Assembly (NCBI RefSeq): GCF_014898075.1
Contig: NZ_CP062976.1
Span: 1,178,001 to 1,242,000, forward strand
Length of the DNA stretch: 64,000 bases
Source of the DNA: Neisseria yangbaofengii
Lineage (GTDB): Bacteria > Pseudomonadota > Gammaproteobacteria > Burkholderiales > Neisseriaceae
Direction of reading: 5' to 3'
Shown here: positions 1 through 64,000 of the stretch, in pieces
Layout of the letters: each line of letters begins with the position of its first letter
Numbering within the stretch: position 1 is the first letter of the stretch
Translations under genes and position numbers: made by a program
Notes under the pieces: generated by a model
What the model saw: only the letters and a program-made list of their open reading frames with translations
Told to the model about the DNA's origin: nothing
Databases searched by the model: none

Positions 1-231
1 GTCGGCCTGAAGCCCTGCTGCCCACACGGGGCTGACAGCAGCCGAACCGACCGCCAGCCACACCGAGAACGCCGCCATCTGTATCTGAAACTTGGCCGCA
101 CCCGCAAGGCCGTCTGAAATAGCCGCTTTGCCGTCTTGCACGTTTTTACCGTCGCGTGCGGTGTTTTCGGCAACAGCCATCATCATGCCGCGCTTTTTAT
201 TGAAGATGACTTTGTAGCAGGTTTTGTTCAT
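1..231 (-). CDS. tpsA: TpsA-type two-partner secretion exoprotein, N-terminus (runs off the left edge)
   Basis: Only the first 77 codons are inside the window, all in one open frame. The protein starts MNKTCYKVIFNKKRG, which is the extended signal peptide region (ESPR) typical of very large secreted TpsA, hemagglutinin and CdiA-like proteins. A hydrophobic signal core follows (about residues 50-70) with a likely cleavage after SPVWA. The gene lies 70 nt downstream of tpsB on the same strand, the usual order for a two-partner secretion operon. The mature protein would be exported by Sec and moved across the outer membrane by TpsB. Whether it is an adhesin or a contact-dependent toxin cannot be told, because the rest is missing. 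A DUS (around 107-118) is read in frame as part of the signal region. Confidence 0.85.
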   Translation of the reverse strand, partial: MNKTCYKVIFNKKRGMMMAVAENTARDGKNVQDGKAAISDGLAGAAKFQIQMAAFSVWLAVGSAAVSPVWAAGLQAD

Positions 232-300
232 GGCGGGTTCCTATAAAGCGGAAATACCCCCGTGCCTGTGTTTTCAGACGGCATGAGGGTAGGAAAGGGA

Positions 301-2109
301 TTAGAAACTGTAATTCAGATTGAGACCGAACGTGGTGTTGGCCGTTTGAAAGCGGTCGGGTTTGTGCAGCGGTTTGGCGGCGAAAAAATCGTAAGAAAGT
401 ATTCCGCCCACTTTGCTTTGACCGCGCACACCTAAGGCCGCACCACTCAGACTTTGCCCCAACAGGTATTGCGCAGAAGGACCGGAGACACGGCCGGCGT
501 CCAAACCCGCATAAAGCTGATGACTCGGATGATACTGCCAAGATAAATCGTTGCGCCAATACCAGCCGCGTTCGGCAGATAAAGTGGTTTCACCATCAAA
601 ACCGCGCACGGTATAACGGCTGCCGATGGCCAGTTTGTCTTGCGGCGTTAATGGTGTTTTGTTCCACTGTGCATGGAAGTTGCTGTCGAAGGCAAAGTTT
701 TGCTGCCCGATTTTAAACGGCACATTCACACCGGTATCGGCAGTAAGGATTTTCATGCGGGACGTGCCTTCGCCGAAGGCTTCTTCGGGCGCAGACAGGC
801 TGTTGTTCCGCCCCGTACCTCGTTTGTAACCCAAGCCCAGATTCAGCGTGGCTTGGCCGATGTATTCCTTGTGGCTTAAATTAGCAGACCAACCGGCCGT
901 GCGGCGGCGTTGCACTTCGATTTCCGCATCATTGATAAAGCTGTGCGTTTCACGCTGCCACAATTTGAACGCGGCATGGGTTTTACGGCGGGCATCACGG
1001 TAAAGCAGGCGGCTCACGCCGACATCGCTGTTCCAGCTTTTACCGTTGTAGTCATACACCTCAGAATCGCCTGCTACCGCCTGATGATAACGGTAGTAGC
1101 TGTGGTTCCATGACCAAAGCCATTTGCCGAACGGTACGGAATAATGGAAAGCATAGCCGTTGGTACCGCCTTTGACCGTATGGCCGTCTGAATCGGTATC
1201 TGCCGAACGTGTGCCTAAATCACGGTTATACGAAGCGTAAAACAAATCACTCAAACCCAAAGGGTTATCGGCGGAGAAAGTCATATTGCCCTGATAGCGG
1301 CCGGTGGCCTTGCTGCCCGAATTGTCAAAACCCAAAGTCAGGCGGTAGGGAAGGGTGCGCTGCCGCCATTGCACCACCACATCACTCACATCCGCTTTTT
1401 CAGACGGCATGATTTGGATATCTGCCTCGGCAGTCGGAACGCGCTTGAGGTTTTCCAAACCCTGTTCCAAATCGCGCAGGTTCAACAGGCCGTCTGAATC
1501 AGCAGGAAATTCGTTTTGAAATGCGGTAATCCGACCGACATGGGTTTCTGCGGCATGGCTTTCATCAAAACGGATTTGACCGATGCGGCCGGGGAAGACA
1601 GTCAATTCCAATTTGCCGGAATTCAAATCCTGAGGCGCAGCCAAAATCCGCGTGGTGGTATAGCCGCGGTCAATAACGGCGTTTTGTGCTAACGTCATGA
1701 TGTGGTTGATGCCTTGCGCACCCAGACACATGCCCGGTTGGAAGCCGGATTGTTTGATGGCTTTATTCAGTGCAAATTGGAATTTGGCGGCAGAATCGCC
1801 GATTAAGGTGATTTCTTGAACGGGGAAACAAGGCGTTTCGTTTTGAGGAAGCAGCAATGAAGAAACGGCTTCTGCGGTTCGGTCTAGGCGCACATCCGGT
1901 GCCGACTGCATCTGCTGCTCGAGTTGGCGCAAACGCTGCTGTTCCTGCCGGGCTTGTTCTTGCTGAATCAAACCGGCTTGTCTTTCGTCAGCCAGCGCGG
2001 GCATGGCAGCAGTTGCCAGCAAAGCGAACGACAACATCAATGAGCGGCAGTCTGAAGAATAGTGAAAGGCGGACATGCTTGGAACCTGTAAGGTGGTTGA
2101 GCGAGCCAT
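301..2109 (-). CDS. tpsB: TpsB/FhaC-family outer-membrane transporter of a two-partner secretion system
   Basis: Of 602 residues, the first ~40 contain a signal peptide ending MPALA. A Gln/Glu-rich linker comes next (about 45-68), then a POTRA domain around the CFPVQEITLIG segment (about 93-175), then a C-terminal 16-strand barrel. The conserved VRGF motif of the L6 hairpin is present near residue 505, and the protein ends in NYSF, a normal aromatic terminus for barrel insertion by BAM. It forms the pore for the exoprotein encoded just downstream. Length is usual for ShlB/FhaC/HecB proteins. The start is uncertain: the longest frame begins at 2109, but the ATG at 2076 (MSAFHYSS) gives a shorter, more normal signal peptide. 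Neither has a strong ribosome site. Confidence 0.9.
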   Translation of the reverse strand: MARSTTLQVPSMSAFHYSSDCRSLMLSFALLATAAMPALADERQAGLIQQEQARQEQQRLRQLEQQMQSAPDVRLDRTAEAVSSLLLPQNETPCFPVQEITLIGDSAAKFQFALNKAIKQSGFQPGMCLGAQGINHIMTLAQNAVIDRGYTTTRILAAPQDLNSGKLELTVFPGRIGQIRFDESHAAETHVGRITAFQNEFPADSDGLLNLRDLEQGLENLKRVPTAEADIQIMPSEKADVSDVVVQWRQRTLPYRLTLGFDNSGSKATGRYQGNMTFSADNPLGLSDLFYASYNRDLGTRSADTDSDGHTVKGGTNGYAFHYSVPFGKWLWSWNHSYYRYHQAVAGDSEVYDYNGKSWNSDVGVSRLLYRDARRKTHAAFKLWQRETHSFINDAEIEVQRRRTAGWSANLSHKEYIGQATLNLGLGYKRGTGRNNSLSAPEEAFGEGTSRMKILTADTGVNVPFKIGQQNFAFDSNFHAQWNKTPLTPQDKLAIGSRYTVRGFDGETTLSAERGWYWRNDLSWQYHPSHQLYAGLDAGRVSGPSAQYLLGQSLSGAALGVRGQSKVGGILSYDFFAAKPLHKPDRFQTANTTFGLNLNYSF

Positions 2110-2379
2110 GTTATTGGAATAAGGTAAAGAAAAGCAAAGTTTACATGATTAAAGGTTGGTTATTTGGATAGCCGGCCATTCCGATTTGCAATAAATTTGT
2201 TATTTTATTCAAAATAATCAATATTTTATTTTTGATTTACCTTGGTTTTTAGATGGGGGATGAATTGCGTGACAGTAGGTGGAATCCTAACCATTCCAGT
2301 TCAGGTTGCTGCCCATCAGCGCATATCGCGGCAAAACCCTGAATGAAATTGCCAATATCAGATAGAGAAAGGAAAGACG

Positions 2380-2538
2380 ATGGCCATTGCCCATATCATC
2401 GAAGTGGAAGAATCGCCGGACTTGAGTGAATGCTCGGTGCGCCTGAGTTTCAGCGGCGGTACCAAGCTTCAGAGCAAGGAAGGGAAGACCGCATTTTACA
2501 GGAGCTTGGCTGTGGTTGAGGATGCGTTATCTGAATAA
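2380..2538 (+). CDS. small hypothetical protein, 52 aa
   Basis: An open frame of 52 codons starts MAIAHIIEVEES and ends VVEDALSE. It has a good ribosome site (GAAAGGAAAG, 5-15 nt before the ATG) and a hairpin terminator directly after its stop, so it is probably a real expressed gene. I recognise no domain; it is acidic and soluble with no signal peptide. It lies divergent from tpsB across a 270-nt AT-rich spacer and next to the IS-scarred region, so it may be a leftover of an accessory cassette. Confidence 0.5.
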   Translation: MAIAHIIEVEESPDLSECSVRLSFSGGTKLQSKEGKTAFYRSLAVVEDALSE

Positions 2539-2539
2539 C

Positions 2540-2570
2540 AAAAAGGGCAGCAAGATAGCTGCCCTTTTTG
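2540..2570 (+). terminator. Rho-independent terminator of the 52-aa gene
   Basis: A near-perfect hairpin with arms AAAAAGGGCAGC and GCTGCCCTTTTTG encloses a 6-nt loop and ends in a T-run. It begins one base after the stop codon. The A-run on the other arm means it could also stop minus-strand transcription. Confidence 0.85.
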
Positions 2571-2588
2571 TTATTCTTCGTTATTCAC

Positions 2589-2657
2589 TCAGTTATCATC
2601 ACTGTCATTGAAGTACGAACAATACCAACGATTGCCAATATAGTCTGCATAGAAAAT
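2589..2657 (-). pseudogene. C-terminal 22-residue gene fragment cut off by IS1016
   Basis: Reading the minus strand away from the left end of the IS1016-like element gives an open frame of 22 residues, beginning IFYADYIGNRW and ending NDSDDN, then TGA. The composition looks like true coding sequence. It stops exactly at the IS edge, so it is best read as the 3' end of a gene truncated by the insertion. It is on the same strand as the TcmP-like 5' fragment on the other side of the IS, but I cannot show that both belong to one gene. Confidence 0.35.
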
Positions 2658-3369
2658 GGGGCTGACGTAGATTAGCAGTTAGGTTACACTCAAAAAATGA
2701 AGATAACCCATTACAACACAGTAAATCTACACAGCAAAAGTTGCTTCAGTTTTTTGTATTAGAAGTTACTGCTCGTTCAGCAGCGGATATACTCGGTATT
2801 CAATCTAATTGTGCTATGTTGTTTTACCGCAAAATCCGTCAAGCGATTGCCTACCATTTAGCACTTCAAGCAGACGAAGTTTTTGATGGCTCTATTGAGC
2901 TGGACGAAAGCTATTTTGGCGGACAACGCAAGGGTAAACGCGGTCGCGGTGCGGCTGGTAAAGCGGCTGTTTTTGGTATTTTAAAACGCAATGGTAAGGT
3001 CTATACCGTTGTGGTTGAAAACACCAAACAAGATACTTTACTACCTGTTATTAAAAGAAAAATCATGCCTGATAGTATTGTTTATACGGACTGTTACAAA
3101 AGCTGTGATGTGCTTGATGTGAGCGAATTTATTCATCATCGCATCAATCATTCACAGATTTTTGCAGAGTGTCAAAACCACATTAACGGCATTGGGAATT
3201 TCCGGAACCAAGCAAAACGTGTTCTGAGAAAATACAACGGAATTGACCGTAAATCTTTTCCCTTATTCTTGAAAGAATGCGAATTTTGTTTTAATTTTGG
3301 CACACTAAAATAGCAGTTAAAAATTCTGCGAATTTGGTGTGGTGTTTAGGGCTAATCTACGTCAGCCCC
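2658..3369 (+). mobile_element. IS1016-like insertion sequence (IS1595 family), degenerate
   Basis: The element is 712 bp, the size of IS1016, and is bounded by perfect 18-bp terminal inverted repeats, GGGGCTGACGTAGATTAG at 2658-2675 and its complement at 3352-3369. Flanking bases do not form an obvious target duplication, which suggests a deletion next to the element after insertion. It separates a gene tail (2589-2657) from the head of a TcmP-like gene (3370-3440). Its transposase is broken, so it can move only with help in trans. Confidence 0.9.
2697..3349 (+). pseudogene. IS1016-type transposase, inactivated
   Basis: The frame encodes the DDE-type transposase of IS1016: LLQFFVLEVTARSAADILG, then IELDESYFGG, then YTDCYKS, then HINGIGNF and NQAKRVLRKYNG. 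The natural ATG (2697, MKITHY) is out of frame with the rest because one base is missing between about 2711 and 2722. A second lesion is an in-frame TAG at 3311-3313, which removes the last 12 residues of the family C-terminus; the ancestral stop is at 3347-3349. The usual ENFW of the catalytic region reads GNFR here, a third sign of decay. Confidence 0.85.
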
Positions 3370-3440
3370 TTTAATTTTGCAACACTGTGCTGTTGTATTT
3401 CGGCCGGGCCATGACTCCAGCTATATGGACGGTAAGCCAT
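3370..3440 (-). pseudogene. 5' fragment of a TcmP-like (three-Cys-motif partner) gene
   Basis: An ATG at 3440 follows a good ribosome site (AAAGGAACACCAA) and opens 23 codons, MAYRPYSWSHGPAEIQQHS then VAKL, running straight into the IS1016-like element. The pattern of an aromatic head, then GP..I..HS.AK, resembles the N-terminus of three-Cys-motif partner proteins. It lies 45 nt downstream of a DUF5131 fragment on the same strand, and the two families are known to occur side by side. The identification rests on a short stretch and on context, so it is moderate. The rest of the gene is lost. Confidence 0.4.
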
Positions 3441-3485
3441 TTGGTGTTCCTTTGTATTTTTTATGTTTATATTAAAATCAGATCG

Positions 3486-3717
3486 TTATATTGGCATTTC
3501 ATTCCAGGTGCGCCCATTCAATTCTTGGCCATTTGCTTTTTTAGCCCGTTTTTTGCCGTCGGCTCCCCAGCCGCCCCATTGTTTAAAAAAGAAAGCAACT
3601 CCTGAGTCTGAGCATTGTAGGCGCACATTTTCAACCCAATCTATACTCATTAGTCTGGCTTTGCTGCCAGATTCGCCGCCAACAATAACCCAGTGGATAT
3701 GGGTCAAATCAATTTCC
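3486..3717 (-). pseudogene. C-terminal fragment of a DUF5131 (phage Gp37/Gp68, three-Cys-motif) protein
   Basis: The minus strand encodes IDLTHIHWVIVGGESG, then SIDWVENVRLQC, then GVAFFFKQWGGWG, GKKRAKKA and GRTWNEMP before the stop. These are the conserved C-terminal motifs of the DUF5131 family. The first half, including the Cys cluster that would bind an iron-sulfur centre, is missing: the frame loses similarity where the IS5-type remnant begins. It was probably the first gene of a two-gene cassette with the TcmP-like gene downstream. Such pairs are found in phages and genomic islands; the biochemical role is not established. Confidence 0.65.
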
Positions 3718-4475
3718 CTAGGGCCTACAGTGGGCAATAATTGGGCCTTTATGCCAAGGAAAAGTTGGCGATGCCGGCCCAACCGCTGTCGATAACCGAT
3801 TATTTATAGAAGCCATACTATGGATTATCCGTACCGGCAGTCCTTGGCGCGATCTGCCCGAAGAGTTCGGCAATTGGAAAAGTATCCACAAACGCTACCG
3901 CAGATGGGTTTTGGCCGACCGTTTTCGTCATATTTTTGAAGAACCGAACCGTGATCTCGATATGGAGTATGTCATGATTGACGGCACAATCGTCAAAGTT
4001 CACCGCCACGGTCAGGATGCAAAAGGGGGACTCGAAATCAGACCATCGGCCAATCCAAAGGCGGAATGACGACCAAGATTTTGGCTATGGCGGCTGCTTT
4101 GGGGAACCTGATTGACTTCAAACTGATGCCTGGTCAGCGCAATGGCATTTGCGGCGTAGAACCGCTGATTAAAGATAAGGAATTTGATGCTTTGTTGGCG
4201 GATAAAGCCTTTGCTGCCGACAGGCTGGTCGAAGAGCTGACCGAAAGGGGGAGTAAGGTGGTTATTCCGCCGCGTAACAACCGCAAATCGCAGCGGGAAC
4301 ACGACAAGATGATGTATTGCTGGCGACATTTGATTGAGAACTTTTTTTGCAAACTCAAAGAATTCAAGAAGATTGCGATGCATGCAGAAAAAACCGGCCA
4401 GTCTTTTACTGCCAATATTTACCTTGCGGCTGCCGTATTGCGATTAAGGTAAACTTGAATGTCGACAGCCCCTAG
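3718..4475 (+). mobile_element. IS5-family element, degenerate
   Basis: About 758 bp carry a decayed IS5-type transposase. The right edge reads GTCGACAGCCC followed by CTAG, and the left edge has CTAG followed by GGCCTACAG, so a CTAG target duplication (an IS5-type target) with imperfect inverted repeats is likely. The transposase frame starts almost at the left edge, so the left end is shortened or rearranged. The element truncates the DUF5131 gene. Boundaries are good to a few tens of bases only on the left. Confidence 0.65.
3725..4452 (+). pseudogene. IS5-family transposase, frameshifted
   Basis: Frame one gives QWAIIGPL, then DNRLFIEAILWIIRTGSPW, RDLPEEFGNWKSIHKRYRRW and MIDGTIVKVHRHGQDAKGG, the standard IS5 N-terminal half with the first catalytic Asp in MIDGT. 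After GLE the reading continues one frame away as NQTIGQSKGGMTTKI, then LLADKAFAADRL, VIPPRNNRK, and NFFCKLKEFKKIA with the catalytic Glu region. One A missing in the A-run at 4035-4037 explains the shift. No good start codon remains at the 5' end. Confidence 0.8.
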
Positions 4476-4489
4476 GATTTTCTACATCT

Positions 4490-4620
4490 GAGACCTTGCA
4501 AAACCGCCATCTTTGGCACATTCTTTCGTTATGCGCCGCTCGAAAGCCTGTGATATTTCTACGCTTCCTAAGCCGCTATAACTTGGAACTGTGCTCAAAT
4601 CTGGAGTTTTTTAAAGCTCT
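4490..4620 (+). repeat. MITE-like intergenic repeat, copy A
   Basis: This is one of three related non-coding repeats in the window, with copies at 27120-27249 and, inverted, at 47172-47314. It opens GAGACCTTGCAAAA and closes with TTTTTTAAAGCTCT, imperfect inverted ends. The core GTTATGCGC-GCTCGAAAGC is shared by all three copies, as is ACT-TGCTCAAATC near the far end. It encodes nothing. The ends resemble termini of neisserial IS5-type elements, so it is probably a non-autonomous derivative. It starts 15 nt from the right edge of the IS5 remnant. Confidence 0.7.
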
Positions 4621-4675
4621 CGGTCTGATTTATATCATCACGAAGCCGCTATCTACAAAGTTTGCATATATTTGA

Positions 4676-4704
4676 TTGACACGGTTGCAAGCTGTTTTTA
4701 TATT
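4676..4704 (+). promoter_or_regulatory. sigma-70 promoter of the YegP gene
   Basis: TTGACA at 4676-4681, a 17-nt spacer and TATATT at 4699-4704 form an almost ideal sigma-70 promoter. The start would fall near 4711, about 60 nt before the YegP start codon at 4774. Confidence 0.7.
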
Positions 4705-4773
4705 ATTAGGAATATCTTTCATTTCCCACCCTGCGTCAGAACGCGGCACAACCAACCGAAAAGGAGTGTAAGT

Positions 4774-5100
4774 ATGGCAGCATTTGAATTACGTAAGAGC
4801 GGTGATGGTCATTTCAGCTTCAGCCTGCTGGGCGATGATGATAAGACCTTATTGAAAAGTGAGCAATACAACAGCAAAGCTTCTGCGCAAAACGGTATCG
4901 AGTCGATTCGTAAAAATTCTGCCGAAGATGCACGCTATGAGTTAAAGGAAAGCAACAACGGCAAATTTTACTTTAATCTCAAAGCCACCAACGGCCAAGT
5001 CATCGGTACCAGCCCGCTGTTTCCCGGCGAAGCCGCGCGTGAAGCCGCGATTGCCAAAGTGAAAGCAGAAGCCGCTTTGGCCGGTGTGTTGGAAGGTTAA
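4774..5100 (+). CDS. YegP-family protein with two DUF1508 repeats
   Basis: The 108-residue protein is two tandem DUF1508 repeats: residues about 2-49 (FELRKSGDGHFSFSLL) and 53-100 (YELKESNNGKFYFNLK). Each has the pattern of a small beta hairpin followed by a helix. YegP proteins are small, soluble and of unknown biochemical function. The start at 4774 is chosen because AAGGAG lies 8 nt upstream; longer frames upstream lack a ribosome site. A strong promoter precedes it and a long DUS hairpin follows, so it is a single-gene unit. Confidence 0.85.
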   Translation: MAAFELRKSGDGHFSFSLLGDDDKTLLKSEQYNSKASAQNGIESIRKNSAEDARYELKESNNGKFYFNLKATNGQVIGTSPLFPGEAAREAAIAKVKAEAALAGVLEG

Positions 5101-5110
5101 GCCAATTCTA

Positions 5111-5158
5111 AATAATCAAGGCCGTCTGAAACGAAAATTTCAGACGGCCTTGATTATT
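5111..5158. terminator. bidirectional DUS hairpin terminator
   Basis: Two inverted DUS copies sit inside a perfect 21-bp stem (5111-5131 with 5138-5158) around a 6-nt loop. It lies between the convergent YegP and tpx genes and can serve both. Confidence 0.9.
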
Positions 5159-5167
5159 TATTGATGC

Positions 5168-5665
5168 TTACAACACAACCAAAGCCGCATCGTAATTCGG
5201 TTCCTCACCGATTTCAGGCACCAATTCACTGTGCAGCACTTGATCGTTTTCATCTAAAACCACCACCGCGCGAGCGTTTAAGCCTTTTAGCGGGGAAGAC
5301 TGAATTTCTGTGCCGTAGTCTTGCTTGAAGGTTTTGCAGCGGAAAGTCGAAAGCGAAATCACGTTTTCAATGCCTTCGGCACCGCAGAAACGCGCCAAAG
5401 CAAACGGCAAATCGGCTGAGATACACAAGACAACCGTGTTGTCCAAGCCGGCGGCGCGTTCGTTGAATTCGCGTACCGATTTCGAGCACACGCCTGTGTC
5501 GATGCTTGGGAAAATATTCAGTACTTTGCGCTTACCGGCAAAATCCGACAGATTTTTTTCGGATAAATCGGTGGCTACCAAGGTAAATGCAGGGGCGGTT
5601 TGGCCGACTTGGGGCAGGGTACCGCCTACTTCTACAGGAGTGCCTTTAAAGGTTACTTGAGCCAT
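5168..5665 (-). CDS. tpx: thiol peroxidase (atypical 2-Cys peroxiredoxin, Tpx)
   Basis: The 165-residue protein has the thioredoxin-like peroxiredoxin fold. The peroxidatic Cys is in [17 protein letters not shown] and the resolving Cys in [13 protein letters not shown], the spacing of Tpx. It reduces hydrogen peroxide and alkyl hydroperoxides, taking electrons from thioredoxin, in the cytoplasm or periplasm depending on species; no signal peptide is seen here. The start has the ribosome site GAAAGGAATC. The gene follows the adenine deaminase gene on the same strand with a 34-nt gap, so the two may share a transcript. Confidence 0.95.
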
Positions 5666-5699
5666 GTTGATTCCTTTCTGATTAAGTTAAGTCCTACGG

Positions 5700-6770
<1,071 letters not shown>

Positions 6771-6981
6771 TTATGCAGTCAATGTTTGCGAGTGTAAGAT
6801 TCTGTATGGCGCAGATATGGCATGGCTGAATTTTCTTGCCGGTGATTGGTACTTAAAGCTAATCACGATTGCTGCTTTAGGCGGCAGCCCGACTTTCAGA
6901 CGGTCTTTCTCTGCCTTCGGACTTGTCTAATCGGACAAATCAGCCTAGACTTTCTCATTAGTCTGTTTCCGGGAAAATAGA

Positions 6982-7644
6982 ATGTCTAAAACCAAACAAG
7001 ATATTTTTGAACACAACCGTCGATGGGCCGAGGAGCAATTGCGCAAAGACCCGCATTTTTTCGATAAACTTTCCATCAACCAAACCCCTGATTATCTCTA
7101 TATCGGCTGCTCCGACAGCCGCGTGACCGCTGAAGACATGATGGGCATGCGGCCGGGTGAAGTATTTGTGCACCGCAATATTGCCAATATGGTCAATGCC
7201 ATTGATATTAACGTGGCTTCGGTCATCAATTATGCGGTTTACCATTTGAACGTGAAACACATCGTCGTGTGTGGCCACTACGAATGCGGCGGCGTAAAAT
7301 CCGCCATGCAGGCTAAAGATTACGGCATGCTCAATCCTTGGTTGCGCTGTATCCGCGACGTATACCGCCTGCACCGCGAAGAATTGGATGCGATAGAAGA
7401 CGAGCAAGCGCGTTACGACCGCTTAGTCGAATTAAACGTACAAGAGCAATGCATCAACGTCATCAAAAGCGCCGGCGTGCAAAAACGTTATTTGAAGGAA
7501 AAATTTCCGGTGGTACACGGCTGGGTATTTGATATCCGCACAGGCCGTCTGAAAGATTTGAATATCGATTTTGATAATATTCTAAAAGAAATTCAGAAAA
7601 TCTATGATTTGACCGACAGCGATTGGAGCGTCCCGCAGCCGTGA
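6982..7644 (+). CDS. can: beta-class carbonic anhydrase
   Basis: The 220-residue protein has the zinc ligands of beta carbonic anhydrases: Cys43 in CSDSR, and His99 and Cys102 in CGHYECGG, with the Asp45/Arg47 dyad. It interconverts carbon dioxide and bicarbonate in the cytoplasm and supplies bicarbonate to carboxylases. Length fits the Can type. The start at 6982 is preceded by a weak GGGAAA site. The gene stands alone, divergent from the adenine deaminase gene across a 280-nt spacer, and ends in a DUS hairpin. Confidence 0.95.
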   Translation: MSKTKQDIFEHNRRWAEEQLRKDPHFFDKLSINQTPDYLYIGCSDSRVTAEDMMGMRPGEVFVHRNIANMVNAIDINVASVINYAVYHLNVKHIVVCGHYECGGVKSAMQAKDYGMLNPWLRCIRDVYRLHREELDAIEDEQARYDRLVELNVQEQCINVIKSAGVQKRYLKEKFPVVHGWVFDIRTGRLKDLNIDFDNILKEIQKIYDLTDSDWSVPQP

Positions 7645-7671
7645 CGGAGTGACGGGTTTAGACACAGAATT

Positions 7672-7708
7672 AAAGGCCGTCTGAAAATTGGTTTCAGACG
7701 GCCTTTTG
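7672..7708. terminator. DUS hairpin terminator between can and argD
   Basis: Inverted DUS copies form a 15-bp stem (7672-7686 with 7692-7706) followed by a T-run. It lies between convergent genes. Confidence 0.9.
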
Positions 7709-7728
7709 ATCATAGATAAGCGTAACCT

Positions 7729-8913
7729 TTAAGCAGTTAACCACTCATTAATCGCGGCTTCCAATCGCGTCATGCCTTCTTGTAAATCTTCATCGGTTAG
7801 CAGCAGGCAGGGGGCGAAGCGCACGACATTAGAGCCGGCAACCAATACCATCAGGCCGTGTTTTAGGGCGGCGTTGAAGATTTCGCCGGCGCGGTTTTCA
7901 TATTGATCAGCCATCACGGCGCCGAGCAGCAAGCCCATGCCGCGGACTTGTTTGAACACGCCCGTGCGTTCGCCGATTTGTCGTAAGGCCGTTTGAAGTT
8001 TTTTGCCTTGGACTTGCACATGATTCAGGGTTTCAGCGCGGTTGATGATGTCGAATGCGCGGTTGGCAACGGCGCAGGCTAACGGATTACCGCCGAATGT
8101 AGAACCATGCGTGCCGGGCCCGAAGGTTGGGGCAATGGCATCGGTGGTGATAATCGCGCCAATCGGGAAGCCGCAGCCCAGGGCTTTGGCCAAGCTCATG
8201 ATGTCGGGTTCTATACCGTAATGTTCGTAGGCAAACAGTTTGCCGGTGTGGCCAACGCCGGTTTGCACTTCATCAAAAATCAGCAAGGCGTTGTGTTGGC
8301 TGCACAAGCGGCGGGCAGCTTCGAGATAGGCTTGCGTGGCAGGCAAAATGCCGCTTTCGCCTTGAATCGGCTCGATAATCACGGCACAAGTTTTATCGCT
8401 GACGGCAGCTTCGAGCGCGGCGGTGTCGTTAAAGGCAACATGGGTGATGCCTTGCGGCAGCGGCGCGTAATCTTGGCTGTATTTCGGTTGGCCGCCGACG
8501 GATACGGTAAACAGCGTGCGGCCGTGGAAGCTGTTGACGCAGGCGATGATTTCGGTTTTGTGTCCGCCGAAATGGTCGCGGCCGTATTTGCGTGCAAGCT
8601 TCAGCGCGGCTTCATTGGCTTCGGCGCCTGAATTACAGAAAAATACTTTGTCGCCGAAGCTGTGTTCTACCAAGCGGCGGGCTAAATCTTGCGCAGGCTG
8701 GGTGGTGTAGATATTGGAAATGTGCCACACCTTTTGCGCTTGCTGATTCAGCGCATCTATCAACTCGGGATGGCTGTGTCCCAAGGCATTCACCGCAATG
8801 CCGCCTGATAAGTCAATCAGCTCACGCCCTTCGGTATCCCATACGCGACTGCCCGAAGCACGTTCGGGAATCATTGGGGCGAATGAGAAATTGGGGGTGA
8901 GATAGTTGCTCAT
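7729..8913 (-). CDS. argD: acetylornithine aminotransferase
   Basis: The 394-residue class III PLP-dependent aminotransferase shows the cofactor region FFCNSGAEANEAALKLARK, the FDEVQTGVGHTG motif, and the Schiff-base lysine in SLAKALGCGFPIGA. It converts N-acetylglutamate semialdehyde to N-acetylornithine in arginine synthesis and may also serve in lysine synthesis as succinyl-diaminopimelate aminotransferase, as known for the family. The start has a clear AAAGGAAG site. It is not in an operon with other arg genes; argB lies about 38 kb away. Confidence 0.92.
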   Translation of the reverse strand: MSNYLTPNFSFAPMIPERASGSRVWDTEGRELIDLSGGIAVNALGHSHPELIDALNQQAQKVWHISNIYTTQPAQDLARRLVEHSFGDKVFFCNSGAEANEAALKLARKYGRDHFGGHKTEIIACVNSFHGRTLFTVSVGGQPKYSQDYAPLPQGITHVAFNDTAALEAAVSDKTCAVIIEPIQGESGILPATQAYLEAARRLCSQHNALLIFDEVQTGVGHTGKLFAYEHYGIEPDIMSLAKALGCGFPIGAIITTDAIAPTFGPGTHGSTFGGNPLACAVANRAFDIINRAETLNHVQVQGKKLQTALRQIGERTGVFKQVRGMGLLLGAVMADQYENRAGEIFNAALKHGLMVLVAGSNVVRFAPCLLLTDEDLQEGMTRLEAAINEWLTA

Positions 8914-8999
8914 GGCGGCTTCCTTTATTGAAGTGGATTGAATGTTTTTCGCTGAAACGAGCGTTTGATTATGCGCCGATTGTTAACGATTTTCAAGAC

Positions 9000-9038
9000 A
9001 AAAGGCCGTCTGAAAAGGATATTTTCAGACGGCCTTTT
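9000..9038 (-). terminator. DUS hairpin terminator of the cysTWA operon
   Basis: A 17-bp stem of two inverted DUS copies with a 5-nt loop lies 10 nt after the cysA stop codon. Confidence 0.9.
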
Positions 9039-9048
9039 GTGATCATAA

Positions 9049-10122
9049 TCAAATCGAGTATTCGATCAATTCGTTTTGCGAAAAGATATAGATCTGTTTC
9101 GGCACCAAAGCCAGCTCTTTGCCCACGGACAAGGCCAAGCTGGCGGCATCGCTGCCGGCTAGGTTGATGTGCACGTCGCGGTTGTCGTGCTTGACGGTGA
9201 TATGGGTCAACGCGCCTACGGCGTGGATTTTTTCAACTGCGGCGGTGATCATCGGCGTTTGGCCTGTTTGGGCAATTTGCCATTCGTGCGGGCGGATATA
9301 GCCGGTGGCCAATTGTTCCTGCCATTTGTATTGGCGGTCAAGCGACCACCGGTAGCTGCCGTAATGCCACACGCCTTTTTCTATGCGGCCTTCAAAGGCA
9401 TCGGTTTCGCCCAGAAATTCGGTGACAAATGCGTTTTCCGGCTGGCGGTAAATGTGATCTGCGCTGCCGGTTTGCTCGATGTGGCCGTGGTTCATCACCA
9501 CGATTTCATCGGATACTTCCAAGGCTTCTTCTTGGTCGTGGGTGACGAGAATGCTGGTCACGCCGAGATTATGGTGAATGTCGCGCAGCCATGTACGCAA
9601 CTCTTTGCGAACTTTGGCATCAAGTGCGCCGAATGGTTCGTCCAACAGCAGCAATTTTGGCTCTACCGCTAATGCGCGCGCAAGGGCGATACGCTGGCGC
9701 TGGCCTCCTGAAAGCTGGTGCGGATAAGATTTGGCTAAATGAGAAAGCTGCACCAAGCCCAATAATTCTTCCACTTTGGCGCGGATTTTTTCTTTACCCG
9801 GGCGCTCGCTTTTCGGCAATACGGTCAAGCCGAAAGCTACGTTATCGAACACGTTCATGTGGCGGAACAAGGCGTAATGTTGGAATACGAAACCAACTTT
9901 GCGGTCGCGCACGTGTTTGTCGGTGACGTCTTGGCCGTCGAACAGGATTTTGCCATTGTCGGAAGTTTCCAGGCCGGCAATGATGCGCAACAGCGTGGTT
10001 TTGCCGCAGCCGGACGGGCCGAGCAGCGAAACCAGTTTGCCGGTCGGTACGTTTAGATTGATGTTTTTCAGTGCGTGGAAATTGCCGAAATGTTTGTTTA
10101 AGTTTTCAATGGTGATGCTCAT
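9049..10122 (-). CDS. cysA: sulfate/thiosulfate ABC transporter ATP-binding protein
   Basis: The 357-residue ATPase has Walker [10 protein letters not shown] near residue 37, signature LSGGQRQR, and Walker [13 protein letters not shown], followed by a C-terminal regulatory beta domain of about 110 residues as in CysA and MalK. It drives sulfate and thiosulfate uptake with CysT and CysW at the inner membrane. The start codon overlaps the cysW stop (ATGA), so the two are translationally coupled. It is the last gene of the operon. Confidence 0.95.
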
Positions 10123-10976
10123 GCGTTTCTCTCCGCTGCGGCGAGTTTTTTCTCTTGCATTTTGGTAATGAAGTTTTGTAAGGCTAGGGTGGTTAAGGCC
10201 AATAAGGCCAATACGCCGGATAGGGCAAAGGCGCCGGTAAAATTGTATTCGTTGTAAAAGATTTCCACCAAAAGCGGAATGGTGTTAGTTTCGCCGCGGA
10301 TATGGCCGGATACTACGCTGACGGCACCGAATTCGCCCATGGCACGCGCATTGGTCAGAATCACGCCGTAGAGTAATGCCCATTTGATATTGGGCAGGGT
10401 CACGCGCCAAAACATCTGCCAGCCGCTCGCACCTAAAATCAAGGCCGCCTGCTCTTCACTATCGCCTTGTGCCTGCATCAGCGGAATCAGTTCGCGCGCC
10501 ACAAACGGGAAGGTCACAAACAAAGTCGCCAACACGATGCCCGGGATGGCAAAAATAATCTGAATGCCCTGTGCTTCGAGCCGGCCACCCAAAGCGGTGT
10601 GTGCGCCGAACAGTAACACAAACATCAAACCGGCCACTACCGGCGACACGGAAAACGGCAAATCGAGCAAAGTAGTCAACAATTGTTTGCCACGGAAATC
10701 AAAGCGCGTGAGCAGCCAAGCCATGGCAATGCCCAACACGGCATTCACCGGCACCACAATGGCGGCGGTAATCAAGGTCAATTGAATGGCCGACCATGCT
10801 TCGGGATCGGTAATCGATTGCACATACAAATCCCAACCGCCTTTTAGGGCTTCGTAAAACACCGCCACCAGCGGCACAACCAGCATCACCAGCAGGAATA
10901 ACAAGGCAATCGCGGTTAAGGTCAAACGCAGCCAGCGCGGTTCGGTCAGATTTGGATTGGAAGAATGGGTTTGCAT
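10119..10976 (-). CDS. cysW: sulfate ABC transporter permease CysW
   Basis: The 285-residue inner-membrane permease has about six hydrophobic segments, beginning with [17 protein letters not shown], and the EAA loop around [17 protein letters not shown], which contacts CysA. It forms the channel with CysT. I place the start at 10976 (MQTHSSNP); a longer frame to 11039 would overlap the end of cysT and has no support. A 43-nt spacer with one DUS separates it from cysT. Confidence 0.93.
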
Positions 10977-11019
10977 AATGAATGTCTTTTTTCTATTCCA
11001 AAAGTTTTCAGACGGCCTA

Positions 11020-11856
11020 TCAGGCTTTGGCGCCGGCACGTTTGCTCAATGCCCATTGGGTCACGTTTAACGCAAACAAAATCGCAAACGAAATCATCAG
11101 CATAAACAATGCCACTGCCGATGCGCCCCGCACATCAAACTGTTCTAATTTGCCGGTAATAATCAGCGGCAAAATCTCGGAAACCATCGGAATATTGCCC
11201 GCAATAAAAATCACCGAGCCGTATTCGCCGGTGGCGCGGGCAAACATCATGCCGGCGCCGGTAATCAAGGCCGGCATAATTTCCGGCAGCAATACACGGC
11301 GGAAAGTGGTGAAGCGGTTGGCGCCCAAAGTAGCCGCTGCTTCTTCATATTCGCCCGATAATTCTTCCAACACCGGCTGCACGGCACGCACGATAAACGG
11401 CAGGCTTACTACCACCAGCGCAATCCAAATACCGATGGGCGTAAAGGCGATTTTGATGCCCAAAGGCTCGAACCATTGTCCAATCCAGCCATTCGGCGCA
11501 TATAAAGTTGCCAAGGCAATACCGGTGACGGCAGTAGGCAGGGCAAAGGGTAAATCCACCAACGCGTTGGCCAGACTTTTGCCCGGAAACTCATAGCGCA
11601 CCAACACCCACGCGGCTAAAGTACCGAACACGATATTGGTCAACATGGCGTAAAACGACATTTTCAGGCTCAGCCATACCGCTGCCAAAACGTTGGGTTC
11701 GGCAATGGTTTGCCAAAAAGCCGTCCAACCGATTTCGCCTGCTTTGGCGGCCATCATCGCAAACGGCAACACGACCAAAAGCGACAAGCACAACACGGTC
11801 AGCCCTAAGCTGATTTTAAAGCCCGGTAAGACGCTGGGGGTTTTCAGTAATAACAT
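11020..11856 (-). CDS. cysT: sulfate ABC transporter permease CysT (CysU)
   Basis: The 278-residue integral membrane permease starts near a hydrophobic segment (GLTVLCLSLLVVLPFAMMAA) and carries the EAA loop EYEEAAATLGANRFTTF. It is the first gene of cysT-cysW-cysA. No binding protein is encoded in the operon; two candidate sulfate-binding lipoproteins are at 49.9-52.1 kb. The shared sulfur promoter element lies about 35-100 nt upstream. Confidence 0.94.
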   Translation of the reverse strand: MLLLKTPSVLPGFKISLGLTVLCLSLLVVLPFAMMAAKAGEIGWTAFWQTIAEPNVLAAVWLSLKMSFYAMLTNIVFGTLAAWVLVRYEFPGKSLANALVDLPFALPTAVTGIALATLYAPNGWIGQWFEPLGIKIAFTPIGIWIALVVVSLPFIVRAVQPVLEELSGEYEEAAATLGANRFTTFRRVLLPEIMPALITGAGMMFARATGEYGSVIFIAGNIPMVSEILPLIITGKLEQFDVRGASAVALFMLMISFAILFALNVTQWALSKRAGAKA

Positions 11857-11888
11857 GGTTCGATAACAGAATAGTGATTACGGGCGTC

Positions 11889-11959
11889 ACTTTATAGAAG
11901 CCGTCTGAAAAAGGGAAAGAATGGTTTGTTTATTGCAAAGATGATTTTGTTATATATAT
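11889..11959 (-). promoter_or_regulatory. cysT promoter with shared sulfur-gene element (CysB candidate)
   Basis: On the minus strand, a TTATATATAAC-like block is followed 20 to 25 nt later by CATTCTTTCC (complement of 11914-11923), then 17 nt later by TATAAAGT (complement of 11889-11896) as a -10 box. The same order is found upstream of both sulfate-binding protein genes, and the first two blocks also occur upstream of cysH. CysB is the known activator of sulfate genes; its identity here is inferred. Confidence 0.6.
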
Positions 11960-11984
11960 GCTTGTGTGGAGGGGCTGAACGTAA

Positions 11985-12022
11985 AAAGGCCGTCTGAAAC
12001 CAATGTTTCAGACGGCCTTTAA
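11985..12022 (-). terminator. DUS hairpin terminator of trpD
   Basis: A 16-bp stem of inverted DUS copies (11985-12000 with 12005-12020) lies just after the trpD stop codon. Confidence 0.9.
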
Positions 12023-12032
12023 AGACAAAATG

Positions 12033-13064
12033 TTATGCAGCAAACTGTCGGCTAAATTCGATAAATTCTGCTTTTTTGGCTTGAGCTTTACCCGAATCAA
12101 TCGCTTCTTGCGCAGCTGCGGCACCATCGGCCAAAGAATCCACCACGTTGCCCGCATACAAGGCGGCAGCGGCGTTGAGTACCACGATATCGCGCGCGGC
12201 ACCGTGTTCGCCGTTTAAGACGGCATCCATTTTTTTGAGCGATTCTTCGCTGTTTTCCACGCGGATGTCGTCAAGGTTGCGGCGGATTTCCATGCCGAAA
12301 TCTTGCGGGTTGATATTGTATTCGCGGATGGTGCCGTCTTTTAATTCGGCCACGCGGGTATTGCCGGTGAGGGTGATTTCGTCCAAACCGCCTTCGCCGC
12401 ACACAACTAACACGTGTTTTGACCCCAATTGCTGCAACACGCGCGAAAGGATACCGCACAAATCAACGTGGAATACGCCCAAAAGCTGGTTCGGCGCACC
12501 TGCCGGATTGGTTAACGGCCCCAGAATATTGAAAATGCTGCGGAAACCGAGTGAGCGGCGCACCGGCGCAACATGGCGCATGGCGCTGTGGTGATTTTGT
12601 GCAAACATAAAACCGATACCGGTTCGTTCTATACTTTGGGCGACTTGCTCGGGCGTAACATTCAACACCGCGCCCATTTGCTCCATCACATCGGCCGCAC
12701 CGCTGGAAGATGATACCGATCGGCCGCCGTGTTTCGCAACTTTGGCACCGGCTGCGGCTGCAACAAACATGGCGGTGGTAGAGATGTTGAAGGTTTTCGC
12801 ACCATCACCGCCTGTACCGACGATGTCGACCAGGTTATCGGTATGGTTGACCGCTACTTTGGTAGAAAACTCACGCATCACTGCCGCTGCGGCCGTAATT
12901 TCGGAAACGGTTTCTACTTTGATGCGCAAGCCTGTCATAATCGCCGCGATTTGCTCCGGCGGCACTTGACCGCTCATGATTTGGCGCATCAAATCGGTCA
13001 TTTCATCGTAAAAAAGTTCGTTGTTGCTGATTAAACGTTCAATTGCCTGTTGCGGCGTAATCAT
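12033..13064 (-). CDS. trpD: anthranilate phosphoribosyltransferase
   Basis: The 343-residue enzyme has the PRPP-binding GTGGDG motif near residue 80, followed by [15 protein letters not shown], and LGPLTNPAG. It transfers phosphoribose to anthranilate, the second step of tryptophan synthesis. The start at 13064 ([11 protein letters not shown]) is preceded by GAAGGGAAA; the frame is open further upstream but would run into the next gene. It lies in the same direction as trpG about 0.9 kb upstream, with an unrelated membrane gene between them. Confidence 0.95.
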
Positions 13065-13092
13065 GTGTTTTCCCTTCAATAATAGATAAATG

Positions 13093-13590
13093 CTATGCGG
13101 TTTCTTCGGAGGCAGGCTCAGGTTTGGGCGGCGTGCCTGCCAGCCAAGCACACAGCATGACGGCACTTATGCAAAACCACAGCCAAATATAAGCCAATGC
13201 AGATGCAAAATCGGAAGGCGGCAGCCAAATGGTGTGCGCTTCCATGTAGTGGATAATGATTTTAAACAGCCATGCGCCGATCACAATGGCTAAGAAAACC
13301 GCCGTGGCGCAAAAGCCGATAATATACCCGCCGCGTTTGTTGCGGTAAACCCGTTTGGCCACGCAAATGGCGACGGTAAGCAAAACCAAGGGCAGACAGG
13401 TCAGGGTGGCATATAGCAGGATTTCAAAAAGATGGGCGGGTATGCCGGTTGGGGGCGGATGATAACCGTCTTGCTGCTCGGCCCATCGGAGAATCTGCCA
13501 ATTGGCTTCGATAACGAGCAATGATATGCCGAAACCGCCCATGAGTGAATAGAGAAGCACTTGGCGGTTGGGGTAAGATAGGTTGGCCAT
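13093..13590 (-). CDS. hypothetical membrane protein, 165 aa
   Basis: I do not recognise this family. The protein has about four membrane segments: residues 13-28, 57-78, 88-112 and 132-150. The loop between the first two is rich in His, Pro and Gly ([11 protein letters not shown]), and the C-terminal tail is short, soluble and rich in Pro and Glu. It sits 28 nt upstream of trpD and may be co-transcribed with it, but nothing links it to tryptophan synthesis. Confidence 0.75.
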
Positions 13591-13906
13591 GACGTAGCAA
13601 TATCCTTAGTGTTCTTGCCATAAATTATGGATTTGCCGATAGCGCAAAGAGCATATGTTTGCAGGGCTTGTTTGGCCGGAAAATGAGTAAACCGGCCATC
13701 GAGGCAAATTTAAAATTTACGGTGGCTTATGGAATAGATATTGAGCAGGCGTATTGCCGAATGTGTTGTACCGCAAGGGCGCGGCATGCAAAGAGAATTA
13801 TGAGGCCGTCTGAACATACTAAATAAATAGATTCAGACGGCATTTGTTGTATGAAACTTCAGACTGCTGTCATGCCGGTTAGTTCATTGAAATTGAATTT
13901 TTTTCT
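13591..13906. other. intergenic region with DUS hairpin
   Basis: No gene is seen in these 316 nt. A hairpin of one AG-type and one AT-type DUS with extended arms (about 13803-13844) is the probable trpG terminator, 63 nt beyond its stop. The remainder upstream of the membrane-protein gene is unremarkable and should contain its promoter. Confidence 0.6.
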
Positions 13907-14497
13907 TCAAGCGGCTTGCGGGCGAAAATCTTTGAATTCTTCTAAAAAATTACGCAGCATGTCGTGGCCGCGTTCGGTCAGCAAGGCTTCGGGGTGGAAT
14001 TGCACGCCTTCGACGGCATATTGTTTGTGGCGAACACCCATGATTTCTTGATCTTCCGTCCATGCGGTGACCTCAAGGCAATCGGGCAGGGTGTGGCGGT
14101 CGATGACCAAGCTGTGATAGCGCGTGCAAGTCACCGGATTCGGCAAACCTTTAAACATACCTTGGTTGGTGTGGTAAACCGGCGAAACTTTACCATGCAT
14201 TAAGGTTTGTGCGCGTACGACATCGCCGCCGAATGCTTCGCCTATGGTTTGATGGCCGAGACACACGCCCATAATCGGCAGCTTGCCGGCAAAATGCTGC
14301 ATGGCCGTCACGGAAACGCCTGCTTCTTTCGGCGAACAAGGGCCGGGGCCGATAATCAGGTATTGCGGATTAAGTGCGGCGATTTCTTCTAAAGTAATGT
14401 CGTCATTACGGCGCACCATGACTTCTTGGCCGAGTTCGGCAAAATATTGTACGATGTTATAGGTAAAACTATCGTAGTTGTCAATAAAGAGCAGCAT
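13907..14497 (-). CDS. trpG: anthranilate synthase component II (glutamine amidotransferase)
   Basis: The 196-residue class I glutamine amidotransferase has the nucleophile Cys in [15 protein letters not shown], and the His and Glu of the triad in [12 protein letters not shown]. It supplies ammonia to TrpE (encoded at 55.5-57.0 kb) to make anthranilate from chorismate. It could also serve aminodeoxychorismate synthase in folate synthesis, which is common for such proteins. An AAAGG site lies upstream of the start. Confidence 0.93.
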
Positions 14498-14538
14498 TTT
14501 TAACCTTTTGTATTTATTTGTTTTATATTTCAGACGGC

Positions 14539-14874
14539 CTAATTTTTCACCAACGTCAGATTATTGGGATCATTGATAAACGCCCACATTTTATCATCGG
14601 TGGCAAATACGCCGTTGCGGATGAGGTAGTGCAAATCATGCTTCAATTGGGCATCGGCTTTGCGGATGACCACGCGCATATTGTTGCGGAATGCAGCCAT
14701 TTCGAGAATTTTGGCGGCAAACTTAGGCTGGTGTAAACGGGTATGGGCAAGCGGATTGCGGTGGATGTATTCATTTAATTTGCGGGCGCTGCTTTTGAAA
14801 TCGGTGTGCAGCGGATCGATGAATACGATGTGAAACGGCATCCGGCTGAGATAATCGTGTTCGATATCCATCAT
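14539..14874 (-). CDS. conserved hypothetical protein, 111 aa
   Basis: A basic, soluble protein of 110 or 111 residues (two adjacent ATG codons) with no signal peptide or membrane segment. It contains [15 protein letters not shown] near the start and repeated basic segments such as [20 protein letters not shown] recognise no domain. It lies 41 nt upstream of trpG in the same direction and may be in the same transcript. Coding character is supported by even codon use and tight packing. Confidence 0.7.
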
Positions 14875-14910
14875 CGCACCTTTTCTGTTATGTTTATCTT
14901 ATCAGCAATT

Positions 14911-14971
14911 CAGGCCGTCTGAAAGAATTTTTGCGCAGGTAAAAATACCTACCAATCTTTCAGACGGCCTG
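14911..14971 (-). terminator. DUS hairpin with long loop
   Basis: Inverted 15-nt arms containing DUS copies (14911-14925 and 14957-14971) enclose a 31-nt spacer. It lies 20 nt after the stop of the exo/endonuclease-like gene. Confidence 0.7.
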
Positions 14972-14990
14972 TTTTAATGTCGAATTGAGT

Positions 14991-15752
14991 TTACGGTAAT
15001 TTTGGTTTCACTTTGACGCTTAAAGGCAGATGGTCGGAAAGCATTTGCCAGTTGCGGCTGTTGTGGACTTGGGTATCCAAGATGTCCAAATTGCGCGTGT
15101 AAACCCTGTCAAGGCTGAGCAGCGGCATGCGGGAAGGGAAGGTTTTCGGGCGTTTGCCGTTGTTGTCGAGAAACACTTCATCTAAGTTGAGCGCCTTGCC
15201 TAATGAAATGGCCGATTTATAGCGCCAATCGTTGAAGTCTCCGGCAATAATCAACGGGCTTTGGGTATCAATCTGCCGGCTGACGTATTCAAAAATCGCT
15301 TGATACTGCTTGGCACGGTCAGGTTCGCGCAAATTCAAGTGAGCGCACAGACACACCAAAGGAACATCCCAACCTTCCGGCAATACTTCACAATGCAATA
15401 CGCCGCGCTGCTCGTGTTTGTTGACCGTGATGTTCAGATTATTGCGGGTTTCAAGCGGAAGGCGGCTGAGAATGGCATTGCCGTGGTGGCGTTGCGGATA
15501 GATGGCATTTTTACCGTAGCTTCGGTTGAAGGAAAGGTAATCACCCAACACGTCATAATGCGGCTCGCTCGGGTATTCGAGAATTTTACTGCTGCGGTTG
15601 GCATGCATGCCTTGCACTTCTTGCAGAAACAACACATCCGGATTGAGCGATTGCAAGGCATCGCTCATGCTGTTGAGCTGGTATTTGCGGTTGAGCGCCG
15701 ACATGCCTTTGTGCATATTGTAGGACGTAATGGTAATGGGACGTGATGACAT
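14991..15752 (-). CDS. endonuclease/exonuclease/phosphatase family protein
   Basis: The 253-residue protein shows the family motifs in order: ITSYNMHKG (residues 7-15), FLQEV (about 42), CAHLNLREPDR, GDFNDWR (about 172) and SDHLPLSV at the C-terminus. These hold the Asn, Glu, Asp/Asn and Asp/His of the metal-dependent active site. Related proteins cleave DNA or phospholipid-like phosphodiesters; the substrate cannot be told. There is no signal peptide, so it acts in the cytoplasm. Confidence 0.85.
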   Translation of the reverse strand: MSSRPITITSYNMHKGMSALNRKYQLNSMSDALQSLNPDVLFLQEVQGMHANRSSKILEYPSEPHYDVLGDYLSFNRSYGKNAIYPQRHHGNAILSRLPLETRNNLNITVNKHEQRGVLHCEVLPEGWDVPLVCLCAHLNLREPDRAKQYQAIFEYVSRQIDTQSPLIIAGDFNDWRYKSAISLGKALNLDEVFLDNNGKRPKTFPSRMPLLSLDRVYTRNLDILDTQVHNSRNWQMLSDHLPLSVKVKPKLP

Positions 15753-15909
15753 GACATGACCTCACTGCGTGTTTTGTTATGTGTCGGCTCATGATTGGAT
15801 TTTTATTAAAGCCGACCGTTTTTGCTCATTGTAGTATACCACCATCGAAGCAATGGTTTTTTTGTGCTATGTAAAAAAACTTCAGTTTTAGCAAGCTCTA
15901 AGTAAGATG

Positions 15910-15946
15910 AAGGCCGTCTGAAAACCGAGTTTCAGACGGCCTTTGA
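15910..15946 (-). terminator. DUS hairpin terminator of rnr
   Basis: A 14-bp stem of inverted DUS copies (15910-15923 with 15930-15943) lies just beyond the rnr stop codon. Confidence 0.9.
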
Positions 15947-15956
15947 TTTACTTATA

Positions 15957-18416
15957 TCAAGATTTGGCTTTGCGTTTGCGGGAAGATTCGCCGCTGTTTT
16001 TTACCTTAACTTTAACCCCTTTGTTTTTAGATTTTTTGCTTTTTGCTGCTTTAGGTTTTGCAGCTTGCTTGTGTTCATCCGTTTTATGGCGAGAAGGTTT
16101 TTGCTTGGCAGCGGCCATTTGCTCGTCAATTTCCTTAGCCGATAGTTTTTTACTGCGCGTTTTAGCTTTTTTTGCAATAACCGGCTGTTTGCTTTCGGTT
16201 TTGGCAGCAACGTGCGAATTTGAGCGGCGGCTTTTTGTGCCGTTTTTATTGCTGTTTACCAATACCAAGTCGATTTTGCTGGTGTCCAAATCTGCACGGG
16301 CAACTTTAACCAGTAGTTCATCACCCATATTGAAGCGTACGCCGCTGCGTTCGCCTTCAATCGCCATGATTTCCGGACGGAAATTGAAATAATCTTCGCC
16401 TAAGTCGCTGATATGCACCAAGCCGTCGATGTGGATATCGTCTAAGGTAACAAAAATACCGAAGCTGGTTATACCGGAAATCTTGCCTTTGAATACCTCA
16501 CCCACTTTATCGCGCATGTAATAAGTTTTCAGCCAGTTTTCAACGTCTTTGCCGGCTTCATCGGCGCGGCGCTCGCAGAATGAAGTATGCACGCCCAGAG
16601 CCTGCCATGTTTTCATCGGTGTGTATTTTTCACCTTGCAACACGGCTTTAATGGCACGATGCACGGTTAAATCCGGGTAACGGCGGATCGGTGAAGTGAA
16701 GTGGGCGTATGATCTGTAAGCCAAGCCGAAATGGCCATCATTGTTCGGTTCATACACTGCTTGCTGCATAGAACGCAATATCATCACTTGCAGTAATTCT
16801 TCATCCGGCCGGCCTTTGAATTGCTGCGCCAAGGCAGCGTAATCTTTCGGGGTCGGTTTGTCGCCGCCGCCCAAGGCCAAGCCCAGTAAGCCTAATTGTT
16901 CGCGCAGGGTGGCTAATTTTTCAGGCGTAGGGCCTGAGTGGTTGCGGAATAAAGCAGTATGCTTGTTTTTCAGCAGAAAATCTGCCGCGCATACGTTTGC
17001 CGCCAACATACATTCTTCAATCAACTTATGCGCATCGTTGCGATGCACAGGCACAATTTTTTCGATTTTACCGTTGTCGTCGAAAATCATCTGCGTTTCC
17101 ACGCTTTCAAATTCGACTGCGCCGCGGTCTTGGCGTTTTTTCTGCAGAACTTGGAAAAGTTTGTATAAGGTATCGATTTGTGGCTTCAGCGGATTACCGG
17201 AGCCTTCTTGAATCCATTGCCATACTTGGTTATACGTCAAACGGGCGTGGGAGCGCATCACTGCCGGATAGAATTTGTATTCTTTCACGTTGCCGGCATA
17301 AGTGATGGACATATCACAAACCATGCACAAACGTTCGACATCAGGGTTCAGCGAGCAAATACCGTTGGAAAGGTTCTCCGGCAGCATTGGAATCACACGG
17401 CGCGGAAAATAGACGCTGGTACTGCGTTCGACTGCATCATTATCAATCGCATCGCCCGGGCGCACATAATGGCTGACATCGGCAATCGCCACCACCAAGC
17501 GGAAATTGCGGCCGATTCGCTCGGCATAAACCGCATCATCGAAGTCGCGCGCGGTTTCACCATCAATGGTTACCAAAGGCAAATCGCGCAAATCGACGCG
17601 GCCTTTCAAATCGCTTTTACGTACATGATTAGGGATTTTTGCCGCGGCTTTTCGGCAGACTTCGCTGAATTGATGCGGCAAATGATGCTTGCGCACGGCA
17701 ATTTCGATTTCCATGCCGCTGTCTGCATATTCACCCAACACTTCAATGATTTTGGCTACGGCAGGGCGGTGCAATTCAGGATAGCTTTCGATTTCGGCCA
17801 CAATCACTTGGCCTGATTCAGGCTTAAATTGTGCCACGCTGTCTGGCTCCAGCACGATGCTTTGTGTTAAACGTTTGTCTTCCGCTTCCAAAATGGCAAT
17901 CCCGCAATCGATATAGAAGCGGCCGACCACTTGAACCTGCGCGCGTTCGACAATATCCAGCACCATACCTTCGCGGCGGCCGCGACGGTCGATTCCGGCA
18001 GGGCGTACGGTGACAATATCGCCATGCATCACGCCGCGCATTTGACGTTCGTATAAAACAAAATCGCCTTCGCCGGTTTTTTCCAACGGTACGGCAAAAC
18101 CGAAGCCGTCTTTATGTGCTTCGACACGGCATTTCACCAAGGCCAGTTTATCCGCTGCACATACCGCGCCGCGACGGTTAATCAACACCTGACCGTCACG
18201 TACCATGGCTTTCAGACGGCGTTCGAAAAATTCGTATTCTTCGTCTTTAATAGAGAGCTCGCGTGCCAAGGCATCAATTTTGGTGGGCACGCCTTTTTGT
18301 TCTAATAATTCAATCACCCACTCTCGGCTGGGTAACGGCTCGGCGTAACGCTGCTTTTCTCGCTCTAAGTAAGGATCTTTTTCTCGTAGATTTAATAATT
18401 TAATTTTTTTATTCAT
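15957..18416 (-). CDS. rnr: ribonuclease R
   Basis: About 819 residues. Order of domains: N-terminal winged-helix segment (residues 35-80), two cold-shock RNA-binding domains, the RNB catalytic domain with DLPLVTIDGETARDFDDAV (acidic metal ligands), then an S1 domain (KISGITSFGIFVTLDDIH) and a long Lys-rich tail of about 90 residues. It is a processive 3'-5' exoribonuclease that degrades structured RNA. The start could be 18416 (MNKKIK) or 18431 (MSTAKM); neither has a strong ribosome site. The gene is divergent from the tRNA cluster. Confidence 0.95.
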   Translation of the reverse strand: MNKKIKLLNLREKDPYLEREKQRYAEPLPSREWVIELLEQKGVPTKIDALARELSIKDEEYEFFERRLKAMVRDGQVLINRRGAVCAADKLALVKCRVEAHKDGFGFAVPLEKTGEGDFVLYERQMRGVMHGDIVTVRPAGIDRRGRREGMVLDIVERAQVQVVGRFYIDCGIAILEAEDKRLTQSIVLEPDSVAQFKPESGQVIVAEIESYPELHRPAVAKIIEVLGEYADSGMEIEIAVRKHHLPHQFSEVCRKAAAKIPNHVRKSDLKGRVDLRDLPLVTIDGETARDFDDAVYAERIGRNFRLVVAIADVSHYVRPGDAIDNDAVERSTSVYFPRRVIPMLPENLSNGICSLNPDVERLCMVCDMSITYAGNVKEYKFYPAVMRSHARLTYNQVWQWIQEGSGNPLKPQIDTLYKLFQVLQKKRQDRGAVEFESVETQMIFDDNGKIEKIVPVHRNDAHKLIEECMLAANVCAADFLLKNKHTALFRNHSGPTPEKLATLREQLGLLGLALGGGDKPTPKDYAALAQQFKGRPDEELLQVMILRSMQQAVYEPNNDGHFGLAYRSYAHFTSPIRRYPDLTVHRAIKAVLQGEKYTPMKTWQALGVHTSFCERRADEAGKDVENWLKTYYMRDKVGEVFKGKISGITSFGIFVTLDDIHIDGLVHISDLGEDYFNFRPEIMAIEGERSGVRFNMGDELLVKVARADLDTSKIDLVLVNSNKNGTKSRRSNSHVAAKTESKQPVIAKKAKTRSKKLSAKEIDEQMAAAKQKPSRHKTDEHKQAAKPKAAKSKKSKNKGVKVKVKNSGESSRKRKAKS

Positions 18417-18511
18417 TTTTGCAGTTGACATTCTTCGTTGTAAATATATAATAGCCACTTCGTTTCAGCAGCATCTTCGGTACTGTAACGTAAAACGGTA
18501 AATAAAGCAAA

Positions 18512-18598
18512 GCCCAGGTGGCGGAATTGGTAGACGCGCTAGCTTCAGGTGCTAGTGTCCTTACGGGCGTGGAAGTTCGAGTCTTCTCCTGGGCACCA
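18512..18598 (+). tRNA. tRNA-Leu (anticodon CAG), copy 1
   Basis: An 87-nt class II tRNA with encoded CCA. The acceptor stem is GCCCAGG with CCTGGGC, the anticodon stem CTAGC with GCTAG holds the loop TTCAGGT, giving anticodon CAG, and the variable arm is paired. It reads CUG leucine codons. Confidence 0.97.
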
Positions 18599-18630
18599 AG
18601 TTGGTCTTTTTGCTTTAATGACGATTGAAT

Positions 18631-18717
18631 GCCCAGGTGGCGGAATTGGTAGACGCGCTAGCTTCAGGTGCTAGTATCCTCACGGGTGTGGAAGTTCGAG
18701 TCTTCTCCTGGGCACCA
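18631..18717 (+). tRNA. tRNA-Leu (anticodon CAG), copy 2
   Basis: This copy is nearly identical to the one 119 nt upstream. The few differences lie in the variable arm and keep its pairing (G-C in copy 1 becomes A-T). CCA is encoded. Same anticodon CAG. Confidence 0.97.
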
Positions 18718-18722
18718 AAACT

Positions 18723-18747
18723 TCCGGTTCGAAACCGGATTTTTTTA
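18723..18747 (+). terminator. hairpin terminator after tRNA-Leu copy 2
   Basis: A 7-bp stem, TCCGGTT with AACCGGA, is followed by seven or more T residues. Confidence 0.8.
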
Positions 18748-18784
18748 TTATTTGCTTGATGCGAATCGGCAAGCAATCCTTTAC

Positions 18785-18875
18785 AGAGGGGTGGATGAGT
18801 GGTTTAAGTCGCACGCCTGGAAAGTGTGTATACGTTAATAGCGTATCGAGGGTTCGAATCCCTTCCCCTCTGCCA
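18785..18875 (+). tRNA. tRNA-Ser (anticodon GGA)
   Basis: A 91-nt class II tRNA with encoded CCA. The acceptor stem is AGAGGGG with CCCCTCT. The anticodon loop CTGGAAA lies between CACGC and GTGTG, so the anticodon is GGA and it reads UCC/UCU. A long variable arm typical of serine tRNA is present. Confidence 0.97.
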
Positions 18876-18884
18876 CGAATATGA

Positions 18885-18916
18885 ATCCCAAGTCGTTATT
18901 GACTTGGGATTTTTAT
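18885..18916 (+). terminator. hairpin terminator after tRNA-Ser
   Basis: Stem AATCCCAAGTC with GACTTGGGAT and a 6-nt loop is followed by a T-run. Confidence 0.88.
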
Positions 18917-19032
18917 TATCTGGCGACAATGCATTCGAATAATATTTGAAAATTACTTTTATTCTTAGTTACTTATTTCATTTATTCATCTCTGTACAAA
19001 GCAGCCGGATCGGTGTATCCTTGCAATTGTTT

Positions 19033-19057
19033 AATACATTCATAAAATATGTATCTT
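19033..19057 (+). promoter_or_regulatory. candidate NsrR operator upstream of dnrN
   Basis: An interrupted dyad of about 25 nt, AATACATTCATAAAATATG followed by TATCTT, has matching half-sites of the form AA-ATACAT. NsrR is the nitric-oxide-sensing repressor known to control dnrN in Neisseria, and its sites are A/T-rich dyads of this kind. The site is 46 nt before the start codon, where it could block transcription. The identification is by pattern and context only. Confidence 0.4.
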
Positions 19058-19102
19058 TTAAAAAGGCCGTCTGAAAGCCTTTAACCAACAAGGAACCTGA
19101 CT

Positions 19103-19576
19103 ATGACTGATTTTACCGTTTGGGAAACTGCGCCTTTTAATGCAACCATCGACCATATTTTGCAGCGTTACCATAATGTGCATCGTGCGCAGTTTGATGA
19201 ATTGGTGCCGTTGGCGCAAAAAGTGGCAACAGTGCATGCGGATACTTTTCCGGCTGAAATCGCTGAATTGCTGGCCCATATGCAAAACGAGCTGTTGAGC
19301 CACATGATGAAGGAAGAGCGTATGCTGTTTCCGATGGTGAATCAAGGTATCGGGCGTGGCGCAGCCATGCCGATCAGTGTAATGATGCATGAGCATGAAG
19401 AGCACGATAAAGCGATTGGGCGCCTGCGCGAATTAACCAACAATTTCGAGATTCCGGAAAACGCCTGCGGCAGCTGGACACGCTTGTACCGCTTGGCAGA
19501 AGAGATGGTTAATGATTTGACCGATCATATTCATTTGGAAAACGAAGTATTTTTCCCGCGTGTGTTGGCTTCTTAA
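19103..19576 (+). CDS. dnrN: hemerythrin-like di-iron protein, DnrN/YtfE (RIC) type
   Basis: The 157-residue all-helical protein carries spaced His/Glu ligands for a di-iron centre: HNVHRAQF, MMKEERMLFP, MMHEHEEHD and DHIHLENEVFF. It lacks the N-terminal DUF542 domain of enterobacterial YtfE, so it is the short form. Proteins of this type repair iron-sulfur clusters damaged by nitric oxide or oxidants and may supply iron. The start follows AACAAGGAACC. A candidate NsrR site and one DUS lie upstream. Confidence 0.85.
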   Translation: MTDFTVWETAPFNATIDHILQRYHNVHRAQFDELVPLAQKVATVHADTFPAEIAELLAHMQNELLSHMMKEERMLFPMVNQGIGRGAAMPISVMMHEHEEHDKAIGRLRELTNNFEIPENACGSWTRLYRLAEEMVNDLTDHIHLENEVFFPRVLAS

Positions 19577-19595
19577 GCTAACTTTATGGAATTGG

Positions 19596-19630
19596 AAATG
19601 CCGTCTGAAAATCTTCAGACGGCATTTTTT
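19596..19630 (+). terminator. AT-type DUS hairpin terminator of dnrN
   Basis: AAATGCCGTCTGAA and its inverse are separated by three bases and followed by a T-run. This pair is the ATGCCGTCTGAA form, the minority type in this window. Confidence 0.9.
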
Positions 19631-20599
19631 TCAGACGGCCTGTTGTTCTGCTTCAAATGCCGACAATACTTGTTTCACATCATACGCTTCTTTCAAGGTC
19701 CGCACGCGTTCAAACAAATCTTGTGCTTGCGGGAATTCTTTTTTCATCATGCCGAGCCATTGTTTCAAACGCGCCACGGGGTATTTGTTATTGGCTTCTT
19801 TGACCATGCACAAATCAAAAAAGAGATTAATCCAGCCAGCAATTTCAGCAAAATCAGCAGGCTGTACTGTTTCTCCGCGCTCATATTGTTTGATTTGTCG
19901 CGCCAAATCCGGCCGAATCACCGCGCCGCGCCCCAGCATCACGCTGTTGCAGCCGCTGACCTTTTTAATCGCCAGATAATCTTCCAGCGTGAACACATCG
20001 CCATTGGCGGTAACCGGAATCGACACTGCTTCACGGATTTTACGTACCCAATCCCAATGTGCCGGTGGTTCGTAACCCTCGACTTTGGTTCGGGCATGAA
20101 CCGTCAAACCGCATGCGCCGCCTTCGGCAATCGCGGCTGCGCATTCCAAGGCTAAATCGGTATTTTCAAAGCCCAAGCGCATTTTGCCGGTTAGCGGGAT
20201 ATGTTCGGGCAGGCGGCTGCGCAGGGTTTTGACGATGTGGTGAATCAATTCCGGCTCTTTGAGCAAAACCGCACCGCCTTTGTGTTTATTTACCGTCGGT
20301 GCAGGGCAGCCGAAGTTTAAATCGATTTTATCCGCACCGAAACGCACCGCTTCCAAAGCGTTTATAGCCATATTATCGGCATCGCTACCTAAAAGCTGCA
20401 CTGTGCAAGGCGTGCCGGCAAAGGTTTGGTTGCTGTTGGCGATTTCGGGCAGATATTTCAGCCAGGTGGCGCGGGAATGTACGGTATGGGTAATGCGCAC
20501 AAATTCGCTGACACACTCGTCATAACCGCCGATGCGCGTTAATAAATCACGCATCACGTCGTCGCATAATCCTTGCATGGGGGCGAGCAGCAGTCGCAT
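19631..20599 (-). CDS. dusC: tRNA-dihydrouridine(16) synthase
   Basis: The 322-residue flavoenzyme starts MRLLLAPMQGLCDDVMRDLL, with the FMN-binding APMQG, then NFGCPAPTVNKHKGGAVLL containing the catalytic Cys, and GRGAVIRPDL near residue 220. It reduces uridine 16 in tRNA; DusC rather than DusA/B is suggested by the short length and APMQG form. The start at 20599 was chosen over a much longer open frame because homology begins there. It is divergent from the glycosyltransferase gene. Confidence 0.9.
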   Translation of the reverse strand: MRLLLAPMQGLCDDVMRDLLTRIGGYDECVSEFVRITHTVHSRATWLKYLPEIANSNQTFAGTPCTVQLLGSDADNMAINALEAVRFGADKIDLNFGCPAPTVNKHKGGAVLLKEPELIHHIVKTLRSRLPEHIPLTGKMRLGFENTDLALECAAAIAEGGACGLTVHARTKVEGYEPPAHWDWVRKIREAVSIPVTANGDVFTLEDYLAIKKVSGCNSVMLGRGAVIRPDLARQIKQYERGETVQPADFAEIAGWINLFFDLCMVKEANNKYPVARLKQWLGMMKKEFPQAQDLFERVRTLKEAYDVKQVLSAFEAEQQAV

Positions 20600-20691
20600 A
20601 GTCAATAGGCCGTCTGAAAAATGAAATGCGTATTGTAGCGGTATATCGGGTAAAATACAGCCGTTGAAGATATTTTTCAGACGGCCTGACC

Positions 20692-22257
20692 ATGATGAAT
20701 ACAAGAATTCCGGCAACTGCCGCCATGTTGGTAAAAAATTCCGAGCGCTATTTGGCGGAAGTGCTGACCGCGCTGGGCGATTTTGATGAAGTTTTGCTGC
20801 TCGACAACGGTTCGACCGACCGCACATTCGACATTGCTGCGCAATTTAAAAACGTCAGCTATTTCAAACATGATTTTATCGGTTTCGGCCCCATGAAAAA
20901 CATGGCCGCACGTTTGGCGCAAAACGATTGGATTTTCAGCATCGACAGCGACGAAGTGCCGGATGCGGAATTGATCGACAGCATTCGCACTGCCGTAGCG
21001 GAAAATAATCCGCAAAGTATTTATACTTTGTCCCGTCTGAATCATTACAACGGCCGTTTGATTAAAGGCTGCGGCTGGTATCCGGATATTCTGCCGCGCC
21101 TCTACCACCGCCGTTTTACCCGTTTTTCCGACCGGCAAGTGCATGAATCTCTGATAATTCCTAAAGACGCGCAAAGCTATTCTTTGTCAGGCCGTCTGAA
21201 ACATTATTCTTTTGAAAACGCGGAAGGCTTGATTCAGAAAATGCAGCAATATTCTTCGCTCTATGCTGATGAAAACCGCTTTAAAAAGAAAACTTCACCG
21301 GCCAAAGCTCTGTTGCACGGCGGTGTGTCGTTTATTAAAAATTATTTTCTGAAACGCGGTTTCGCCTACGGTTCAGACGGCCTCACCATTTCGGTGGCCA
21401 ATGCGCAAGGTTCTTACTATAAATATGTGAAGTTGCATGAGCGCAATCAGAATCTGAAAGTATCGCTGATTATCACCACGTATAACCGGCCGGACGCACT
21501 CGCATTTGTGCTGCAATCGGCTTTATCGCAAACACGCTTGCCCGATGAAATTATTGTGGCCGACGATGGCTCGGCCCGCGAAACGGCAGATGTGGTTCAA
21601 TACGTTAATCGGCAAAGCTCGGTACCGGTGAAACATTCTTGGCGGCCTGACGATGGTTTTCGTGTCGCCGAATCACGCAATCGCGCGTTGGCAATAGCCA
21701 AAGGCGATTATATTGTGCTGATTGACGGTGATATGCTGTTGGACGCGTCATTTATTGCCGACCATTTAAAACTGGCGCTCAAAGGCCGCTTGGTGCAAGG
21801 TTCGCGCGTGATTTTGACCGAAACGCGCACTCAGGAAATTTTGGCTTCCGATCAATTGCCGAACCTTTCCGTATTTGATTCAGGCATTGAAAAGCGCCTT
21901 TCTGCTTTAAGATGTCGTTTTTTGTCTGCTTTAGTCGGTAAAAACGGCAACCAAAACCACCGCGGCATCAAAACCTGCAACATGAGCTTTTTCCGCGAAG
22001 ATGCCTTGGCAGTGAACGGCTTTAACAATTGGTTTGTCGGCTGGGGACGTGAAGACAGCGAGTTTGTTGCCCGCTGCTATCACAACGGTATGAAAAGACA
22101 CAATCTTAAATTTGCCGGCATTGCCTACCATTTATGGCATCACGAAGCCGAACGCGCTGCACTGCCGCAAAACGATGCGCTTTTAAAGCATGCTTTAGAA
22201 ATGCAGCAAATCCGTTGCGAAAGCGGTGTAAGTGTATTTTTGAAAGAAAATAGCTAA
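20692..22257 (+). CDS. two-domain family 2 glycosyltransferase
   Basis: The 521-residue protein contains two complete GT2 domains in one chain. Domain 1 (about 5-230) has DNGSTDRT and IDSDEV and resembles LgtF/WaaE-type enzymes that add glucose to lipooligosaccharide heptose. Domain 2 (about 253-510) has IITTYNRPDA, VADDGS, IDGDMLL and a C-terminal FVGWGREDSEF motif, typical of galactosyl or N-acetylgalactosaminyl transferases. A DUS lies in frame in the region between the two domains (FAYGSDGLTIS). I infer two successive sugar additions to a surface glycan. There is no signal or membrane segment. It stands alone between dusC and the Sel1-repeat gene. Confidence 0.85.
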   Translation: MMNTRIPATAAMLVKNSERYLAEVLTALGDFDEVLLLDNGSTDRTFDIAAQFKNVSYFKHDFIGFGPMKNMAARLAQNDWIFSIDSDEVPDAELIDSIRTAVAENNPQSIYTLSRLNHYNGRLIKGCGWYPDILPRLYHRRFTRFSDRQVHESLIIPKDAQSYSLSGRLKHYSFENAEGLIQKMQQYSSLYADENRFKKKTSPAKALLHGGVSFIKNYFLKRGFAYGSDGLTISVANAQGSYYKYVKLHERNQNLKVSLIITTYNRPDALAFVLQSALSQTRLPDEIIVADDGSARETADVVQYVNRQSSVPVKHSWRPDDGFRVAESRNRALAIAKGDYIVLIDGDMLLDASFIADHLKLALKGRLVQGSRVILTETRTQEILASDQLPNLSVFDSGIEKRLSALRCRFLSALVGKNGNQNHRGIKTCNMSFFREDALAVNGFNNWFVGWGREDSEFVARCYHNGMKRHNLKFAGIAYHLWHHEAERAALPQNDALLKHALEMQQIRCESGVSVFLKENS

Positions 22258-22267
22258 GCCAAACGGC

Positions 22268-22301
22268 AGGCCGTCTGAACCGGTTTTCAGACGGCTTTTT
22301 T
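22268..22301 (+). terminator. DUS hairpin terminator of the glycosyltransferase gene
   Basis: Inverted DUS copies with a 5-nt loop are followed by a T-run, 11 nt after the stop codon. Confidence 0.88.
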
Positions 22302-22411
22302 AACACAGTAAATTACGCTTAAATCAAAAATCAAACAGCTTGTCATACTAATTCGGTTTACCTTCTTAGTATGGCTAGGATGTCAAAACAATATAAAAAA
22401 GAAAACGCCGC

Positions 22412-23818
22412 ATGACACAGACAGCCGAAAATCTTTATCAACAAGCCAATCAATTCTTGCTGCAATCGCCGCCGGCTTATGCGCAAGCAGTGCCTTTATT
22501 GCAGCAGGCCGCCAAAGCCGGACACAGCGAAGCCGCTTTCCAACTCGCTGCATGCCTGATTAACGGCCATGGCATTTCGGCAGATTTTGCCGCCGGTATC
22601 GAATACCTGAAACAAGCGGCCGTAGCAGGACATGCGTATGCCCGCTACAATCTGCTGCAATTGCAAGAATCGGAAAACGCCGATATTCAAAGTCTTTTGC
22701 GGCACTATACCGAATTGGCCGAACAGGGTTTGGTGCATGCACAATTACGCTTGATGCGCGCATTCAACGACATGGGGCAAACCCAACAGGCATTGCTTTG
22801 GGCAAATAAGGCAGCTGAGCAAAACCATCCGCAAGCACAGTATTTTTTGGCGCAATATCATCAATATGCCGCCGAACCTGATTTACACAAAGCACATCGG
22901 CTTTACTGCTTGGCTGCCGAACAGGGCTTTGTTGCGGCACATTGGCAGCTTGGTCTGCAATACAAATTGGCGCAAGGCGTTGCAAAAAATTTAACGCAAG
23001 CAATAGCGCATTTTCAGGTTGCCGCGCAGCACGGCATTGCACCTGCGCAAACCGCATTGGCTGAAATTTTGTTGCTGCAAAACAGCGCCGGAGCACTGAC
23101 TTGGTTTCAGACGGCCGCACAAAACGGCGACAATAATGCCCATGCTGCGTTGGCAGAAATTTATCTGCTGGGTCAGTATGTTGAGCGCAATCCGCAAAAA
23201 GCGCATCATCATGCCGGGCAAGCTGCCGTAAACAATCATCCGAAAGCTTTGCGTTTATTGGGCGATATTTACCGTTATGGTCTGGGTGTAGCTGCACATC
23301 TGCCGAAAGCCCGTGAGTATTACCGCCGGGCAGCGGATTTGGGCGATATGGCGGCACACCAAAAATTATTGTCCGACAGCGCGTTGAACGACCATCGGCA
23401 TTATGAAGAAGCCAAACAGGTCGCGTTGCAACGTCAGCAAGCAGAAATCCTTTATCAAAAAGCCTTTGCCGCGCATTATGGTTTGCAGCGCAGCCAAAGC
23501 TATGCCGAAGCCTTGCCGCTTTACCGCCAAGCAGCCGAGTTGGGGCACACCAAAGCCAAAACCAATTTGGGCATGATGTATTACAACGGGCAGGGCGTTG
23601 CGACTGATTTCAGCCGGGCCGCGCAATGGTTTGAATCTGCTGCCGAGCAGCAAGATACGATGGCGCAATACAATCTGGCCTGCCTGTATTTCCACGGTAT
23701 GGGCGTGGAAAAAAATGCTGCTAAAGCCTGCGAGTGGCTGCAAAAAGCGATTGAGCATGGCTACGAACAAGCAGACGTGTTGAAAACATTGTTGGCACAC
23801 TGGCAACAGGCCGTCTGA
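22412..23818 (+). CDS. Sel1-like (TPR-type) repeat protein
   Basis: The 468-residue protein is built of about ten 36-residue Sel1-like repeats. Clear units include AFQLAACLINGHGISADFAAG, AHWQLGLQYKLAQGVAKNL, ALRLLGDIYRYGLGVAAHL, AKTNLGMMYYNGQGVATDF and AQYNLACLYFHGMGVEKN, each followed by A..W...AA. Such alpha-solenoids bind proteins or peptides. It has no signal peptide, so I infer a cytoplasmic scaffold, and the partner is unknown. One DUS lies inside the gene (at about 23106, coding FQTA) and one overlaps its stop codon. Confidence 0.88.
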   Translation: MTQTAENLYQQANQFLLQSPPAYAQAVPLLQQAAKAGHSEAAFQLAACLINGHGISADFAAGIEYLKQAAVAGHAYARYNLLQLQESENADIQSLLRHYTELAEQGLVHAQLRLMRAFNDMGQTQQALLWANKAAEQNHPQAQYFLAQYHQYAAEPDLHKAHRLYCLAAEQGFVAAHWQLGLQYKLAQGVAKNLTQAIAHFQVAAQHGIAPAQTALAEILLLQNSAGALTWFQTAAQNGDNNAHAALAEIYLLGQYVERNPQKAHHHAGQAAVNNHPKALRLLGDIYRYGLGVAAHLPKAREYYRRAADLGDMAAHQKLLSDSALNDHRHYEEAKQVALQRQQAEILYQKAFAAHYGLQRSQSYAEALPLYRQAAELGHTKAKTNLGMMYYNGQGVATDFSRAAQWFESAAEQQDTMAQYNLACLYFHGMGVEKNAAKACEWLQKAIEHGYEQADVLKTLLAHWQQAV

Positions 23819-23863
23819 AAGCATAAGCACAAAGAAAAGGCCGTTTGAAAAGTCATAATCAGG

Positions 23864-23869
23864 TATAAT
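23864..23869 (+). promoter_or_regulatory. -10 box of trmB
   Basis: TATAAT at 23864-23869 lies 69 nt before the trmB start codon, downstream of the Sel1 gene stop. No clear -35 box is seen at 17 nt, where a decayed DUS (GGCCGTTTGAAA) lies. Confidence 0.45.
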
Positions 23870-23937
23870 TGCGCACCATATCCTAAGCCGTTTGTTTCAG
23901 ACGGCCTTTTCATTTTGATTGTAAAGATTTAACCGGT

Positions 23938-24654
23938 ATGACAGATTCCACCCAAAATCACAAAGAAAACCAAGTACCTACCGAACATTTGCGTTCCGTC
24001 CGCAGCTTTGTGTTACGGCAAGGGCATATGACTGCCGCTCAACAGCGTGCCATTGATACCATGTGGCCGCAATTCGGTATCGACTATCAAGATGCCATTA
24101 TCGATTTAAACCAATACTTCGGCCGTGGTAATCCGAAAGTTTTGGAAATCGGCTTCGGTATGGGTACGGCTACGGTAGAGATTGCCAAGCGTTTGCCGGA
24201 AACCGATTTTCTGGCGATTGACGTACACGGCCCGGGTGTCGGTAATATTTTGAAGCTGATTGAAGAAAAGCAAGCCGGCAATATCCGCGTGATGCGCCAC
24301 GATGCCGTGGAAGTGGTCGAAAACATGTTGGCTGATGGTGCATTATCGGGCATTCACATCTTTTTTCCCGATCCGTGGCACAAAAAACGCCACCACAAAC
24401 GCCGCTTGGGGCAACCGCATTTTGTCGAAAAACTATTGCCGAAATTAGCCATCGGCGGCTACATCCACATGGCAACAGACTGGGAAGAATACGCCGTGCA
24501 GATGCTGGAAGTGTTAAGCGGCTTCGACAGCCTGCAAAACACGGCTGAAGATTATGCGCCCACGCCGGATTACCGCCCCGAAACCAAATTTGAAGCCCGT
24601 GGCAAACGCTTAGGGCATGGCATTTGGGATTTGGTGTTCAAGCGCATTAAATAA
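23938..24654 (+). CDS. trmB: tRNA (guanine-N7)-methyltransferase
   Basis: The 238-residue SAM-dependent enzyme has the SAM-binding [16 protein letters not shown] near residue 65 and the diagnostic [16 protein letters not shown] near residue 142. It makes m7G46 in tRNA. N-terminal basic residues ([13 protein letters not shown]) are typical. The end of the gene is followed by a DUS terminator that has been split by an IS3-family element. Confidence 0.95.
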
Positions 24655-24742
24655 AACCCATGCAAAAAGGCCGTCTGAAAGAAATGTGAACTGCACCCCA
24701 AAAGTTGGACACCCCTCCAACTTTAAAAGGTGCAGTTTTCTT

Positions 24743-25090
24743 ATGTCCAAATATAACCTACACTTCAAATACCGAGCCGTACTCCATTATCACCAAGTGC
24801 ACAGCCAACAGCGCACCGCAGAGCACTTCAACGTCTCGCGCACCCACCTGCGCCGTTGGATAGCCGCCTATCGCCAAGGCGGTATCGCCGCACTTCAACA
24901 CCCGCAGGCTACGTTTATGAAGACCAAACGCAAAAACCCGTTTATCGCCGACAAACCCGACCACGAAAAAACCCAGGCGGAACTGATTGAAGAGTTACGT
25001 TACATGAGGGCGGAGAACGACTACCTAAAGCACATGAAAGCCCTCAACGAAAAGAACGCCGCCAAAGCTGCGAAACCGTTCAAACGTTGA
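24743..25090 (+). CDS. IS3-family transposase OrfA
   Basis: The 115-residue protein starts at 24743 (MSKYNLHFKYRAVLHYH) and holds a helix-turn-helix, RTAEHFNVSRTHLRRWIAAY, then a Leu-rich coiled coil ELIEELRYMRAENDYLKHMKA used for dimerisation. It binds the inverted repeats. Its end overlaps the start of OrfB by four bases, so the full transposase is probably made by frameshifting as in other IS3 elements. Confidence 0.9.
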   Translation: MSKYNLHFKYRAVLHYHQVHSQQRTAEHFNVSRTHLRRWIAAYRQGGIAALQHPQATFMKTKRKNPFIADKPDHEKTQAELIEELRYMRAENDYLKHMKALNEKNAAKAAKPFKR

Positions 25091-25887
25091 GAGCGAAGCA
25101 CCCGCTGAAATATCTGCTGCACAGTGCCGGCATTCCCAAAAGCAGCTTTCATTACCATATCGGCAAAGCCGATCCCGATGCGGCGGCCAAAACCGCAGTA
25201 AGTGAAGTCTATCGCCGACACAAAGGCCGCTACGGTCATCGGCGGATTGCCGCCGTATTGTCGTGGAACAAAAAGAAAGTGCAGCGCATTATGGGTTTGT
25301 TGGGACTGAAAGCCAAAGTCCGCAGCAAAAAAGCCTACCGTCCGCAGGTAATAGGAGAGGCTTCGGATAATATTCTTAATCGTGAATTTACTGCTAGCAA
25401 ACCGGCAGACAAATGGCTGACCGATGTGACGGAGTTCAAATGCACAGACGGGAAGCTGTACTTATCGCCGATATTGGATGTGTTTAATCGGGAGATTGTG
25501 GCCTATTCTTTAAGCCGCAGAGCAAACAGTAAACTGGTGGCGCAAATGTTGGATAAAGCATTTGGCCGTCTGAAAGGCCAAACGCCGCTGCTGCATTCCG
25601 ACCAGGGTGTGCTTTACCGCACCGGGGCTTATCGGGCGAAACTGGCTGGGAAAGGAATGGTGCAAAGCATGTCGCGCAAAGGAAATTGCCGGGACAATGC
25701 GCCGATGGAGCGTTTCTTCGGTACATTAAAAGAAGAGAGCTTCTATCAGGAAGGTGCGTTGTCGGTGGCAGAGCTGACAGAGGTAATAGATGATTACATA
25801 CATTACTACAATCATGAGCGGATTAGTTTAAACTTAAAAAAGCTGAGTCCTGTCGGCTACAGAACCCAGCTTGAAAAGGCTGTTTGA
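25087..25887 (+). CDS. IS3-family transposase OrfB (DDE integrase domain)
   Basis: The 266-residue catalytic subunit contains an HTH_21-like segment YRRHKGRYGHRRIAAVL and then the integrase core. The triad is Asp in WLTDVTEF, Asp in LLHSDQG and Glu in NAPMERFFGTLKEE. It is full length with no stop, so the element could be active. The nominal start is TTG at 25087; in practice it is likely translated as an OrfA-OrfB fusion. A DUS core (GCCGTCTGAA) occurs in frame around 25566-25575. Confidence 0.92.
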   Translation: MRAKHPLKYLLHSAGIPKSSFHYHIGKADPDAAAKTAVSEVYRRHKGRYGHRRIAAVLSWNKKKVQRIMGLLGLKAKVRSKKAYRPQVIGEASDNILNREFTASKPADKWLTDVTEFKCTDGKLYLSPILDVFNREIVAYSLSRRANSKLVAQMLDKAFGRLKGQTPLLHSDQGVLYRTGAYRAKLAGKGMVQSMSRKGNCRDNAPMERFFGTLKEESFYQEGALSVAELTEVIDDYIHYYNHERISLNLKKLSPVGYRTQLEKAV

Positions 25888-25969
25888 GAAAGATTCTTAA
25901 CTTGTCCAAGTATTGGGGGGCAGTTCATTGGTTTCAGACGGCCTTTTTATAGCTGCAAAACACACACAA

Positions 25970-26620
25970 TCAACGCAATTCGCGTGAATCTTTCCAGCCG
26001 TCGCTGGTTTTGACCAGTGTGGCCGTTTGCACACGCACTTCATCCAATGGCAACTTGGCATTGCCGCCGGCTTTCAATAAATTACCGACCCATTTTTCCG
26101 GCACAAATTTAGCCTCATAAGATACACGCGAAACGGTCATGCCGTTGGCCGGGCCGGGCTCGGTGTACCAATTGATTTTATTGACTTCTTGATGGCCGAT
26201 GCAGAAATGCGGCATTTTCTCTTTGGCGCGGGTTTGTTTTTCACCTTTTTCGGTCAGCTTATAAACCAATACTTTGACAGTCTCATCGCTGTTGGCGGCA
26301 ACCGGTATGGTTTCTTTGGACTTTTCGTAGAAGTCTTCTTTTTCCAGAATATTCAATTGCTTCAACGCTGTTTTGTTGATGTCGTTGCCTTTACGGTCTT
26401 TTTCGGCCAACTTGATTTCAGGTGTGCCAATCGGCACCTGCGTGAAGCTGTCGTTTGCACGCGGGTTTTGCACATTCAAAACCAAAGGCAAACAAATGCC
26501 TTGTTTTTTTGCATATTGATTGATGGTTTTTTCAAATAAAGAATTGCTCGGTTTTTTGTCTGAACAGCCAGCCATAAGCACGGCGGCGGCCATTAAAGAA
26601 AGCGTGACGTTTTTTTGCAT
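25970..26620 (-). CDS. predicted lipoprotein, 216 aa
   Basis: The protein starts MQKNVTLSLMAAAVLMAGCSDKK, with a lipobox LMAGC (Cys19), so it is likely an outer- or inner-membrane lipoprotein. The rest is hydrophilic with mixed charge; I recognise no domain. Two segments, NILEKEDFYEKSKETIPV and SRVSYEAKFVPEKWVGNLL, look like beta-rich regions. The start at 26620 is preferred to a longer open frame because it begins the signal peptide. It is divergent from the ArsC-like gene and follows the IS3 element. Confidence 0.75.
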   Translation of the reverse strand: MQKNVTLSLMAAAVLMAGCSDKKPSNSLFEKTINQYAKKQGICLPLVLNVQNPRANDSFTQVPIGTPEIKLAEKDRKGNDINKTALKQLNILEKEDFYEKSKETIPVAANSDETVKVLVYKLTEKGEKQTRAKEKMPHFCIGHQEVNKINWYTEPGPANGMTVSRVSYEAKFVPEKWVGNLLKAGGNAKLPLDEVRVQTATLVKTSDGWKDSRELR

Positions 26621-26750
26621 CGATTCGCTCCGTAATGATGTCTGTGTCGGAATACCGGCCAAAGCCGCTGCGTTTATTCTACCGTATTTTGTGGCAAACT
26701 GTACAAGCTCTCGGTAGAATGTCAGGGTAAAAATCAATGAAAGGCTGAAC

Positions 26751-27098
26751 ATGATTAAATTATATGGTATTCCCAATTGCGACACAGTCAAAAAGGCCCG
26801 TGTTTGGCTGGCGGATAACGGCATAGAAGCCGAGTTTGTCGATTTTAAAAAATCACCGCCCACAGCTGAATTGGTCAGCGCATGGCTGTCACAAATTCCC
26901 TTAGAAAATTTGTTAAACAAACGTGGCACGACATGGCGTAAATTAGACGGGCAAACTCAGGAACAAGCCTCCGAACAGGAAGGTGCCGTTCGCATTATGA
27001 TTGAAAATCCGAGCGTGATTAAACGCCCGGTATTGGATAAAGACGGTCAATTTTACGTTGGTTTCTCGACTGATCATTATCAGCAGATTTTTGGCTGA
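26751..27098 (+). CDS. ArsC/Spx-family reductase (YffB type)
   Basis: The 115-residue thioredoxin-fold protein starts MIKLYGIPNCDTVKKARVWL. Cys10 followed by Thr and Lys-Lys is the active-site pattern of YffB. A conserved Arg-Pro (NPSVIKRPVL) completes the family pattern. It is probably a glutathione-dependent thiol reductase; arsenate reduction is not implied, as there are no ars genes nearby. A run of purines before the ATG (GAAAGGCTGAAC) serves as ribosome site. Confidence 0.88.
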   Translation: MIKLYGIPNCDTVKKARVWLADNGIEAEFVDFKKSPPTAELVSAWLSQIPLENLLNKRGTTWRKLDGQTQEQASEQEGAVRIMIENPSVIKRPVLDKDGQFYVGFSTDHYQQIFG

Positions 27099-27119
27099 CT
27101 AAGTTTCAGACAGCATCTC

Positions 27120-27249
27120 GAAACCTTTGCAAAATCTCTATCTTTGGCACATTTCTTTGTTATGCGCTGCTCGAAAGCCGTCTATCTCTGCGCTTTCTGT
27201 GCCGCTATAGCTTCGAACTATACTCAAATCCGGTGTTTTGTAAAGGTCG
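27120..27249 (+). repeat. MITE-like intergenic repeat, copy B
   Basis: Same family as the repeats at 4490-4620 and 47172-47314. It opens GAAACCTTTGCAAAATC and closes GTTTTGTAAAGGTC, giving clearer inverted ends than copy A. The core TTTGTTATGCGCTGCTCGAAAG is conserved. It lies 21 nt after the ArsC-like gene and could act as its terminator. Confidence 0.72.
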
Positions 27250-27375
27250 CATCTTGTATTTCTGAAGACATAATTCATTCGTCAAGGCCGTCTGAAAAGT
27301 ATGAATTGAAGTGCAGATTCGCGAAAAAAACGTTACAATACGCGTTTGCCATCCACATATCTTTATTGAGCTGTT

Positions 27376-28905
27376 ATGTTTCATTCCGTTGAAAAATATA
27401 AATTGCCCGCCCAGATTTTATTGGGTTTGATTGCGTTGACCTTTGTCGGTTTCGGTGTGAGTACCGTCGCCGCACCGGGTTCGGATTATATTGTTAAAGT
27501 CGGTGATCAGAAGGTGAGCGATCATGCTTTGAACGTGGCCATGCAGAATGCGCAGGCGGCCGGCGGCAATGAGTCCCGCGATGCAGTATTCCAATCTTTG
27601 CTGCAACGCGCTTACCTGACCCAAGGTGCGAAAATGATGGGTATTGCGGTGTCTCAGGAACAAATCAAACAAATTATTGTGGACGACCCGAGCTTCCATG
27701 ATGCCGGCGGCAAATTCAGCCAAGCGATGCTGACCCAGTATCTTGATCAACGCCGCATGAGCGAAGACCGGTTTGTCGAAGAAATCCGCGAGCAATTTGA
27801 ATTGCAAAACCTGCTGAACTTGGTACAAAACGGCACTATTGTCAGCGATGCACAAGCGGCGCAATTGGTAAACCTTACTCAAGCCGCGCGCACGGTGCGT
27901 TCGGTAACGTTTAATCCGGAAATGTTTGCCGGCCAAATCAAGGTTGACGATAAAGCGGTGCAAAGCTTTTACGATGCCAACAAAAAAGATTATGTGATTC
28001 CGCAAGCGGCCAAAATCGAATATGTCGCTTTAGATGCCAATGAATTGTCGGCTAAACAAAGCGTGAGCGAAGAAGAAGTGCGCAAAGCATTTGATGAGCA
28101 AGCAGCGGCGGCTCCGACCGATAACAAACCGGATTTTGAGCAGGAAAAAGCCCGCATTGAAAACGAATTGAAGCTGAAAAAAGTTTCCGGCGAATTCAAT
28201 AAACTCAAAGAGCAATTGGCTGAAGAAGCATTCAATAATCCAAATAGCTTAACCGAAGCAGCCAAAAAGCTGAATTTGAAAGTCGAAGCACCTGACGAAT
28301 GGCTGACCCGAGCCAACGGCAAAGCGGCCGGTATGCCGGATGAGCTGATTGCAGCGATTTTCAGCGAAGATGTTTTGAAGAAAAAACATAATTCCGAGCC
28401 GATTACCGTTGCGCCGGATGTGGTGTGGGTGGTACGTGCCAAAGAGACGCGCGAAGAGAAAACCGCACCTTTTGAAGAAGTGAAAGAAGCAGCACGTTCA
28501 GCTTATTTGTTGACCGAAGCGCGTAAATTAGCTGAGAAAAAAGCCGATGAAGCCTTGGCTGATTTGAAATCGGGTCAGAAAACGACTGTGGAATGGTCGC
28601 CGGTTTCTGATTTGAATGCCCAACAAGCGCGTCAATCCATGCCGCCTGAAGCCTATGCGGAATTATTAAAAGCGCGTCCGGCTGGGGGTAAACCGGCTTA
28701 TGTGAAGTTGGAAGGTTTGCCGGCACCGGTGATTTTGGAAATACAGGCCATCAAGCCGCCGGAAAATGTTAACGAGCAATTGCCGGCAGCCAAGCAGGCT
28801 GTGGTACAGCAGCAAACAGCCAATGTGTTTGACCAATTGTTGCAATACTTGAACAAGAAAATCAAACAAGAACAAGGTGCTCAAAAAGTGAATCCGACAG
28901 AATAA
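27376..28905 (+). CDS. ppiD: PpiD-like periplasmic chaperone (SurA N-terminal domain), no parvulin domain seen
   Basis: The 509-residue protein has a short cytoplasmic start, one membrane anchor (residues 12-33, LLGLIALTFVGFGVSTV) and a large periplasmic part. The N-terminal chaperone domain of PpiD/SurA is clear (DQKVSDHALNVAMQNAQ through QIIVDDPSFHDAGGKFSQ). At about 210-250, where PpiD proteins carry a parvulin domain, the sequence jumps from SVSEEEVRKAFDE to DFEQEKARIENELKLKK. I see no PPIase motif. It probably helps outer-membrane proteins leave the Sec translocon. Length is about 110 residues less than E. coli PpiD. Confidence 0.85.
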   Translation: MFHSVEKYKLPAQILLGLIALTFVGFGVSTVAAPGSDYIVKVGDQKVSDHALNVAMQNAQAAGGNESRDAVFQSLLQRAYLTQGAKMMGIAVSQEQIKQIIVDDPSFHDAGGKFSQAMLTQYLDQRRMSEDRFVEEIREQFELQNLLNLVQNGTIVSDAQAAQLVNLTQAARTVRSVTFNPEMFAGQIKVDDKAVQSFYDANKKDYVIPQAAKIEYVALDANELSAKQSVSEEEVRKAFDEQAAAAPTDNKPDFEQEKARIENELKLKKVSGEFNKLKEQLAEEAFNNPNSLTEAAKKLNLKVEAPDEWLTRANGKAAGMPDELIAAIFSEDVLKKKHNSEPITVAPDVVWVVRAKETREEKTAPFEEVKEAARSAYLLTEARKLAEKKADEALADLKSGQKTTVEWSPVSDLNAQQARQSMPPEAYAELLKARPAGGKPAYVKLEGLPAPVILEIQAIKPPENVNEQLPAAKQAVVQQQTANVFDQLLQYLNKKIKQEQGAQKVNPTE

Positions 28906-28918
28906 CGGATGGATTCAG

Positions 28919-28945
28919 ACGGCCGGTATTCCGGCCGTTTGGTTT
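28919..28945 (+). terminator. hairpin terminator of ppiD
   Basis: An 8-bp GC-rich stem ACGGCCGG with CCGGCCGT and loop TATT is followed by a T-rich stretch. The 5' arm is part of a DUS. Confidence 0.75.
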
Positions 28946-28985
28946 ATTAAAATTCATGGAAAGCGGCGAGGCCGTCTGAAAAAAT

Positions 28986-29591
28986 ATGAGTAAACAACCT
29001 GACGCATTCGGCCGATTGATTAATGCCTTGAAAGTGCTGCCCAATGTGGGTCCCAAATCCGCGCAGCGCATGGCACATCAATTGTTGCAGCATAAGCGCG
29101 AAGAAGCGCAAGAATTGGTCGACGCGCTGCAACATGCGCTCAAACAAGTACACCATTGCCGTTTGTGCAATACGTTTACCGAAAACGAGATATGTGACAT
29201 TTGCACCGACAAAAGCCGCGACAAAAGCCGTTTGATGATTGTGCACATGCCGGCGGATGTGTCGAACATGGAAACCGCACATTGTCACGATGGCTTGTAT
29301 TTTGTGCTGATGGGGCAGATCAGCCCGGCGCAAAACATGGATATTTCGGCGATTGCCTTGGATAAGCTGGTCGAACGTTTGCAGCAGAGCGAAATCGATG
29401 AAATCATCATTGCCACCAACTTCACTGCAGAAGGCGATGCCACGGCGTATGTGTTGTCGGAATTATTCAAAAATCTGCCTTACAAAGTCAGCCGCCTGTC
29501 GCGCGGCATTCCCTTGGGCGGGGAATTGGAATACGTCGATGCGGGTACTTTGGCGCAAGCAGTGTATGAGCGGCGTATGGTGAAAGAATAA
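28986..29591 (+). CDS. recR: recombination protein RecR
   Basis: The 201-residue protein has an N-terminal helix-hairpin-helix (LKVLPNVGPKSAQRMAHQLL), a four-Cys zinc finger (CRLCNTFTENEICDIC), and a Toprim domain (RLMIVHMPADVSNMETA). It acts with RecO and RecF to load RecA at gaps. The start codon follows a DUS directly; the ribosome site is weak. It lies 80 nt after ppiD and may partly share its transcript. Confidence 0.95.
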   Translation: MSKQPDAFGRLINALKVLPNVGPKSAQRMAHQLLQHKREEAQELVDALQHALKQVHHCRLCNTFTENEICDICTDKSRDKSRLMIVHMPADVSNMETAHCHDGLYFVLMGQISPAQNMDISAIALDKLVERLQQSEIDEIIIATNFTAEGDATAYVLSELFKNLPYKVSRLSRGIPLGGELEYVDAGTLAQAVYERRMVKE

Positions 29592-29611
29592 AAGAAGAAT
29601 TAGCAATATGT

Positions 29612-29644
29612 AAAAGGCCGTCTGAAAATTTCAGACGGCCTTTG
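29612..29644. terminator. DUS hairpin between recR and a small secreted-protein gene
   Basis: Two inverted DUS copies almost abut and give a 15-bp stem with a T-run on both sides. It serves both convergent genes. Confidence 0.9.
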
Positions 29645-29658
29645 AAATTGGAATCGGA

Positions 29659-29946
29659 TTATTTGCAGTTCACACCCTGAATTTTAGGGGCATCGCCTTC
29701 GCCTACTTTAAAGGTACACTTGGTGCTGTCGCTGCCTGATACGACAACATTGCCGCCCGAGCGGGTAAGGCTAACCGGTTCTTTCACGCCCATGCCCAAA
29801 GCGGAGGCGGCTAATTGCTGCACTTGTGCGTCGGTGTAAGGCGTATTGTTGGAAGCAATTTTAACTTCTTTAGCCGCATACGCATTCACGCTGAACGCTA
29901 AAGCAGCAGCGGCTACGGATAAAGCTAAGAGTTTTGTGGTTTTCAT
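29659..29946 (-). CDS. small secreted or periplasmic protein, 95 aa
   Basis: The protein starts MKTTKLLALSVAAAALAFS and has a signal peptide cut after VNAYA. The mature part is about 70 residues, with two Cys residues in the last quarter (TKCTFKVG and GVNCK) that probably form a disulfide. I recognise no family. An ATG 24 nt upstream (MNKDEYP) is open but less likely. A ribosome site AAGGACG precedes that region. Confidence 0.7.
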   Translation of the reverse strand: MKTTKLLALSVAAAALAFSVNAYAAKEVKIASNNTPYTDAQVQQLAASALGMGVKEPVSLTRSGGNVVVSGSDSTKCTFKVGEGDAPKIQGVNCK

Positions 29947-30164
29947 TGGATATTCGTCCTTATTCATGGCACCAGACAGGTCCCGTTGGACTTAGAATAA
30001 AGCCGATTTGCTACAAATGCAAATTTTTCGGCGGATTTTACCGAAATTGTGGTTTGCAAGGTCAGTCTTTACAGTTGTTTTTTATGCCTTAGGCGTTTCA
30101 GACGGCCTGCGCGTTTTACGGTACAATACCGCTTTTATTTTGAAACGAAGGCAGCTTGAAATAA

Positions 30165-31415
30165 ATGGCTTCTTTAGAATCTTGGATTGGCCTGCGCTAT
30201 TTGCGGGCGAAAAAGCGCAACGGATTCATGTCATTCATCACCATGATTTCGATAGCGGGCATTGCATTGGGCGTGACTGCGCTGATTGTGGTGCTTTCGG
30301 TGATGAACGGTTTTCAGAAAGAAATCCGCGGGCAGTTGTTAAACGTCGCGCCGCATGCCGAAATCGGTTATTTCGACAATGGCAACGGTGCCGAATGGCA
30401 GGATTTGCGCCGTTATGTCAAAGGCAAAAAAGAAGTATTGGCCAGTGCGCCTTATGTATCCGACCAAGCGTTGTTGGCCAATTCGGGCGAAGTTCGGGGT
30501 GTACAGATTCGCGGTATTTTGCCGTCTGAAGAAAAAAACGTGGTCGATTACGGTAAAGACATGCCTGTCGGCAGCTTTGACGATCTGAAACCGGGCAGTT
30601 TCGACATTATTTTGGGCGAAGGTTTGGCGCAGGCTTTGGGGGCGGAGCCGGGTGGAAAAGTGACGGTAATTACACCTGAGGGTAATGTGACGCCTGCTGG
30701 TGCGGTGCCGCGTTTGAAGCAGTTTAACGTGGTCGGTATTGTCAAAACCGGTGTGTATGAAGTCGATAACTCATTGGCAATGACACATATTCGAGATGCG
30801 CAGGTTTTGTATCGCCTGGGTGATGGTGTCGGCGGTTTGCGCCTGAAGCTGGCCGATCCGCAAAACGCGCCTGCTTTTATCGCCAATCTGATTCCCGCCG
30901 CCGATCAGCAAGACGTTTGGGTACGTGATTGGACGTTTAGCAACCGAAGCTATTTTGAAGCAGTTGAATTGGAAAAACGCATGATGTTCATCATCTTAAC
31001 GCTGATTATTGCCGTGGCGGCGTTTAATTTGGTATCGTCATTGGTGATGGCGGTGACCGAGAAGCAGGCCGATATTGCGATTTTGCGCACCTTAGGTTTG
31101 CCACCTGCCGGTGTCATGAAGATTTTTATGGTGCAGGGCGCGTTTGCGGGCTTTTTCGGCACCTTAATCGGCGTGGCGTGCGGCGTGCTGCTGGGTTGGA
31201 ATGTGGGCAAAATCGTGGCATTTTTTGAAAAACTGTTCGGTGTGCATCTGATTAATTCGCAGATTTATTTCATCGATTATCTGCCAAGCGATGTCAATAT
31301 GAAAGACGTGGCTGTAATTGCATGTATTTCTTTGGCTTTGGCCTTTATCGCCACGCTGTATCCAAGCTGGCGGGCGGCGAAAACCCAACCTGCGGAGGCT
31401 TTGCGTTATGAATAA
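30165..31415 (+). CDS. lolC: lipoprotein-releasing system permease LolC
   Basis: The 416-residue protein has the MacB/FtsX layout: one membrane segment near residues 22-45 ([20 protein letters not shown]), a large periplasmic domain, and three membrane segments at the C-terminal end (about 273-300, 315-350, 378-400). The conserved [19 protein letters not shown] start is diagnostic of LolC/E. It extracts outer-membrane lipoproteins from the inner membrane and hands them to LolA. One permease gene only is present here, so it may be a single LolF-type permease working as homodimer. It overlaps lolD by 8 nt. Confidence 0.94.
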
Positions 31416-32088
31416 TATCGTGTTGAAATGTGAAAACGTCGGCAAAAACTACAACGACGGAGCATTGAACGTACAGGTATTGAACGGCTTGAATTTAGAA
31501 GTAGCGCAAGGCCGGAGCGTCAGTATTATCGGTTCGTCGGGCAGCGGCAAGTCAACGCTGCTGCACATTTTGGGTGGCTTGGATATGCCGTCCGAAGGCC
31601 GTGTGACACTGATGGGGCAGGATTTAGGGCAAATGAACCAAAAGCAGTTGGGCTTGTTGCGTAATCAATATTTGGGGTTCGTGTATCAATTCCACCATCT
31701 TTTGCCGGAGTTTTCCGCTTTGGAAAACGTGATGATGCCTTTGTTAATCGGTAAAAAACCGAAAGCCGAAGCCGAAGCCGAAGCGGCGGCGATGTTGGAA
31801 AAAGTGGGATTGAAACAACGTATGCTGCATCGTCCGAGCGAATTGTCGGGCGGTGAGCGTCAACGTGCTGCCATTGCCCGCGCATTGGTGACACAGCCGA
31901 AATGTTTGCTGGCCGATGAGCCGACCGGCAATCTCGACCGCAAAAATGCGCAAAATGTACTCGACATGATGCTGGATTTAAAAAACGAACTCGGCACCAG
32001 TTTGATTGTGGTGACGCATGATGATGAATTGGCTGTACGGTTCGAGCGCGTTATGAGCATGCAGGACGGATGTTTGCAAGACAAATAA
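31408..32088 (+). CDS. lolD: lipoprotein-releasing system ATP-binding protein LolD
   Basis: The 226-residue ABC ATPase has Walker [10 protein letters not shown], the LolD motif [19 protein letters not shown], signature [15 protein letters not shown], and Walker [12 protein letters not shown]. It powers LolC. The start ATG at 31408 lies inside the last codons of lolC, so translation is coupled. Confidence 0.96.
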
Positions 32089-32119
32089 TCCGTATGGCGA
32101 ACAGATGTAAAACGGTATA

Positions 32120-32164
32120 ATAGGCCGTCTGAAAAGTGTTACGTTAAACTTTCAGACGGCCTAT
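32120..32164 (+). terminator. DUS hairpin terminator of lolCD
   Basis: Inverted 16-nt arms with DUS copies enclose a spacer of about 13 nt. It ends 17 nt before recD. Confidence 0.8.
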
Positions 32165-32180
32165 TCCGTGAGAAAACAAA

Positions 32181-33920
32181 ATGAATGCTCCCATCGATTT
32201 GAGCCAGGCAGCGGCTTTGGCTGCTACCCGGTTTTTGCAACAGCACGCGCCCAAAGATGCGGCAGTGGTCGCACCTTATGTTGAAGCCTTGTTCAGCGCA
32301 CTGCAAAACGGGCATTCGTTTATTTGGGTCACTGATAACGAAGCGGCAGCCTTGAAGCGTGCCACGTTAGTGGTTGGCTCCGATAGCGAAACGCCGTTGA
32401 TATTGGACGGGCGGCGTTTGTTTTTAGGCAGGCTTTGGCAGTTAGAATATGACTTGGCCGTGGAAATCAAGCGGTTGGCAACAGCATCCATCGATGATGT
32501 TGATTGGCTGCAGGCTTCGCAGAATCTGCAAAACTGGTTTGCCGAAAAAGGCAGCGAAGGGCAGCGAGATGCTGCGGGTTTGGCTTTGCTGCAAGCCTTT
32601 ATGCTGATTACCGGCGGCCCGGGCACCGGCAAAACGACCACAGTTGCCAAATTATTGGGGCTGATTTGCGACAATGCCACCGGTTTACCGCGCATCGCCT
32701 TGGCCGCCCCCACCGGTAAAGCGGCTGCGCATATGGCACGCTCGCTGCATCGTGCCTTAGACGGCTTTGATTTGCCCGGGCGCATCAAGCAGCATTTATT
32801 GCTCTTGGAAGGCCAAACCGTGCACCGCCTGTTGAAACTTCGCCCACCGCAAATGCAGCCGGCCTTTCATGTACAGCGGCCCTTGCCTTTAGACGTGTTG
32901 GTGGTGGATGAAGCATCAATGCTGGATTTATCGCTGTTGCTGCAATTGCTCAAAGCCATTCCGAGTGGCTGCCGCGTTATCTTTTTGGGGGATGAATTTC
33001 AATTACCGTCGGTTGGCGTGGGCGCGGTATTGGCAGCTTTATCGCGCGAAACCGTTTTAGATGAAGACACCCATCGCCGTTTAAACGAATATCTGCCGCA
33101 GCATGCATTTAAAGTTGCCGAAAATCCGCCGGCTTTGTCGCAAAACATTGCCCATTTGCATGTCAGTCACCGCTTTGGTGCAGACAGCGGCATCGGTTGC
33201 TTGGCGCGGGCGGTGGTTTCGGGCGAAAGTGAAACGGCATGGGCGCAGTTTGAACGCTTCCCTGATGAATTGAAGGTATTACATGCCGACATGAAACATC
33301 AAGCCGAATTGTTGTATCACAAGCATGAGAAATACTGGCGGGCAGTCTCGAGCGGTAATGTAGCGCTGGCATTCGGCCATGCGGCAGATGTGGTGGTGTT
33401 AACGGCTTGGCGCCAAGACGCGGAAAATTTTAATCAGGCTTATTTCCGCCATTTGCAGCGTCAACAGCGCATATCCGGCGATATGCCGTGGTTTGACGGC
33501 CAGATGATCATGGTCACGCGCAACGATTATGCATTGGATTTGTTTAATGGCGATATCGGCTTGGTTATGCGGGATAGCGGATCGGCCAATGGTTTGGCGG
33601 CGTATTTCCCGTTTGCGGACGGCTTCAGGAAAATCCCCATCAGCCGTCTGCCGACTTTTGAAACGGCGTTTGCCATGACTGTACACAAAAGCCAGGGTTC
33701 GGAATATCGGGAAGTATGGTTGCTGCCGCCAAGTCTTGATACGGCGAATGAAAGTGATGATGTGCTAAACTGCCTGAATAATGCGCTGTTGTACACAGGT
33801 ATCACCCGTGCGCGGGAGCGTTTTGTATTTTGGGGGAGCAAAAAAATCTTCGAATGGGCAGTAAAAACCCAGAAAAAACGCCATACAGCATTAGATGAAA
33901 TGATTAATGCGCTGTTTTAA
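32181..33920 (+). CDS. recD: exodeoxyribonuclease V alpha subunit RecD
   Basis: The 579-residue superfamily 1B helicase shows Walker A GGPGTGKTTTVAKLL near residue 139, Walker B VVDEASMLDL, motif III IFLGDEFQLPSVG and motif VI region FAMTVHKSQGSEY with YTGITRARERF. It is the 5'-3' helicase of RecBCD, which processes double-strand breaks; recB and recC are not nearby. An N-terminal domain of about 120 residues matches RecD rather than RecD2. Confidence 0.94.
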   Translation: MNAPIDLSQAAALAATRFLQQHAPKDAAVVAPYVEALFSALQNGHSFIWVTDNEAAALKRATLVVGSDSETPLILDGRRLFLGRLWQLEYDLAVEIKRLATASIDDVDWLQASQNLQNWFAEKGSEGQRDAAGLALLQAFMLITGGPGTGKTTTVAKLLGLICDNATGLPRIALAAPTGKAAAHMARSLHRALDGFDLPGRIKQHLLLLEGQTVHRLLKLRPPQMQPAFHVQRPLPLDVLVVDEASMLDLSLLLQLLKAIPSGCRVIFLGDEFQLPSVGVGAVLAALSRETVLDEDTHRRLNEYLPQHAFKVAENPPALSQNIAHLHVSHRFGADSGIGCLARAVVSGESETAWAQFERFPDELKVLHADMKHQAELLYHKHEKYWRAVSSGNVALAFGHAADVVVLTAWRQDAENFNQAYFRHLQRQQRISGDMPWFDGQMIMVTRNDYALDLFNGDIGLVMRDSGSANGLAAYFPFADGFRKIPISRLPTFETAFAMTVHKSQGSEYREVWLLPPSLDTANESDDVLNCLNNALLYTGITRARERFVFWGSKKIFEWAVKTQKKRHTALDEMINALF

Positions 33921-34302
33921 AATAAATTAAATAAAACTACATAATGTTTCTTTTTAGTGGATTTATAGTAATTTTGCATAAATTTTCATCTAAGATAACG
34001 TTCAGACGGCCTATAGCAAAGTTGATTTTCATCAAATTAATCGGTTTGTTTTTTAATTCATGTAAAATTTTCTTGACGAAATACAGTAAACTACATAGCA
34101 TTGTTGTCACATTGGTTACATAATTTAATATGCTGCTTTATATAATACGGCGGTTTTTGAAAATTGTAACTTAATAACACCGATGTGGTTTGTAATCGGT
34201 CCAACCGGCTCATCCATAAAATTGTTGCCAATCGGTTTCAAATCCAGCTTCGACAATAAAAACAAAACGGTTGTTTACTACTTTGATAAATTGGAGATTT
34301 GC
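33921..34302 (+). other. AT-rich regulatory region upstream of an outer-membrane protein gene
   Basis: No gene is seen in these 382 nt. Contents: one DUS near 34001-34012, a perfect FNR box at 34022-34035, TAAAAT at 34063-34068 as a possible -10, and TTGACG near 34073-34078. From about 34180 a frame runs in phase into the outer-membrane protein, but it lacks a signal peptide and I treat it as leader. Confidence 0.55.
34022..34035 (+). promoter_or_regulatory. FNR box
   Basis: TTGATTTTCATCAA matches the FNR consensus TTGAT-N4-ATCAA in every fixed position. A possible -10 box (TAAAAT, 34063-34068) lies at the distance expected for activation from near -41 to -46. Control of the gene at 34303 by oxygen limitation is inferred. 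Confidence 0.65.
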
Positions 34303-35436
34303 ATGAAAATTCAAAAAACCTTTGCTGTTGTTTGTGCTGCTTTAGCTGCTGCGTCTTTCGCTGCGGCCAATCCTGCCGGTAGCGAGCGTGCTGCTGCGTT
34401 GTCGACCGCCGGCGATTACGTTAATTCCGGCAGTATTATTCGTAAAGATGACGATAAAATCAGCATTTTTAATGACTTGCTGACAGTAAACGGCGCTTTG
34501 CGTGTCCGCGTGGACAGCGAAGATACGGCGGCCAACAACAGCGGTGTGAATCCGACCCCTGAGAATACACACAGTGAATTTAACGCCGAATTTTGGGTGC
34601 GTGCAAATCTCTATAAAGATTGGAAAGCCGTAGCGCAAATCGAGCCGAACATCGATTTGGAAACCGGTAAGTTCCGTGGCGATCATGATGTGCCGGTAAA
34701 CAAACTGTATGCCGAAGGTACGCTTTACAATTTTGGTGATAACAGTATTAAAGCCCGTATCGGTAAATTTGGTGCATTTTCTTCATACGGCCGCGTTTGG
34801 GATACCGAAGTGACCGGCGCAGAATTGTTCTTCGACAACAAAGTATTGCCGACAAAGGTGAGTTCAGGCCGCCGTACAGGCTACTTTAACGACAATATCT
34901 GGGGCGCAGGCGGTCGTCGCAAGCATTTTGCTTCGATTCAAAGCACTTACCCGGTAAATGAAAACATTAATGTCGGCGCGACTGTCAGCTACATGAAAGA
35001 TATTGACATCGGTGATCGCCATAATGCTAAAAATGCCGTATTCGGCGAATTGGGCGCCGACGTCAAATTCAACGATGATTGGCGCTGGATGGCTGCTGTC
35101 AGCAAATCCAACATCAAAGCCTATAACGATGTCGGCCAAAAAATCAAAAACGACGGCATATTTACCGAAGTTCGCTACAAATTGGCGGACTGGGATGTGC
35201 GCAATTCGTATGACGTGTTCTTGAACTACCGCCGCGTGGGGTCGCTGTCGGGCGTGTCTTCGGTTGAAGACTACAGCAAAAACGTCCAAGGCGTTCAATT
35301 GGGTGCGGCTTACATTCCTTGGAAAAACTGGAAAGTGAAAGGCTTCTACCTGCACGGTAAACAAGTTACTGCCACCGTTGGCGGCGACAAACAAGACGTG
35401 AACGTGGTTCGCGGCCAAATAGAATACAAATTCTAA
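34303..35436 (+). CDS. outer-membrane beta-barrel protein (porin-like), 377 aa
   Basis: The protein starts MKIQKTFAVVCAALAAASFAA, a signal peptide cut near AAANP. The remainder is a series of amphipathic strands rich in aromatic residues, and it ends EYKF, the C-terminal Phe expected for BAM-inserted barrels. Only the first strands (LLTVNGALRVRVDSEDTA, EFNAEFWVRANLYKDWKAV) resemble general porins; I cannot assign a substrate. Length fits a 14- to 16-strand barrel. The start is set by the signal peptide and TTGGAGATT ribosome site. A perfect FNR box lies 268 nt upstream, so expression probably rises at low oxygen. Confidence 0.8.
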   Translation: MKIQKTFAVVCAALAAASFAAANPAGSERAAALSTAGDYVNSGSIIRKDDDKISIFNDLLTVNGALRVRVDSEDTAANNSGVNPTPENTHSEFNAEFWVRANLYKDWKAVAQIEPNIDLETGKFRGDHDVPVNKLYAEGTLYNFGDNSIKARIGKFGAFSSYGRVWDTEVTGAELFFDNKVLPTKVSSGRRTGYFNDNIWGAGGRRKHFASIQSTYPVNENINVGATVSYMKDIDIGDRHNAKNAVFGELGADVKFNDDWRWMAAVSKSNIKAYNDVGQKIKNDGIFTEVRYKLADWDVRNSYDVFLNYRRVGSLSGVSSVEDYSKNVQGVQLGAAYIPWKNWKVKGFYLHGKQVTATVGGDKQDVNVVRGQIEYKF

Positions 35437-35493
35437 TCGGCGTTGAAAACCGGCGGGCAGGAGATACTTGCTTGTCAGTTTCAGAATAATTTT

Positions 35494-35521
35494 AAGGCCG
35501 TCTGAAATTTCAGACGGCCTT
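35494..35521. terminator. DUS hairpin between the porin-like gene and hslR
   Basis: Two inverted DUS copies abut with no loop (28-bp palindrome), between convergent genes. Confidence 0.88.
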
Positions 35522-35533
35522 ACTGACATGGAT

Positions 35534-35935
35534 TTACCAAGTATCGCGTTTGACTTTATCCAATTGCCGGCGGTCGCGTTTGGTCGGCCGGCCGTCAGGG
35601 TAAGCCGCGGTAATGCGGCTGGCCTGGTCAAGCAGCTTTTGATTTTCGCGATCGGTGGCGGTTTTGGCATCTTCTTGATAGAGCAATCTTGCTTCCGAAG
35701 CAGGGCGGCGTTGGTGGTTCAGCGCCAATACTTTGAATTTATAAGGCAGCGAATTCAAGGTCATGTCGATGTTGTCGCCGACAACAATGTATTTGCTGTT
35801 TTTCACTTTTGCCCCGTTTACTTGAATGCGGCCAAGCTCGATATGTTTTTGTGCCAGCGCACGGGTTTTGAAAAAGCGCGCGGCCCACAACCATTTGTCT
35901 AGGCGCATGGTGTGATTGTCTTGTTCGTTTTTCAT
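35534..35935 (-). CDS. hslR: heat-shock protein 15-like S4-domain RNA-binding protein
   Basis: The 133-residue basic protein has an S4 domain at its start, MRLDKWLWAARFFKTRALA through QKHIELGRIQVNGAKVK, and a Lys/Arg-rich tail. Hsp15 binds 50S subunits carrying a stalled nascent chain and helps recycle them. Start choice is uncertain: 35935 (MKNEQDN) or 35908 (MRLDKW); neither has a clear ribosome site. Confidence 0.88.
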   Translation of the reverse strand: MKNEQDNHTMRLDKWLWAARFFKTRALAQKHIELGRIQVNGAKVKNSKYIVVGDNIDMTLNSLPYKFKVLALNHQRRPASEARLLYQEDAKTATDRENQKLLDQASRITAAYPDGRPTKRDRRQLDKVKRDTW

Positions 35936-36155
35936 AAGCGTGTCAGAAAAAATTTGAATTGCTTCCGAGTTTATCATAAGATATGCCACCCGATGCATTA
36001 GTGTATCTATACTAAAAATCTGTCAGGCTGTCTGAAAATCATGGGGAAGCCCTGATTTTTATCAAAAGGCTGCATATTTTTTGTGCAAATTGCTGCTAAA
36101 ATTGACTGATTAGCGTATGATTGCAACAGAATCTTATTCATGAGAACTTCATCGT

Positions 36156-37115
36156 ATGAAACCTGTTTTTTTAGATTTCGAACAACCTATTGCTGAGCTG
36201 ACCAATAAAATCGATGAATTGCGTTTCGTTCAAGGTGAGTCGGCAGTCGATATTTCAGACGAAATTTCCCGTCTGCAAAAGAAAAGCAATGATTTAACCA
36301 AATCTATTTTCAGCAAACTGACACCTGCCCAGATTTCACAGGTTTCACGTCACCCGCAGCGTCCTTATACCTTAGACTACATCAACGCGATTTTTACCGA
36401 CTTTGAAGAATTGCACGGCGACCGTCATTTTGCCGACGATTATGCCATTGTGGGCGGTTTGGCGCGTTTCAACGGTCAAAGTGTGGTGGTAATCGGCCAT
36501 CAAAAAGGTCGCGATACCAAAGAAAAAATCCGCCGCAATTTCGGTATGCCGCGTCCGGAAGGCTACCGTAAAGCCTTGCGCTTGATGCAAACTGCTGAAA
36601 AATTTGGTTTGCCGGTGATGACTTTTGTCGATACCCCGGGTGCATATCCGGGCATCGGTGCGGAAGAGCGTGGCCAGTCGGAGGCCATCGGCCGCAATTT
36701 ATACGAATTGACCCGCTTGCGCGTGCCGGTAATCTGCACGATCATTGGCGAAGGCGGTTCGGGTGGTGCTTTGGCGATTGCTGTGGGCGACTATGTGAAT
36801 ATGTTGCAATACTCGACTTATTCGGTGATTTCGCCGGAAGGTTGTGCATCGATTCTGTGGAAAACTGCCGAAAAAGCTGCCGATGCCGCGCAAGCTTTGG
36901 GCATCACTGCCAAGCGTTTGGAAGAATTAAACTTAATCGACCGTATTATTGATGAGCCTCTGGGTGGCGCACACCGTGATATGGAAGCGGTGATGTTGAG
37001 CGTGAAACATGTTTTGGAAGAACAATTGCGTGATGCGCAAAGCATTCCAATGGCAGATTTATTGTCACGCCGTTTTGACCGCATCATGGCATACGGTAAA
37101 TTTATCGAGAAATAA
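36156..37115 (+). CDS. accA: acetyl-CoA carboxylase carboxyltransferase subunit alpha
   Basis: The 319-residue protein aligns over its full length with Acc[20 protein letters not shown] at the start, [37 protein letters not shown] and the oxyanion region [15 protein letters not shown]. With AccD it moves the carboxyl group from biotin to acetyl-CoA to make malonyl-CoA for fatty acids. It is followed by a strong terminator, so tilS is transcribed mainly from its own promoter or by read-through. Confidence 0.97.
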
Positions 37116-37134
37116 TTTAATATTGTAATCATCC

Positions 37135-37166
37135 AAACAAGCAGGCCGGTGCCTGCTTGTTTTTGC
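37135..37166 (+). terminator. Rho-independent terminator of accA
   Basis: A 12-bp stem, AAACAAGCAGGC with GCCTGCTTGTTT, and a 4-nt loop are followed by a T-run. This one does not use a DUS. Confidence 0.92.
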
Positions 37167-37199
37167 ATTTAGGCCGTCTGAAAAGAACGGAAGTCAAAA

Positions 37200-38528
37200 A
37201 TGGATTTATTGGCTTTATTGGCAGCAGAATTACCGCAACCAAGCAATGAATTGAGCATTGAAATTGGCTTGAGCGGCGGGTTGGATTCGGTGGTCTTGCT
37301 GCATTTATTGGCTCGTTTCCGCGAACAGAAAAATTTTAAGCTCAATGCTGTACACGTCCATCACGGTTTAAGCCCGCTTGCTGATGAGTGGGTAGATTTT
37401 TGCCGAACATTATGCGCTCAATCTAATGTTGATTTGCGAGTCGCTAAAGTTGCCATTAAAGGGAAAGGAAAAGGCATTGAAGCGGCTGCAAGAGCAGAAC
37501 GCTACCGTGTATTTTCAGACGGCCTGTGTGATATTTTGGCTTTGGCACATCATCAAAACGACCAAATCGAAACCTTTATGCTCGGCGTTGCTCGCGGTGG
37601 CGGGATACGCTCACTCGCAGCGATGCCGAAATGGCGTGATTTGAACCAAAGCATCAAAATCTGGCGACCACTTTTGGACATACCAAGAGCTGCTTTGGAA
37701 AACTATGCTTTTGAGCATCATTTGGCTTATGTTTCAGACGAAAGCAATCAGGACACCGGCTATTTGCGCAATTGGATCCGCCACGAAGCATTGCCGCAAT
37801 GGCAACGGCAAGTATCAAATATTCACCGGCAAATTCTGTCCAACGTGCGCAGTATGCAAGACGATTTGGCTTTGTTGGACGAAGTCACACAAGACGATTA
37901 TCGCCGTATTCTTTCAGACGGCCTGTTTCAGGCCAAACAATGGCGCGGCTTGAGTGAATTACGCCGTCGCCGTGTCTTGCATCATTTTTTTCAGGTTCAC
38001 CAAATCCGGTTGCCATCGCATAAAACTTTATCCGATATGGCCAGAGTTTTGTTGGAAGCCGAATCTGCGCAATGGCAGTTTGACGGTAAAATCATCGATT
38101 TTTATCGAGATATTTTGTATGTCAGAGCCATTCATACGGAAAATTATCCATGGCTGCGCCATGAAGGAATTCAAGGCCGTCTGAAAGATATTTTGCTGGA
38201 AAATGGATTTATCTTAAAACCGCATCGGTTTGGCTTGAGTGAACAAGTATTAATGGATGCAGGAACAGTTCGCAAAGTCACTAATAGCGATGTTATAAAA
38301 TTAGAGCTCGGGCACAAATCAACCAAGAAAATATTACAGGAATGTCATATTTTGCCGTCTGTAAGACAAATCTGGCCGGTTATCACAAACGCCGATGGTA
38401 TATGCCTGGCAGTTGTTAATCTCAAAGCAAATCAGGATTTTCGGGCTTCTGATGGCTTTTTGCCTATTTATGAGCCATTAACGAAATATATTACGGAACT
38501 AAATCCCGCCAAAAATGTCATAAGATAA
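37200..38528 (+). CDS. tilS: tRNA(Ile)-lysidine synthase
   Basis: The 442-residue PP-loop ATPase has the ATP-binding motif GLSGGLDSVVLLHLL at residues 24-38, then LALAHHQNDQIETFM, and C-terminal substrate-binding domains. It converts C34 of tRNA-Ile(CAU) to lysidine so that AUA is read as isoleucine. It is unusual in carrying three in-frame DUS copies, coding FSDGLCD (about 37513), LSDGLFQ (about 37914) and QGRLKDI (about 38174). The last third of the gene looks richer in A/T than the first. Confidence 0.95.
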   Translation: MDLLALLAAELPQPSNELSIEIGLSGGLDSVVLLHLLARFREQKNFKLNAVHVHHGLSPLADEWVDFCRTLCAQSNVDLRVAKVAIKGKGKGIEAAARAERYRVFSDGLCDILALAHHQNDQIETFMLGVARGGGIRSLAAMPKWRDLNQSIKIWRPLLDIPRAALENYAFEHHLAYVSDESNQDTGYLRNWIRHEALPQWQRQVSNIHRQILSNVRSMQDDLALLDEVTQDDYRRILSDGLFQAKQWRGLSELRRRRVLHHFFQVHQIRLPSHKTLSDMARVLLEAESAQWQFDGKIIDFYRDILYVRAIHTENYPWLRHEGIQGRLKDILLENGFILKPHRFGLSEQVLMDAGTVRKVTNSDVIKLELGHKSTKKILQECHILPSVRQIWPVITNADGICLAVVNLKANQDFRASDGFLPIYEPLTKYITELNPAKNVIR

Positions 38529-38587
38529 CACGGCACGCTTTGCTATTTTATGACATTATATAATGTAGCTATATAAAAGGTTAAATA

Positions 38588-39187
38588 ATGAATGATCGCC
38601 GGATCGATCAAATGCTGGTAGAGCGCGCGCAAAAAGGCGAACAAAAGGCGTTTGAGATGTTGATGACCAAATATCAACGCCGATTAATCAGATTGATTTC
38701 ACGTTTCGTTAAAGATGAGCATGAAGTAAACGATGTAGCGCAGGAAGCCATGATTCGGGCCTATCGCGCCTTACCGAATTTTCGTGGCGAAAGCGCGTTT
38801 TATACATGGTTGTACCGCATCGGTATCAACACAGCAAAGAATTTTTTAGTCACTTCCGGAAAGCGGCCGTTTATCAGCGCAGAAGCCGCAAACGAAGAAG
38901 GCGACATTCTCTATTTGGCAGATCAGATTGCGGATTACCACACGCCGGAAGCTGAGATGATGAATCGGGAAATTTTACACACCGTCGAGGAAGCTATTTC
39001 GAAGCTGCCCGATGATTTACGGAAAGCCATTTCATTACGCGAAATGGAAGGGTTGTCTTACGAGGAAATTGCTCAGATTATGGGGTGTCCGATAGGCACT
39101 GTGCGCTCACGTATCTTTAGAGCGCGCGAAGTCATTGCAAAAGACTTAAGGCCATTATTGGATACCGCTGAAAACCAAAGGTGGTAA
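38588..39187 (+). CDS. rpoE: RNA polymerase sigma factor RpoE (sigma-24 ECF type)
   Basis: The 199-residue ECF sigma factor has region 2 (MLMTKYQRRLIRLISRFVKD through DVAQEAMIRAYRALPNFRG) and region 4 (LPDDLRKAISLREMEGLS and YEEIAQIMGCPIGTVRSR). It directs envelope- or oxidative-stress genes. The gene has a TATAAT at 38559-38564 and an AAAAGG ribosome site, and is followed after 6 nt by its probable anti-sigma gene. Confidence 0.95.
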   Translation: MNDRRIDQMLVERAQKGEQKAFEMLMTKYQRRLIRLISRFVKDEHEVNDVAQEAMIRAYRALPNFRGESAFYTWLYRIGINTAKNFLVTSGKRPFISAEAANEEGDILYLADQIADYHTPEAEMMNREILHTVEEAISKLPDDLRKAISLREMEGLSYEEIAQIMGCPIGTVRSRIFRAREVIAKDLRPLLDTAENQRW

Positions 39188-39193
39188 GGAAAA

Positions 39194-39763
39194 ATGACAA
39201 CAATAAACGATAAATTCGAATATATTTCCATTGCAATGGATGACGAAGATTTATCTGACGAAATGCTGGATAAATTATTAACTGATGATGAAGCCGGCCA
39301 GAAATGGTATGAATATCATCTCATCAGCGATTGTATGAAACAGCAGGCGGTGGGACGTGATGCCGATTTCATGCAAAGTGAAATGTTTACAGCCGCTTTG
39401 GCGGAAATCAGCCGTGAGCATGCGGCTAATGCGTCAAAGCTGACGAACAAGCAACCAAAAGCAGCAAATAATCATGCATTCAAAGGTTTTGCCGTGGCGG
39501 CCAGCTTGGCCGCTGTGGCGGTATCGGTTTGGCAATTCTGGCCGCAAGCCGATATACGGCAAATGATGCCGGTAGCTGTTGAGAAGCAGCCACGGCAGGT
39601 TGATCAAAATATCGTGCCTGTTCGCGCTGCTGCTGAAAATAAAGCCGCTTCGGATGTGGTTGTGCCGAATGCTGCCAAGCAGTTGTCAACGCAGCAAAAT
39701 ACGGCGGTTCATATTGAAAGTCAAACAGGCACCAATACCCCATCGAAAGAAATTGTGCAATAA
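39194..39763 (+). CDS. RseA-like anti-sigma factor
   Basis: The 189-residue protein has an N-terminal cytoplasmic part (about 1-93) resembling RseA/MucA N-domains (EYISIAMDDEDLSDEMLDKL), one membrane segment (about 96-113, FAVAASLAAVAVSVW), and a C-terminal periplasmic tail rich in Gln and Ala. It should hold RpoE at the membrane until signal-driven proteolysis. Only one Cys is present, so it is not of the zinc-binding ZAS type. Ribosome site AAGGAAAA. No mucB-like gene follows. Confidence 0.8.
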   Translation: MTTINDKFEYISIAMDDEDLSDEMLDKLLTDDEAGQKWYEYHLISDCMKQQAVGRDADFMQSEMFTAALAEISREHAANASKLTNKQPKAANNHAFKGFAVAASLAAVAVSVWQFWPQADIRQMMPVAVEKQPRQVDQNIVPVRAAAENKAASDVVVPNAAKQLSTQQNTAVHIESQTGTNTPSKEIVQ

Positions 39764-39768
39764 CTCCC

Positions 39769-39805
39769 AAAAAGCCTTTATATTATGTAAAGGCTTTTTT
39801 ATTTT
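39769..39805 (+). terminator. Rho-independent terminator of the rpoE operon
   Basis: Stem AAAAAGCCTTTA with TAAAGGCTTTTT and a 7-nt loop is followed by a T-rich run. Confidence 0.9.
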
Positions 39806-39837
39806 CAGACGGCCTCACCATGCCGTCTGAAAGCGGC

Positions 39838-39843
39838 TATAAT
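39838..39843 (+). promoter_or_regulatory. -10 box overlapping the start of the SpoU methyltransferase gene
   Basis: TATAAT lies 7 nt before the ATG at 39851, so transcription would begin at or within a base or two of the start codon (a leaderless or nearly leaderless mRNA). The -35 region is not convincing. Confidence 0.4.
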
Positions 39844-39850
39844 GCACGGC

Positions 39851-40636
39851 ATGAAACTGATTACTTCTGCCCGAAACGAGCAGCTCAAGCATTTGGCCAA
39901 GCTGCTTTCCCAATCCAAAGCGCGCCGCCAATCTAGGCAAACCGTATTGGAAGGCGTACACCTGCTACAAAGCTATCTTGAAGCAGGCGGCAAACCCGTG
40001 CAGGTTTATCTGCCTGAATCCAAAGCCAATCATCACGAAATCCGCCGCCTGATCGAAGAAATTCCAGTCAATTTGATGACGTGGGTAAGCAACGAAGCCT
40101 TATCCAAAATCACCAGCCTGACCGATTCCGATGATGTGATGACTTTAATCGACATTCCGCACGAACAGGCATGGCCGAAGCAAGGCGATTGTGTGGTATT
40201 GGAATGCGTGCAAGATCCCGGTAATGTCGGTACCATCATTCGCAACGCCGCGGCTTGTGCCATTCCGCATTTAATTCTCAGCCAAGACTGTGCAGACGTG
40301 TGGTCACCGAAAGTATTGCGTGCCGGAATGGGGGCGCATTTTTTGTTGAACATCCATAGCCGTGTACCGATGATGCAATGGCTGGGCGAATTTCAAGATA
40401 CAGTTTGGGCAACGGCTTTGAGCGAGCACAATAATTTTAATCTTTACGACATGAGTCTGCGACAGCCGGCCGCTTGGGTATTCGGCAATGAAGGCAGCGG
40501 CGTAAGTGCGGAAGTATTGGAAAAAGTCAACGCCAGCGTCAAAATTCCCATGCTGGGGCGGACTGAATCGCTGAATGTCGCCATGGCGGCAACCGTCTGC
40601 CTGTTTGAGCAGATGCGCCAAAGAATGATTGCTTAA
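39851..40636 (+). CDS. SpoU/TrmH-family RNA 2'-O-ribose methyltransferase
   Basis: The protein of about 261 residues has a substrate-binding N-domain (residues 1-90) and a SPOUT knot domain with VVLECVQDPGNVGTIIRNAAA, WVFGNEGSGVSAEVL and IPMLGRTESLNVAMAATVCLFEQ. These are motifs 1-3 of the TrmH family. It methylates a ribose in rRNA or tRNA; the exact site (RlmB-like or other) is unclear. The ATG at 39842 is also in frame but lies within the TATAAT box, so I choose 39851. Confidence 0.88.
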   Translation: MKLITSARNEQLKHLAKLLSQSKARRQSRQTVLEGVHLLQSYLEAGGKPVQVYLPESKANHHEIRRLIEEIPVNLMTWVSNEALSKITSLTDSDDVMTLIDIPHEQAWPKQGDCVVLECVQDPGNVGTIIRNAAACAIPHLILSQDCADVWSPKVLRAGMGAHFLLNIHSRVPMMQWLGEFQDTVWATALSEHNNFNLYDMSLRQPAAWVFGNEGSGVSAEVLEKVNASVKIPMLGRTESLNVAMAATVCLFEQMRQRMIA

Positions 40637-40683
40637 CGTAACGGTTTTAAGGCCATCTAAAAATATTGAAAAGGAATGAATCC

Positions 40684-41346
40684 ATGCAAGTAAGAACTTT
40701 TGACGAAGCATCACGCAACCGCCTGATTGAGTTGCTTGATGCCAAATCTTTAGAACACAACACCATGCGCTGCGATGAAGTGCAGGGCTTTATGATGGCC
40801 TTGTTAAGCGGCCCTGATGCCTTGAATCCGAACGACTGGTTGCCGGAAGTATTGGGCGATGAATCATTGTTTGATGCCAAAGAGCGTACCGAAGTCGAGC
40901 GCTTGGTATTGGCTTTGGCGATGGATATGCGCAATCAATTGTCGGATAAAAAACTGCCGGATTTATGGCTTTATGAAGATGAAGCGGGCAATCCTGATTT
41001 TTACACATGGTGTAACGCCTATCTGTATGCCTTGGATGTAGTGCCGACTGATTGGTTTGAAGCGGTCAACCAAGAAGAATTCGAAGATTTGTTCTACCCG
41101 GTTATGGCCTTGGGCGGTATTTATGATGAAGAAGAAAACGGCGAAGTGATTCTGCATTTGACCGATAAAGAATTAACCGAGCTGGAATCTGACCTGCCGC
41201 ATGTTTTGCTGGATATTTACAGCTACTGGCAAGCCGTGATTAATAAACCGCAGACCGTGCGCCGCGAAGGCGGCAAAATCGGCCGCAACGATCCTTGCCT
41301 TTGCGACAGCGGTAAAAAATACAAAGCTTGTTGCGGTAAAAACTGA
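40684..41346 (+). CDS. UPF0149/YgfB-family protein with C-terminal SEC-C motif
   Basis: The 220-residue protein has a YgfB/YecA-type helical domain (about 1-185, with [20 protein letters not shown] and [19 protein letters not shown]) and ends with the zinc-binding SEC-C motif [24 protein letters not shown] motifs occur in SecA and several uncharacterised proteins and bind zinc and sometimes ribosomes or SecB. Function is unknown. The ribosome site AAAGGAA before 40684 decides the start. An IS630-type element lies 12 nt after the stop. Confidence 0.88.
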
Positions 41347-41394
41347 TTGTTTTTTATATAGTCAATCCCCCAAATATAAATTACAATCGTCCCC

Positions 41395-41703
41395 ATGACC
41401 TATTCAACAGACTTCCGCCAACTCGCCTTAGCCAAACTCGCCCAAGGCCTCTCCATCCGTCAAGTAGCCAAAGAGCTCGGCATCGGCAGCGATACCGTGT
41501 TCAAATGGAAAAAGAATCCCATTCCCAAAGGCTACCCCAAAGACAGAAAACCCCTCAAAATTACCAAAGAAGCACTGCTTAGAGACGTCGAACAATACCC
41601 CGATGCCTATTGCTACGAACGGGCACAACGGCTCAACTGCTCGACCAACGGCATCCACCAGGCATTGAAAAGATACGGAATCAGCCGAAAAAAAGACCAA
41701 TAA
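41395..41703 (+). CDS. IS630-family transposase, N-terminal frame (OrfA)
   Basis: The 102-residue frame holds the DNA-binding helix-turn-helix half, RQLALAKLAQGLSIRQVAKE through LGIGSDTVFKWKKNP, and a second motif, YCYERAQRLNCSTNGIHQAL. It ends at a TAA just after a run of seven A residues (41689-41695). The catalytic half continues in the +1 frame. Six A residues instead of seven would restore one protein, so this is either a slippage site or a one-base mutation. Confidence 0.88.
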   Translation: MTYSTDFRQLALAKLAQGLSIRQVAKELGIGSDTVFKWKKNPIPKGYPKDRKPLKITKEALLRDVEQYPDAYCYERAQRLNCSTNGIHQALKRYGISRKKDQ

Positions 41704-41705
41704 AT

Positions 41706-42217
41706 ACCCCAAAGCAGATGTTCAGCTCAGAAAACGCTTTATCAGACTCAGACACCGTTTCCAACTGAAAGAACGTCCGATTGTTTGGCTGGACGAAAGC
41801 GGATTCAGAGCTTCCGTCCACCGTCCTTACGGTTATGCCCCAAAAGGCAGACGGTGTATTGATACCCATGACTGGCAGGGACGTAATCAGACTAATGCCA
41901 TCGGTGCGCTGTATGATCATCAACTGTTTGCGGTCGGTTTGTTTGACTGTTCCATCAATAGCAAGATATTCGACACTTGGGTAGAACGGTTACTGATCCC
42001 GCAACTGCCGCCCGAGAGTGTGGTGGTGATGGACAATGCGGCGTTTCATAAGGGTAAGGCAGAAGCCTTGCTGAAGGAGATGGGGCATACCGTCCTATGG
42101 ATGCCGCCTTACAGCCCCGACCTGAATCCCATCGAAAAGAAATGGGCTTGGTTAAAGGCGAGACGGAGAAAACTTGGGGTGGTGTCTGTGGATGAGTTGT
42201 TTAGGAGTGTTATTTAA
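41706..42217 (+). CDS. IS630-family transposase, catalytic frame (OrfB)
   Basis: This frame has no good start of its own and follows from OrfA by a +1 shift at the A7 run. It contains the DDE triad: Asp in PIVWLDESGF, Asp in VVVMDNAAFHK, Glu in YSPDLNPIEKKWAWLK. No internal stop is seen. If slippage occurs, the element may be active. Confidence 0.85.
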
Positions 42218-42255
42218 ATTTGTGGGATTGACTATAGTGAATCCACTTTAATAGA

Positions 42256-42287
42256 AAAGGCCGTCTGAAAATTTTCAGACGGCCTTT
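42256..42287. terminator. DUS hairpin terminator of the DUF456 gene
   Basis: Two abutting inverted DUS copies form a 16-bp stem just beyond the stop of the DUF456 gene. Before the IS630 insertion it would also have ended the UPF0149 gene. Confidence 0.9.
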
Positions 42288-42306
42288 GTCGTGTGTGCAA
42301 AATAAA

Positions 42307-42795
42307 TCAAAACAGGCTGACAATCCAGATCGTCAGCAAGGTCAAGATAATGGTGAGTGCGCAGCCGACTTTGGCCACCGTGCCGATGATAAAGCCGATA
42401 AAGGTGCCAATGCTCACTTTACCGGCCTGCCACATGTCTTTTCGGGTCAGAAATTCGCCGATACCTGCACCCAATAACGGGCCAAATAGCAAACCCGGCA
42501 AGCCTAGAAATGCACCGGCTACACCGCCGGCAAAAGCACCCCAAATAGCCGGCTTACTGGCGCCGGTGTATTTCGCGCCCAGCATTCCCGCTACATAATC
42601 CATCGCCGTACCGATGACGGTGACGATGCACAGAAACACCAGTGTCGTGGTGCCGAAAATCTGATAATCATTGGCATGCGCCAGCAGCCATGCGCCGCCG
42701 AACATCAAGCCTAAGCCCGGAATGGCGGGGTAAACCGTACCGAGCAGGCCGGTGAGAATCAGGATTAAAGACAGGGTGATTAAAGCAGCGGTCAT
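42307..42795 (-). CDS. DUF456 family membrane protein
   Basis: The 162-residue very hydrophobic protein has about five membrane segments with Gly-rich stretches (AIWGAFAGGVAGAFLGLPG and LLFGPLLGAGIGEFLT). The start LILILTGLLGTVYPAIPGLG is the DUF456 signature. Function is unknown. A single DUS lies shortly upstream of the start. Confidence 0.88.
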   Translation of the reverse strand: MTAALITLSLILILTGLLGTVYPAIPGLGLMFGGAWLLAHANDYQIFGTTTLVFLCIVTVIGTAMDYVAGMLGAKYTGASKPAIWGAFAGGVAGAFLGLPGLLFGPLLGAGIGEFLTRKDMWQAGKVSIGTFIGFIIGTVAKVGCALTIILTLLTIWIVSLF

Positions 42796-42911
42796 GCATG
42801 TTCCTTAAGGATATGTGTGTTGTGTTCAGACGGCCTTATTGTAGGACAAAGTCTTACATTGCGGGTTAACGCTTTGCAAAAATATCAAAATCCGGCCTTT
42901 CGGACGGCCTA

Positions 42912-43877
42912 TCAAGCGCCGCAGTTTTTGGGTTTGCTGGCCAAGATATTAATCACTTTGCGGCTTGGTTTTTCCGCTTCGATTTTAACTTCGCTGCCGT
43001 CTTCATCATCGAGGCCGTCTGAAACAAAACGCTCGGGCACGGTTTCGCTGTCAAATGCCAAATCGCCGCCGTGTTTCAAATTTTGGCCGCGTTCTAAACC
43101 GGCAAAGTCGAATAATTCAGGGTCGGCCAAATGCGACGGCACCACGTTTTGCAGCGCGGAAAACATCGATTCGATGCGGCCGGGGAAGCGTTTGTCCCAA
43201 TCGCGCAGCATGTCGCCGAGGACCTGGCGTTGCAGGTTCGGCTGCGAGCCGCACAAATTGCACGGAATAATCGGGAATTGCTTCAGTTCGGCGTATTTAA
43301 CCAGGTCTTTTTCCTTCACATACGCCAGCGGGCGGATCACAATATGCTCGCCGTTGTCGCTCACCAATTTAGGCGGCATGGCTTTGAGTTTGCCGCCGTA
43401 AAACATATTCAAAAACATGGTTGCTAAAATATCATCGCGATGGTGGCCGAGTGCGATTTTAGTACAGCCCAATTCTTTTGCGGTGCGATACAGAATACCG
43501 CGGCGCAAACGGCTGCAGAGCGAGCAGGTGGTCTTGCCTTCTTCCAGCACTCGTTTCACGGTGGAATAGGTGTCTTCTTCAACGATTTTGTAATCGACAC
43601 CAATGCTTTGCAAGTATTCCGGCAATACATGCTCGGGAAAGCCGGGTTGTTTTTGGTCAAGATTCACTGCCACCAAATCAAATTCAATCGGCGCACTGGC
43701 TTGCAGTTGGCGTAAAATATCCAAGAGGGCATAGCTGTCTTTACCGCCCGACAAGCAGACCATAATCTTGTCGCCCGGCTCAATCATATTAAAATCGTTG
43801 ATTGCCGCGCCCACTGCATGGCGCAAACGTTTGTTGAGTTTGTTGTTTTCTAATTCTTGTTTGGTTTTTTTGGACAT
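42912..43877 (-). CDS. ttcA: tRNA 2-thiocytidine(32) synthetase
   Basis: The 321-residue PP-loop protein has [13 protein letters not shown], and two Cys-x-x-Cys pairs ([10 protein letters not shown] and [11 protein letters not shown]) that hold the iron-sulfur cluster. It thiolates C32 of certain tRNAs. The start at 43877 ([13 protein letters not shown]) was chosen over a longer frame. The C-terminal about 45 residues are variable and include an in-frame DUS ([12 protein letters not shown]). Confidence 0.94.
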
Positions 43878-43956
43878 GGTTTTATGGGGAAAATAATGGA
43901 AACATTCAAGCGCGTATTTTACCTGAAACTGCGCCGCCATGTTTTATTGATTCAAA

Positions 43957-43991
43957 CGCAATGCCGTCTGAATATTTCAGACGGCATTGCG
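43957..43991 (-). terminator. AT-type DUS hairpin terminator of lgt
   Basis: CGCAATGCCGTCTGAA and its inverse form a 16-bp stem with a 3-nt loop just after the lgt stop codon. Confidence 0.92.
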
Positions 43992-43998
43992 TTAATTT

Positions 43999-44853
43999 TT
44001 AATTGATAGCATTTTTCTTACCGAAATACACAAAGCCGGCCGCACCCGACACAATCATCGGTATACTCAGCCATTGTCCCATCGATAAGCCCAACGTCAG
44101 CAAGCCCAAATAATCGTCGGGTTGGCGGGCAAATTCGGCGATAAAGCGGAAAAAGCCGTAGCCGCCTAGGAATAACGATGCCACTTGTCCGGTAGGGCGT
44201 GTTTTTTTAGAAAACACCCACACCAAGATAAACAGGCAAATGCCTTCCAGCGCGAATTGGTAAAGCTGCGAAGGGTGGCGAGGCAGCATGCCGAATTGGT
44301 TGAGCCATTCTGTCCATTGCGGATTGTGCGCCGCCGCTTCCATGTCTCCGTAACGTGCTTGCGGGAAGCCCATTGCCCAGAAAGCGTTCGGGTCGGTTAC
44401 GCGCCCCCACAGTTCGCCGTTGATAAAGTTACCGATACGACCCGAAGCCAAGCCCGGCGGCACTAAAGGTGCGACGAAATCCATGGTTTTCCATACGCTG
44501 ATGTTGTGTTTGCGGCTGAAAAGCCACATCGCCACGACTACACCTAAAAAGCCGCCGTGGAAAGACATACCGCCTTCCCACACTTTCAGCATGCTGATAG
44601 GGTCGGCCAGATAGTCGGATAATTTGTAAAACAAAATATAGCCCAAGCGGCCGCCGAGAATCACGCCCAAAATGCCCCAAGTGAGAAAATCATCAAGCAT
44701 TTCTTTGGTGAACAAGGTGTTGCCTTGCGCGATGCGGCGGCGGCCCAGCAAGATAAACAGTACAAAACCGACAATATAGCTTAAGGCATACCAGCGGATG
44801 GCCAACGGGCCTATGCTGATGAGTACGGGGTCGAACTGGGGGTGAATAATCAT
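43999..44853 (-). CDS. lgt: prolipoprotein diacylglyceryl transferase
   Basis: The 284-residue inner-membrane enzyme has seven membrane segments, the Lgt signature [18 protein letters not shown] and the conserved [12 protein letters not shown]. It attaches diacylglycerol to the lipobox Cys of lipoproteins such as the sulfate-binding proteins and the lipoprotein at 26 kb. Usual length. Confidence 0.97.
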
Positions 44854-44879
44854 AGGGAATCCTTAAATTAAATTGCGGA

Positions 44880-44922
44880 TAAAGGCCGTCTGAAAAAATG
44901 CCTCGCTTTCAGACGGCCTTTT
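44880..44922 (-). terminator. DUS hairpin terminator of the M14 carboxypeptidase gene
   Basis: Inverted DUS copies with a loop of about 12 nt lie 15 nt beyond the stop codon, followed by a T-run on the minus strand. Confidence 0.88.
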
Positions 44923-44936
44923 GATCAATAAAATAC

Positions 44937-46067
44937 TTAGCGCAAATCGCCTGATACATTCCAAATTGCCGAAACCATCGCTTCGCCTAAACGCAGCGAG
45001 CGTTGGCCGTTCCAGCCGAAATCATCGTCGGGTAGGTTGTTGTTGTCTTTAAACGGCATTTCCAGCGTGTAGGCCAAGCATTTGAATTGCTCGCCTATCC
45101 ATGGCGTAGACATGTTCAAATTGGCTTGGCAGGTTTCGTCTTTCGGGTAGCCGATTTCGTCTTGGAAATCCGGGCTGGCGGCGAGCAAGGCTTGTTTGAA
45201 CTGAACTTCCAAAGCAGCAATGCGTTCGTTATAGCTCGGCACGCCTTCGGTGCCCGCCATGAAGACAAACGGCAAACCTTCGTCGCCGTGAATATCGAGA
45301 AATAAATCCACGCCGGTTTCGCGCATTTTCTTGCGCACCACATACACTTCCGGGCTGCGTTCCATCGTTGGATTTTGCCATTCGCGGTTCAAATCGGCAC
45401 CGGCGGCATTGGTGCGCAGGTTGCCCAATACCGAACCGTCGGGGTTCATGTTCGGTACGATGTAAAAGGTGGCACGGTCGAGCAGGGCGCGTGCGGTCGG
45501 GTCTTGCGGGTCGAGCAGGCGGCCTAGGAAACCTTCGACAAACCATTCCGCCATGGTTTCGCCCGGGTGTTGGCGCGCAATCACCCACACTTTCAAATCG
45601 CTCTCGACCTGGTTGCCGATGGTGAGCAAATTGATGTCGCGGCCTTGCACGGTGCTGCCCAAATCATCGATTTGACACAAGCCGCTGCCTTGCGCCTCGC
45701 CCAGCAAGTTCAAATGCTGCTCATGCGAATAAGGCTCGAAATAGGCGTAATACACGCTGTTGGACAAAGGCGTGTGGTTGATGGTCAGCACGCCGTTTTC
45801 ATAATAAGTCGGCACGCGGAACCAGTTCCGGCGGTCGTAAGATGCGCAGGCCTGGTATTCTTCCCAGCCGTCGGGATAAGCCGCTTGAGCCGCATTGTCG
45901 AAATGCATCACGCAATTTTGATACGCCGCGCCTTGAAGACGGAAATAAAACCATTGCGCAAAATCGGCGGCATTGTCGGGGCGCAGCGACAGGCGGATAT
46001 TGCCCGGGTCGCTCAAATCGTTCACAATCACCGAGCCGGCGTCAAATTGGGCGCTGATTTTCATCAT
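44937..46067 (-). CDS. M14-family zinc carboxypeptidase, cytosolic carboxypeptidase type
   Basis: The 376-residue protein has an N-terminal beta domain of about 120 residues and a catalytic domain with zinc ligands His167 and Glu170 in ARQHPGETMAEW, the substrate motifs NMNPDG and NAAGADLNREW, the third ligand His in LDIHGDEG, and the general-base Glu in AYTLEMPF. This two-domain layout is that of the cytosolic carboxypeptidase (CCP/M14B) group. There is no signal peptide. In eukaryotes CCPs remove glutamates from tubulin; bacterial substrates are not known to me. Confidence 0.88.
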   Translation of the reverse strand: MMKISAQFDAGSVIVNDLSDPGNIRLSLRPDNAADFAQWFYFRLQGAAYQNCVMHFDNAAQAAYPDGWEEYQACASYDRRNWFRVPTYYENGVLTINHTPLSNSVYYAYFEPYSHEQHLNLLGEAQGSGLCQIDDLGSTVQGRDINLLTIGNQVESDLKVWVIARQHPGETMAEWFVEGFLGRLLDPQDPTARALLDRATFYIVPNMNPDGSVLGNLRTNAAGADLNREWQNPTMERSPEVYVVRKKMRETGVDLFLDIHGDEGLPFVFMAGTEGVPSYNERIAALEVQFKQALLAASPDFQDEIGYPKDETCQANLNMSTPWIGEQFKCLAYTLEMPFKDNNNLPDDDFGWNGQRSLRLGEAMVSAIWNVSGDLR

Positions 46068-46205
46068 GGGGTGGAGATTCCTGTGTGGAATAGAAGTTTA
46101 ATAGCCCGTTATTCTAAAACATTTCAGCCGAATCATAAATCCTTTTACGTTTCGGCTTGTTTCAGACGGCCTTTAGTATTAATATTCCAAAATTAAAATT
46201 GTTAA

Positions 46206-47126
<921 letters not shown>

Positions 47127-47143
47127 GTTAAATCAATAGAATT

Positions 47144-47171
47144 AAGGCCGTCTGAATATTTCAGACGGCCT
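47144..47171 (+). terminator. DUS hairpin terminator of argB
   Basis: AGGCCGTCTGAA and its inverse are separated by three bases, 18 nt after the argB stop. The MITE-like repeat begins immediately after it. Confidence 0.88.
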
Positions 47172-47314
47172 CAGAGCTTTGTAAAACTCTGGATTTGAGT
47201 GCAGTTCGAAGTCAGAGCAGCGCACAAAGCGCAGGCATATCATTCAGATAGGTAAGCTTTCGAGCAGCGCATAACGAAGAAATGTGCCGAAGACAGGGAT
47301 TTTGCAAAGGTCTC
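47172..47314 (-). repeat. MITE-like intergenic repeat, copy C (inverted)
   Basis: This is the longest and best-preserved of the three copies. Read on the minus strand it opens GAGACCTTTGCAAAATCCC and closes GTTTTACAAAGCTCTG, clear imperfect inverted ends. The core TTCGTTATGCGCTGCTCG is shared. It is about 13 nt longer than copies A and B through an insertion in its middle (near TTACCTATCTGAATGATAT). It lies between the argB terminator and the end of cysH. Confidence 0.75.
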
Positions 47315-47335
47315 AGCTTTTTGTATTTCAAAGCA

Positions 47336-48070
47336 TTATTTGTGCAAACCGCACTCTTTGCTGTCTTTGCTTTCCCACCACCAACGCCCGGCACGGATTT
47401 TTTCATTTTCTTTTACCGGTCGGGTGCACGGTTCGCAGCCGATACTCGGATAGCCTTGGTGATATAAATCATTCAGCGGCACATCATGCTCTTGCGCATA
47501 AGCCCACACGTCCAATTCTTCCCAATCAAAAATCGGATTGAACTTAGCGATATTCCGGCCCGAATCATGCTCTTCAAAATTCAATTCGCTGCGCGTCTCC
47601 GACTGGCTGCGGCGTTGGCCGGTGATCCATGCGGGGGCGTTGTCCAAGGCGCGGTTGAGCGGTTCGATTTTGCGGATATGGCAGCATTGGCGGCGTAGTT
47701 CCACGCTGTCGTACATAGCGGTGGTGCCGAATTGCGCTTCAAAGGCTTGTGCATCGGCTTCAATCGGGCGGAACACTTCCAGTTTGATTTGATAACGCGC
47801 ATTGGCCGCGGCAATCAACGCTTCGGTTTCGGGATTGAGTTTGCCGGTGTTGAGCGTGATGATGCGGATGGGCAGCTTCAGACGGCATATCGTATCGGTA
47901 ATCACCATATCTTCAACTGCCAAGCTGGAGGCTAATACCGATTGCGGAGATTGTCCGGCAATCTCTTGCAAACGTTGTTCTAAAGTGGCGGTGAGTCGGG
48001 GCAGGCGTTGGCGCGCTTCGGCAGTCACTTCGGGAATTTTCCAGAAGTTCGGGCGGAAAAGTGAAGTCAT
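47336..48070 (-). CDS. cysH: adenylyl-sulfate (APS) reductase
   Basis: The 244-residue protein has the PP-loop-like fold of CysH (VLASSLAVEDMVITDTIC) and two Cys pairs, CC in RRQCCHIRKIEPL and CEPC in PSIGCEPCTRP, which bind a 4Fe-4S cluster. Those pairs mark APS reductases; PAPS reductases lack them. The catalytic Cys is in the C-terminal ECGLHK. It reduces APS to sulfite with thioredoxin. The shared sulfur promoter element lies about 100-130 nt upstream. Confidence 0.93.
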   Translation of the reverse strand: MTSLFRPNFWKIPEVTAEARQRLPRLTATLEQRLQEIAGQSPQSVLASSLAVEDMVITDTICRLKLPIRIITLNTGKLNPETEALIAAANARYQIKLEVFRPIEADAQAFEAQFGTTAMYDSVELRRQCCHIRKIEPLNRALDNAPAWITGQRRSQSETRSELNFEEHDSGRNIAKFNPIFDWEELDVWAYAQEHDVPLNDLYHQGYPSIGCEPCTRPVKENEKIRAGRWWWESKDSKECGLHK

Positions 48071-48167
48071 GGCAGGAGTTCCTTATTGTGTTTCAGGCGG
48101 CCTTTGCATGATTCAAGGCCGTCTGAACATTATTGTCATGCCCTCATTGTCCGCCTATAGCAGACCG

Positions 48168-48205
48168 AAAGGAAAGAATGCTTTTCTATTTCTTTATAAC
48201 CAAAG
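48168..48205 (-). promoter_or_regulatory. sulfur-gene element upstream of cysH (CysB candidate)
   Basis: On the minus strand, GGTTATAAAGAAATAG is followed closely by CATTCTTTCC (complement of 48171-48180). The spacing between the two blocks is shorter than at the other three genes. The element overlaps the end of dinB. TATAGG 11 nt further on, or GACAAT, could be the -10 box; this is less clear than elsewhere. Confidence 0.45.
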
Positions 48206-49252
48206 CGGTTGCTGCTGGTTTTTCGGCAATAAATGGCTGACCCCGATACCGATTAAACGAAAAGCATCTTCCGTTTGCGGCGGCACGCGTTCAACCAATG
48301 TGCGTGCGGCTTTAAGCAGGGCTTGGCTGCCGGGTAACACCGAAGAATAAGTCACGGAACGGGTGATGATGCGGAAATCATGGGTTTTGAGTTTGAGCGT
48401 AACACCTTTGGCATCAACGTTTTTGCGCTGGAGTTGCTGCCATAAATCTTCGGCCAAATGCGGTAAATGTTCTATCGTTTGTGCCAGCGACAAATCTTCC
48501 GGCAACGTGATTTCGGTCGAAATCTGCAAACGCTCGCGGCTGGCTTTTACCGGCCGTTCATCCGCCCCGCGTGCCAAATCGTAAAGCCGATAACCGTAGC
48601 GGCCGAAATGGTTTAAAAGTTCCCCACGCTCGAAGCGGCGCAGGTCGCCGGCAGTCTGCATGCCCAGCGCCTGCATTTTTTTCAGCGTGACTTTGCCCAC
48701 GCCGGGGATTTTGCCCAGCGGCAGCGTTTCTAAAAAAGCATCGATTTTTTGCGGATGCAACACAAATTGGCCGTTGGGCTTGCGCCAATCGGATGCGATT
48801 TTGGCGAGAAATTTATTAGGCGCAATGCCTGCGGAAGCCGTCAGACCCGTTTCGGCAAAGATTTCGGCGCGGATTTTTTCGGCGATTTCACTGGCGTAGC
48901 GAATATTTTGCTTGTTGACCGTGACGTCCAAATACGCTTCGTCCAAAGAAAGCGGCTCGATTAAATCAGTATGCCGTCTGAAAATAGCGTGAATCTGCGC
49001 CGATACTTGGCGGTAGAGCTCGAAATGCGGCGGAATATAAACAGCTTGCGGGCAAAGCCGTTTCGCCGTCGCTACCGACATTGCCGAATGCAAACCGAAT
49101 TGCCGCGCTTCATAAGAAGCCGCACAAATCACCGAGCGTGCGCCATCCCAAGCCACCACCACGGGCTTGCCTTTCAGGTGCGGCTGTTCGCGCAATTCTA
49201 CCGAAGCGTAGAATGCGTCCATATCGATATGGATGATTTTGCGGCCGGTCAT
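48194..49252 (-). CDS. dinB: DNA polymerase IV
   Basis: The 352-residue Y-family polymerase has IIHIDMDAFYASVELRE with the catalytic Asp, PLSLDEAYLDVT with Asp-Glu, and ASAGIAPNKFLAKIAS. The helix-hairpin-helix IPGVGKVTLKKMQALG and the little-finger domain follow. It copies damaged DNA and extends mismatched ends. Usual length. The last 40 nt overlap the cysH regulatory element. Confidence 0.95.
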   Translation of the reverse strand: MTGRKIIHIDMDAFYASVELREQPHLKGKPVVVAWDGARSVICAASYEARQFGLHSAMSVATAKRLCPQAVYIPPHFELYRQVSAQIHAIFRRHTDLIEPLSLDEAYLDVTVNKQNIRYASEIAEKIRAEIFAETGLTASAGIAPNKFLAKIASDWRKPNGQFVLHPQKIDAFLETLPLGKIPGVGKVTLKKMQALGMQTAGDLRRFERGELLNHFGRYGYRLYDLARGADERPVKASRERLQISTEITLPEDLSLAQTIEHLPHLAEDLWQQLQRKNVDAKGVTLKLKTHDFRIITRSVTYSSVLPGSQALLKAARTLVERVPPQTEDAFRLIGIGVSHLLPKNQQQPLWL

Positions 49253-49325
49253 AGGTGTAGAGAGTGTTATTTCAGTTGCGGATAGGAAGTATAATTCATT
49301 AGTATATTCAGTTAAAAGGATAAAT

Positions 49326-49847
49326 ATGTTTTATGAGTTATGGAATTTCTTAGGCACATGGTTAGAAGCCAATTGGATAATTTTTTGGGTAATGATACCT
49401 TTTTCTTTTGTTATCTATTTAATAGCTTTTGCCGGATGGCATTGGCCCGAACTGGATGGAATAAAGGGGAAAGAATACTTAAAATTATTTATAATCCTTA
49501 TCTGCATTATTGTAGAAGCAATTTTTATGGAGCTTAATAATGCTAACCAATCTTCTGAGGACTTATCAACCACAAGCCTGATTGTGCTAAACGTTCTTCC
49601 TATTTTCCCTTCTGCCCTCCTATTATATTTGTTTGGAAAATGGAACGAGCAGATACGGCCGCTTAATGAAATGGTAGTGATATTAGGATCTATGCATATT
49701 TCATGTATGATGGTTTTAGCTTCTTTGCCTGTGACTGTACAAATTAAAATTTTAGCCAATTTAACTTATTTAATATTACCGGCCTTCTTTATCTATCAGA
49801 TTACGACACCAAAAGTTTCTGATGATGAAAGAGATAGTTCTGGTTAA
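49326..49847 (+). CDS. hypothetical integral membrane protein, 173 aa
   Basis: I do not recognise this protein. It has about five hydrophobic segments (residues 17-36, 50-66, 84-104, 112-133 and 138-158) and short charged loops. Its A/T content and codon use (ATA, TTA, ATT) differ visibly from the genes around it, which suggests recent acquisition. The start has the site TTAAAAGGATAA. It ends with a DUS hairpin. Confidence 0.7.
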   Translation: MFYELWNFLGTWLEANWIIFWVMIPFSFVIYLIAFAGWHWPELDGIKGKEYLKLFIILICIIVEAIFMELNNANQSSEDLSTTSLIVLNVLPIFPSALLLYLFGKWNEQIRPLNEMVVILGSMHISCMMVLASLPVTVQIKILANLTYLILPAFFIYQITTPKVSDDERDSSG

Positions 49848-49851
49848 ATAT

Positions 49852-49890
49852 GAAGGCCGTCTGAAAATTCAAATCCATTTTCAGACGGCC
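49852..49890. terminator. DUS hairpin between the membrane-protein gene and sbp
   Basis: Two inverted DUS copies with a loop of about 9 nt lie between convergent genes. Confidence 0.88.
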
Positions 49891-49912
49891 CGTTTCTTAA
49901 ACACATCAAACT

Positions 49913-50968
49913 TTATTTCTTAGGCGAGAGTTGGTCCACCAAACCGCCGTCGGCGAAATATTTCTTCATGATGTCTTCCCACGAGCCGAATTTTTCGTTT
50001 GGCGTGAAGGTTTCGATGGCCGGGAAATCGGCTTGGTGCTTGGCCAATATGCCGGCATTACGCGGGCGAAGGTAGAGTTTGGCAGCCAATTCTTGCGCCG
50101 GTTCGCTCCACAGATATTCCAAATATTCTTTGGCGGCTTCCTGCGTGCCTTTTTTGCCAACCACAGAATCAACCACGGCAACCGGGCTTTCCGACAAAAT
50201 GGTGTAGCTCGGGTAAACGATTTCAAATTGGTCTTGGGTCAGTTTTTTGCTGACGTGGTTGGCTTCGTTTTCAAAAGTTACCAATACGTCGCCAATGTTG
50301 CGTTGGCTGAAGCTGGTGGTGGCTGCGCGGCCGCCGTTTTCAAATACAGGGGCGTTTTTCAAGAAGGCGGCGACAAATTCGTTGGTTTTGGCTTCATTGC
50401 CGTTGTTCACTTTCAAGCCGTAGCCGTATGCGCCCAAGAAGGCGTAGCGGCCGTTGCCAGTAGTTTTCGGGTTGGCCAATACGATTTGCACGCCGTCTTT
50501 GGTTAAGTCGTTCCAGTCTTGAATCTGCTTCGGATTGCCTTTGCGCACCAAGAAGACGGTGGTGCTGGTAAACGGCACAGCGTTATCCGGCAGGCGTTGC
50601 GCCCAATCGTTTTTCACCAAGCCTTTTTGTTCCAGCAATTCGATGTCGGAAGTTTGGTTCATGGTCACCACATCGGCCGCCAATCCGTTGGCAACAGACA
50701 AAGCCTGCTTGCTCGAGCCGCCGTGTGACTGCTGCACATCGATTTCCGTGCCATTGTGTTTGGCTTGGTATTCTTTGATAAACAGCGGGTTGTATTCTTT
50801 ATAGAAATCGCGTGCCACATCGTAAGACACGTTCAAAAGGGTAATGCCTTTGCCGTTGGCGGCAGGTGCGGCGGCATTGCCGCCGGCGGCTTTTTCTTCT
50901 TTCGGTGTGCAGGCGGTTAAGGCTACGGAAGCGGCGATGGCGGCAAGGGTCAGGTTACGGATGGTCAT
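49913..50968 (-). CDS. sbp: sulfate-binding lipoprotein (Sbp), copy 1
   Basis: The 351-residue protein has a signal peptide with lipobox LTAC (Cys20), so it is a lipoprotein rather than the free periplasmic form of enteric bacteria. The binding-protein core is that of Sbp/CysP: LLNVSYDVARDFYKEYNPLF, QQSHGGSSKQALSVANG, TTSFSQRNIGDVLVTFENEA. It delivers sulfate or thiosulfate to CysTWA. The ribosome site is AAGGAGCC. The shared sulfur promoter lies upstream. Confidence 0.94.
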   Translation of the reverse strand: MTIRNLTLAAIAASVALTACTPKEEKAAGGNAAAPAANGKGITLLNVSYDVARDFYKEYNPLFIKEYQAKHNGTEIDVQQSHGGSSKQALSVANGLAADVVTMNQTSDIELLEQKGLVKNDWAQRLPDNAVPFTSTTVFLVRKGNPKQIQDWNDLTKDGVQIVLANPKTTGNGRYAFLGAYGYGLKVNNGNEAKTNEFVAAFLKNAPVFENGGRAATTSFSQRNIGDVLVTFENEANHVSKKLTQDQFEIVYPSYTILSESPVAVVDSVVGKKGTQEAAKEYLEYLWSEPAQELAAKLYLRPRNAGILAKHQADFPAIETFTPNEKFGSWEDIMKKYFADGGLVDQLSPKK

Positions 50969-50995
50969 GTGTTGGCTCCTTCAATCGATGGGCGT

Positions 50996-51064
50996 ACTTT
51001 ATACCGTCTGATTGAGCGTGAGAAATAATGTTTGATTTGGTGATTATCAGTTTTGGTTATAAGT
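50996..51064 (-). promoter_or_regulatory. promoter of sbp copy 1 with shared sulfur-gene element
   Basis: On the minus strand: CTTATAACCAAAAC, then CATTATTTCT (complement of 51021-51030, two mismatches from the element), then after 17 nt TATAAAGT (complement of 50996-51003). The layout equals that of cysT. Confidence 0.6.
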
Positions 51065-51067
51065 AAT

Positions 51068-51098
51068 CAGGCCGTCTGAAATGTTTTCAGACGGCCTG
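51068..51098 (-). terminator. DUS hairpin terminator of sbp copy 2
   Basis: Inverted 14-nt arms with DUS copies and a 3-nt loop lie 6 nt after the copy 2 stop codon. Confidence 0.9.
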
Positions 51099-51103
51099 AA
51101 GGT

Positions 51104-52129
51104 TTACTTCGCTGTAGTGGTCAATTCGTCAAACATACTGCCGTCAGCAAAAAATTTCTGCATGATATGCGGCCATGCCCCCAAGGTTTCGTCGGGGCGG
51201 AAGGTTTCCAAATCGGGAAAATCGGCATGATTGGCGGACAAAATGGATTTGTCGCTCGGACGGAAGTAAAGTTCGGCCGCTAATTTCTGCGCAGGCTTGC
51301 TCCATAAAAATGCCAGGTATTCTTTGGAAATGGCTTCGGAATCTTTTTTTTCGGCCACGCTGTCGACCACGGCTACGGGGGTTTGCGCTTCGACGGTGTA
51401 GCTTGGGTAAACGATGTCGAATTGGTCGGGCGCAAGGTGGCGGCTGACGAAATTGGCTTCGTTTTCCAAGGTAATCAACACGTCGCCGATTTGGCGTTGG
51501 GTGAAGCTGGTGGTCGCCGCGCGACTGCCGTTTTCAAACATCGGCACATTATTCAGCAGTTTGCGCATAAAGTTTTTCGCATCGGCTTCGTTGCCGTTAT
51601 TTGCTTTCAAGCCGTAGCCGTATGCACCCAGGAAGGCATAGCGGCCGTTGCCGCTGGTTTTCGGGTTGGCGAACACGACTTGGACGTTGTCACGTGCCAA
51701 ATCTGTCCAATCGTAAATCTGCTGCGGATTGCCTTTACGCACGAGAAAGACGGTTACGCTGGAAAAAGGCACGGCGTTATTCGGCAAGCGTTGCGCCCAA
51801 TCAGACTTGACCAAGCCGCGTTGCTTCAGTAAATCAATGTCGGAGGTTTGGTTCATGGTCACCACGTCGGCGGGCAAACCGTTGGCCACCGACATGGCCT
51901 GTTTGCTCGAGCCGCCGTGTGATTGTTGGATATGCAAATCGATGTGCGGATGGTTTTTGCGGAAATGTTCGATAAACAAAGGGTTATACGCTTTGAAAAA
52001 ATCGCGCGATACGTCATAGGAAACGTTGAGAATTTTCTTATATTGGTCTTTTTCGGTATTGGTTTTGCCGCTGCCGCAAGCAGCCAAAGACAGTGCGGTT
52101 AAGGCGATGATAAAGCGGATTTTGTCCAT
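51104..52129 (-). CDS. sbp: sulfate-binding lipoprotein (Sbp), copy 2
   Basis: The 341-residue paralogue has lipobox LSLAAC (Cys18) and the same core motifs as copy 1 (LNVSYDVSRDFFKAYNPLF, QQSHGGSSKQAMSVANG, TTSFTQRQIGDVLITLENEA). The two copies are clearly similar but diverged, so the duplication is not recent. Different affinity for sulfate, thiosulfate or another oxyanion is possible. Start at 52129 (MDKIRF) by signal peptide and AAGGAAC site. It has its own promoter and terminator. Confidence 0.93.
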   Translation of the reverse strand: MDKIRFIIALTALSLAACGSGKTNTEKDQYKKILNVSYDVSRDFFKAYNPLFIEHFRKNHPHIDLHIQQSHGGSSKQAMSVANGLPADVVTMNQTSDIDLLKQRGLVKSDWAQRLPNNAVPFSSVTVFLVRKGNPQQIYDWTDLARDNVQVVFANPKTSGNGRYAFLGAYGYGLKANNGNEADAKNFMRKLLNNVPMFENGSRAATTSFTQRQIGDVLITLENEANFVSRHLAPDQFDIVYPSYTVEAQTPVAVVDSVAEKKDSEAISKEYLAFLWSKPAQKLAAELYFRPSDKSILSANHADFPDLETFRPDETLGAWPHIMQKFFADGSMFDELTTTAK

Positions 52130-52163
52130 GTGTGTTCCTTTGTCTCGTCGTTTTATCGGACAT

Positions 52164-52238
52164 ACTTTAATCGGCAGGAGACAAAAAAGGAAAGAATGGT
52201 TGATTGTATCGAAAGGATTTTTGGTTATATATTTTATA
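52164..52238 (-). promoter_or_regulatory. promoter of sbp copy 2 with shared sulfur-gene element
   Basis: On the minus strand: ATATAACCAAAAATCC, then about 16 nt later CATTCTTTCC (complement of 52189-52198), then after 18 nt TTAAAGT (complement of 52164-52170). The same order and near-identical words are found upstream of cysT. Confidence 0.6.
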
Positions 52239-52286
52239 CAGTTATTGAATAGGCCGTCTGAAAGTATCCGGACGGCCTGACAACTG

Positions 52287-52769
52287 CTATACATATTTGC
52301 GCATTAATTCGCATTTGACTTTGACTTGTTCGTTTAAGGGCAGCGCCGCTTCGCCTAAGGATTCGTAACCGTTTAAGCGGTAAAACGGCACCGAATTGAG
52401 CGAAGCATAGAGTTTTAAAAAACTCAAGCCCGCGTTGTGCGCCAATTCTTCGGCCCGCTGCAACAGCGCCGTACCCAAGCCTTTGTTGTGCATTAAGGGA
52501 TGGACATAAAGCGCGTCAAGCTGCGCTTCTTTGAAATCGACTTGGAAAAAGCCTTGAATCACGCCACGGTATTCTACTACCCACAAAGCCTTGGTTTTAT
52601 CCGCCATTGTGGCGTGATAGCTTTCCATGCCGAGCAATTCTTCCCATGCCTGCAACACGCGTTCGTTATAGCTGCGGATGCAGGTGTATTGTACGGCATG
52701 CAGATGCGCGCTGTGAATGAAGGGGCAGTCTTTTTCGGTAGCGGGACGAAGCACAGTGAGTAGATTCAT
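52287..52769 (-). CDS. GNAT-family N-acetyltransferase
   Basis: The protein of about 160 residues has the acetyl-CoA-binding pattern of GNAT enzymes: LDALYVHPLMHNKGLGTALL (motif A, with the Q/R-x-x-G-x-G/A loop as NKGLGT) and LSFLKLYASLNSVPFYRLNG-Y (motif B). Substrate unknown. The ATG at 52769 is used; a GTG start 12 nt upstream is possible. It is upstream of sbp copy 2 but has a DUS hairpin between, so it is likely separate. Confidence 0.85.
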   Translation of the reverse strand: MNLLTVLRPATEKDCPFIHSAHLHAVQYTCIRSYNERVLQAWEELLGMESYHATMADKTKALWVVEYRGVIQGFFQVDFKEAQLDALYVHPLMHNKGLGTALLQRAEELAHNAGLSFLKLYASLNSVPFYRLNGYESLGEAALPLNEQVKVKCELMRKYV

Positions 52770-52886
52770 GGTGGTTTTCACAAAAAGCGTCGGACAAAAG
52801 GCCGTCTGAAAATCAATAATCGATGAAGTGATTATAGCAGCAACACAGCTGATTCAGACGGCCTGCAAACGAAATTTTTGCTGTCG

Positions 52887-53492
52887 TTATTCGCTTTTAA
52901 AATGCTTGCGTAACACGAAAAACATAATGCCCATGCAGCTGAACATCACAATCAAATCGCCAAATGCGGTGAATTCGCCCCAGTATCGGCCGCCGGCGAA
53001 TACAAAGGCAAAAAAAGCATGCAGCGCGGCCAGCAGAAAAAACATGCCGGCCCAAGCCCAATTGAGTTTTTTCCAGCCATCAGGCGAGAGCACCAACACC
53101 GAATCAAACATTTTTTGCACGGCAGAACGGCGGTCGCTGAAGAAAAAGTGCGACGCCAGCATGCCCGCGCCGAATGCGGCATTGAGCAACACGGCTTTCA
53201 GGCGGATGTAGTAATCGTCGCTCAAGGCCAGCGTCACACCGCCGAATACCACAGTCATCGCCAGCACAAACCATTGCCGGCGCTCCAAACGGAATTTCTG
53301 TTCCACCAATTGATAGCCGTACACCAGCACCGTGGCGGTAATCAGACCGGCAGTGGCGGCCAAAACGTGATTATTGCCAACGCCCGCCGCGCCGGTGAGT
53401 TGCAGCAGCGGATGGTCGGTATCGGTCGGTTCGACGGTTTTATAAAGGTAGAAAAAAACAATCAGGGGCAGGAAATCGAGTAAAGCTTTCAT
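52887..53492 (-). CDS. yciB: YciB/IspZ-family inner-membrane septation protein
   Basis: The 201-residue protein has five or six membrane segments and the start MKALLDFLPLIVFFYLYK typical of YciB (intracellular septation protein A). Later motifs include WFVLAMTVVFGGVTLALSDD and KPVLLN-like KAVLLNAAFG, and LNWAWAGMFFLLAALHAF. It takes part in envelope and septum integrity; the mechanism is unclear. Usual length for the family is near 180, so it is slightly long. Confidence 0.88.
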   Translation of the reverse strand: MKALLDFLPLIVFFYLYKTVEPTDTDHPLLQLTGAAGVGNNHVLAATAGLITATVLVYGYQLVEQKFRLERRQWFVLAMTVVFGGVTLALSDDYYIRLKAVLLNAAFGAGMLASHFFFSDRRSAVQKMFDSVLVLSPDGWKKLNWAWAGMFFLLAALHAFFAFVFAGGRYWGEFTAFGDLIVMFSCMGIMFFVLRKHFKSE

Positions 53493-53605
53493 GAGATGGG
53501 GAACTTAGGTTTCAGACGGCCTTCGGTTCAAATAGCTCAAAGGCTGTCTGAACAATCAATAAAAATGCCGGATTACAGATTATAAAATCCGACCCGATAG
53601 AAACG

Positions 53606-53645
53606 TTTTCAGACGGCATATTGTAGCGCAAATGCCGTCTGAAAA
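53606..53645. repeat. outward-facing pair of AT-type DUS
   Basis: TTTTCAGACGGCAT and ATGCCGTCTGAAAA are arranged as an inverted repeat with a 12-nt spacer, 21 nt beyond the purK stop codon, in a spacer of 174 nt between yciB and purK. The order is opposite to the common terminator arrangement (uptake cores point outward). It can still form a hairpin ending purK. Confidence 0.7.
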
Positions 53646-53666
53646 CAGAAAACGATTGTAAAGCCC

Positions 53667-54812
53667 TTAAGCGCGTTTCAATGTGGCGTGTAAGGCTTGG
53701 GCCTTTGCAAAAGCAGCATCGGCATCCTTAGCTAAAGTAACAAAATGCCCCATTTTACGACCCGCACGTGCGGCTTTTTTGCCGTAAAGATGCAGGAAAG
53801 AAGCCGTATCGCTTTGCAGTGGCAGCCAATCCGGTTCACTGCCGTCATCTCCCCAGACATCGCCCAAAATATTTGCCATGCAGCAGGCCGAGAGCAGGCG
53901 GGTATCGGCGGGGGGAAGGCCGCACATAATGCGCGCCTGCTGCTGAAATTGGTCAGCGGCGCAGGCATCGATGGTGTGGTGGCCGGAGTTGTGCGGGCGG
54001 GGGGCGATTTCGTTTACCACCAATTCATGCGTATCGCCGACCACAAACATTTCCACCGCCAACACGCCGACATAATCCAATTCGTCCGCCAACCGTTGCG
54101 CCATCTGCCGCGCCTGTTGCTGAATATCGGCACTCAACCGCGCCGGAACGATGGAATAGGCCAGAATGCCGTTTTCGTGAATATTTTCCGCAGGATCGAA
54201 GGTTTGCACATTGTCGCTGTTCAGACGGCATACCACTACCGAAATCTCGCCACGCAAATCGACCATTTTTTCCAACACGCAATCCACGCCGCCGTGTTCG
54301 GCAAAAGCGGCTTTCAGTTCGTCTAAGGTTTTGACCCGAATCTGCCCTTTGCCGTCGTAACCCAAGGTAGCGGTTTTCAAAATGCCCGGCAAAAATGCCG
54401 CGCTCTCTTCGGTGATGTCTTCCGCTTTACAGACGGCCTGATAAGGCGCAGTCTGCAATCCGGCTTTTTGAATCCGCGCTTTTTCCTGAATGCGGTTTTG
54501 TGCGATTGCCACACAGTCGCCGCTTGGGGAAACACGGGTATGTTGCGCCAAAAAACGCATGGCATCAGCATTGACGTTTTCAAATTCGGTCGTTACCGCC
54601 GCACATTTAGCCAATTCGTTCAAAGCGGCTTTATTGTCAAACGGCGCACACAAATGGCGGTCGGCAAATTCGGCCGCCGGCGCATTCGGATCAGGATCGA
54701 GTACGGTGACTTGATAGCCCATGGTTTTGGCGGCAATAGTAAACATACGTCCGAGCTGGCCGCCGCCGAGGATACCGAGATTGGCCGGGGGTAGGATGGA
54801 GGTGTTTTGCAT
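53667..54812 (-). CDS. purK: N5-carboxyaminoimidazole ribonucleotide synthase
   Basis: The 381-residue ATP-grasp enzyme shows LGILGGGQLGRMFTIAAKTM at the start, GYDGKGQ of the ATP loop, VVNEIAPRPHNSGHHTIDAC with metal ligands, and C-terminal GRKMGHF. It carboxylates AIR in purine synthesis, with PurE acting next. purE is not adjacent. Confidence 0.96.
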   Translation of the reverse strand: MQNTSILPPANLGILGGGQLGRMFTIAAKTMGYQVTVLDPDPNAPAAEFADRHLCAPFDNKAALNELAKCAAVTTEFENVNADAMRFLAQHTRVSPSGDCVAIAQNRIQEKARIQKAGLQTAPYQAVCKAEDITEESAAFLPGILKTATLGYDGKGQIRVKTLDELKAAFAEHGGVDCVLEKMVDLRGEISVVVCRLNSDNVQTFDPAENIHENGILAYSIVPARLSADIQQQARQMAQRLADELDYVGVLAVEMFVVGDTHELVVNEIAPRPHNSGHHTIDACAADQFQQQARIMCGLPPADTRLLSACCMANILGDVWGDDGSEPDWLPLQSDTASFLHLYGKKAARAGRKMGHFVTLAKDADAAFAKAQALHATLKRA

Positions 54813-54892
54813 GGTTTATGATTAGATATTTATTAATTAATTCAAAATGAATATGAAGGCCGTCTGAAATGTTTCAGACGGCTTAGGCTGCC

Positions 54893-54912
54893 ATTCCCGC
54901 ATAAGTGGGAAT
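54893..54912. repeat. dRS3 repeat
   Basis: ATTCCCGCATAAGTGGGAAT fits ATTCCC-N8-GGGAAT exactly. dRS3 copies are known in Neisseria intergenic mosaic elements. Confidence 0.9.
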
Positions 54913-54970
54913 CCGGACTGATAAATTTCAGCAATTTTTCTTTCTAAGTTTCGGAGTATCAATGTTCTGG

Positions 54971-54990
54971 ATTCCCGCCTACATGGGAAT
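54971..54990. repeat. dRS3 repeat
   Basis: ATTCCCGCCTACATGGGAAT is a second exact dRS3. The 58 nt between this and the previous copy are the enclosed repeat-sequence unit; the two inner flanks, CCGGA and TCTGG, are also near-inverted. Confidence 0.9.
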
Positions 54991-55038
54991 GACGGGAAAA
55001 ATTGATTTATTGGATAACATTAAACTGTATTCTGTTTT

Positions 55039-55330
55039 TTATTCAATGATTTCAGGCCGTAAGTCCCGCCGAATTGGATTATTTTCTTCAAGCAAGCGTA
55101 ATTTCCATTGTCTGTTCCACTTCTTAAGCTGTTTTTCTCGTGTTATTACATTTAGCATCGTTTCATGCAATTCATACCAAACCAAGCGTGTAACGTTGCA
55201 GCTATCGATGAAGTCTTGTGTCAACTGCTCTTTGTGCTGATATACGCGCTGAATCAGGTAGATGTCGCGCCGATGTAAGCGTTCCATTGCGTTGATTGGC
55301 AACGATGTATACAGCAGGCTGTATGAATAA
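55039..55330 (-). pseudogene. GIY-YIG endonuclease-like gene, frameshifted
   Basis: The intact 3' part reads LIQRVYQHKEQLTQDFIDSC, then NVTRLVWYELHETMLNVITR and EKQLKKWNRQWKLRLLEENN, the C-terminal two thirds of small UPF0213-type GIY-YIG proteins. The 5' part survives in other frames: VYIVANQRNGT (near 55310), then the shifted YIGATS. Two missing bases, near 55282 and 55266, explain the breaks. No proper start codon is seen. It lies between dRS3-type repeats. Confidence 0.75.
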
Positions 55331-55395
55331 TCCCAATTGAACTTGACGGCCCGTAAGTCAGTGTATTTCGAAATTAAAGAAAGAACTATAGCCTG

Positions 55396-55495
55396 TCATT
55401 CCCGCATAGGTTAAGAAATCCAGAGTTTCAAATTATTGTAATAGCCGAATATCCCCGAACCAATAAGTCTGGATCCTACCTATGCGGAATGACGG
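55396..55495. repeat. degenerate dRS3-flanked repeat unit
   Basis: ATTCCCGCATAGGTTAAG at the left and the near-complement GGATCCTACCTATGCGGAAT at the right form an imperfect inverted repeat of about 25 nt around 50 nt. The ends resemble decayed dRS3 copies. With the exact copies at 54.9 kb it brackets the GIY-YIG pseudogene. Confidence 0.6.
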
Positions 55496-55516
55496 GCAAA
55501 AAGAGCCAGTCTGCTC

Positions 55517-56992
55517 CTACTTATCCAACCCTTCCTGCACCATCTGCGCCGCCCGAATCACGGCTCGGGCTTTGTTTTGGGTTTCGTTCCATTCGGATTG
55601 CGGGTCGGAGTCAGCCACCACGCCTGCACCGCTTTGTACATAAAGCGTGTCGTTTTTAATCACGGCGGTGCGGATGGCAATCGCCAAATCCATATCGTTG
55701 TTGAAGCTCCATACGCCCACGGCACCGCCGTAGATGCCGCGTTTGCTTGGCTCAATTTCTTCGATGATTTCCATAGCGCGTATTTTAGGTGCGCCGGAAA
55801 GCGTGCCGGCGGGGAAGGTGGCGGCCAGAATTTCCATGTTGGTGATGTCGTCTTTCAGACGGCCTTCCACATTCGAAACGATATGCATCACATGGGAATA
55901 TTTTTCCACCACCATTTTATCGGTAACGCTGACTTCGCCGGTTTGGCTGATGCGGCCGACATCGTTGCGTCCTAAATCGATGAGCATTACGTGTTCGGCG
56001 ATTTCTTTGGCATCGTTCAATAAATCTTGCTCGTTGGCCAAGTCTTCGGCAGGGTTTTTGCCGCGCAGGCGGGTGCCGGCAATCGGGCGTACGACCACGG
56101 TTTCTTGTTCGCGGCGCACGAGAATTTCCGGTGAAGAGCCGACAATGTGGAAATCATCGAAATCGTAATAAAACATATACGGTGACGGGTTCAGTGTGCG
56201 CAGGGCGCGGTAAAGTGCCAGCGGACTGTCGGTGTAAGGCATGGTCATACGCTGGCTCGGCACGACCTGCATGCAATCACCGGCAAAAATATAGTCTTTG
56301 ACTTTTTCTACGCAGGCTTTAAACGGTTCTTCGCCGAATTCGCTGACGGCTTCGGTACGGCTGCTGCCCAGCGACAGGGGTATGGCGCAGCTTTGGCGCA
56401 GTTGGGTACGCAGATCTTCCAAGCGTTCGCGTGCTGCTTCGTAGCCGTTGGTTTGGCTTGGGTCGGCATAGATAATCAGGTAGATTTTGCCGGAAAGGTT
56501 GTCGATCACAGCCAATTCTTGCGACAGCATCAGCAAAATATCCGGTGTGCCGAGTGGGTCGGCTTTAGGCGGGTTTTTCAGGCGGTGGGCGAAATGCTCG
56601 AAATTATAGATGGTTTCATAGCCGAAATAGCCGACCAAACCACCGGTAAAGCGTGGAAGGCTTGGGATTTCAGGCGTTTTGAAACGTGCGTGGAAGGCTT
56701 CGATAAAGGGAAGCGGATTGCCGTCGTATTGTTCGACGATTTCACCGTTGAGATACACATCGACATGTTTGCCGCTGGCTTTCAAATAATGATGGCAGGG
56801 CAGGCCGATGAAGGAATAGCGGCCGAAGCGTTCGCCGCCGACCACGGATTCAAGCAGATAGGTAAAGGGTTTGTTACCCAATTTGAGATAGAGCGACAAG
56901 GGCGTATCGAGATCGGCGAGGACTTCCTGCACCAGCGGAATGCGGTTGTATCCTTGTGCGGCTTGGGTTTGATATTCTTGTTTGCTGATCAT
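55517..56992 (-). CDS. trpE: anthranilate synthase component I
   Basis: The 491-residue enzyme has the N-terminal regulatory region with the tryptophan-binding LLES motif (residues 45-49, [19 protein letters not shown]) and the chorismate-binding domain with [28 protein letters not shown] and [15 protein letters not shown]. It makes anthranilate from chorismate with TrpG. It is a single gene, 41 kb from trpG. The LLES motif suggests feedback inhibition by tryptophan is retained. Confidence 0.96.
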
Positions 56993-57169
56993 GTTCAGAC
57001 GGCCTTACCTGAAAAATGCGATGCGTGTATGCAGCGAAATGGTCGATGTTAAAGAGTGCAAAGAGTATAGCAGTTTATGGGGGTATTGTTAACCGCTTTG
57101 CCGAAGCCGCAAAGGCCGTCTGAAACAAAAAATGAACACCGTTTCGGTGGGAAACGGTGCCGGGTGAGA

Positions 57170-57586
57170 TTAGAAGCTGGAAGCCGTATCGATTTTGGTT
57201 TGGCGCGCGCGCTTGAATTTAATGAAATAGCCAAGGGCGACCGGAATCAGTGCCAAAACGATTTTAAATGTCCAGCTCGCATACCAAGGCTTGGCAACCA
57301 CAATCGCTTGGCTTTCCGTGCCGGGTACGATGAAGTCTTTAATCGCAAACCAATCGAGAAACGGCCACCAGCAGGCCACCAATAAGCCCAAGAACCATGG
57401 CCAAATCATGCGGCTCAAATCACGCTGCCACAATACGAAACACACCGCCGCCCAAAGCAGGGTAAAGCCGGTGATCACTAAAGAAGTGTAGGTGTCGGCA
57501 CCGAGATAAGCGGTGAGAAAATAGGTCAGGGCGACCCACAATAATCCTAAAACGAATACGATTAATTCTTCAGGACGTTTGAACAT
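57170..57586 (-). CDS. hypothetical inner-membrane protein, 138 aa
   Basis: The protein has four membrane segments (about residues 8-26, 33-51, 61-80 and 105-124) and a charged C-terminal tail (KRARQTKIDTASSF). The second half contains WPWFLGLLVACWWPFLDWF, rich in Trp. I recognise no family. The start is fixed by the ribosome site GGAGAAA before 57586. Confidence 0.75.
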   Translation of the reverse strand: MFKRPEELIVFVLGLLWVALTYFLTAYLGADTYTSLVITGFTLLWAAVCFVLWQRDLSRMIWPWFLGLLVACWWPFLDWFAIKDFIVPGTESQAIVVAKPWYASWTFKIVLALIPVALGYFIKFKRARQTKIDTASSF

Positions 57587-57761
57587 TCGGTTTCTCCAAA
57601 ACAGCGCATATTTTATCAACTTGATGAATAAGGAATACTATACCTGAAAAGCGTTTTTGTGAAGATGATTCTGACGCACGTTTCAGTACGGCCCGATTTT
57701 TCAGATAAAAAGAACTATGGCAAAATATCGTTTACTTTGAATCCATCCAACGGAACCTGCC

Positions 57762-58547
57762 ATGCGCCAAAAAATCATCATTACCGGACATTCAAGCGGT
57801 TTGGGTAAAGCCTTGGCTGCGCATTATCTACAAGCCGATATGGAAGTGTTGGGTATTGCCCGCCGCAAATTGCCTACGCAAAACGGTTTGCAGCAGATCG
57901 CACTGGATTTGGCCGATTTGGAAAAATTGAGTGCATGGCTGCAAAGCGGTGCAATCGAAACATTTATGCGGAATGTCGGTGAATTGGTGTTGATTAATAA
58001 TGCCGGCACCGTTGCGCCCTGTTCGGTGTGCGGCAAACAGAGGCCGTCTGAAATTGTGGCGGCGGTAAGTCTGAACATTACCGCGCCTTTATTGCTCAGT
58101 AATCATGTTTTGGCAGCCAAGGCTGAAAATCAAACAGTAAAAATGGTGCATATTAGTAGCGGCGCAGGGCGTAATGCTTATCAGGGCTGGAGTGTTTACG
58201 GCACCACCAAAGCCGCTTTAGATCATCATGCGCGCTGCGTGGAAGCGGAAAACCACCGCAATGTGAAAGTATGCAGCATTGCGCCCGGCGTGGTCGATAC
58301 CGATATACAGGCGCAGATTCGGGCGCAAGATGGTGACGATTTCCCGATTTTGCCGCGTTTCCGGCAGCTTCATGCCAATCAGCAATTGAGTTCTCCGGAG
58401 TCGGTTGCCGAAATAATTGCCGAAATGATTGCCGATGCTGATTTTGGGGATGAAATTATTCAAGATGTCCGCACATGGCAGTCATTGAAACAGACTTTTC
58501 AGACGGCCTTATCGCCAAACATCGTAAAAACAGGCCGTCTGAAATAA
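57762..58547 (+). CDS. short-chain dehydrogenase/reductase (SDR)
   Basis: The 261-residue classical SDR has the cofactor motif TGHSSGLGKAL (residues 7-17), NNAGT near 87, the catalytic Ser in VHISSGAGRNA and Tyr-x-x-x-Lys in VYGTTKAAL. Similar proteins are sepiapterin-reductase-like; the substrate is unknown. The last 20 codons include an inverted DUS pair, coding FQTAL and GRLK, so the gene's own 3' end forms the hairpin. An Smr gene follows 15 nt later in the same direction. Confidence 0.88.
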   Translation: MRQKIIITGHSSGLGKALAAHYLQADMEVLGIARRKLPTQNGLQQIALDLADLEKLSAWLQSGAIETFMRNVGELVLINNAGTVAPCSVCGKQRPSEIVAAVSLNITAPLLLSNHVLAAKAENQTVKMVHISSGAGRNAYQGWSVYGTTKAALDHHARCVEAENHRNVKVCSIAPGVVDTDIQAQIRAQDGDDFPILPRFRQLHANQQLSSPESVAEIIAEMIADADFGDEIIQDVRTWQSLKQTFQTALSPNIVKTGRLK

Positions 58548-58562
58548 AATAAGGAACATCAA

Positions 58563-59174
58563 ATGAATATGGATTTTCAAGCCACATTAAAAGCCTTAGG
58601 CAAACAAGCGAAAAAAGAAGCAGGGCAGCGTAAAATTGAAGCAGCGGAAGCCAAAAAGCACGAAGAAGAGCCGGTAGATTTTGCGAAAGCGGTCGGTGCT
58701 GTAACGCCTTTGAAAAATTCGAAACGCTACGAAGTGCCACGCCCGAAAACTGCCATCAAACCGCGCCCGAAATCAGAAAGTGAGTTGGCGGAAGAAGATT
58801 ATTTCTATATCGGCCAAGGCGACTGGGACGAGCCGCCGGCCACCTTCAGCAAAAACGGCCAAGGCAAAAACGATATTCAACGTCTGCGCAACGGCCATTA
58901 TCCGGTGGTGGCCGACGTAGATTTACACGGCTATACGCAGGAAGAAGCGCAACAAGTGTTAAACGAATTTATCGAATTTACTAAAAAACGCGGCATATGC
59001 GGTGAAATCGTACATGGCAGTGGTTTGGGGTCGGCGGGCTATAAGCCGGTTTTGAAAAATATGACCCGCCGCTGGTTGATGCAGCATCCGGATGTGTTGG
59101 CTTATGTCGAGCCGCGACAAGGTAATGATGGTGCGGTACGGATTTTGCTGAAACGCACGCGTCGTGAAGGATAA
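58563..59174 (+). CDS. Smr-domain protein (MutS2-type C-terminal nuclease domain)
   Basis: The 203-residue protein has a charged, Lys/Glu-rich N-terminal region (about 1-95) and a C-terminal Smr domain with DVDLHGYTQEEAQQVLNEFI and IVHGSGLGSAGYKPVLKN. Smr domains nick DNA or RNA; stand-alone forms such as SmrA/SmrB act as nucleases, SmrB on mRNA at collided ribosomes. The His in DLHG and the HGxG loop are intact. Ribosome site AAGGAACATC. Confidence 0.9.
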   Translation: MNMDFQATLKALGKQAKKEAGQRKIEAAEAKKHEEEPVDFAKAVGAVTPLKNSKRYEVPRPKTAIKPRPKSESELAEEDYFYIGQGDWDEPPATFSKNGQGKNDIQRLRNGHYPVVADVDLHGYTQEEAQQVLNEFIEFTKKRGICGEIVHGSGLGSAGYKPVLKNMTRRWLMQHPDVLAYVEPRQGNDGAVRILLKRTRREG

Positions 59175-59732
59175 TAGAACGGTATAGCCAGTTTTATCTC
59201 AATTATACAAAGCCTATACAAAGCCGTCTGGAAACCAAAAAGTTTTCAGACGGCTTTGATTTGTTTAAAATGTAAATGAGAATTTTATTTATTTAAATCT
59301 TTACGCTTTTTTGCTTAGAAAACGAAAGCCAAAGCGAAGGTACTCTTTTTCTTAAATGATGGCTGTAGCACTTAATGCGAAAAGAAAATATTCGATTTAT
59401 TTCGATTATGAATTTTTTGGAAAATTACACAAAAATTCAGGCTGAAAAAATTTGATTTTTATTGAATAATTCACCGGATTGGTTTGCCAGCCGGAATAAA
59501 TACTGATAGGATTTAAGCCGTCATTTTAAGTAGGATAATTATGACAAAGGCCGTCATCAAGCGGCATTGGTAAATTTTGCCTGTAAATCAGATGTTTTGG
59601 CGGTAAAATCGTCATATGCTTCACTTAAATATTCGATTTTGAAAATTTTATTTTCTAAATTGAAAATATTCGAATCGACTCGAAAGAATGCTTTCAAAGT
59701 CGGTGTTTGTAACCAAATATAAGGATACTGAT
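59175..59732 (+). other. long AT-rich region upstream of aceE
   Basis: There is no convincing gene in these 558 nt. A DUS hairpin with one altered copy (about 59222-59260) ends the Smr gene. TTGCCA at 59484-59489, a 17-nt spacer and TAGGAT at 59507-59512 are a plausible aceE promoter, giving a leader of about 215 nt. A possible 10-codon reading frame with ribosome site lies in this leader (59541-59573). The rest is A/T-rich with several short palindromes such as GAAAATTTTATTTTC. Confidence 0.5.
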
Positions 59733-62402
59733 ATGTCCACTCAATTGCACGATGTAGATCCGATTGAAACACAGGAATGGTTGGATGCATTAAGCTCGGT
59801 TTTAGAAACCGAAGGCACCGAACGCGCCCACTTCCTGCTGGAAAATCTGGTGAAATATACCCGCCGTCGCGGCGTTCACATGCCGTTTGACGCCACTACT
59901 GCTTACTTAAACACCATTCCGGTAGGTAAAGAGCAGAAATCTCCGGGTAACCACGAATTGGAACACCGCATCCGATCTGCCATCCGTTGGAATGCTGCGG
60001 CCATGGTGTTGCGTGCAGGTAAAAAAGATTTGGAATTGGGTGGTCATATCGCATCTTTCCAATCGGCTGCTACGCTGTATGACGTAGGTTTCAACCACTT
60101 CTGGCGTGCTAAAGGCGAAGGCGAAGAAGGCGATTTGGTGTTTTTCCAAGGTCACGCCGCGCCGGGTATTTATGCCCGCGCATTCGTTGAAGGCCGCCTG
60201 ACTCAAGAGCAACTGGACAACTTCCGTCAAGAAGTAGACGGTAAAGGCATTCCTTCTTACCCTCACCCGCACTTGATGCCTGATTTCTGGCAATTTCCGA
60301 CCGTATCGATGGGCTTGGGGCCGTTGATGGCGATTTACCAAGCGCGTTTCTTGAAATACTTGGATTCGCGCGGCTTGAGTAAAACCAAAGGCCGTAAGGT
60401 TTGGGTATTCTGCGGTGACGGTGAGATGGACGAGCCGGAATCTCAAGGCGCCATCGCATTGGCTGCCCGCGAAGGTCTGGACAATTTGATTTTCGTCATC
60501 AACTGCAACCTGCAACGCTTGGACGGCCCGGTACGCGGTAACGGCAAAATCATCCAAGAACTGGAAGGCAACTTCCGCGGTGCAGGCTGGAACGTGTTGA
60601 AAGTGATTTGGGGCAGTAAATGGGATGCCTTATTGGCGCGCGATACCAATAATGCACTGAAACAACGCATGGAAGAAGTGTTGGACGGTGACTATCAAAC
60701 CTACAAATCCAAAGACGGTGCGTATGTACGCGAGCATTTCTTCAACACGCCTGAATTGAAAGCTTTGGTTGCCAATATGTCCGACGAAGAAGTTTGGGCA
60801 TTAAACCGTGGCGGTCACGATCCCCACAAAGTGTATGCGGCTTACCATGAAGCGGTAAACAACGCCGGCGGCCGTCCGACCGTGATTTTGGCAAAAACCA
60901 TTAAAGGCTACGGTATGGGTGCTTCCGGCGAAGGCCAAAACGTTGCCCACCAAGCCAAAAAAATGGACGTGAAATCGCTGAAACAATTCCGCGACCGTTT
61001 TGGTATAGACGTAACTGACGAGCAAATCGATAGCGGCGACTTGCCATATTACCGCTTTGCCGAAGACAGTGAAGAAATGAAATATTTGCGCGAACGCCGT
61101 AACGCCTTGGGTGGCTACCTGCCGCAGCGTAATCCGAACAACGAAGCTTTGCCTATTCCTGAATTGAACGCGTTTGACGGCCAATTGCAATCAAGCGGCG
61201 ATCGTGAGTTCTCTACTACCATGGCGTTTGTCCGCATCTTATCAACTTTGTTGAAAGACAAACAAATCGGTAAACGCATTGTGCCGATCGTGCCTGATGA
61301 AAGCCGTACCTTCGGTATGGAAGGCATGTTCCGCCAATACGGTATTTGGAACCCTAAAGGCCAACAATACACCCCGCAAGACAAAGACCAATTGATGTTC
61401 TACAAAGAGTCGGTTGACGGTCAGATTTTGCAAGAGGGTATTAACGAGCCGGGTGCGATGGCAGACTGGATTGCGGCGGCCACATCATACGCCAACAACC
61501 GCTATGCCATGATTCCGTTCTACATCTACTACTCAATGTTCGGTTTCCAAAGGGTTGGTGACTTGGCATGGGCAGCCGGCGATATGCACGCACGCGGTTT
61601 CTTGTTGGGCGGTACTGCCGGTCGTACAACTTTGAACGGCGAAGGCTTGCAACACGAAGACGGCCACAGCCAAATCCAAGCCGATCTGATTCCGAACTGC
61701 GTATCTTATGATCCGACGTTCCAATACGAATTGGCCGTGATTGTTCATGACGCATTGCGCCGCATGTATGTAGAAAATGAAGACGTGTTCTACTACCTGA
61801 CTTTGATGAACGAAAACTATACCCACCCGGCCTTACCTCAACGCAAAGGTATCGAACAAGAAATCTTGAAAGGTATGTACTTGCTGGAAGAAGGCGGCAA
61901 ATCTGACAAGAAAGTTCAATTGATGGGCTCGGGCACCATTTTGCAAGAAGTGATAGCCGGTGCGAAATTGCTGAAAGAGGATTTCGGTGTGGAAGCCAAC
62001 GTGTGGTCTTGCCCTTCATTTAATGAATTGCACCGCGATGCTATGGAAGTAGAACGCTACAACCGTCTGCATCCGCTGGAAGAAGCCAAAGTGCCGTTTG
62101 TAGCGCAACAATTGAAAGGCCATGAAGGTCCGGTCGTTGCCGCTACCGACTATGTCCGTAGCTTTGCAGAACGCATTCGCGCCTACATTCCAAACGATTT
62201 CCATGTGTTGGGTACCGACGGTTTCGGCCGTTCTGACAGCCGTGCAAATCTGCGCCGCTTCTTTGAAGTTGACCGCTACAACGTAGCCGTTACCGCTTTG
62301 GCTGCCTTGGCTGATGAAGGTAAAGTAAGCAAAGAAACCGTACAACAGGCCATTGAAAAATACGGTATCGCCACCGATACCTCACCAAGCTGGAAACGCT
62401 AA
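59733..62402 (+). CDS. aceE: pyruvate dehydrogenase E1 component (homodimeric)
   Basis: The 889-residue thiamine-diphosphate enzyme shows the cofactor motif FCGDGEMDEPESQGAIALAA (about residues 229-248) and the family features SNHFWRAKGEGEEGD-like FNHFWRAKGEGEEGD, HDPHKVYAAY, and LTLMNENYTHPALPQR. It decarboxylates pyruvate and acetylates the lipoyl groups of AceF. The start at 59733 follows AAGGATACTG; a longer frame has no ribosome site. aceF follows after 202 nt. Confidence 0.97.
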   Translation: MSTQLHDVDPIETQEWLDALSSVLETEGTERAHFLLENLVKYTRRRGVHMPFDATTAYLNTIPVGKEQKSPGNHELEHRIRSAIRWNAAAMVLRAGKKDLELGGHIASFQSAATLYDVGFNHFWRAKGEGEEGDLVFFQGHAAPGIYARAFVEGRLTQEQLDNFRQEVDGKGIPSYPHPHLMPDFWQFPTVSMGLGPLMAIYQARFLKYLDSRGLSKTKGRKVWVFCGDGEMDEPESQGAIALAAREGLDNLIFVINCNLQRLDGPVRGNGKIIQELEGNFRGAGWNVLKVIWGSKWDALLARDTNNALKQRMEEVLDGDYQTYKSKDGAYVREHFFNTPELKALVANMSDEEVWALNRGGHDPHKVYAAYHEAVNNAGGRPTVILAKTIKGYGMGASGEGQNVAHQAKKMDVKSLKQFRDRFGIDVTDEQIDSGDLPYYRFAEDSEEMKYLRERRNALGGYLPQRNPNNEALPIPELNAFDGQLQSSGDREFSTTMAFVRILSTLLKDKQIGKRIVPIVPDESRTFGMEGMFRQYGIWNPKGQQYTPQDKDQLMFYKESVDGQILQEGINEPGAMADWIAAATSYANNRYAMIPFYIYYSMFGFQRVGDLAWAAGDMHARGFLLGGTAGRTTLNGEGLQHEDGHSQIQADLIPNCVSYDPTFQYELAVIVHDALRRMYVENEDVFYYLTLMNENYTHPALPQRKGIEQEILKGMYLLEEGGKSDKKVQLMGSGTILQEVIAGAKLLKEDFGVEANVWSCPSFNELHRDAMEVERYNRLHPLEEAKVPFVAQQLKGHEGPVVAATDYVRSFAERIRAYIPNDFHVLGTDGFGRSDSRANLRRFFEVDRYNVAVTALAALADEGKVSKETVQQAIEKYGIATDTSPSWKR

Positions 62403-62604
62403 AACGTTTCAGACGGCCTTGTGATCAAAGGCCGTCCGAAAAAAGATTTTGAATATCTGTTCTTATTCAAAATCAAGCGTTAAACATACAAGGCTGATGT
62501 TTCAGACGGCCTGAAAAATAAAAGGCCGTCTGAAAACAAACGTATCTGTTTCAAAAAACCTTACTGCGACGATAAACGTTGCAGCACAACTAAGGAATAA
62601 AACG
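62403..62604 (+). other. aceE-aceF spacer with four DUS copies
   Basis: Two inverted DUS pairs lie in this 202-nt spacer (about 62405-62440, with one altered copy GGCCGTCCGAA, and 62499-62536). They could form hairpins that reduce read-through into aceF. No gene is seen. Confidence 0.6.
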
Positions 62605-64000
62605 ATGAGTCAAATCGTAGAAATCAAAGTACCTGATATCGGTGGTCACGAAAATGTGGACATTATTGCCGTAGAAGTCAAAGCAGGCGACACCATCGCC
62701 GTTGACGATACCCTGATTACACTGGAAACCGACAAAGCCACCATGGATGTGCCTGCCGATGCTGCGGGCGTGGTGAAAGAAGTGAAAGTCAAAGTTGGCG
62801 ACAAAATTTCCGAAGGCGGCGTGATTTTGCTGGTGGAAACCGGTGCTGAAGCTGCCGAAGAAAAACCGGCTGCTGCCGAAGTGCCTGAAGCCGGAGAAGC
62901 CAAAGCAGAAGCTCCGGCCGCTGCAGCCGGCACGGTAACTGTAGCTGTACCGGATATCGGCGGACACGAAAATGTTGATGTGATTGCCGTCGAAATCAAA
63001 GCTGGTGATACCGTTACCGAAGACGACACGCTGATTACCTTGGAAACCGACAAAGCGACTATGGATGTGCCATCTACCGCTACCGGTGTGGTGAAATCTG
63101 TGTTGATTAAAGTTGGCGACAAAGTATCTGAAGGTTCGGCAATTATTGAAGTTGAAATTGCCGGTGGCGCAGCTGCCGCACCTGCTGCACCTGTTGCCGA
63201 AGCGTCTAAAGCTGCTGAAGCTGCCCCGGCTCCTGCTCAACAAGAAGCATCTAAAGCAGCTGAGCCTGCACCTGCCGCTCCTTCTGCGCCTGTTGCCGCA
63301 TTCGGTAGCACACCGGTTGATGAAGCCGCATTTGCCAAAGCACATGCAGGCCCATCAGCGCGTAAATTAGCGCGTGAATTAGGTGTCGACTTGGGTCAAG
63401 TAAAAGGTACCGGCTTGAAAGGCCGTATCGTTGGTGACGACATCAAGGCATTTGTGAAAGCCGCCATGCAGGGCGGCGCGGGCAAAGGAGCTCCTGCTGC
63501 GGCCGGTGCCTCTTTGGGCGGTGGCTTGGACTTGTTGCCATGGCCAAAAGTGGACTTCAGCAAATTCGGCTCGGTTGAAGTGAAAGAATTGTCGCGTATT
63601 AAGAAAATCTCAGGTCAAAACCTGTCGCGCAACTGGGTGGTAATTCCACACGTGACCGTGAACGAAGATGCGGACATGACCGAATTGGAAGAATTCCGCA
63701 AACAGCTGAATAAAGAATGGGAACGCGAAGGTTTGAAATTGTCACCTTTAGCCTTCATTATTAAAGCTTCCGTTGCGGCCTTGAAACAATTCCCCGAATT
63801 CAACGCTTCTTTAGACGGCGACAACTTGGTATTGAAAAACTATTTCAATATCGGTTTTGCCGCCGACACGCCGAATGGTTTGGTGGTTCCGGTGATTAAA
63901 GATGTGGATCAAAAAGGCCTGAAACAAATCAGCCAAGAATTGACCGAATTGAGCAAAAAAGCCCGCGAAGGCAAGTTGAAACCGCAAGAGATGCAGGGCG
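62605..64000 (+). CDS. aceF: dihydrolipoamide acetyltransferase (E2 of pyruvate dehydrogenase), 5' part
   Basis: The open frame runs 465 codons to the edge of the window. It has two lipoyl domains, residues about 2-78 and 113-189, each with [12 protein letters not shown] carrying the lipoylated Lys. Ala/Pro-rich linkers follow each. A subunit-binding domain ([20 protein letters not shown]) lies near 250-285, then the catalytic domain begins. The catalytic HxxxDG is beyond the edge. Ribosome site AAGGAATAA. Confidence 0.96.

Follow-up and report, generated by a model that had tools for sequence, protein, structure and literature searches.

A strict 41-bp element upstream of the sulfate-assimilation genes of Neisseria is a predicted activating site of CysB

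We found that most sulfate-assimilation genes of Neisseria are preceded by a rigid 41-bp element, which is predicted to be an activating site of the LysR-type regulator CysB, with CysB as the inferred binder. The sites appear to define one sulfate-assimilation regulon of nine promoters, eight of them with the canonical element (cysN, cysD, cysI, cysJ, cysTWA, sbp1, sbp2 and cysG) and one, that of cysH, with a variant. The CysB site and the nine-promoter regulon, taken as one reading, are held with good confidence.

The element in the window and in the genome

In the window (the whole 64-kb stretch of DNA that was analysed), cysT, sbp1 and sbp2 are each preceded on the minus strand by one 41-bp element, TATAACnAAA-N21-CATTCTTTCC (Table 1). 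A -10-like hexamer, TAAAGT, begins 20 nt past the element at all three genes. The initial annotation had described two blocks upstream of these genes, with a -10 box 17-18 nt further on and 52-60 nt to the start codons. Both blocks were found where it had placed them, as parts of the 41-bp element. The -10 box follows after 17 nt at cysT (TATAAAGT, 11896-11889, minus strand), 18 nt at sbp1 and 17 nt at sbp2, and the distance from the end of the element to the start codon was measured as 57, 59 and 52 nt, respectively. The sbp1 start was put at 52129 and not at 52294, because the promoter falls inside the longest sbp1 reading frame. The shared promoter element of the three genes is confirmed, and the observation reaches further than first described. 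When the 64 kb was scanned with a matrix of 73 elements, the three sites, which are themselves among the 73 training rows, scored 34.7-51.8, and the next best of 127,918 scanning windows scored 13.1.

Table 1. Sulfate-gene promoter features in the window (positions are those of the window)
Feature	Position	Strand	Remarks
cysT 41-bp element	11914..11954	-	Distal box TATAACAAAA, proximal box end CATTCTTTCC; exact match; matrix score 51.8
cysT promoter, DNA uptake sequence in spacer	11900..11909	-	TTCAGACGGC
cysT promoter, putative -10-like TAAAGT	11889..11894	-	Offset +20..25 conserved in alignment
cysT-cysW-cysA, sulfate ABC transporter genes downstream of element	9049..11856	-	TIGR02139 CysT, TIGR02140 CysW, TIGR00968 sulfate ABC ATPase
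cysH 33-bp variant element	48171..48203	-	Inverted distal word TTGGTTATAA (48203-48194); canonical proximal box (48180-48171)
cysH promoter, putative -10-like GACAAT	48146..48151	-	Same -10 offset as canonical
cysH, (phospho)adenylyl-sulfate reductase	47336..48070	-	
sbp2 41-bp element	51021..51061	-	CATTATTTCT form; TATAAAGT 17 nt later
sbp2 promoter, putative -10-like TAAAGT	50996..51001	-	
sbp2, sulfate-binding protein	49913..50968	-	TIGR00971
sbp1 41-bp element	52189..52229	-	TTAAAGT 18 nt later
sbp1 promoter, putative -10-like TAAAGT	52164..52169	-	
sbp1, sulfate-binding protein, 341 aa	51104..52129	-	TIGR00971

Searches of the 2.65-Mb genome that holds the window gave few matches outside these three. 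With gaps of 15-25 allowed, the two-block pattern matched 7 times, every time with a gap of 21 (reversed control 0), and the pattern with fixed spacing and up to three mismatches matched 8 times (reversed control 1). All eight matches precede sulfate-assimilation genes: cysN, cysD, cysI, cysJ, cysTWA, sbp1, sbp2 and cysG. The gene names, at first assigned by eye, were confirmed with family models; for cysI and cysJ, the pieces used in this step were truncated by the locus end. An equally frequent motif upstream of genes unrelated to sulfur, which would have refuted the initial proposal, was thus not found. The eight canonical sites lie at separate places over ~450 kb, except for those of sbp1 and sbp2, which are separated by 1.2 kb.

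The exact proximal box, MAASCATTCTTTCC, occurs 7 times in the genome, before cysN, cysD, cysI, cysJ, cysT, sbp1 and cysH. Boxes with one mismatch were found at 9 other places; they are at chance level, since 8 matches with no more than one mismatch were obtained for the reversed control. One of the nine, at 751572, belongs to a half-matching element (score 24.6) before an NtaA/DmoA-family monooxygenase gene; it was left out of the regulon because the orthologues in two genomes have no element (scores 8.9 and 1.6). The frame of this monooxygenase gene (G000:C1:751572-751906) is broken after 90 codons. The sulfate genes themselves are scattered over G000:C1 795540-1245722 (cysN, cysD, cysI, cysJ, cysTWA, cysH, sbp2/sbp1, cysG), and all eight canonical elements are on the minus strand of the contig.

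The anatomy of the element was read from an alignment of 73 distinct copies, from which identical duplicates and two copies from outside Neisseriaceae (L063, L071) had been left out. Conservation extends to positions that were open in the search pattern (T16 99%, A26 96%, A29 97%, A30 92%; n=73). A run of T follows immediately 3' of the element, and TAAAGT or TACAGT at +20..25 is conserved. The start codon lies 36-135 nt past the element, mostly 50-65. When the 41 bp were compared with themselves, a 21-bp direct repeat was highest both in sum (5.26) and in mean; shifts of 4 and 5 reached 5.23 and 4.69, sums that run over more columns and give a low mean, and the best inverted arrangement gave 2.60. 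The pattern repeated at the 21-bp shift is AACnAA-N5-yTTT (column permutation over shifts 15-26, p = 0.023).

The place of the -35 box reads TTCCCT in the alignment, with three of the six letters of TTGACA. A sigma-70 scan of the cysT region (11840-12060) found no promoter pair, a result of little weight because shuffled sequences average only 0.4. By sequence, the presence of a -10 together with a poor -35 fits a sigma-70 promoter that would depend on an activator, and the earlier suggestion of activator-dependent promoters is consistent with this. If the first base of TAAAGT is taken as -12, the element would span about -72 to -32, with its centre at ~-52.

Conservation of the element and the cysH variant

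At least one match with up to two mismatches was found in 44 of 46 Neisseria genomes, with no control matches. The 46 genomes together hold 205 matches at this threshold, a few of them by chance. We collected 92 rows from the window's own genome, from 30 loci (one per genome, in 30 Neisseria genomes) and from 41 stretches of a species scan; the rows include repeats, since sbp1 and sbp2 appear in both of the overlapping loci L006 and L007 and some species were drawn from two collections. A sulfate gene follows in 89 of the 92 rows, in 88 as the first downstream reading frame and in one as a cysJ farther off. One row stands before a 17-residue cysT remnant, and two are from outside Neisseriaceae (a Cyclobacteriaceae bin and Halanaerobacter). 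Among the matches listed, 20 with two mismatches and without a locus (19 in Neisseria, 1 in another genus) were fetched separately; a sulfate gene follows in 16 of these, in one case recognised solely by a partial match of 43 residues to cysI.

An exact scan of 84,980 species, which may omit the window's own genome and very near genomes, returned 41 stretches: 33 from Neisseria, 5 from Bergeriella, 1 from Snodgrassella (before cysI) and 2 unrelated. Other genera of Neisseriaceae gave one or two matches in 8 of 37 genomes, against 2 of 37 for the reversed control. The one match read in these genera (L191) has no sulfate gene behind the element, and no element was found upstream of cysD in 16 loci of other Neisseriaceae genera (best score 4.6). 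Conservation at orthologous genes in related genomes, on which the initial proposal had been made to depend, was found across the genus. The operator is unusually strict and nearly genus-specific, and the regulon is ordinary by function. Elements are fewer where the reduction pathway has been lost, their number averaging 5.31 in the 36 genomes with cysH and 1.40 in the 10 without (p = 0.00012, with kinship ignored and incomplete genomes included). Some genomes with an intact CysB and cysH hold only 1-3 elements.

The initial annotation had linked cysH to the other genes by the first two blocks, set at a shorter spacing. This link holds, by way of a variant layout: the proximal box and the -10 offset are common to both, but there is no canonical element, the distal word is inverted and nearer, and the shorter spacing amounts to a second architecture. 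None of the 92 element rows belongs to cysH, and all 30 fetched cysH loci differ from the canonical element at no fewer than five fixed positions. In 21 of these 30 Neisseria loci we found instead TTGGTTATAA-N13-CATTCTTTCC or a close form, always 33 bp long. At +20..25, these 21 loci carry GACAAT (15), CACAAT (1), GAAAAT (3) or a hexamer shifted by one base (2). In six further loci (L116, L130, L132-L135) the words are looser and the layout is recognisable by eye, and three (L129, L131, L136) are without it. In the window's own genome, the 3' end of dinB extends into the distal word. Coding for dinB alone seems not to explain the word, because it is kept, as judged by eye, in three loci where the upstream sequence differs (L122, L126, L127).

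CysB as the candidate regulator

CysB was found in all 46 Neisseria genomes (two with broken frames) and in 81 of 83 genomes across the family. The CysB of the window's genome shares 52% identity with its E. coli counterpart; in the DNA-binding domain 43 of the 65 residues are identical, and the TSQPGISKQ stretch is unchanged. It lies above the cut-off of the CysB-family model and slightly below that of the CysB equivalog model (418 vs 436 bits). Co-occurrence fails to single out CysB, because the protein is near universal in the family and the element is not. In 10 loci, the 300 nt that precede cysB hold no canonical element: scores there reach at most 11.9, and the lowest of the 73 elements scores 25.4. 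The two genomes with a broken cysB frame (G016, G020) hold two elements each, with 1-2 mismatches, and in G016 a cysT remnant lies behind one of the two.

Two features of the element fit an activating site of CysB. Its putative centre at ~-52, estimated from the placement of TAAAGT, is upstream of the -35 region, and its copies stand before genes of sulfate uptake and reduction, at 8 of 8 sites in the genome and in 89 of 92 rows, with a cysT remnant in one more row. The CysB-type operator proposed at the outset is therefore supported by conserved sites at sulfate genes and by a CysB orthologue, and it is from these that we infer CysB to be the binder. A CysB tetramer would cover about -72 to -32, centred at ~-52, its DNA-binding domains arranged in two pairs that would contact the distal and the proximal box, respectively, two helical turns (21 bp) apart. 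Under sulfur limitation and with N-acetylserine bound, CysB would then recruit RNA polymerase.

The same sites could serve as a sulfur-limitation operator read by some other regulator, for example another LysR-type protein, with CysB uninvolved. The genome offers candidates: the LysR substrate domain is matched 14 times, once by a short fragment, and one LysR gene (L020, G000:C1:854346-854942) is the immediate downstream neighbour of cysD, in the same orientation. We rejected this neighbour as the binder: it was not found in any fetched locus of another genome, including loci with cysD, whereas the element occurs throughout the genus. CysB is the only candidate to unite a genus-wide presence, which was shown for CysB alone among the LysR proteins, with a known role at this class of genes. 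We therefore consider a different regulator improbable.

CysB sites of E. coli and Salmonella (cysJIH, cysK, cysP) resemble the predicted CysB sites of Neisseria in gene class and in centre, the activating sites of E. coli being centred 50-60 bp upstream of the transcription start according to the 2024 CysB structure paper (PMC11329422), compared with ~-52 here. This paper describes the enteric consensus as very weak, with sites that could not be assigned with high confidence and half-sites that vary in number, orientation and position, and doubts the 19-bp half-site (PMC11329422). The Neisseria sites, in contrast, have a strong consensus and rigid spacing throughout the genus. The canonical copies also look like two boxes repeated in the same direction every 21 bp, whereas the activating sites of E. 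coli are described as convergent half-sites (PMC11329422).

Related words are held by upstream regions of E. coli, CATTATTTCC at cysK, 97 nt before the start codon, and TTTGGTTATTAG at cysJ. We scanned three chosen cys regions of E. coli with our matrices. The best of 93,886 scanning windows for the distal-box matrix falls in the stretch that separates cysJ from queD, in inverted orientation with respect to cysJ, and the full matrix placed sites upstream of cysP and cysK 12th and 15th of 93,760. Five CysB-target upstream regions compared with 15 others gave p = 0.04 with the full matrix, and p = 0.10 and p = 0.15 with the two half-box matrices; the upstream regions of two genes outside the cys group, queD and casA, outscored all five targets. 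The resemblance of the Neisseria element to E. coli sequences is modest. With a matrix of the cysH type, a cysK site ranked 3rd of 99,728 windows and, with flexible spacing, a cysJ site ranked 4th of 299,184 placements; the top ranks in both scans are not cys promoters, and these positions are suggestive only. LysR-type operators of the T-N11-A kind have in common with the Neisseria element two boxes upstream of an activator-dependent promoter. By eye, the extended LysR consensus CTATA-n9-TATAG, as given in PMC5002191, is not spelled by the Neisseria boxes.

A literature search restricted to openly licensed papers returned no title on a CysB site or on the 41-bp element in Neisseria. The element offers a simple signature by which the sulfate regulon of this genus can be recognised from sequence. 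With ~200 similar sites of fixed geometry in one genus and a natural inverted variant at cysH, the DNA code of CysB and the geometry of its tetramer become directly testable.

A DNA uptake sequence in the spacer

A DNA uptake 10-mer lies within 40 nt past the element in 49 of the 73 distinct promoters, 43 of which have it at offset +5, in one orientation. The form of the word varies between species. The mucDUS form is found in 4 of 6 promoters of N. sicca and 5 of 7 of Neisseria sp. HMSC077D05, two genomes whose fetched loci contain mucDUS and DUS in ratios of 58:0 and 64:1. AG/AT-DUS is present in 23 of 27 promoters from six genomes with the AG/AT dialect, and wadDUS in 1 of 8 promoters from four wadDUS genomes. 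The single Snodgrassella promoter has no uptake sequence. The uptake word in the spacer follows the species' own dialect. Promoters without the uptake word keep both boxes and the -10, so the word is not needed for the promoter layout.

These near-identical copies at many loci, two thirds of them with an uptake sequence, could suggest that the blocks are a dispersed repeat, or a repeat derived from the uptake sequence, that came to lie upstream of these genes by chance. In its simple form this is refuted by the restriction of the element, in the window's own genome, to sulfate genes. Its orientation and its spacing to the -10 are moreover fixed, with the start codon at the distances given above, and both boxes and the -10 persist in copies that have no uptake sequence. 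Among the 96 uptake sequences of the window, only two, one of them at cysT, have a -10-like hexamer 4-6 nt behind them. A repeat origin is thus very improbable. A transcribed leader element (riboswitch or attenuator) has nothing in its favour beyond the position upstream of genes, and is less probable still: since the element precedes the -10-like hexamer, a transcript from this promoter would not include it, and for the cysT region (11700-12200) no Rfam match exceeded its gathering score, the two weak matches obtained being far below theirs.

The fixed offset of the uptake sequence could come from shared promoter ancestry, and its match to the dialect could come from selection for uptake. A bolder idea, which we put forward only tentatively and think rather unlikely, is that the ~66-bp unit of operator, uptake sequence and -10 is a promoter cassette. 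An ancestral CysB promoter with its uptake sequence would have been copied before each of the scattered sulfate genes, and the uptake word kept and rewritten in each dialect, with the promoter and the transformation signal evolving in concert.

Uptake sequences are reportedly placed in transcriptional terminators, to judge by the title of one cited reference. The dialect names used here (AG/AT-DUS, mucDUS, wadDUS) are those of PMC3630211, and the word 'promoter' is absent from its main text. The likeness to the described dialects is a 10-mer of the host dialect in the spacer; the difference is that it occupies one main offset inside a promoter. With an uptake sequence that lies between an operator and a -10 hexamer and matches the dialect of its host, promoter and transformation signal unexpectedly overlap.
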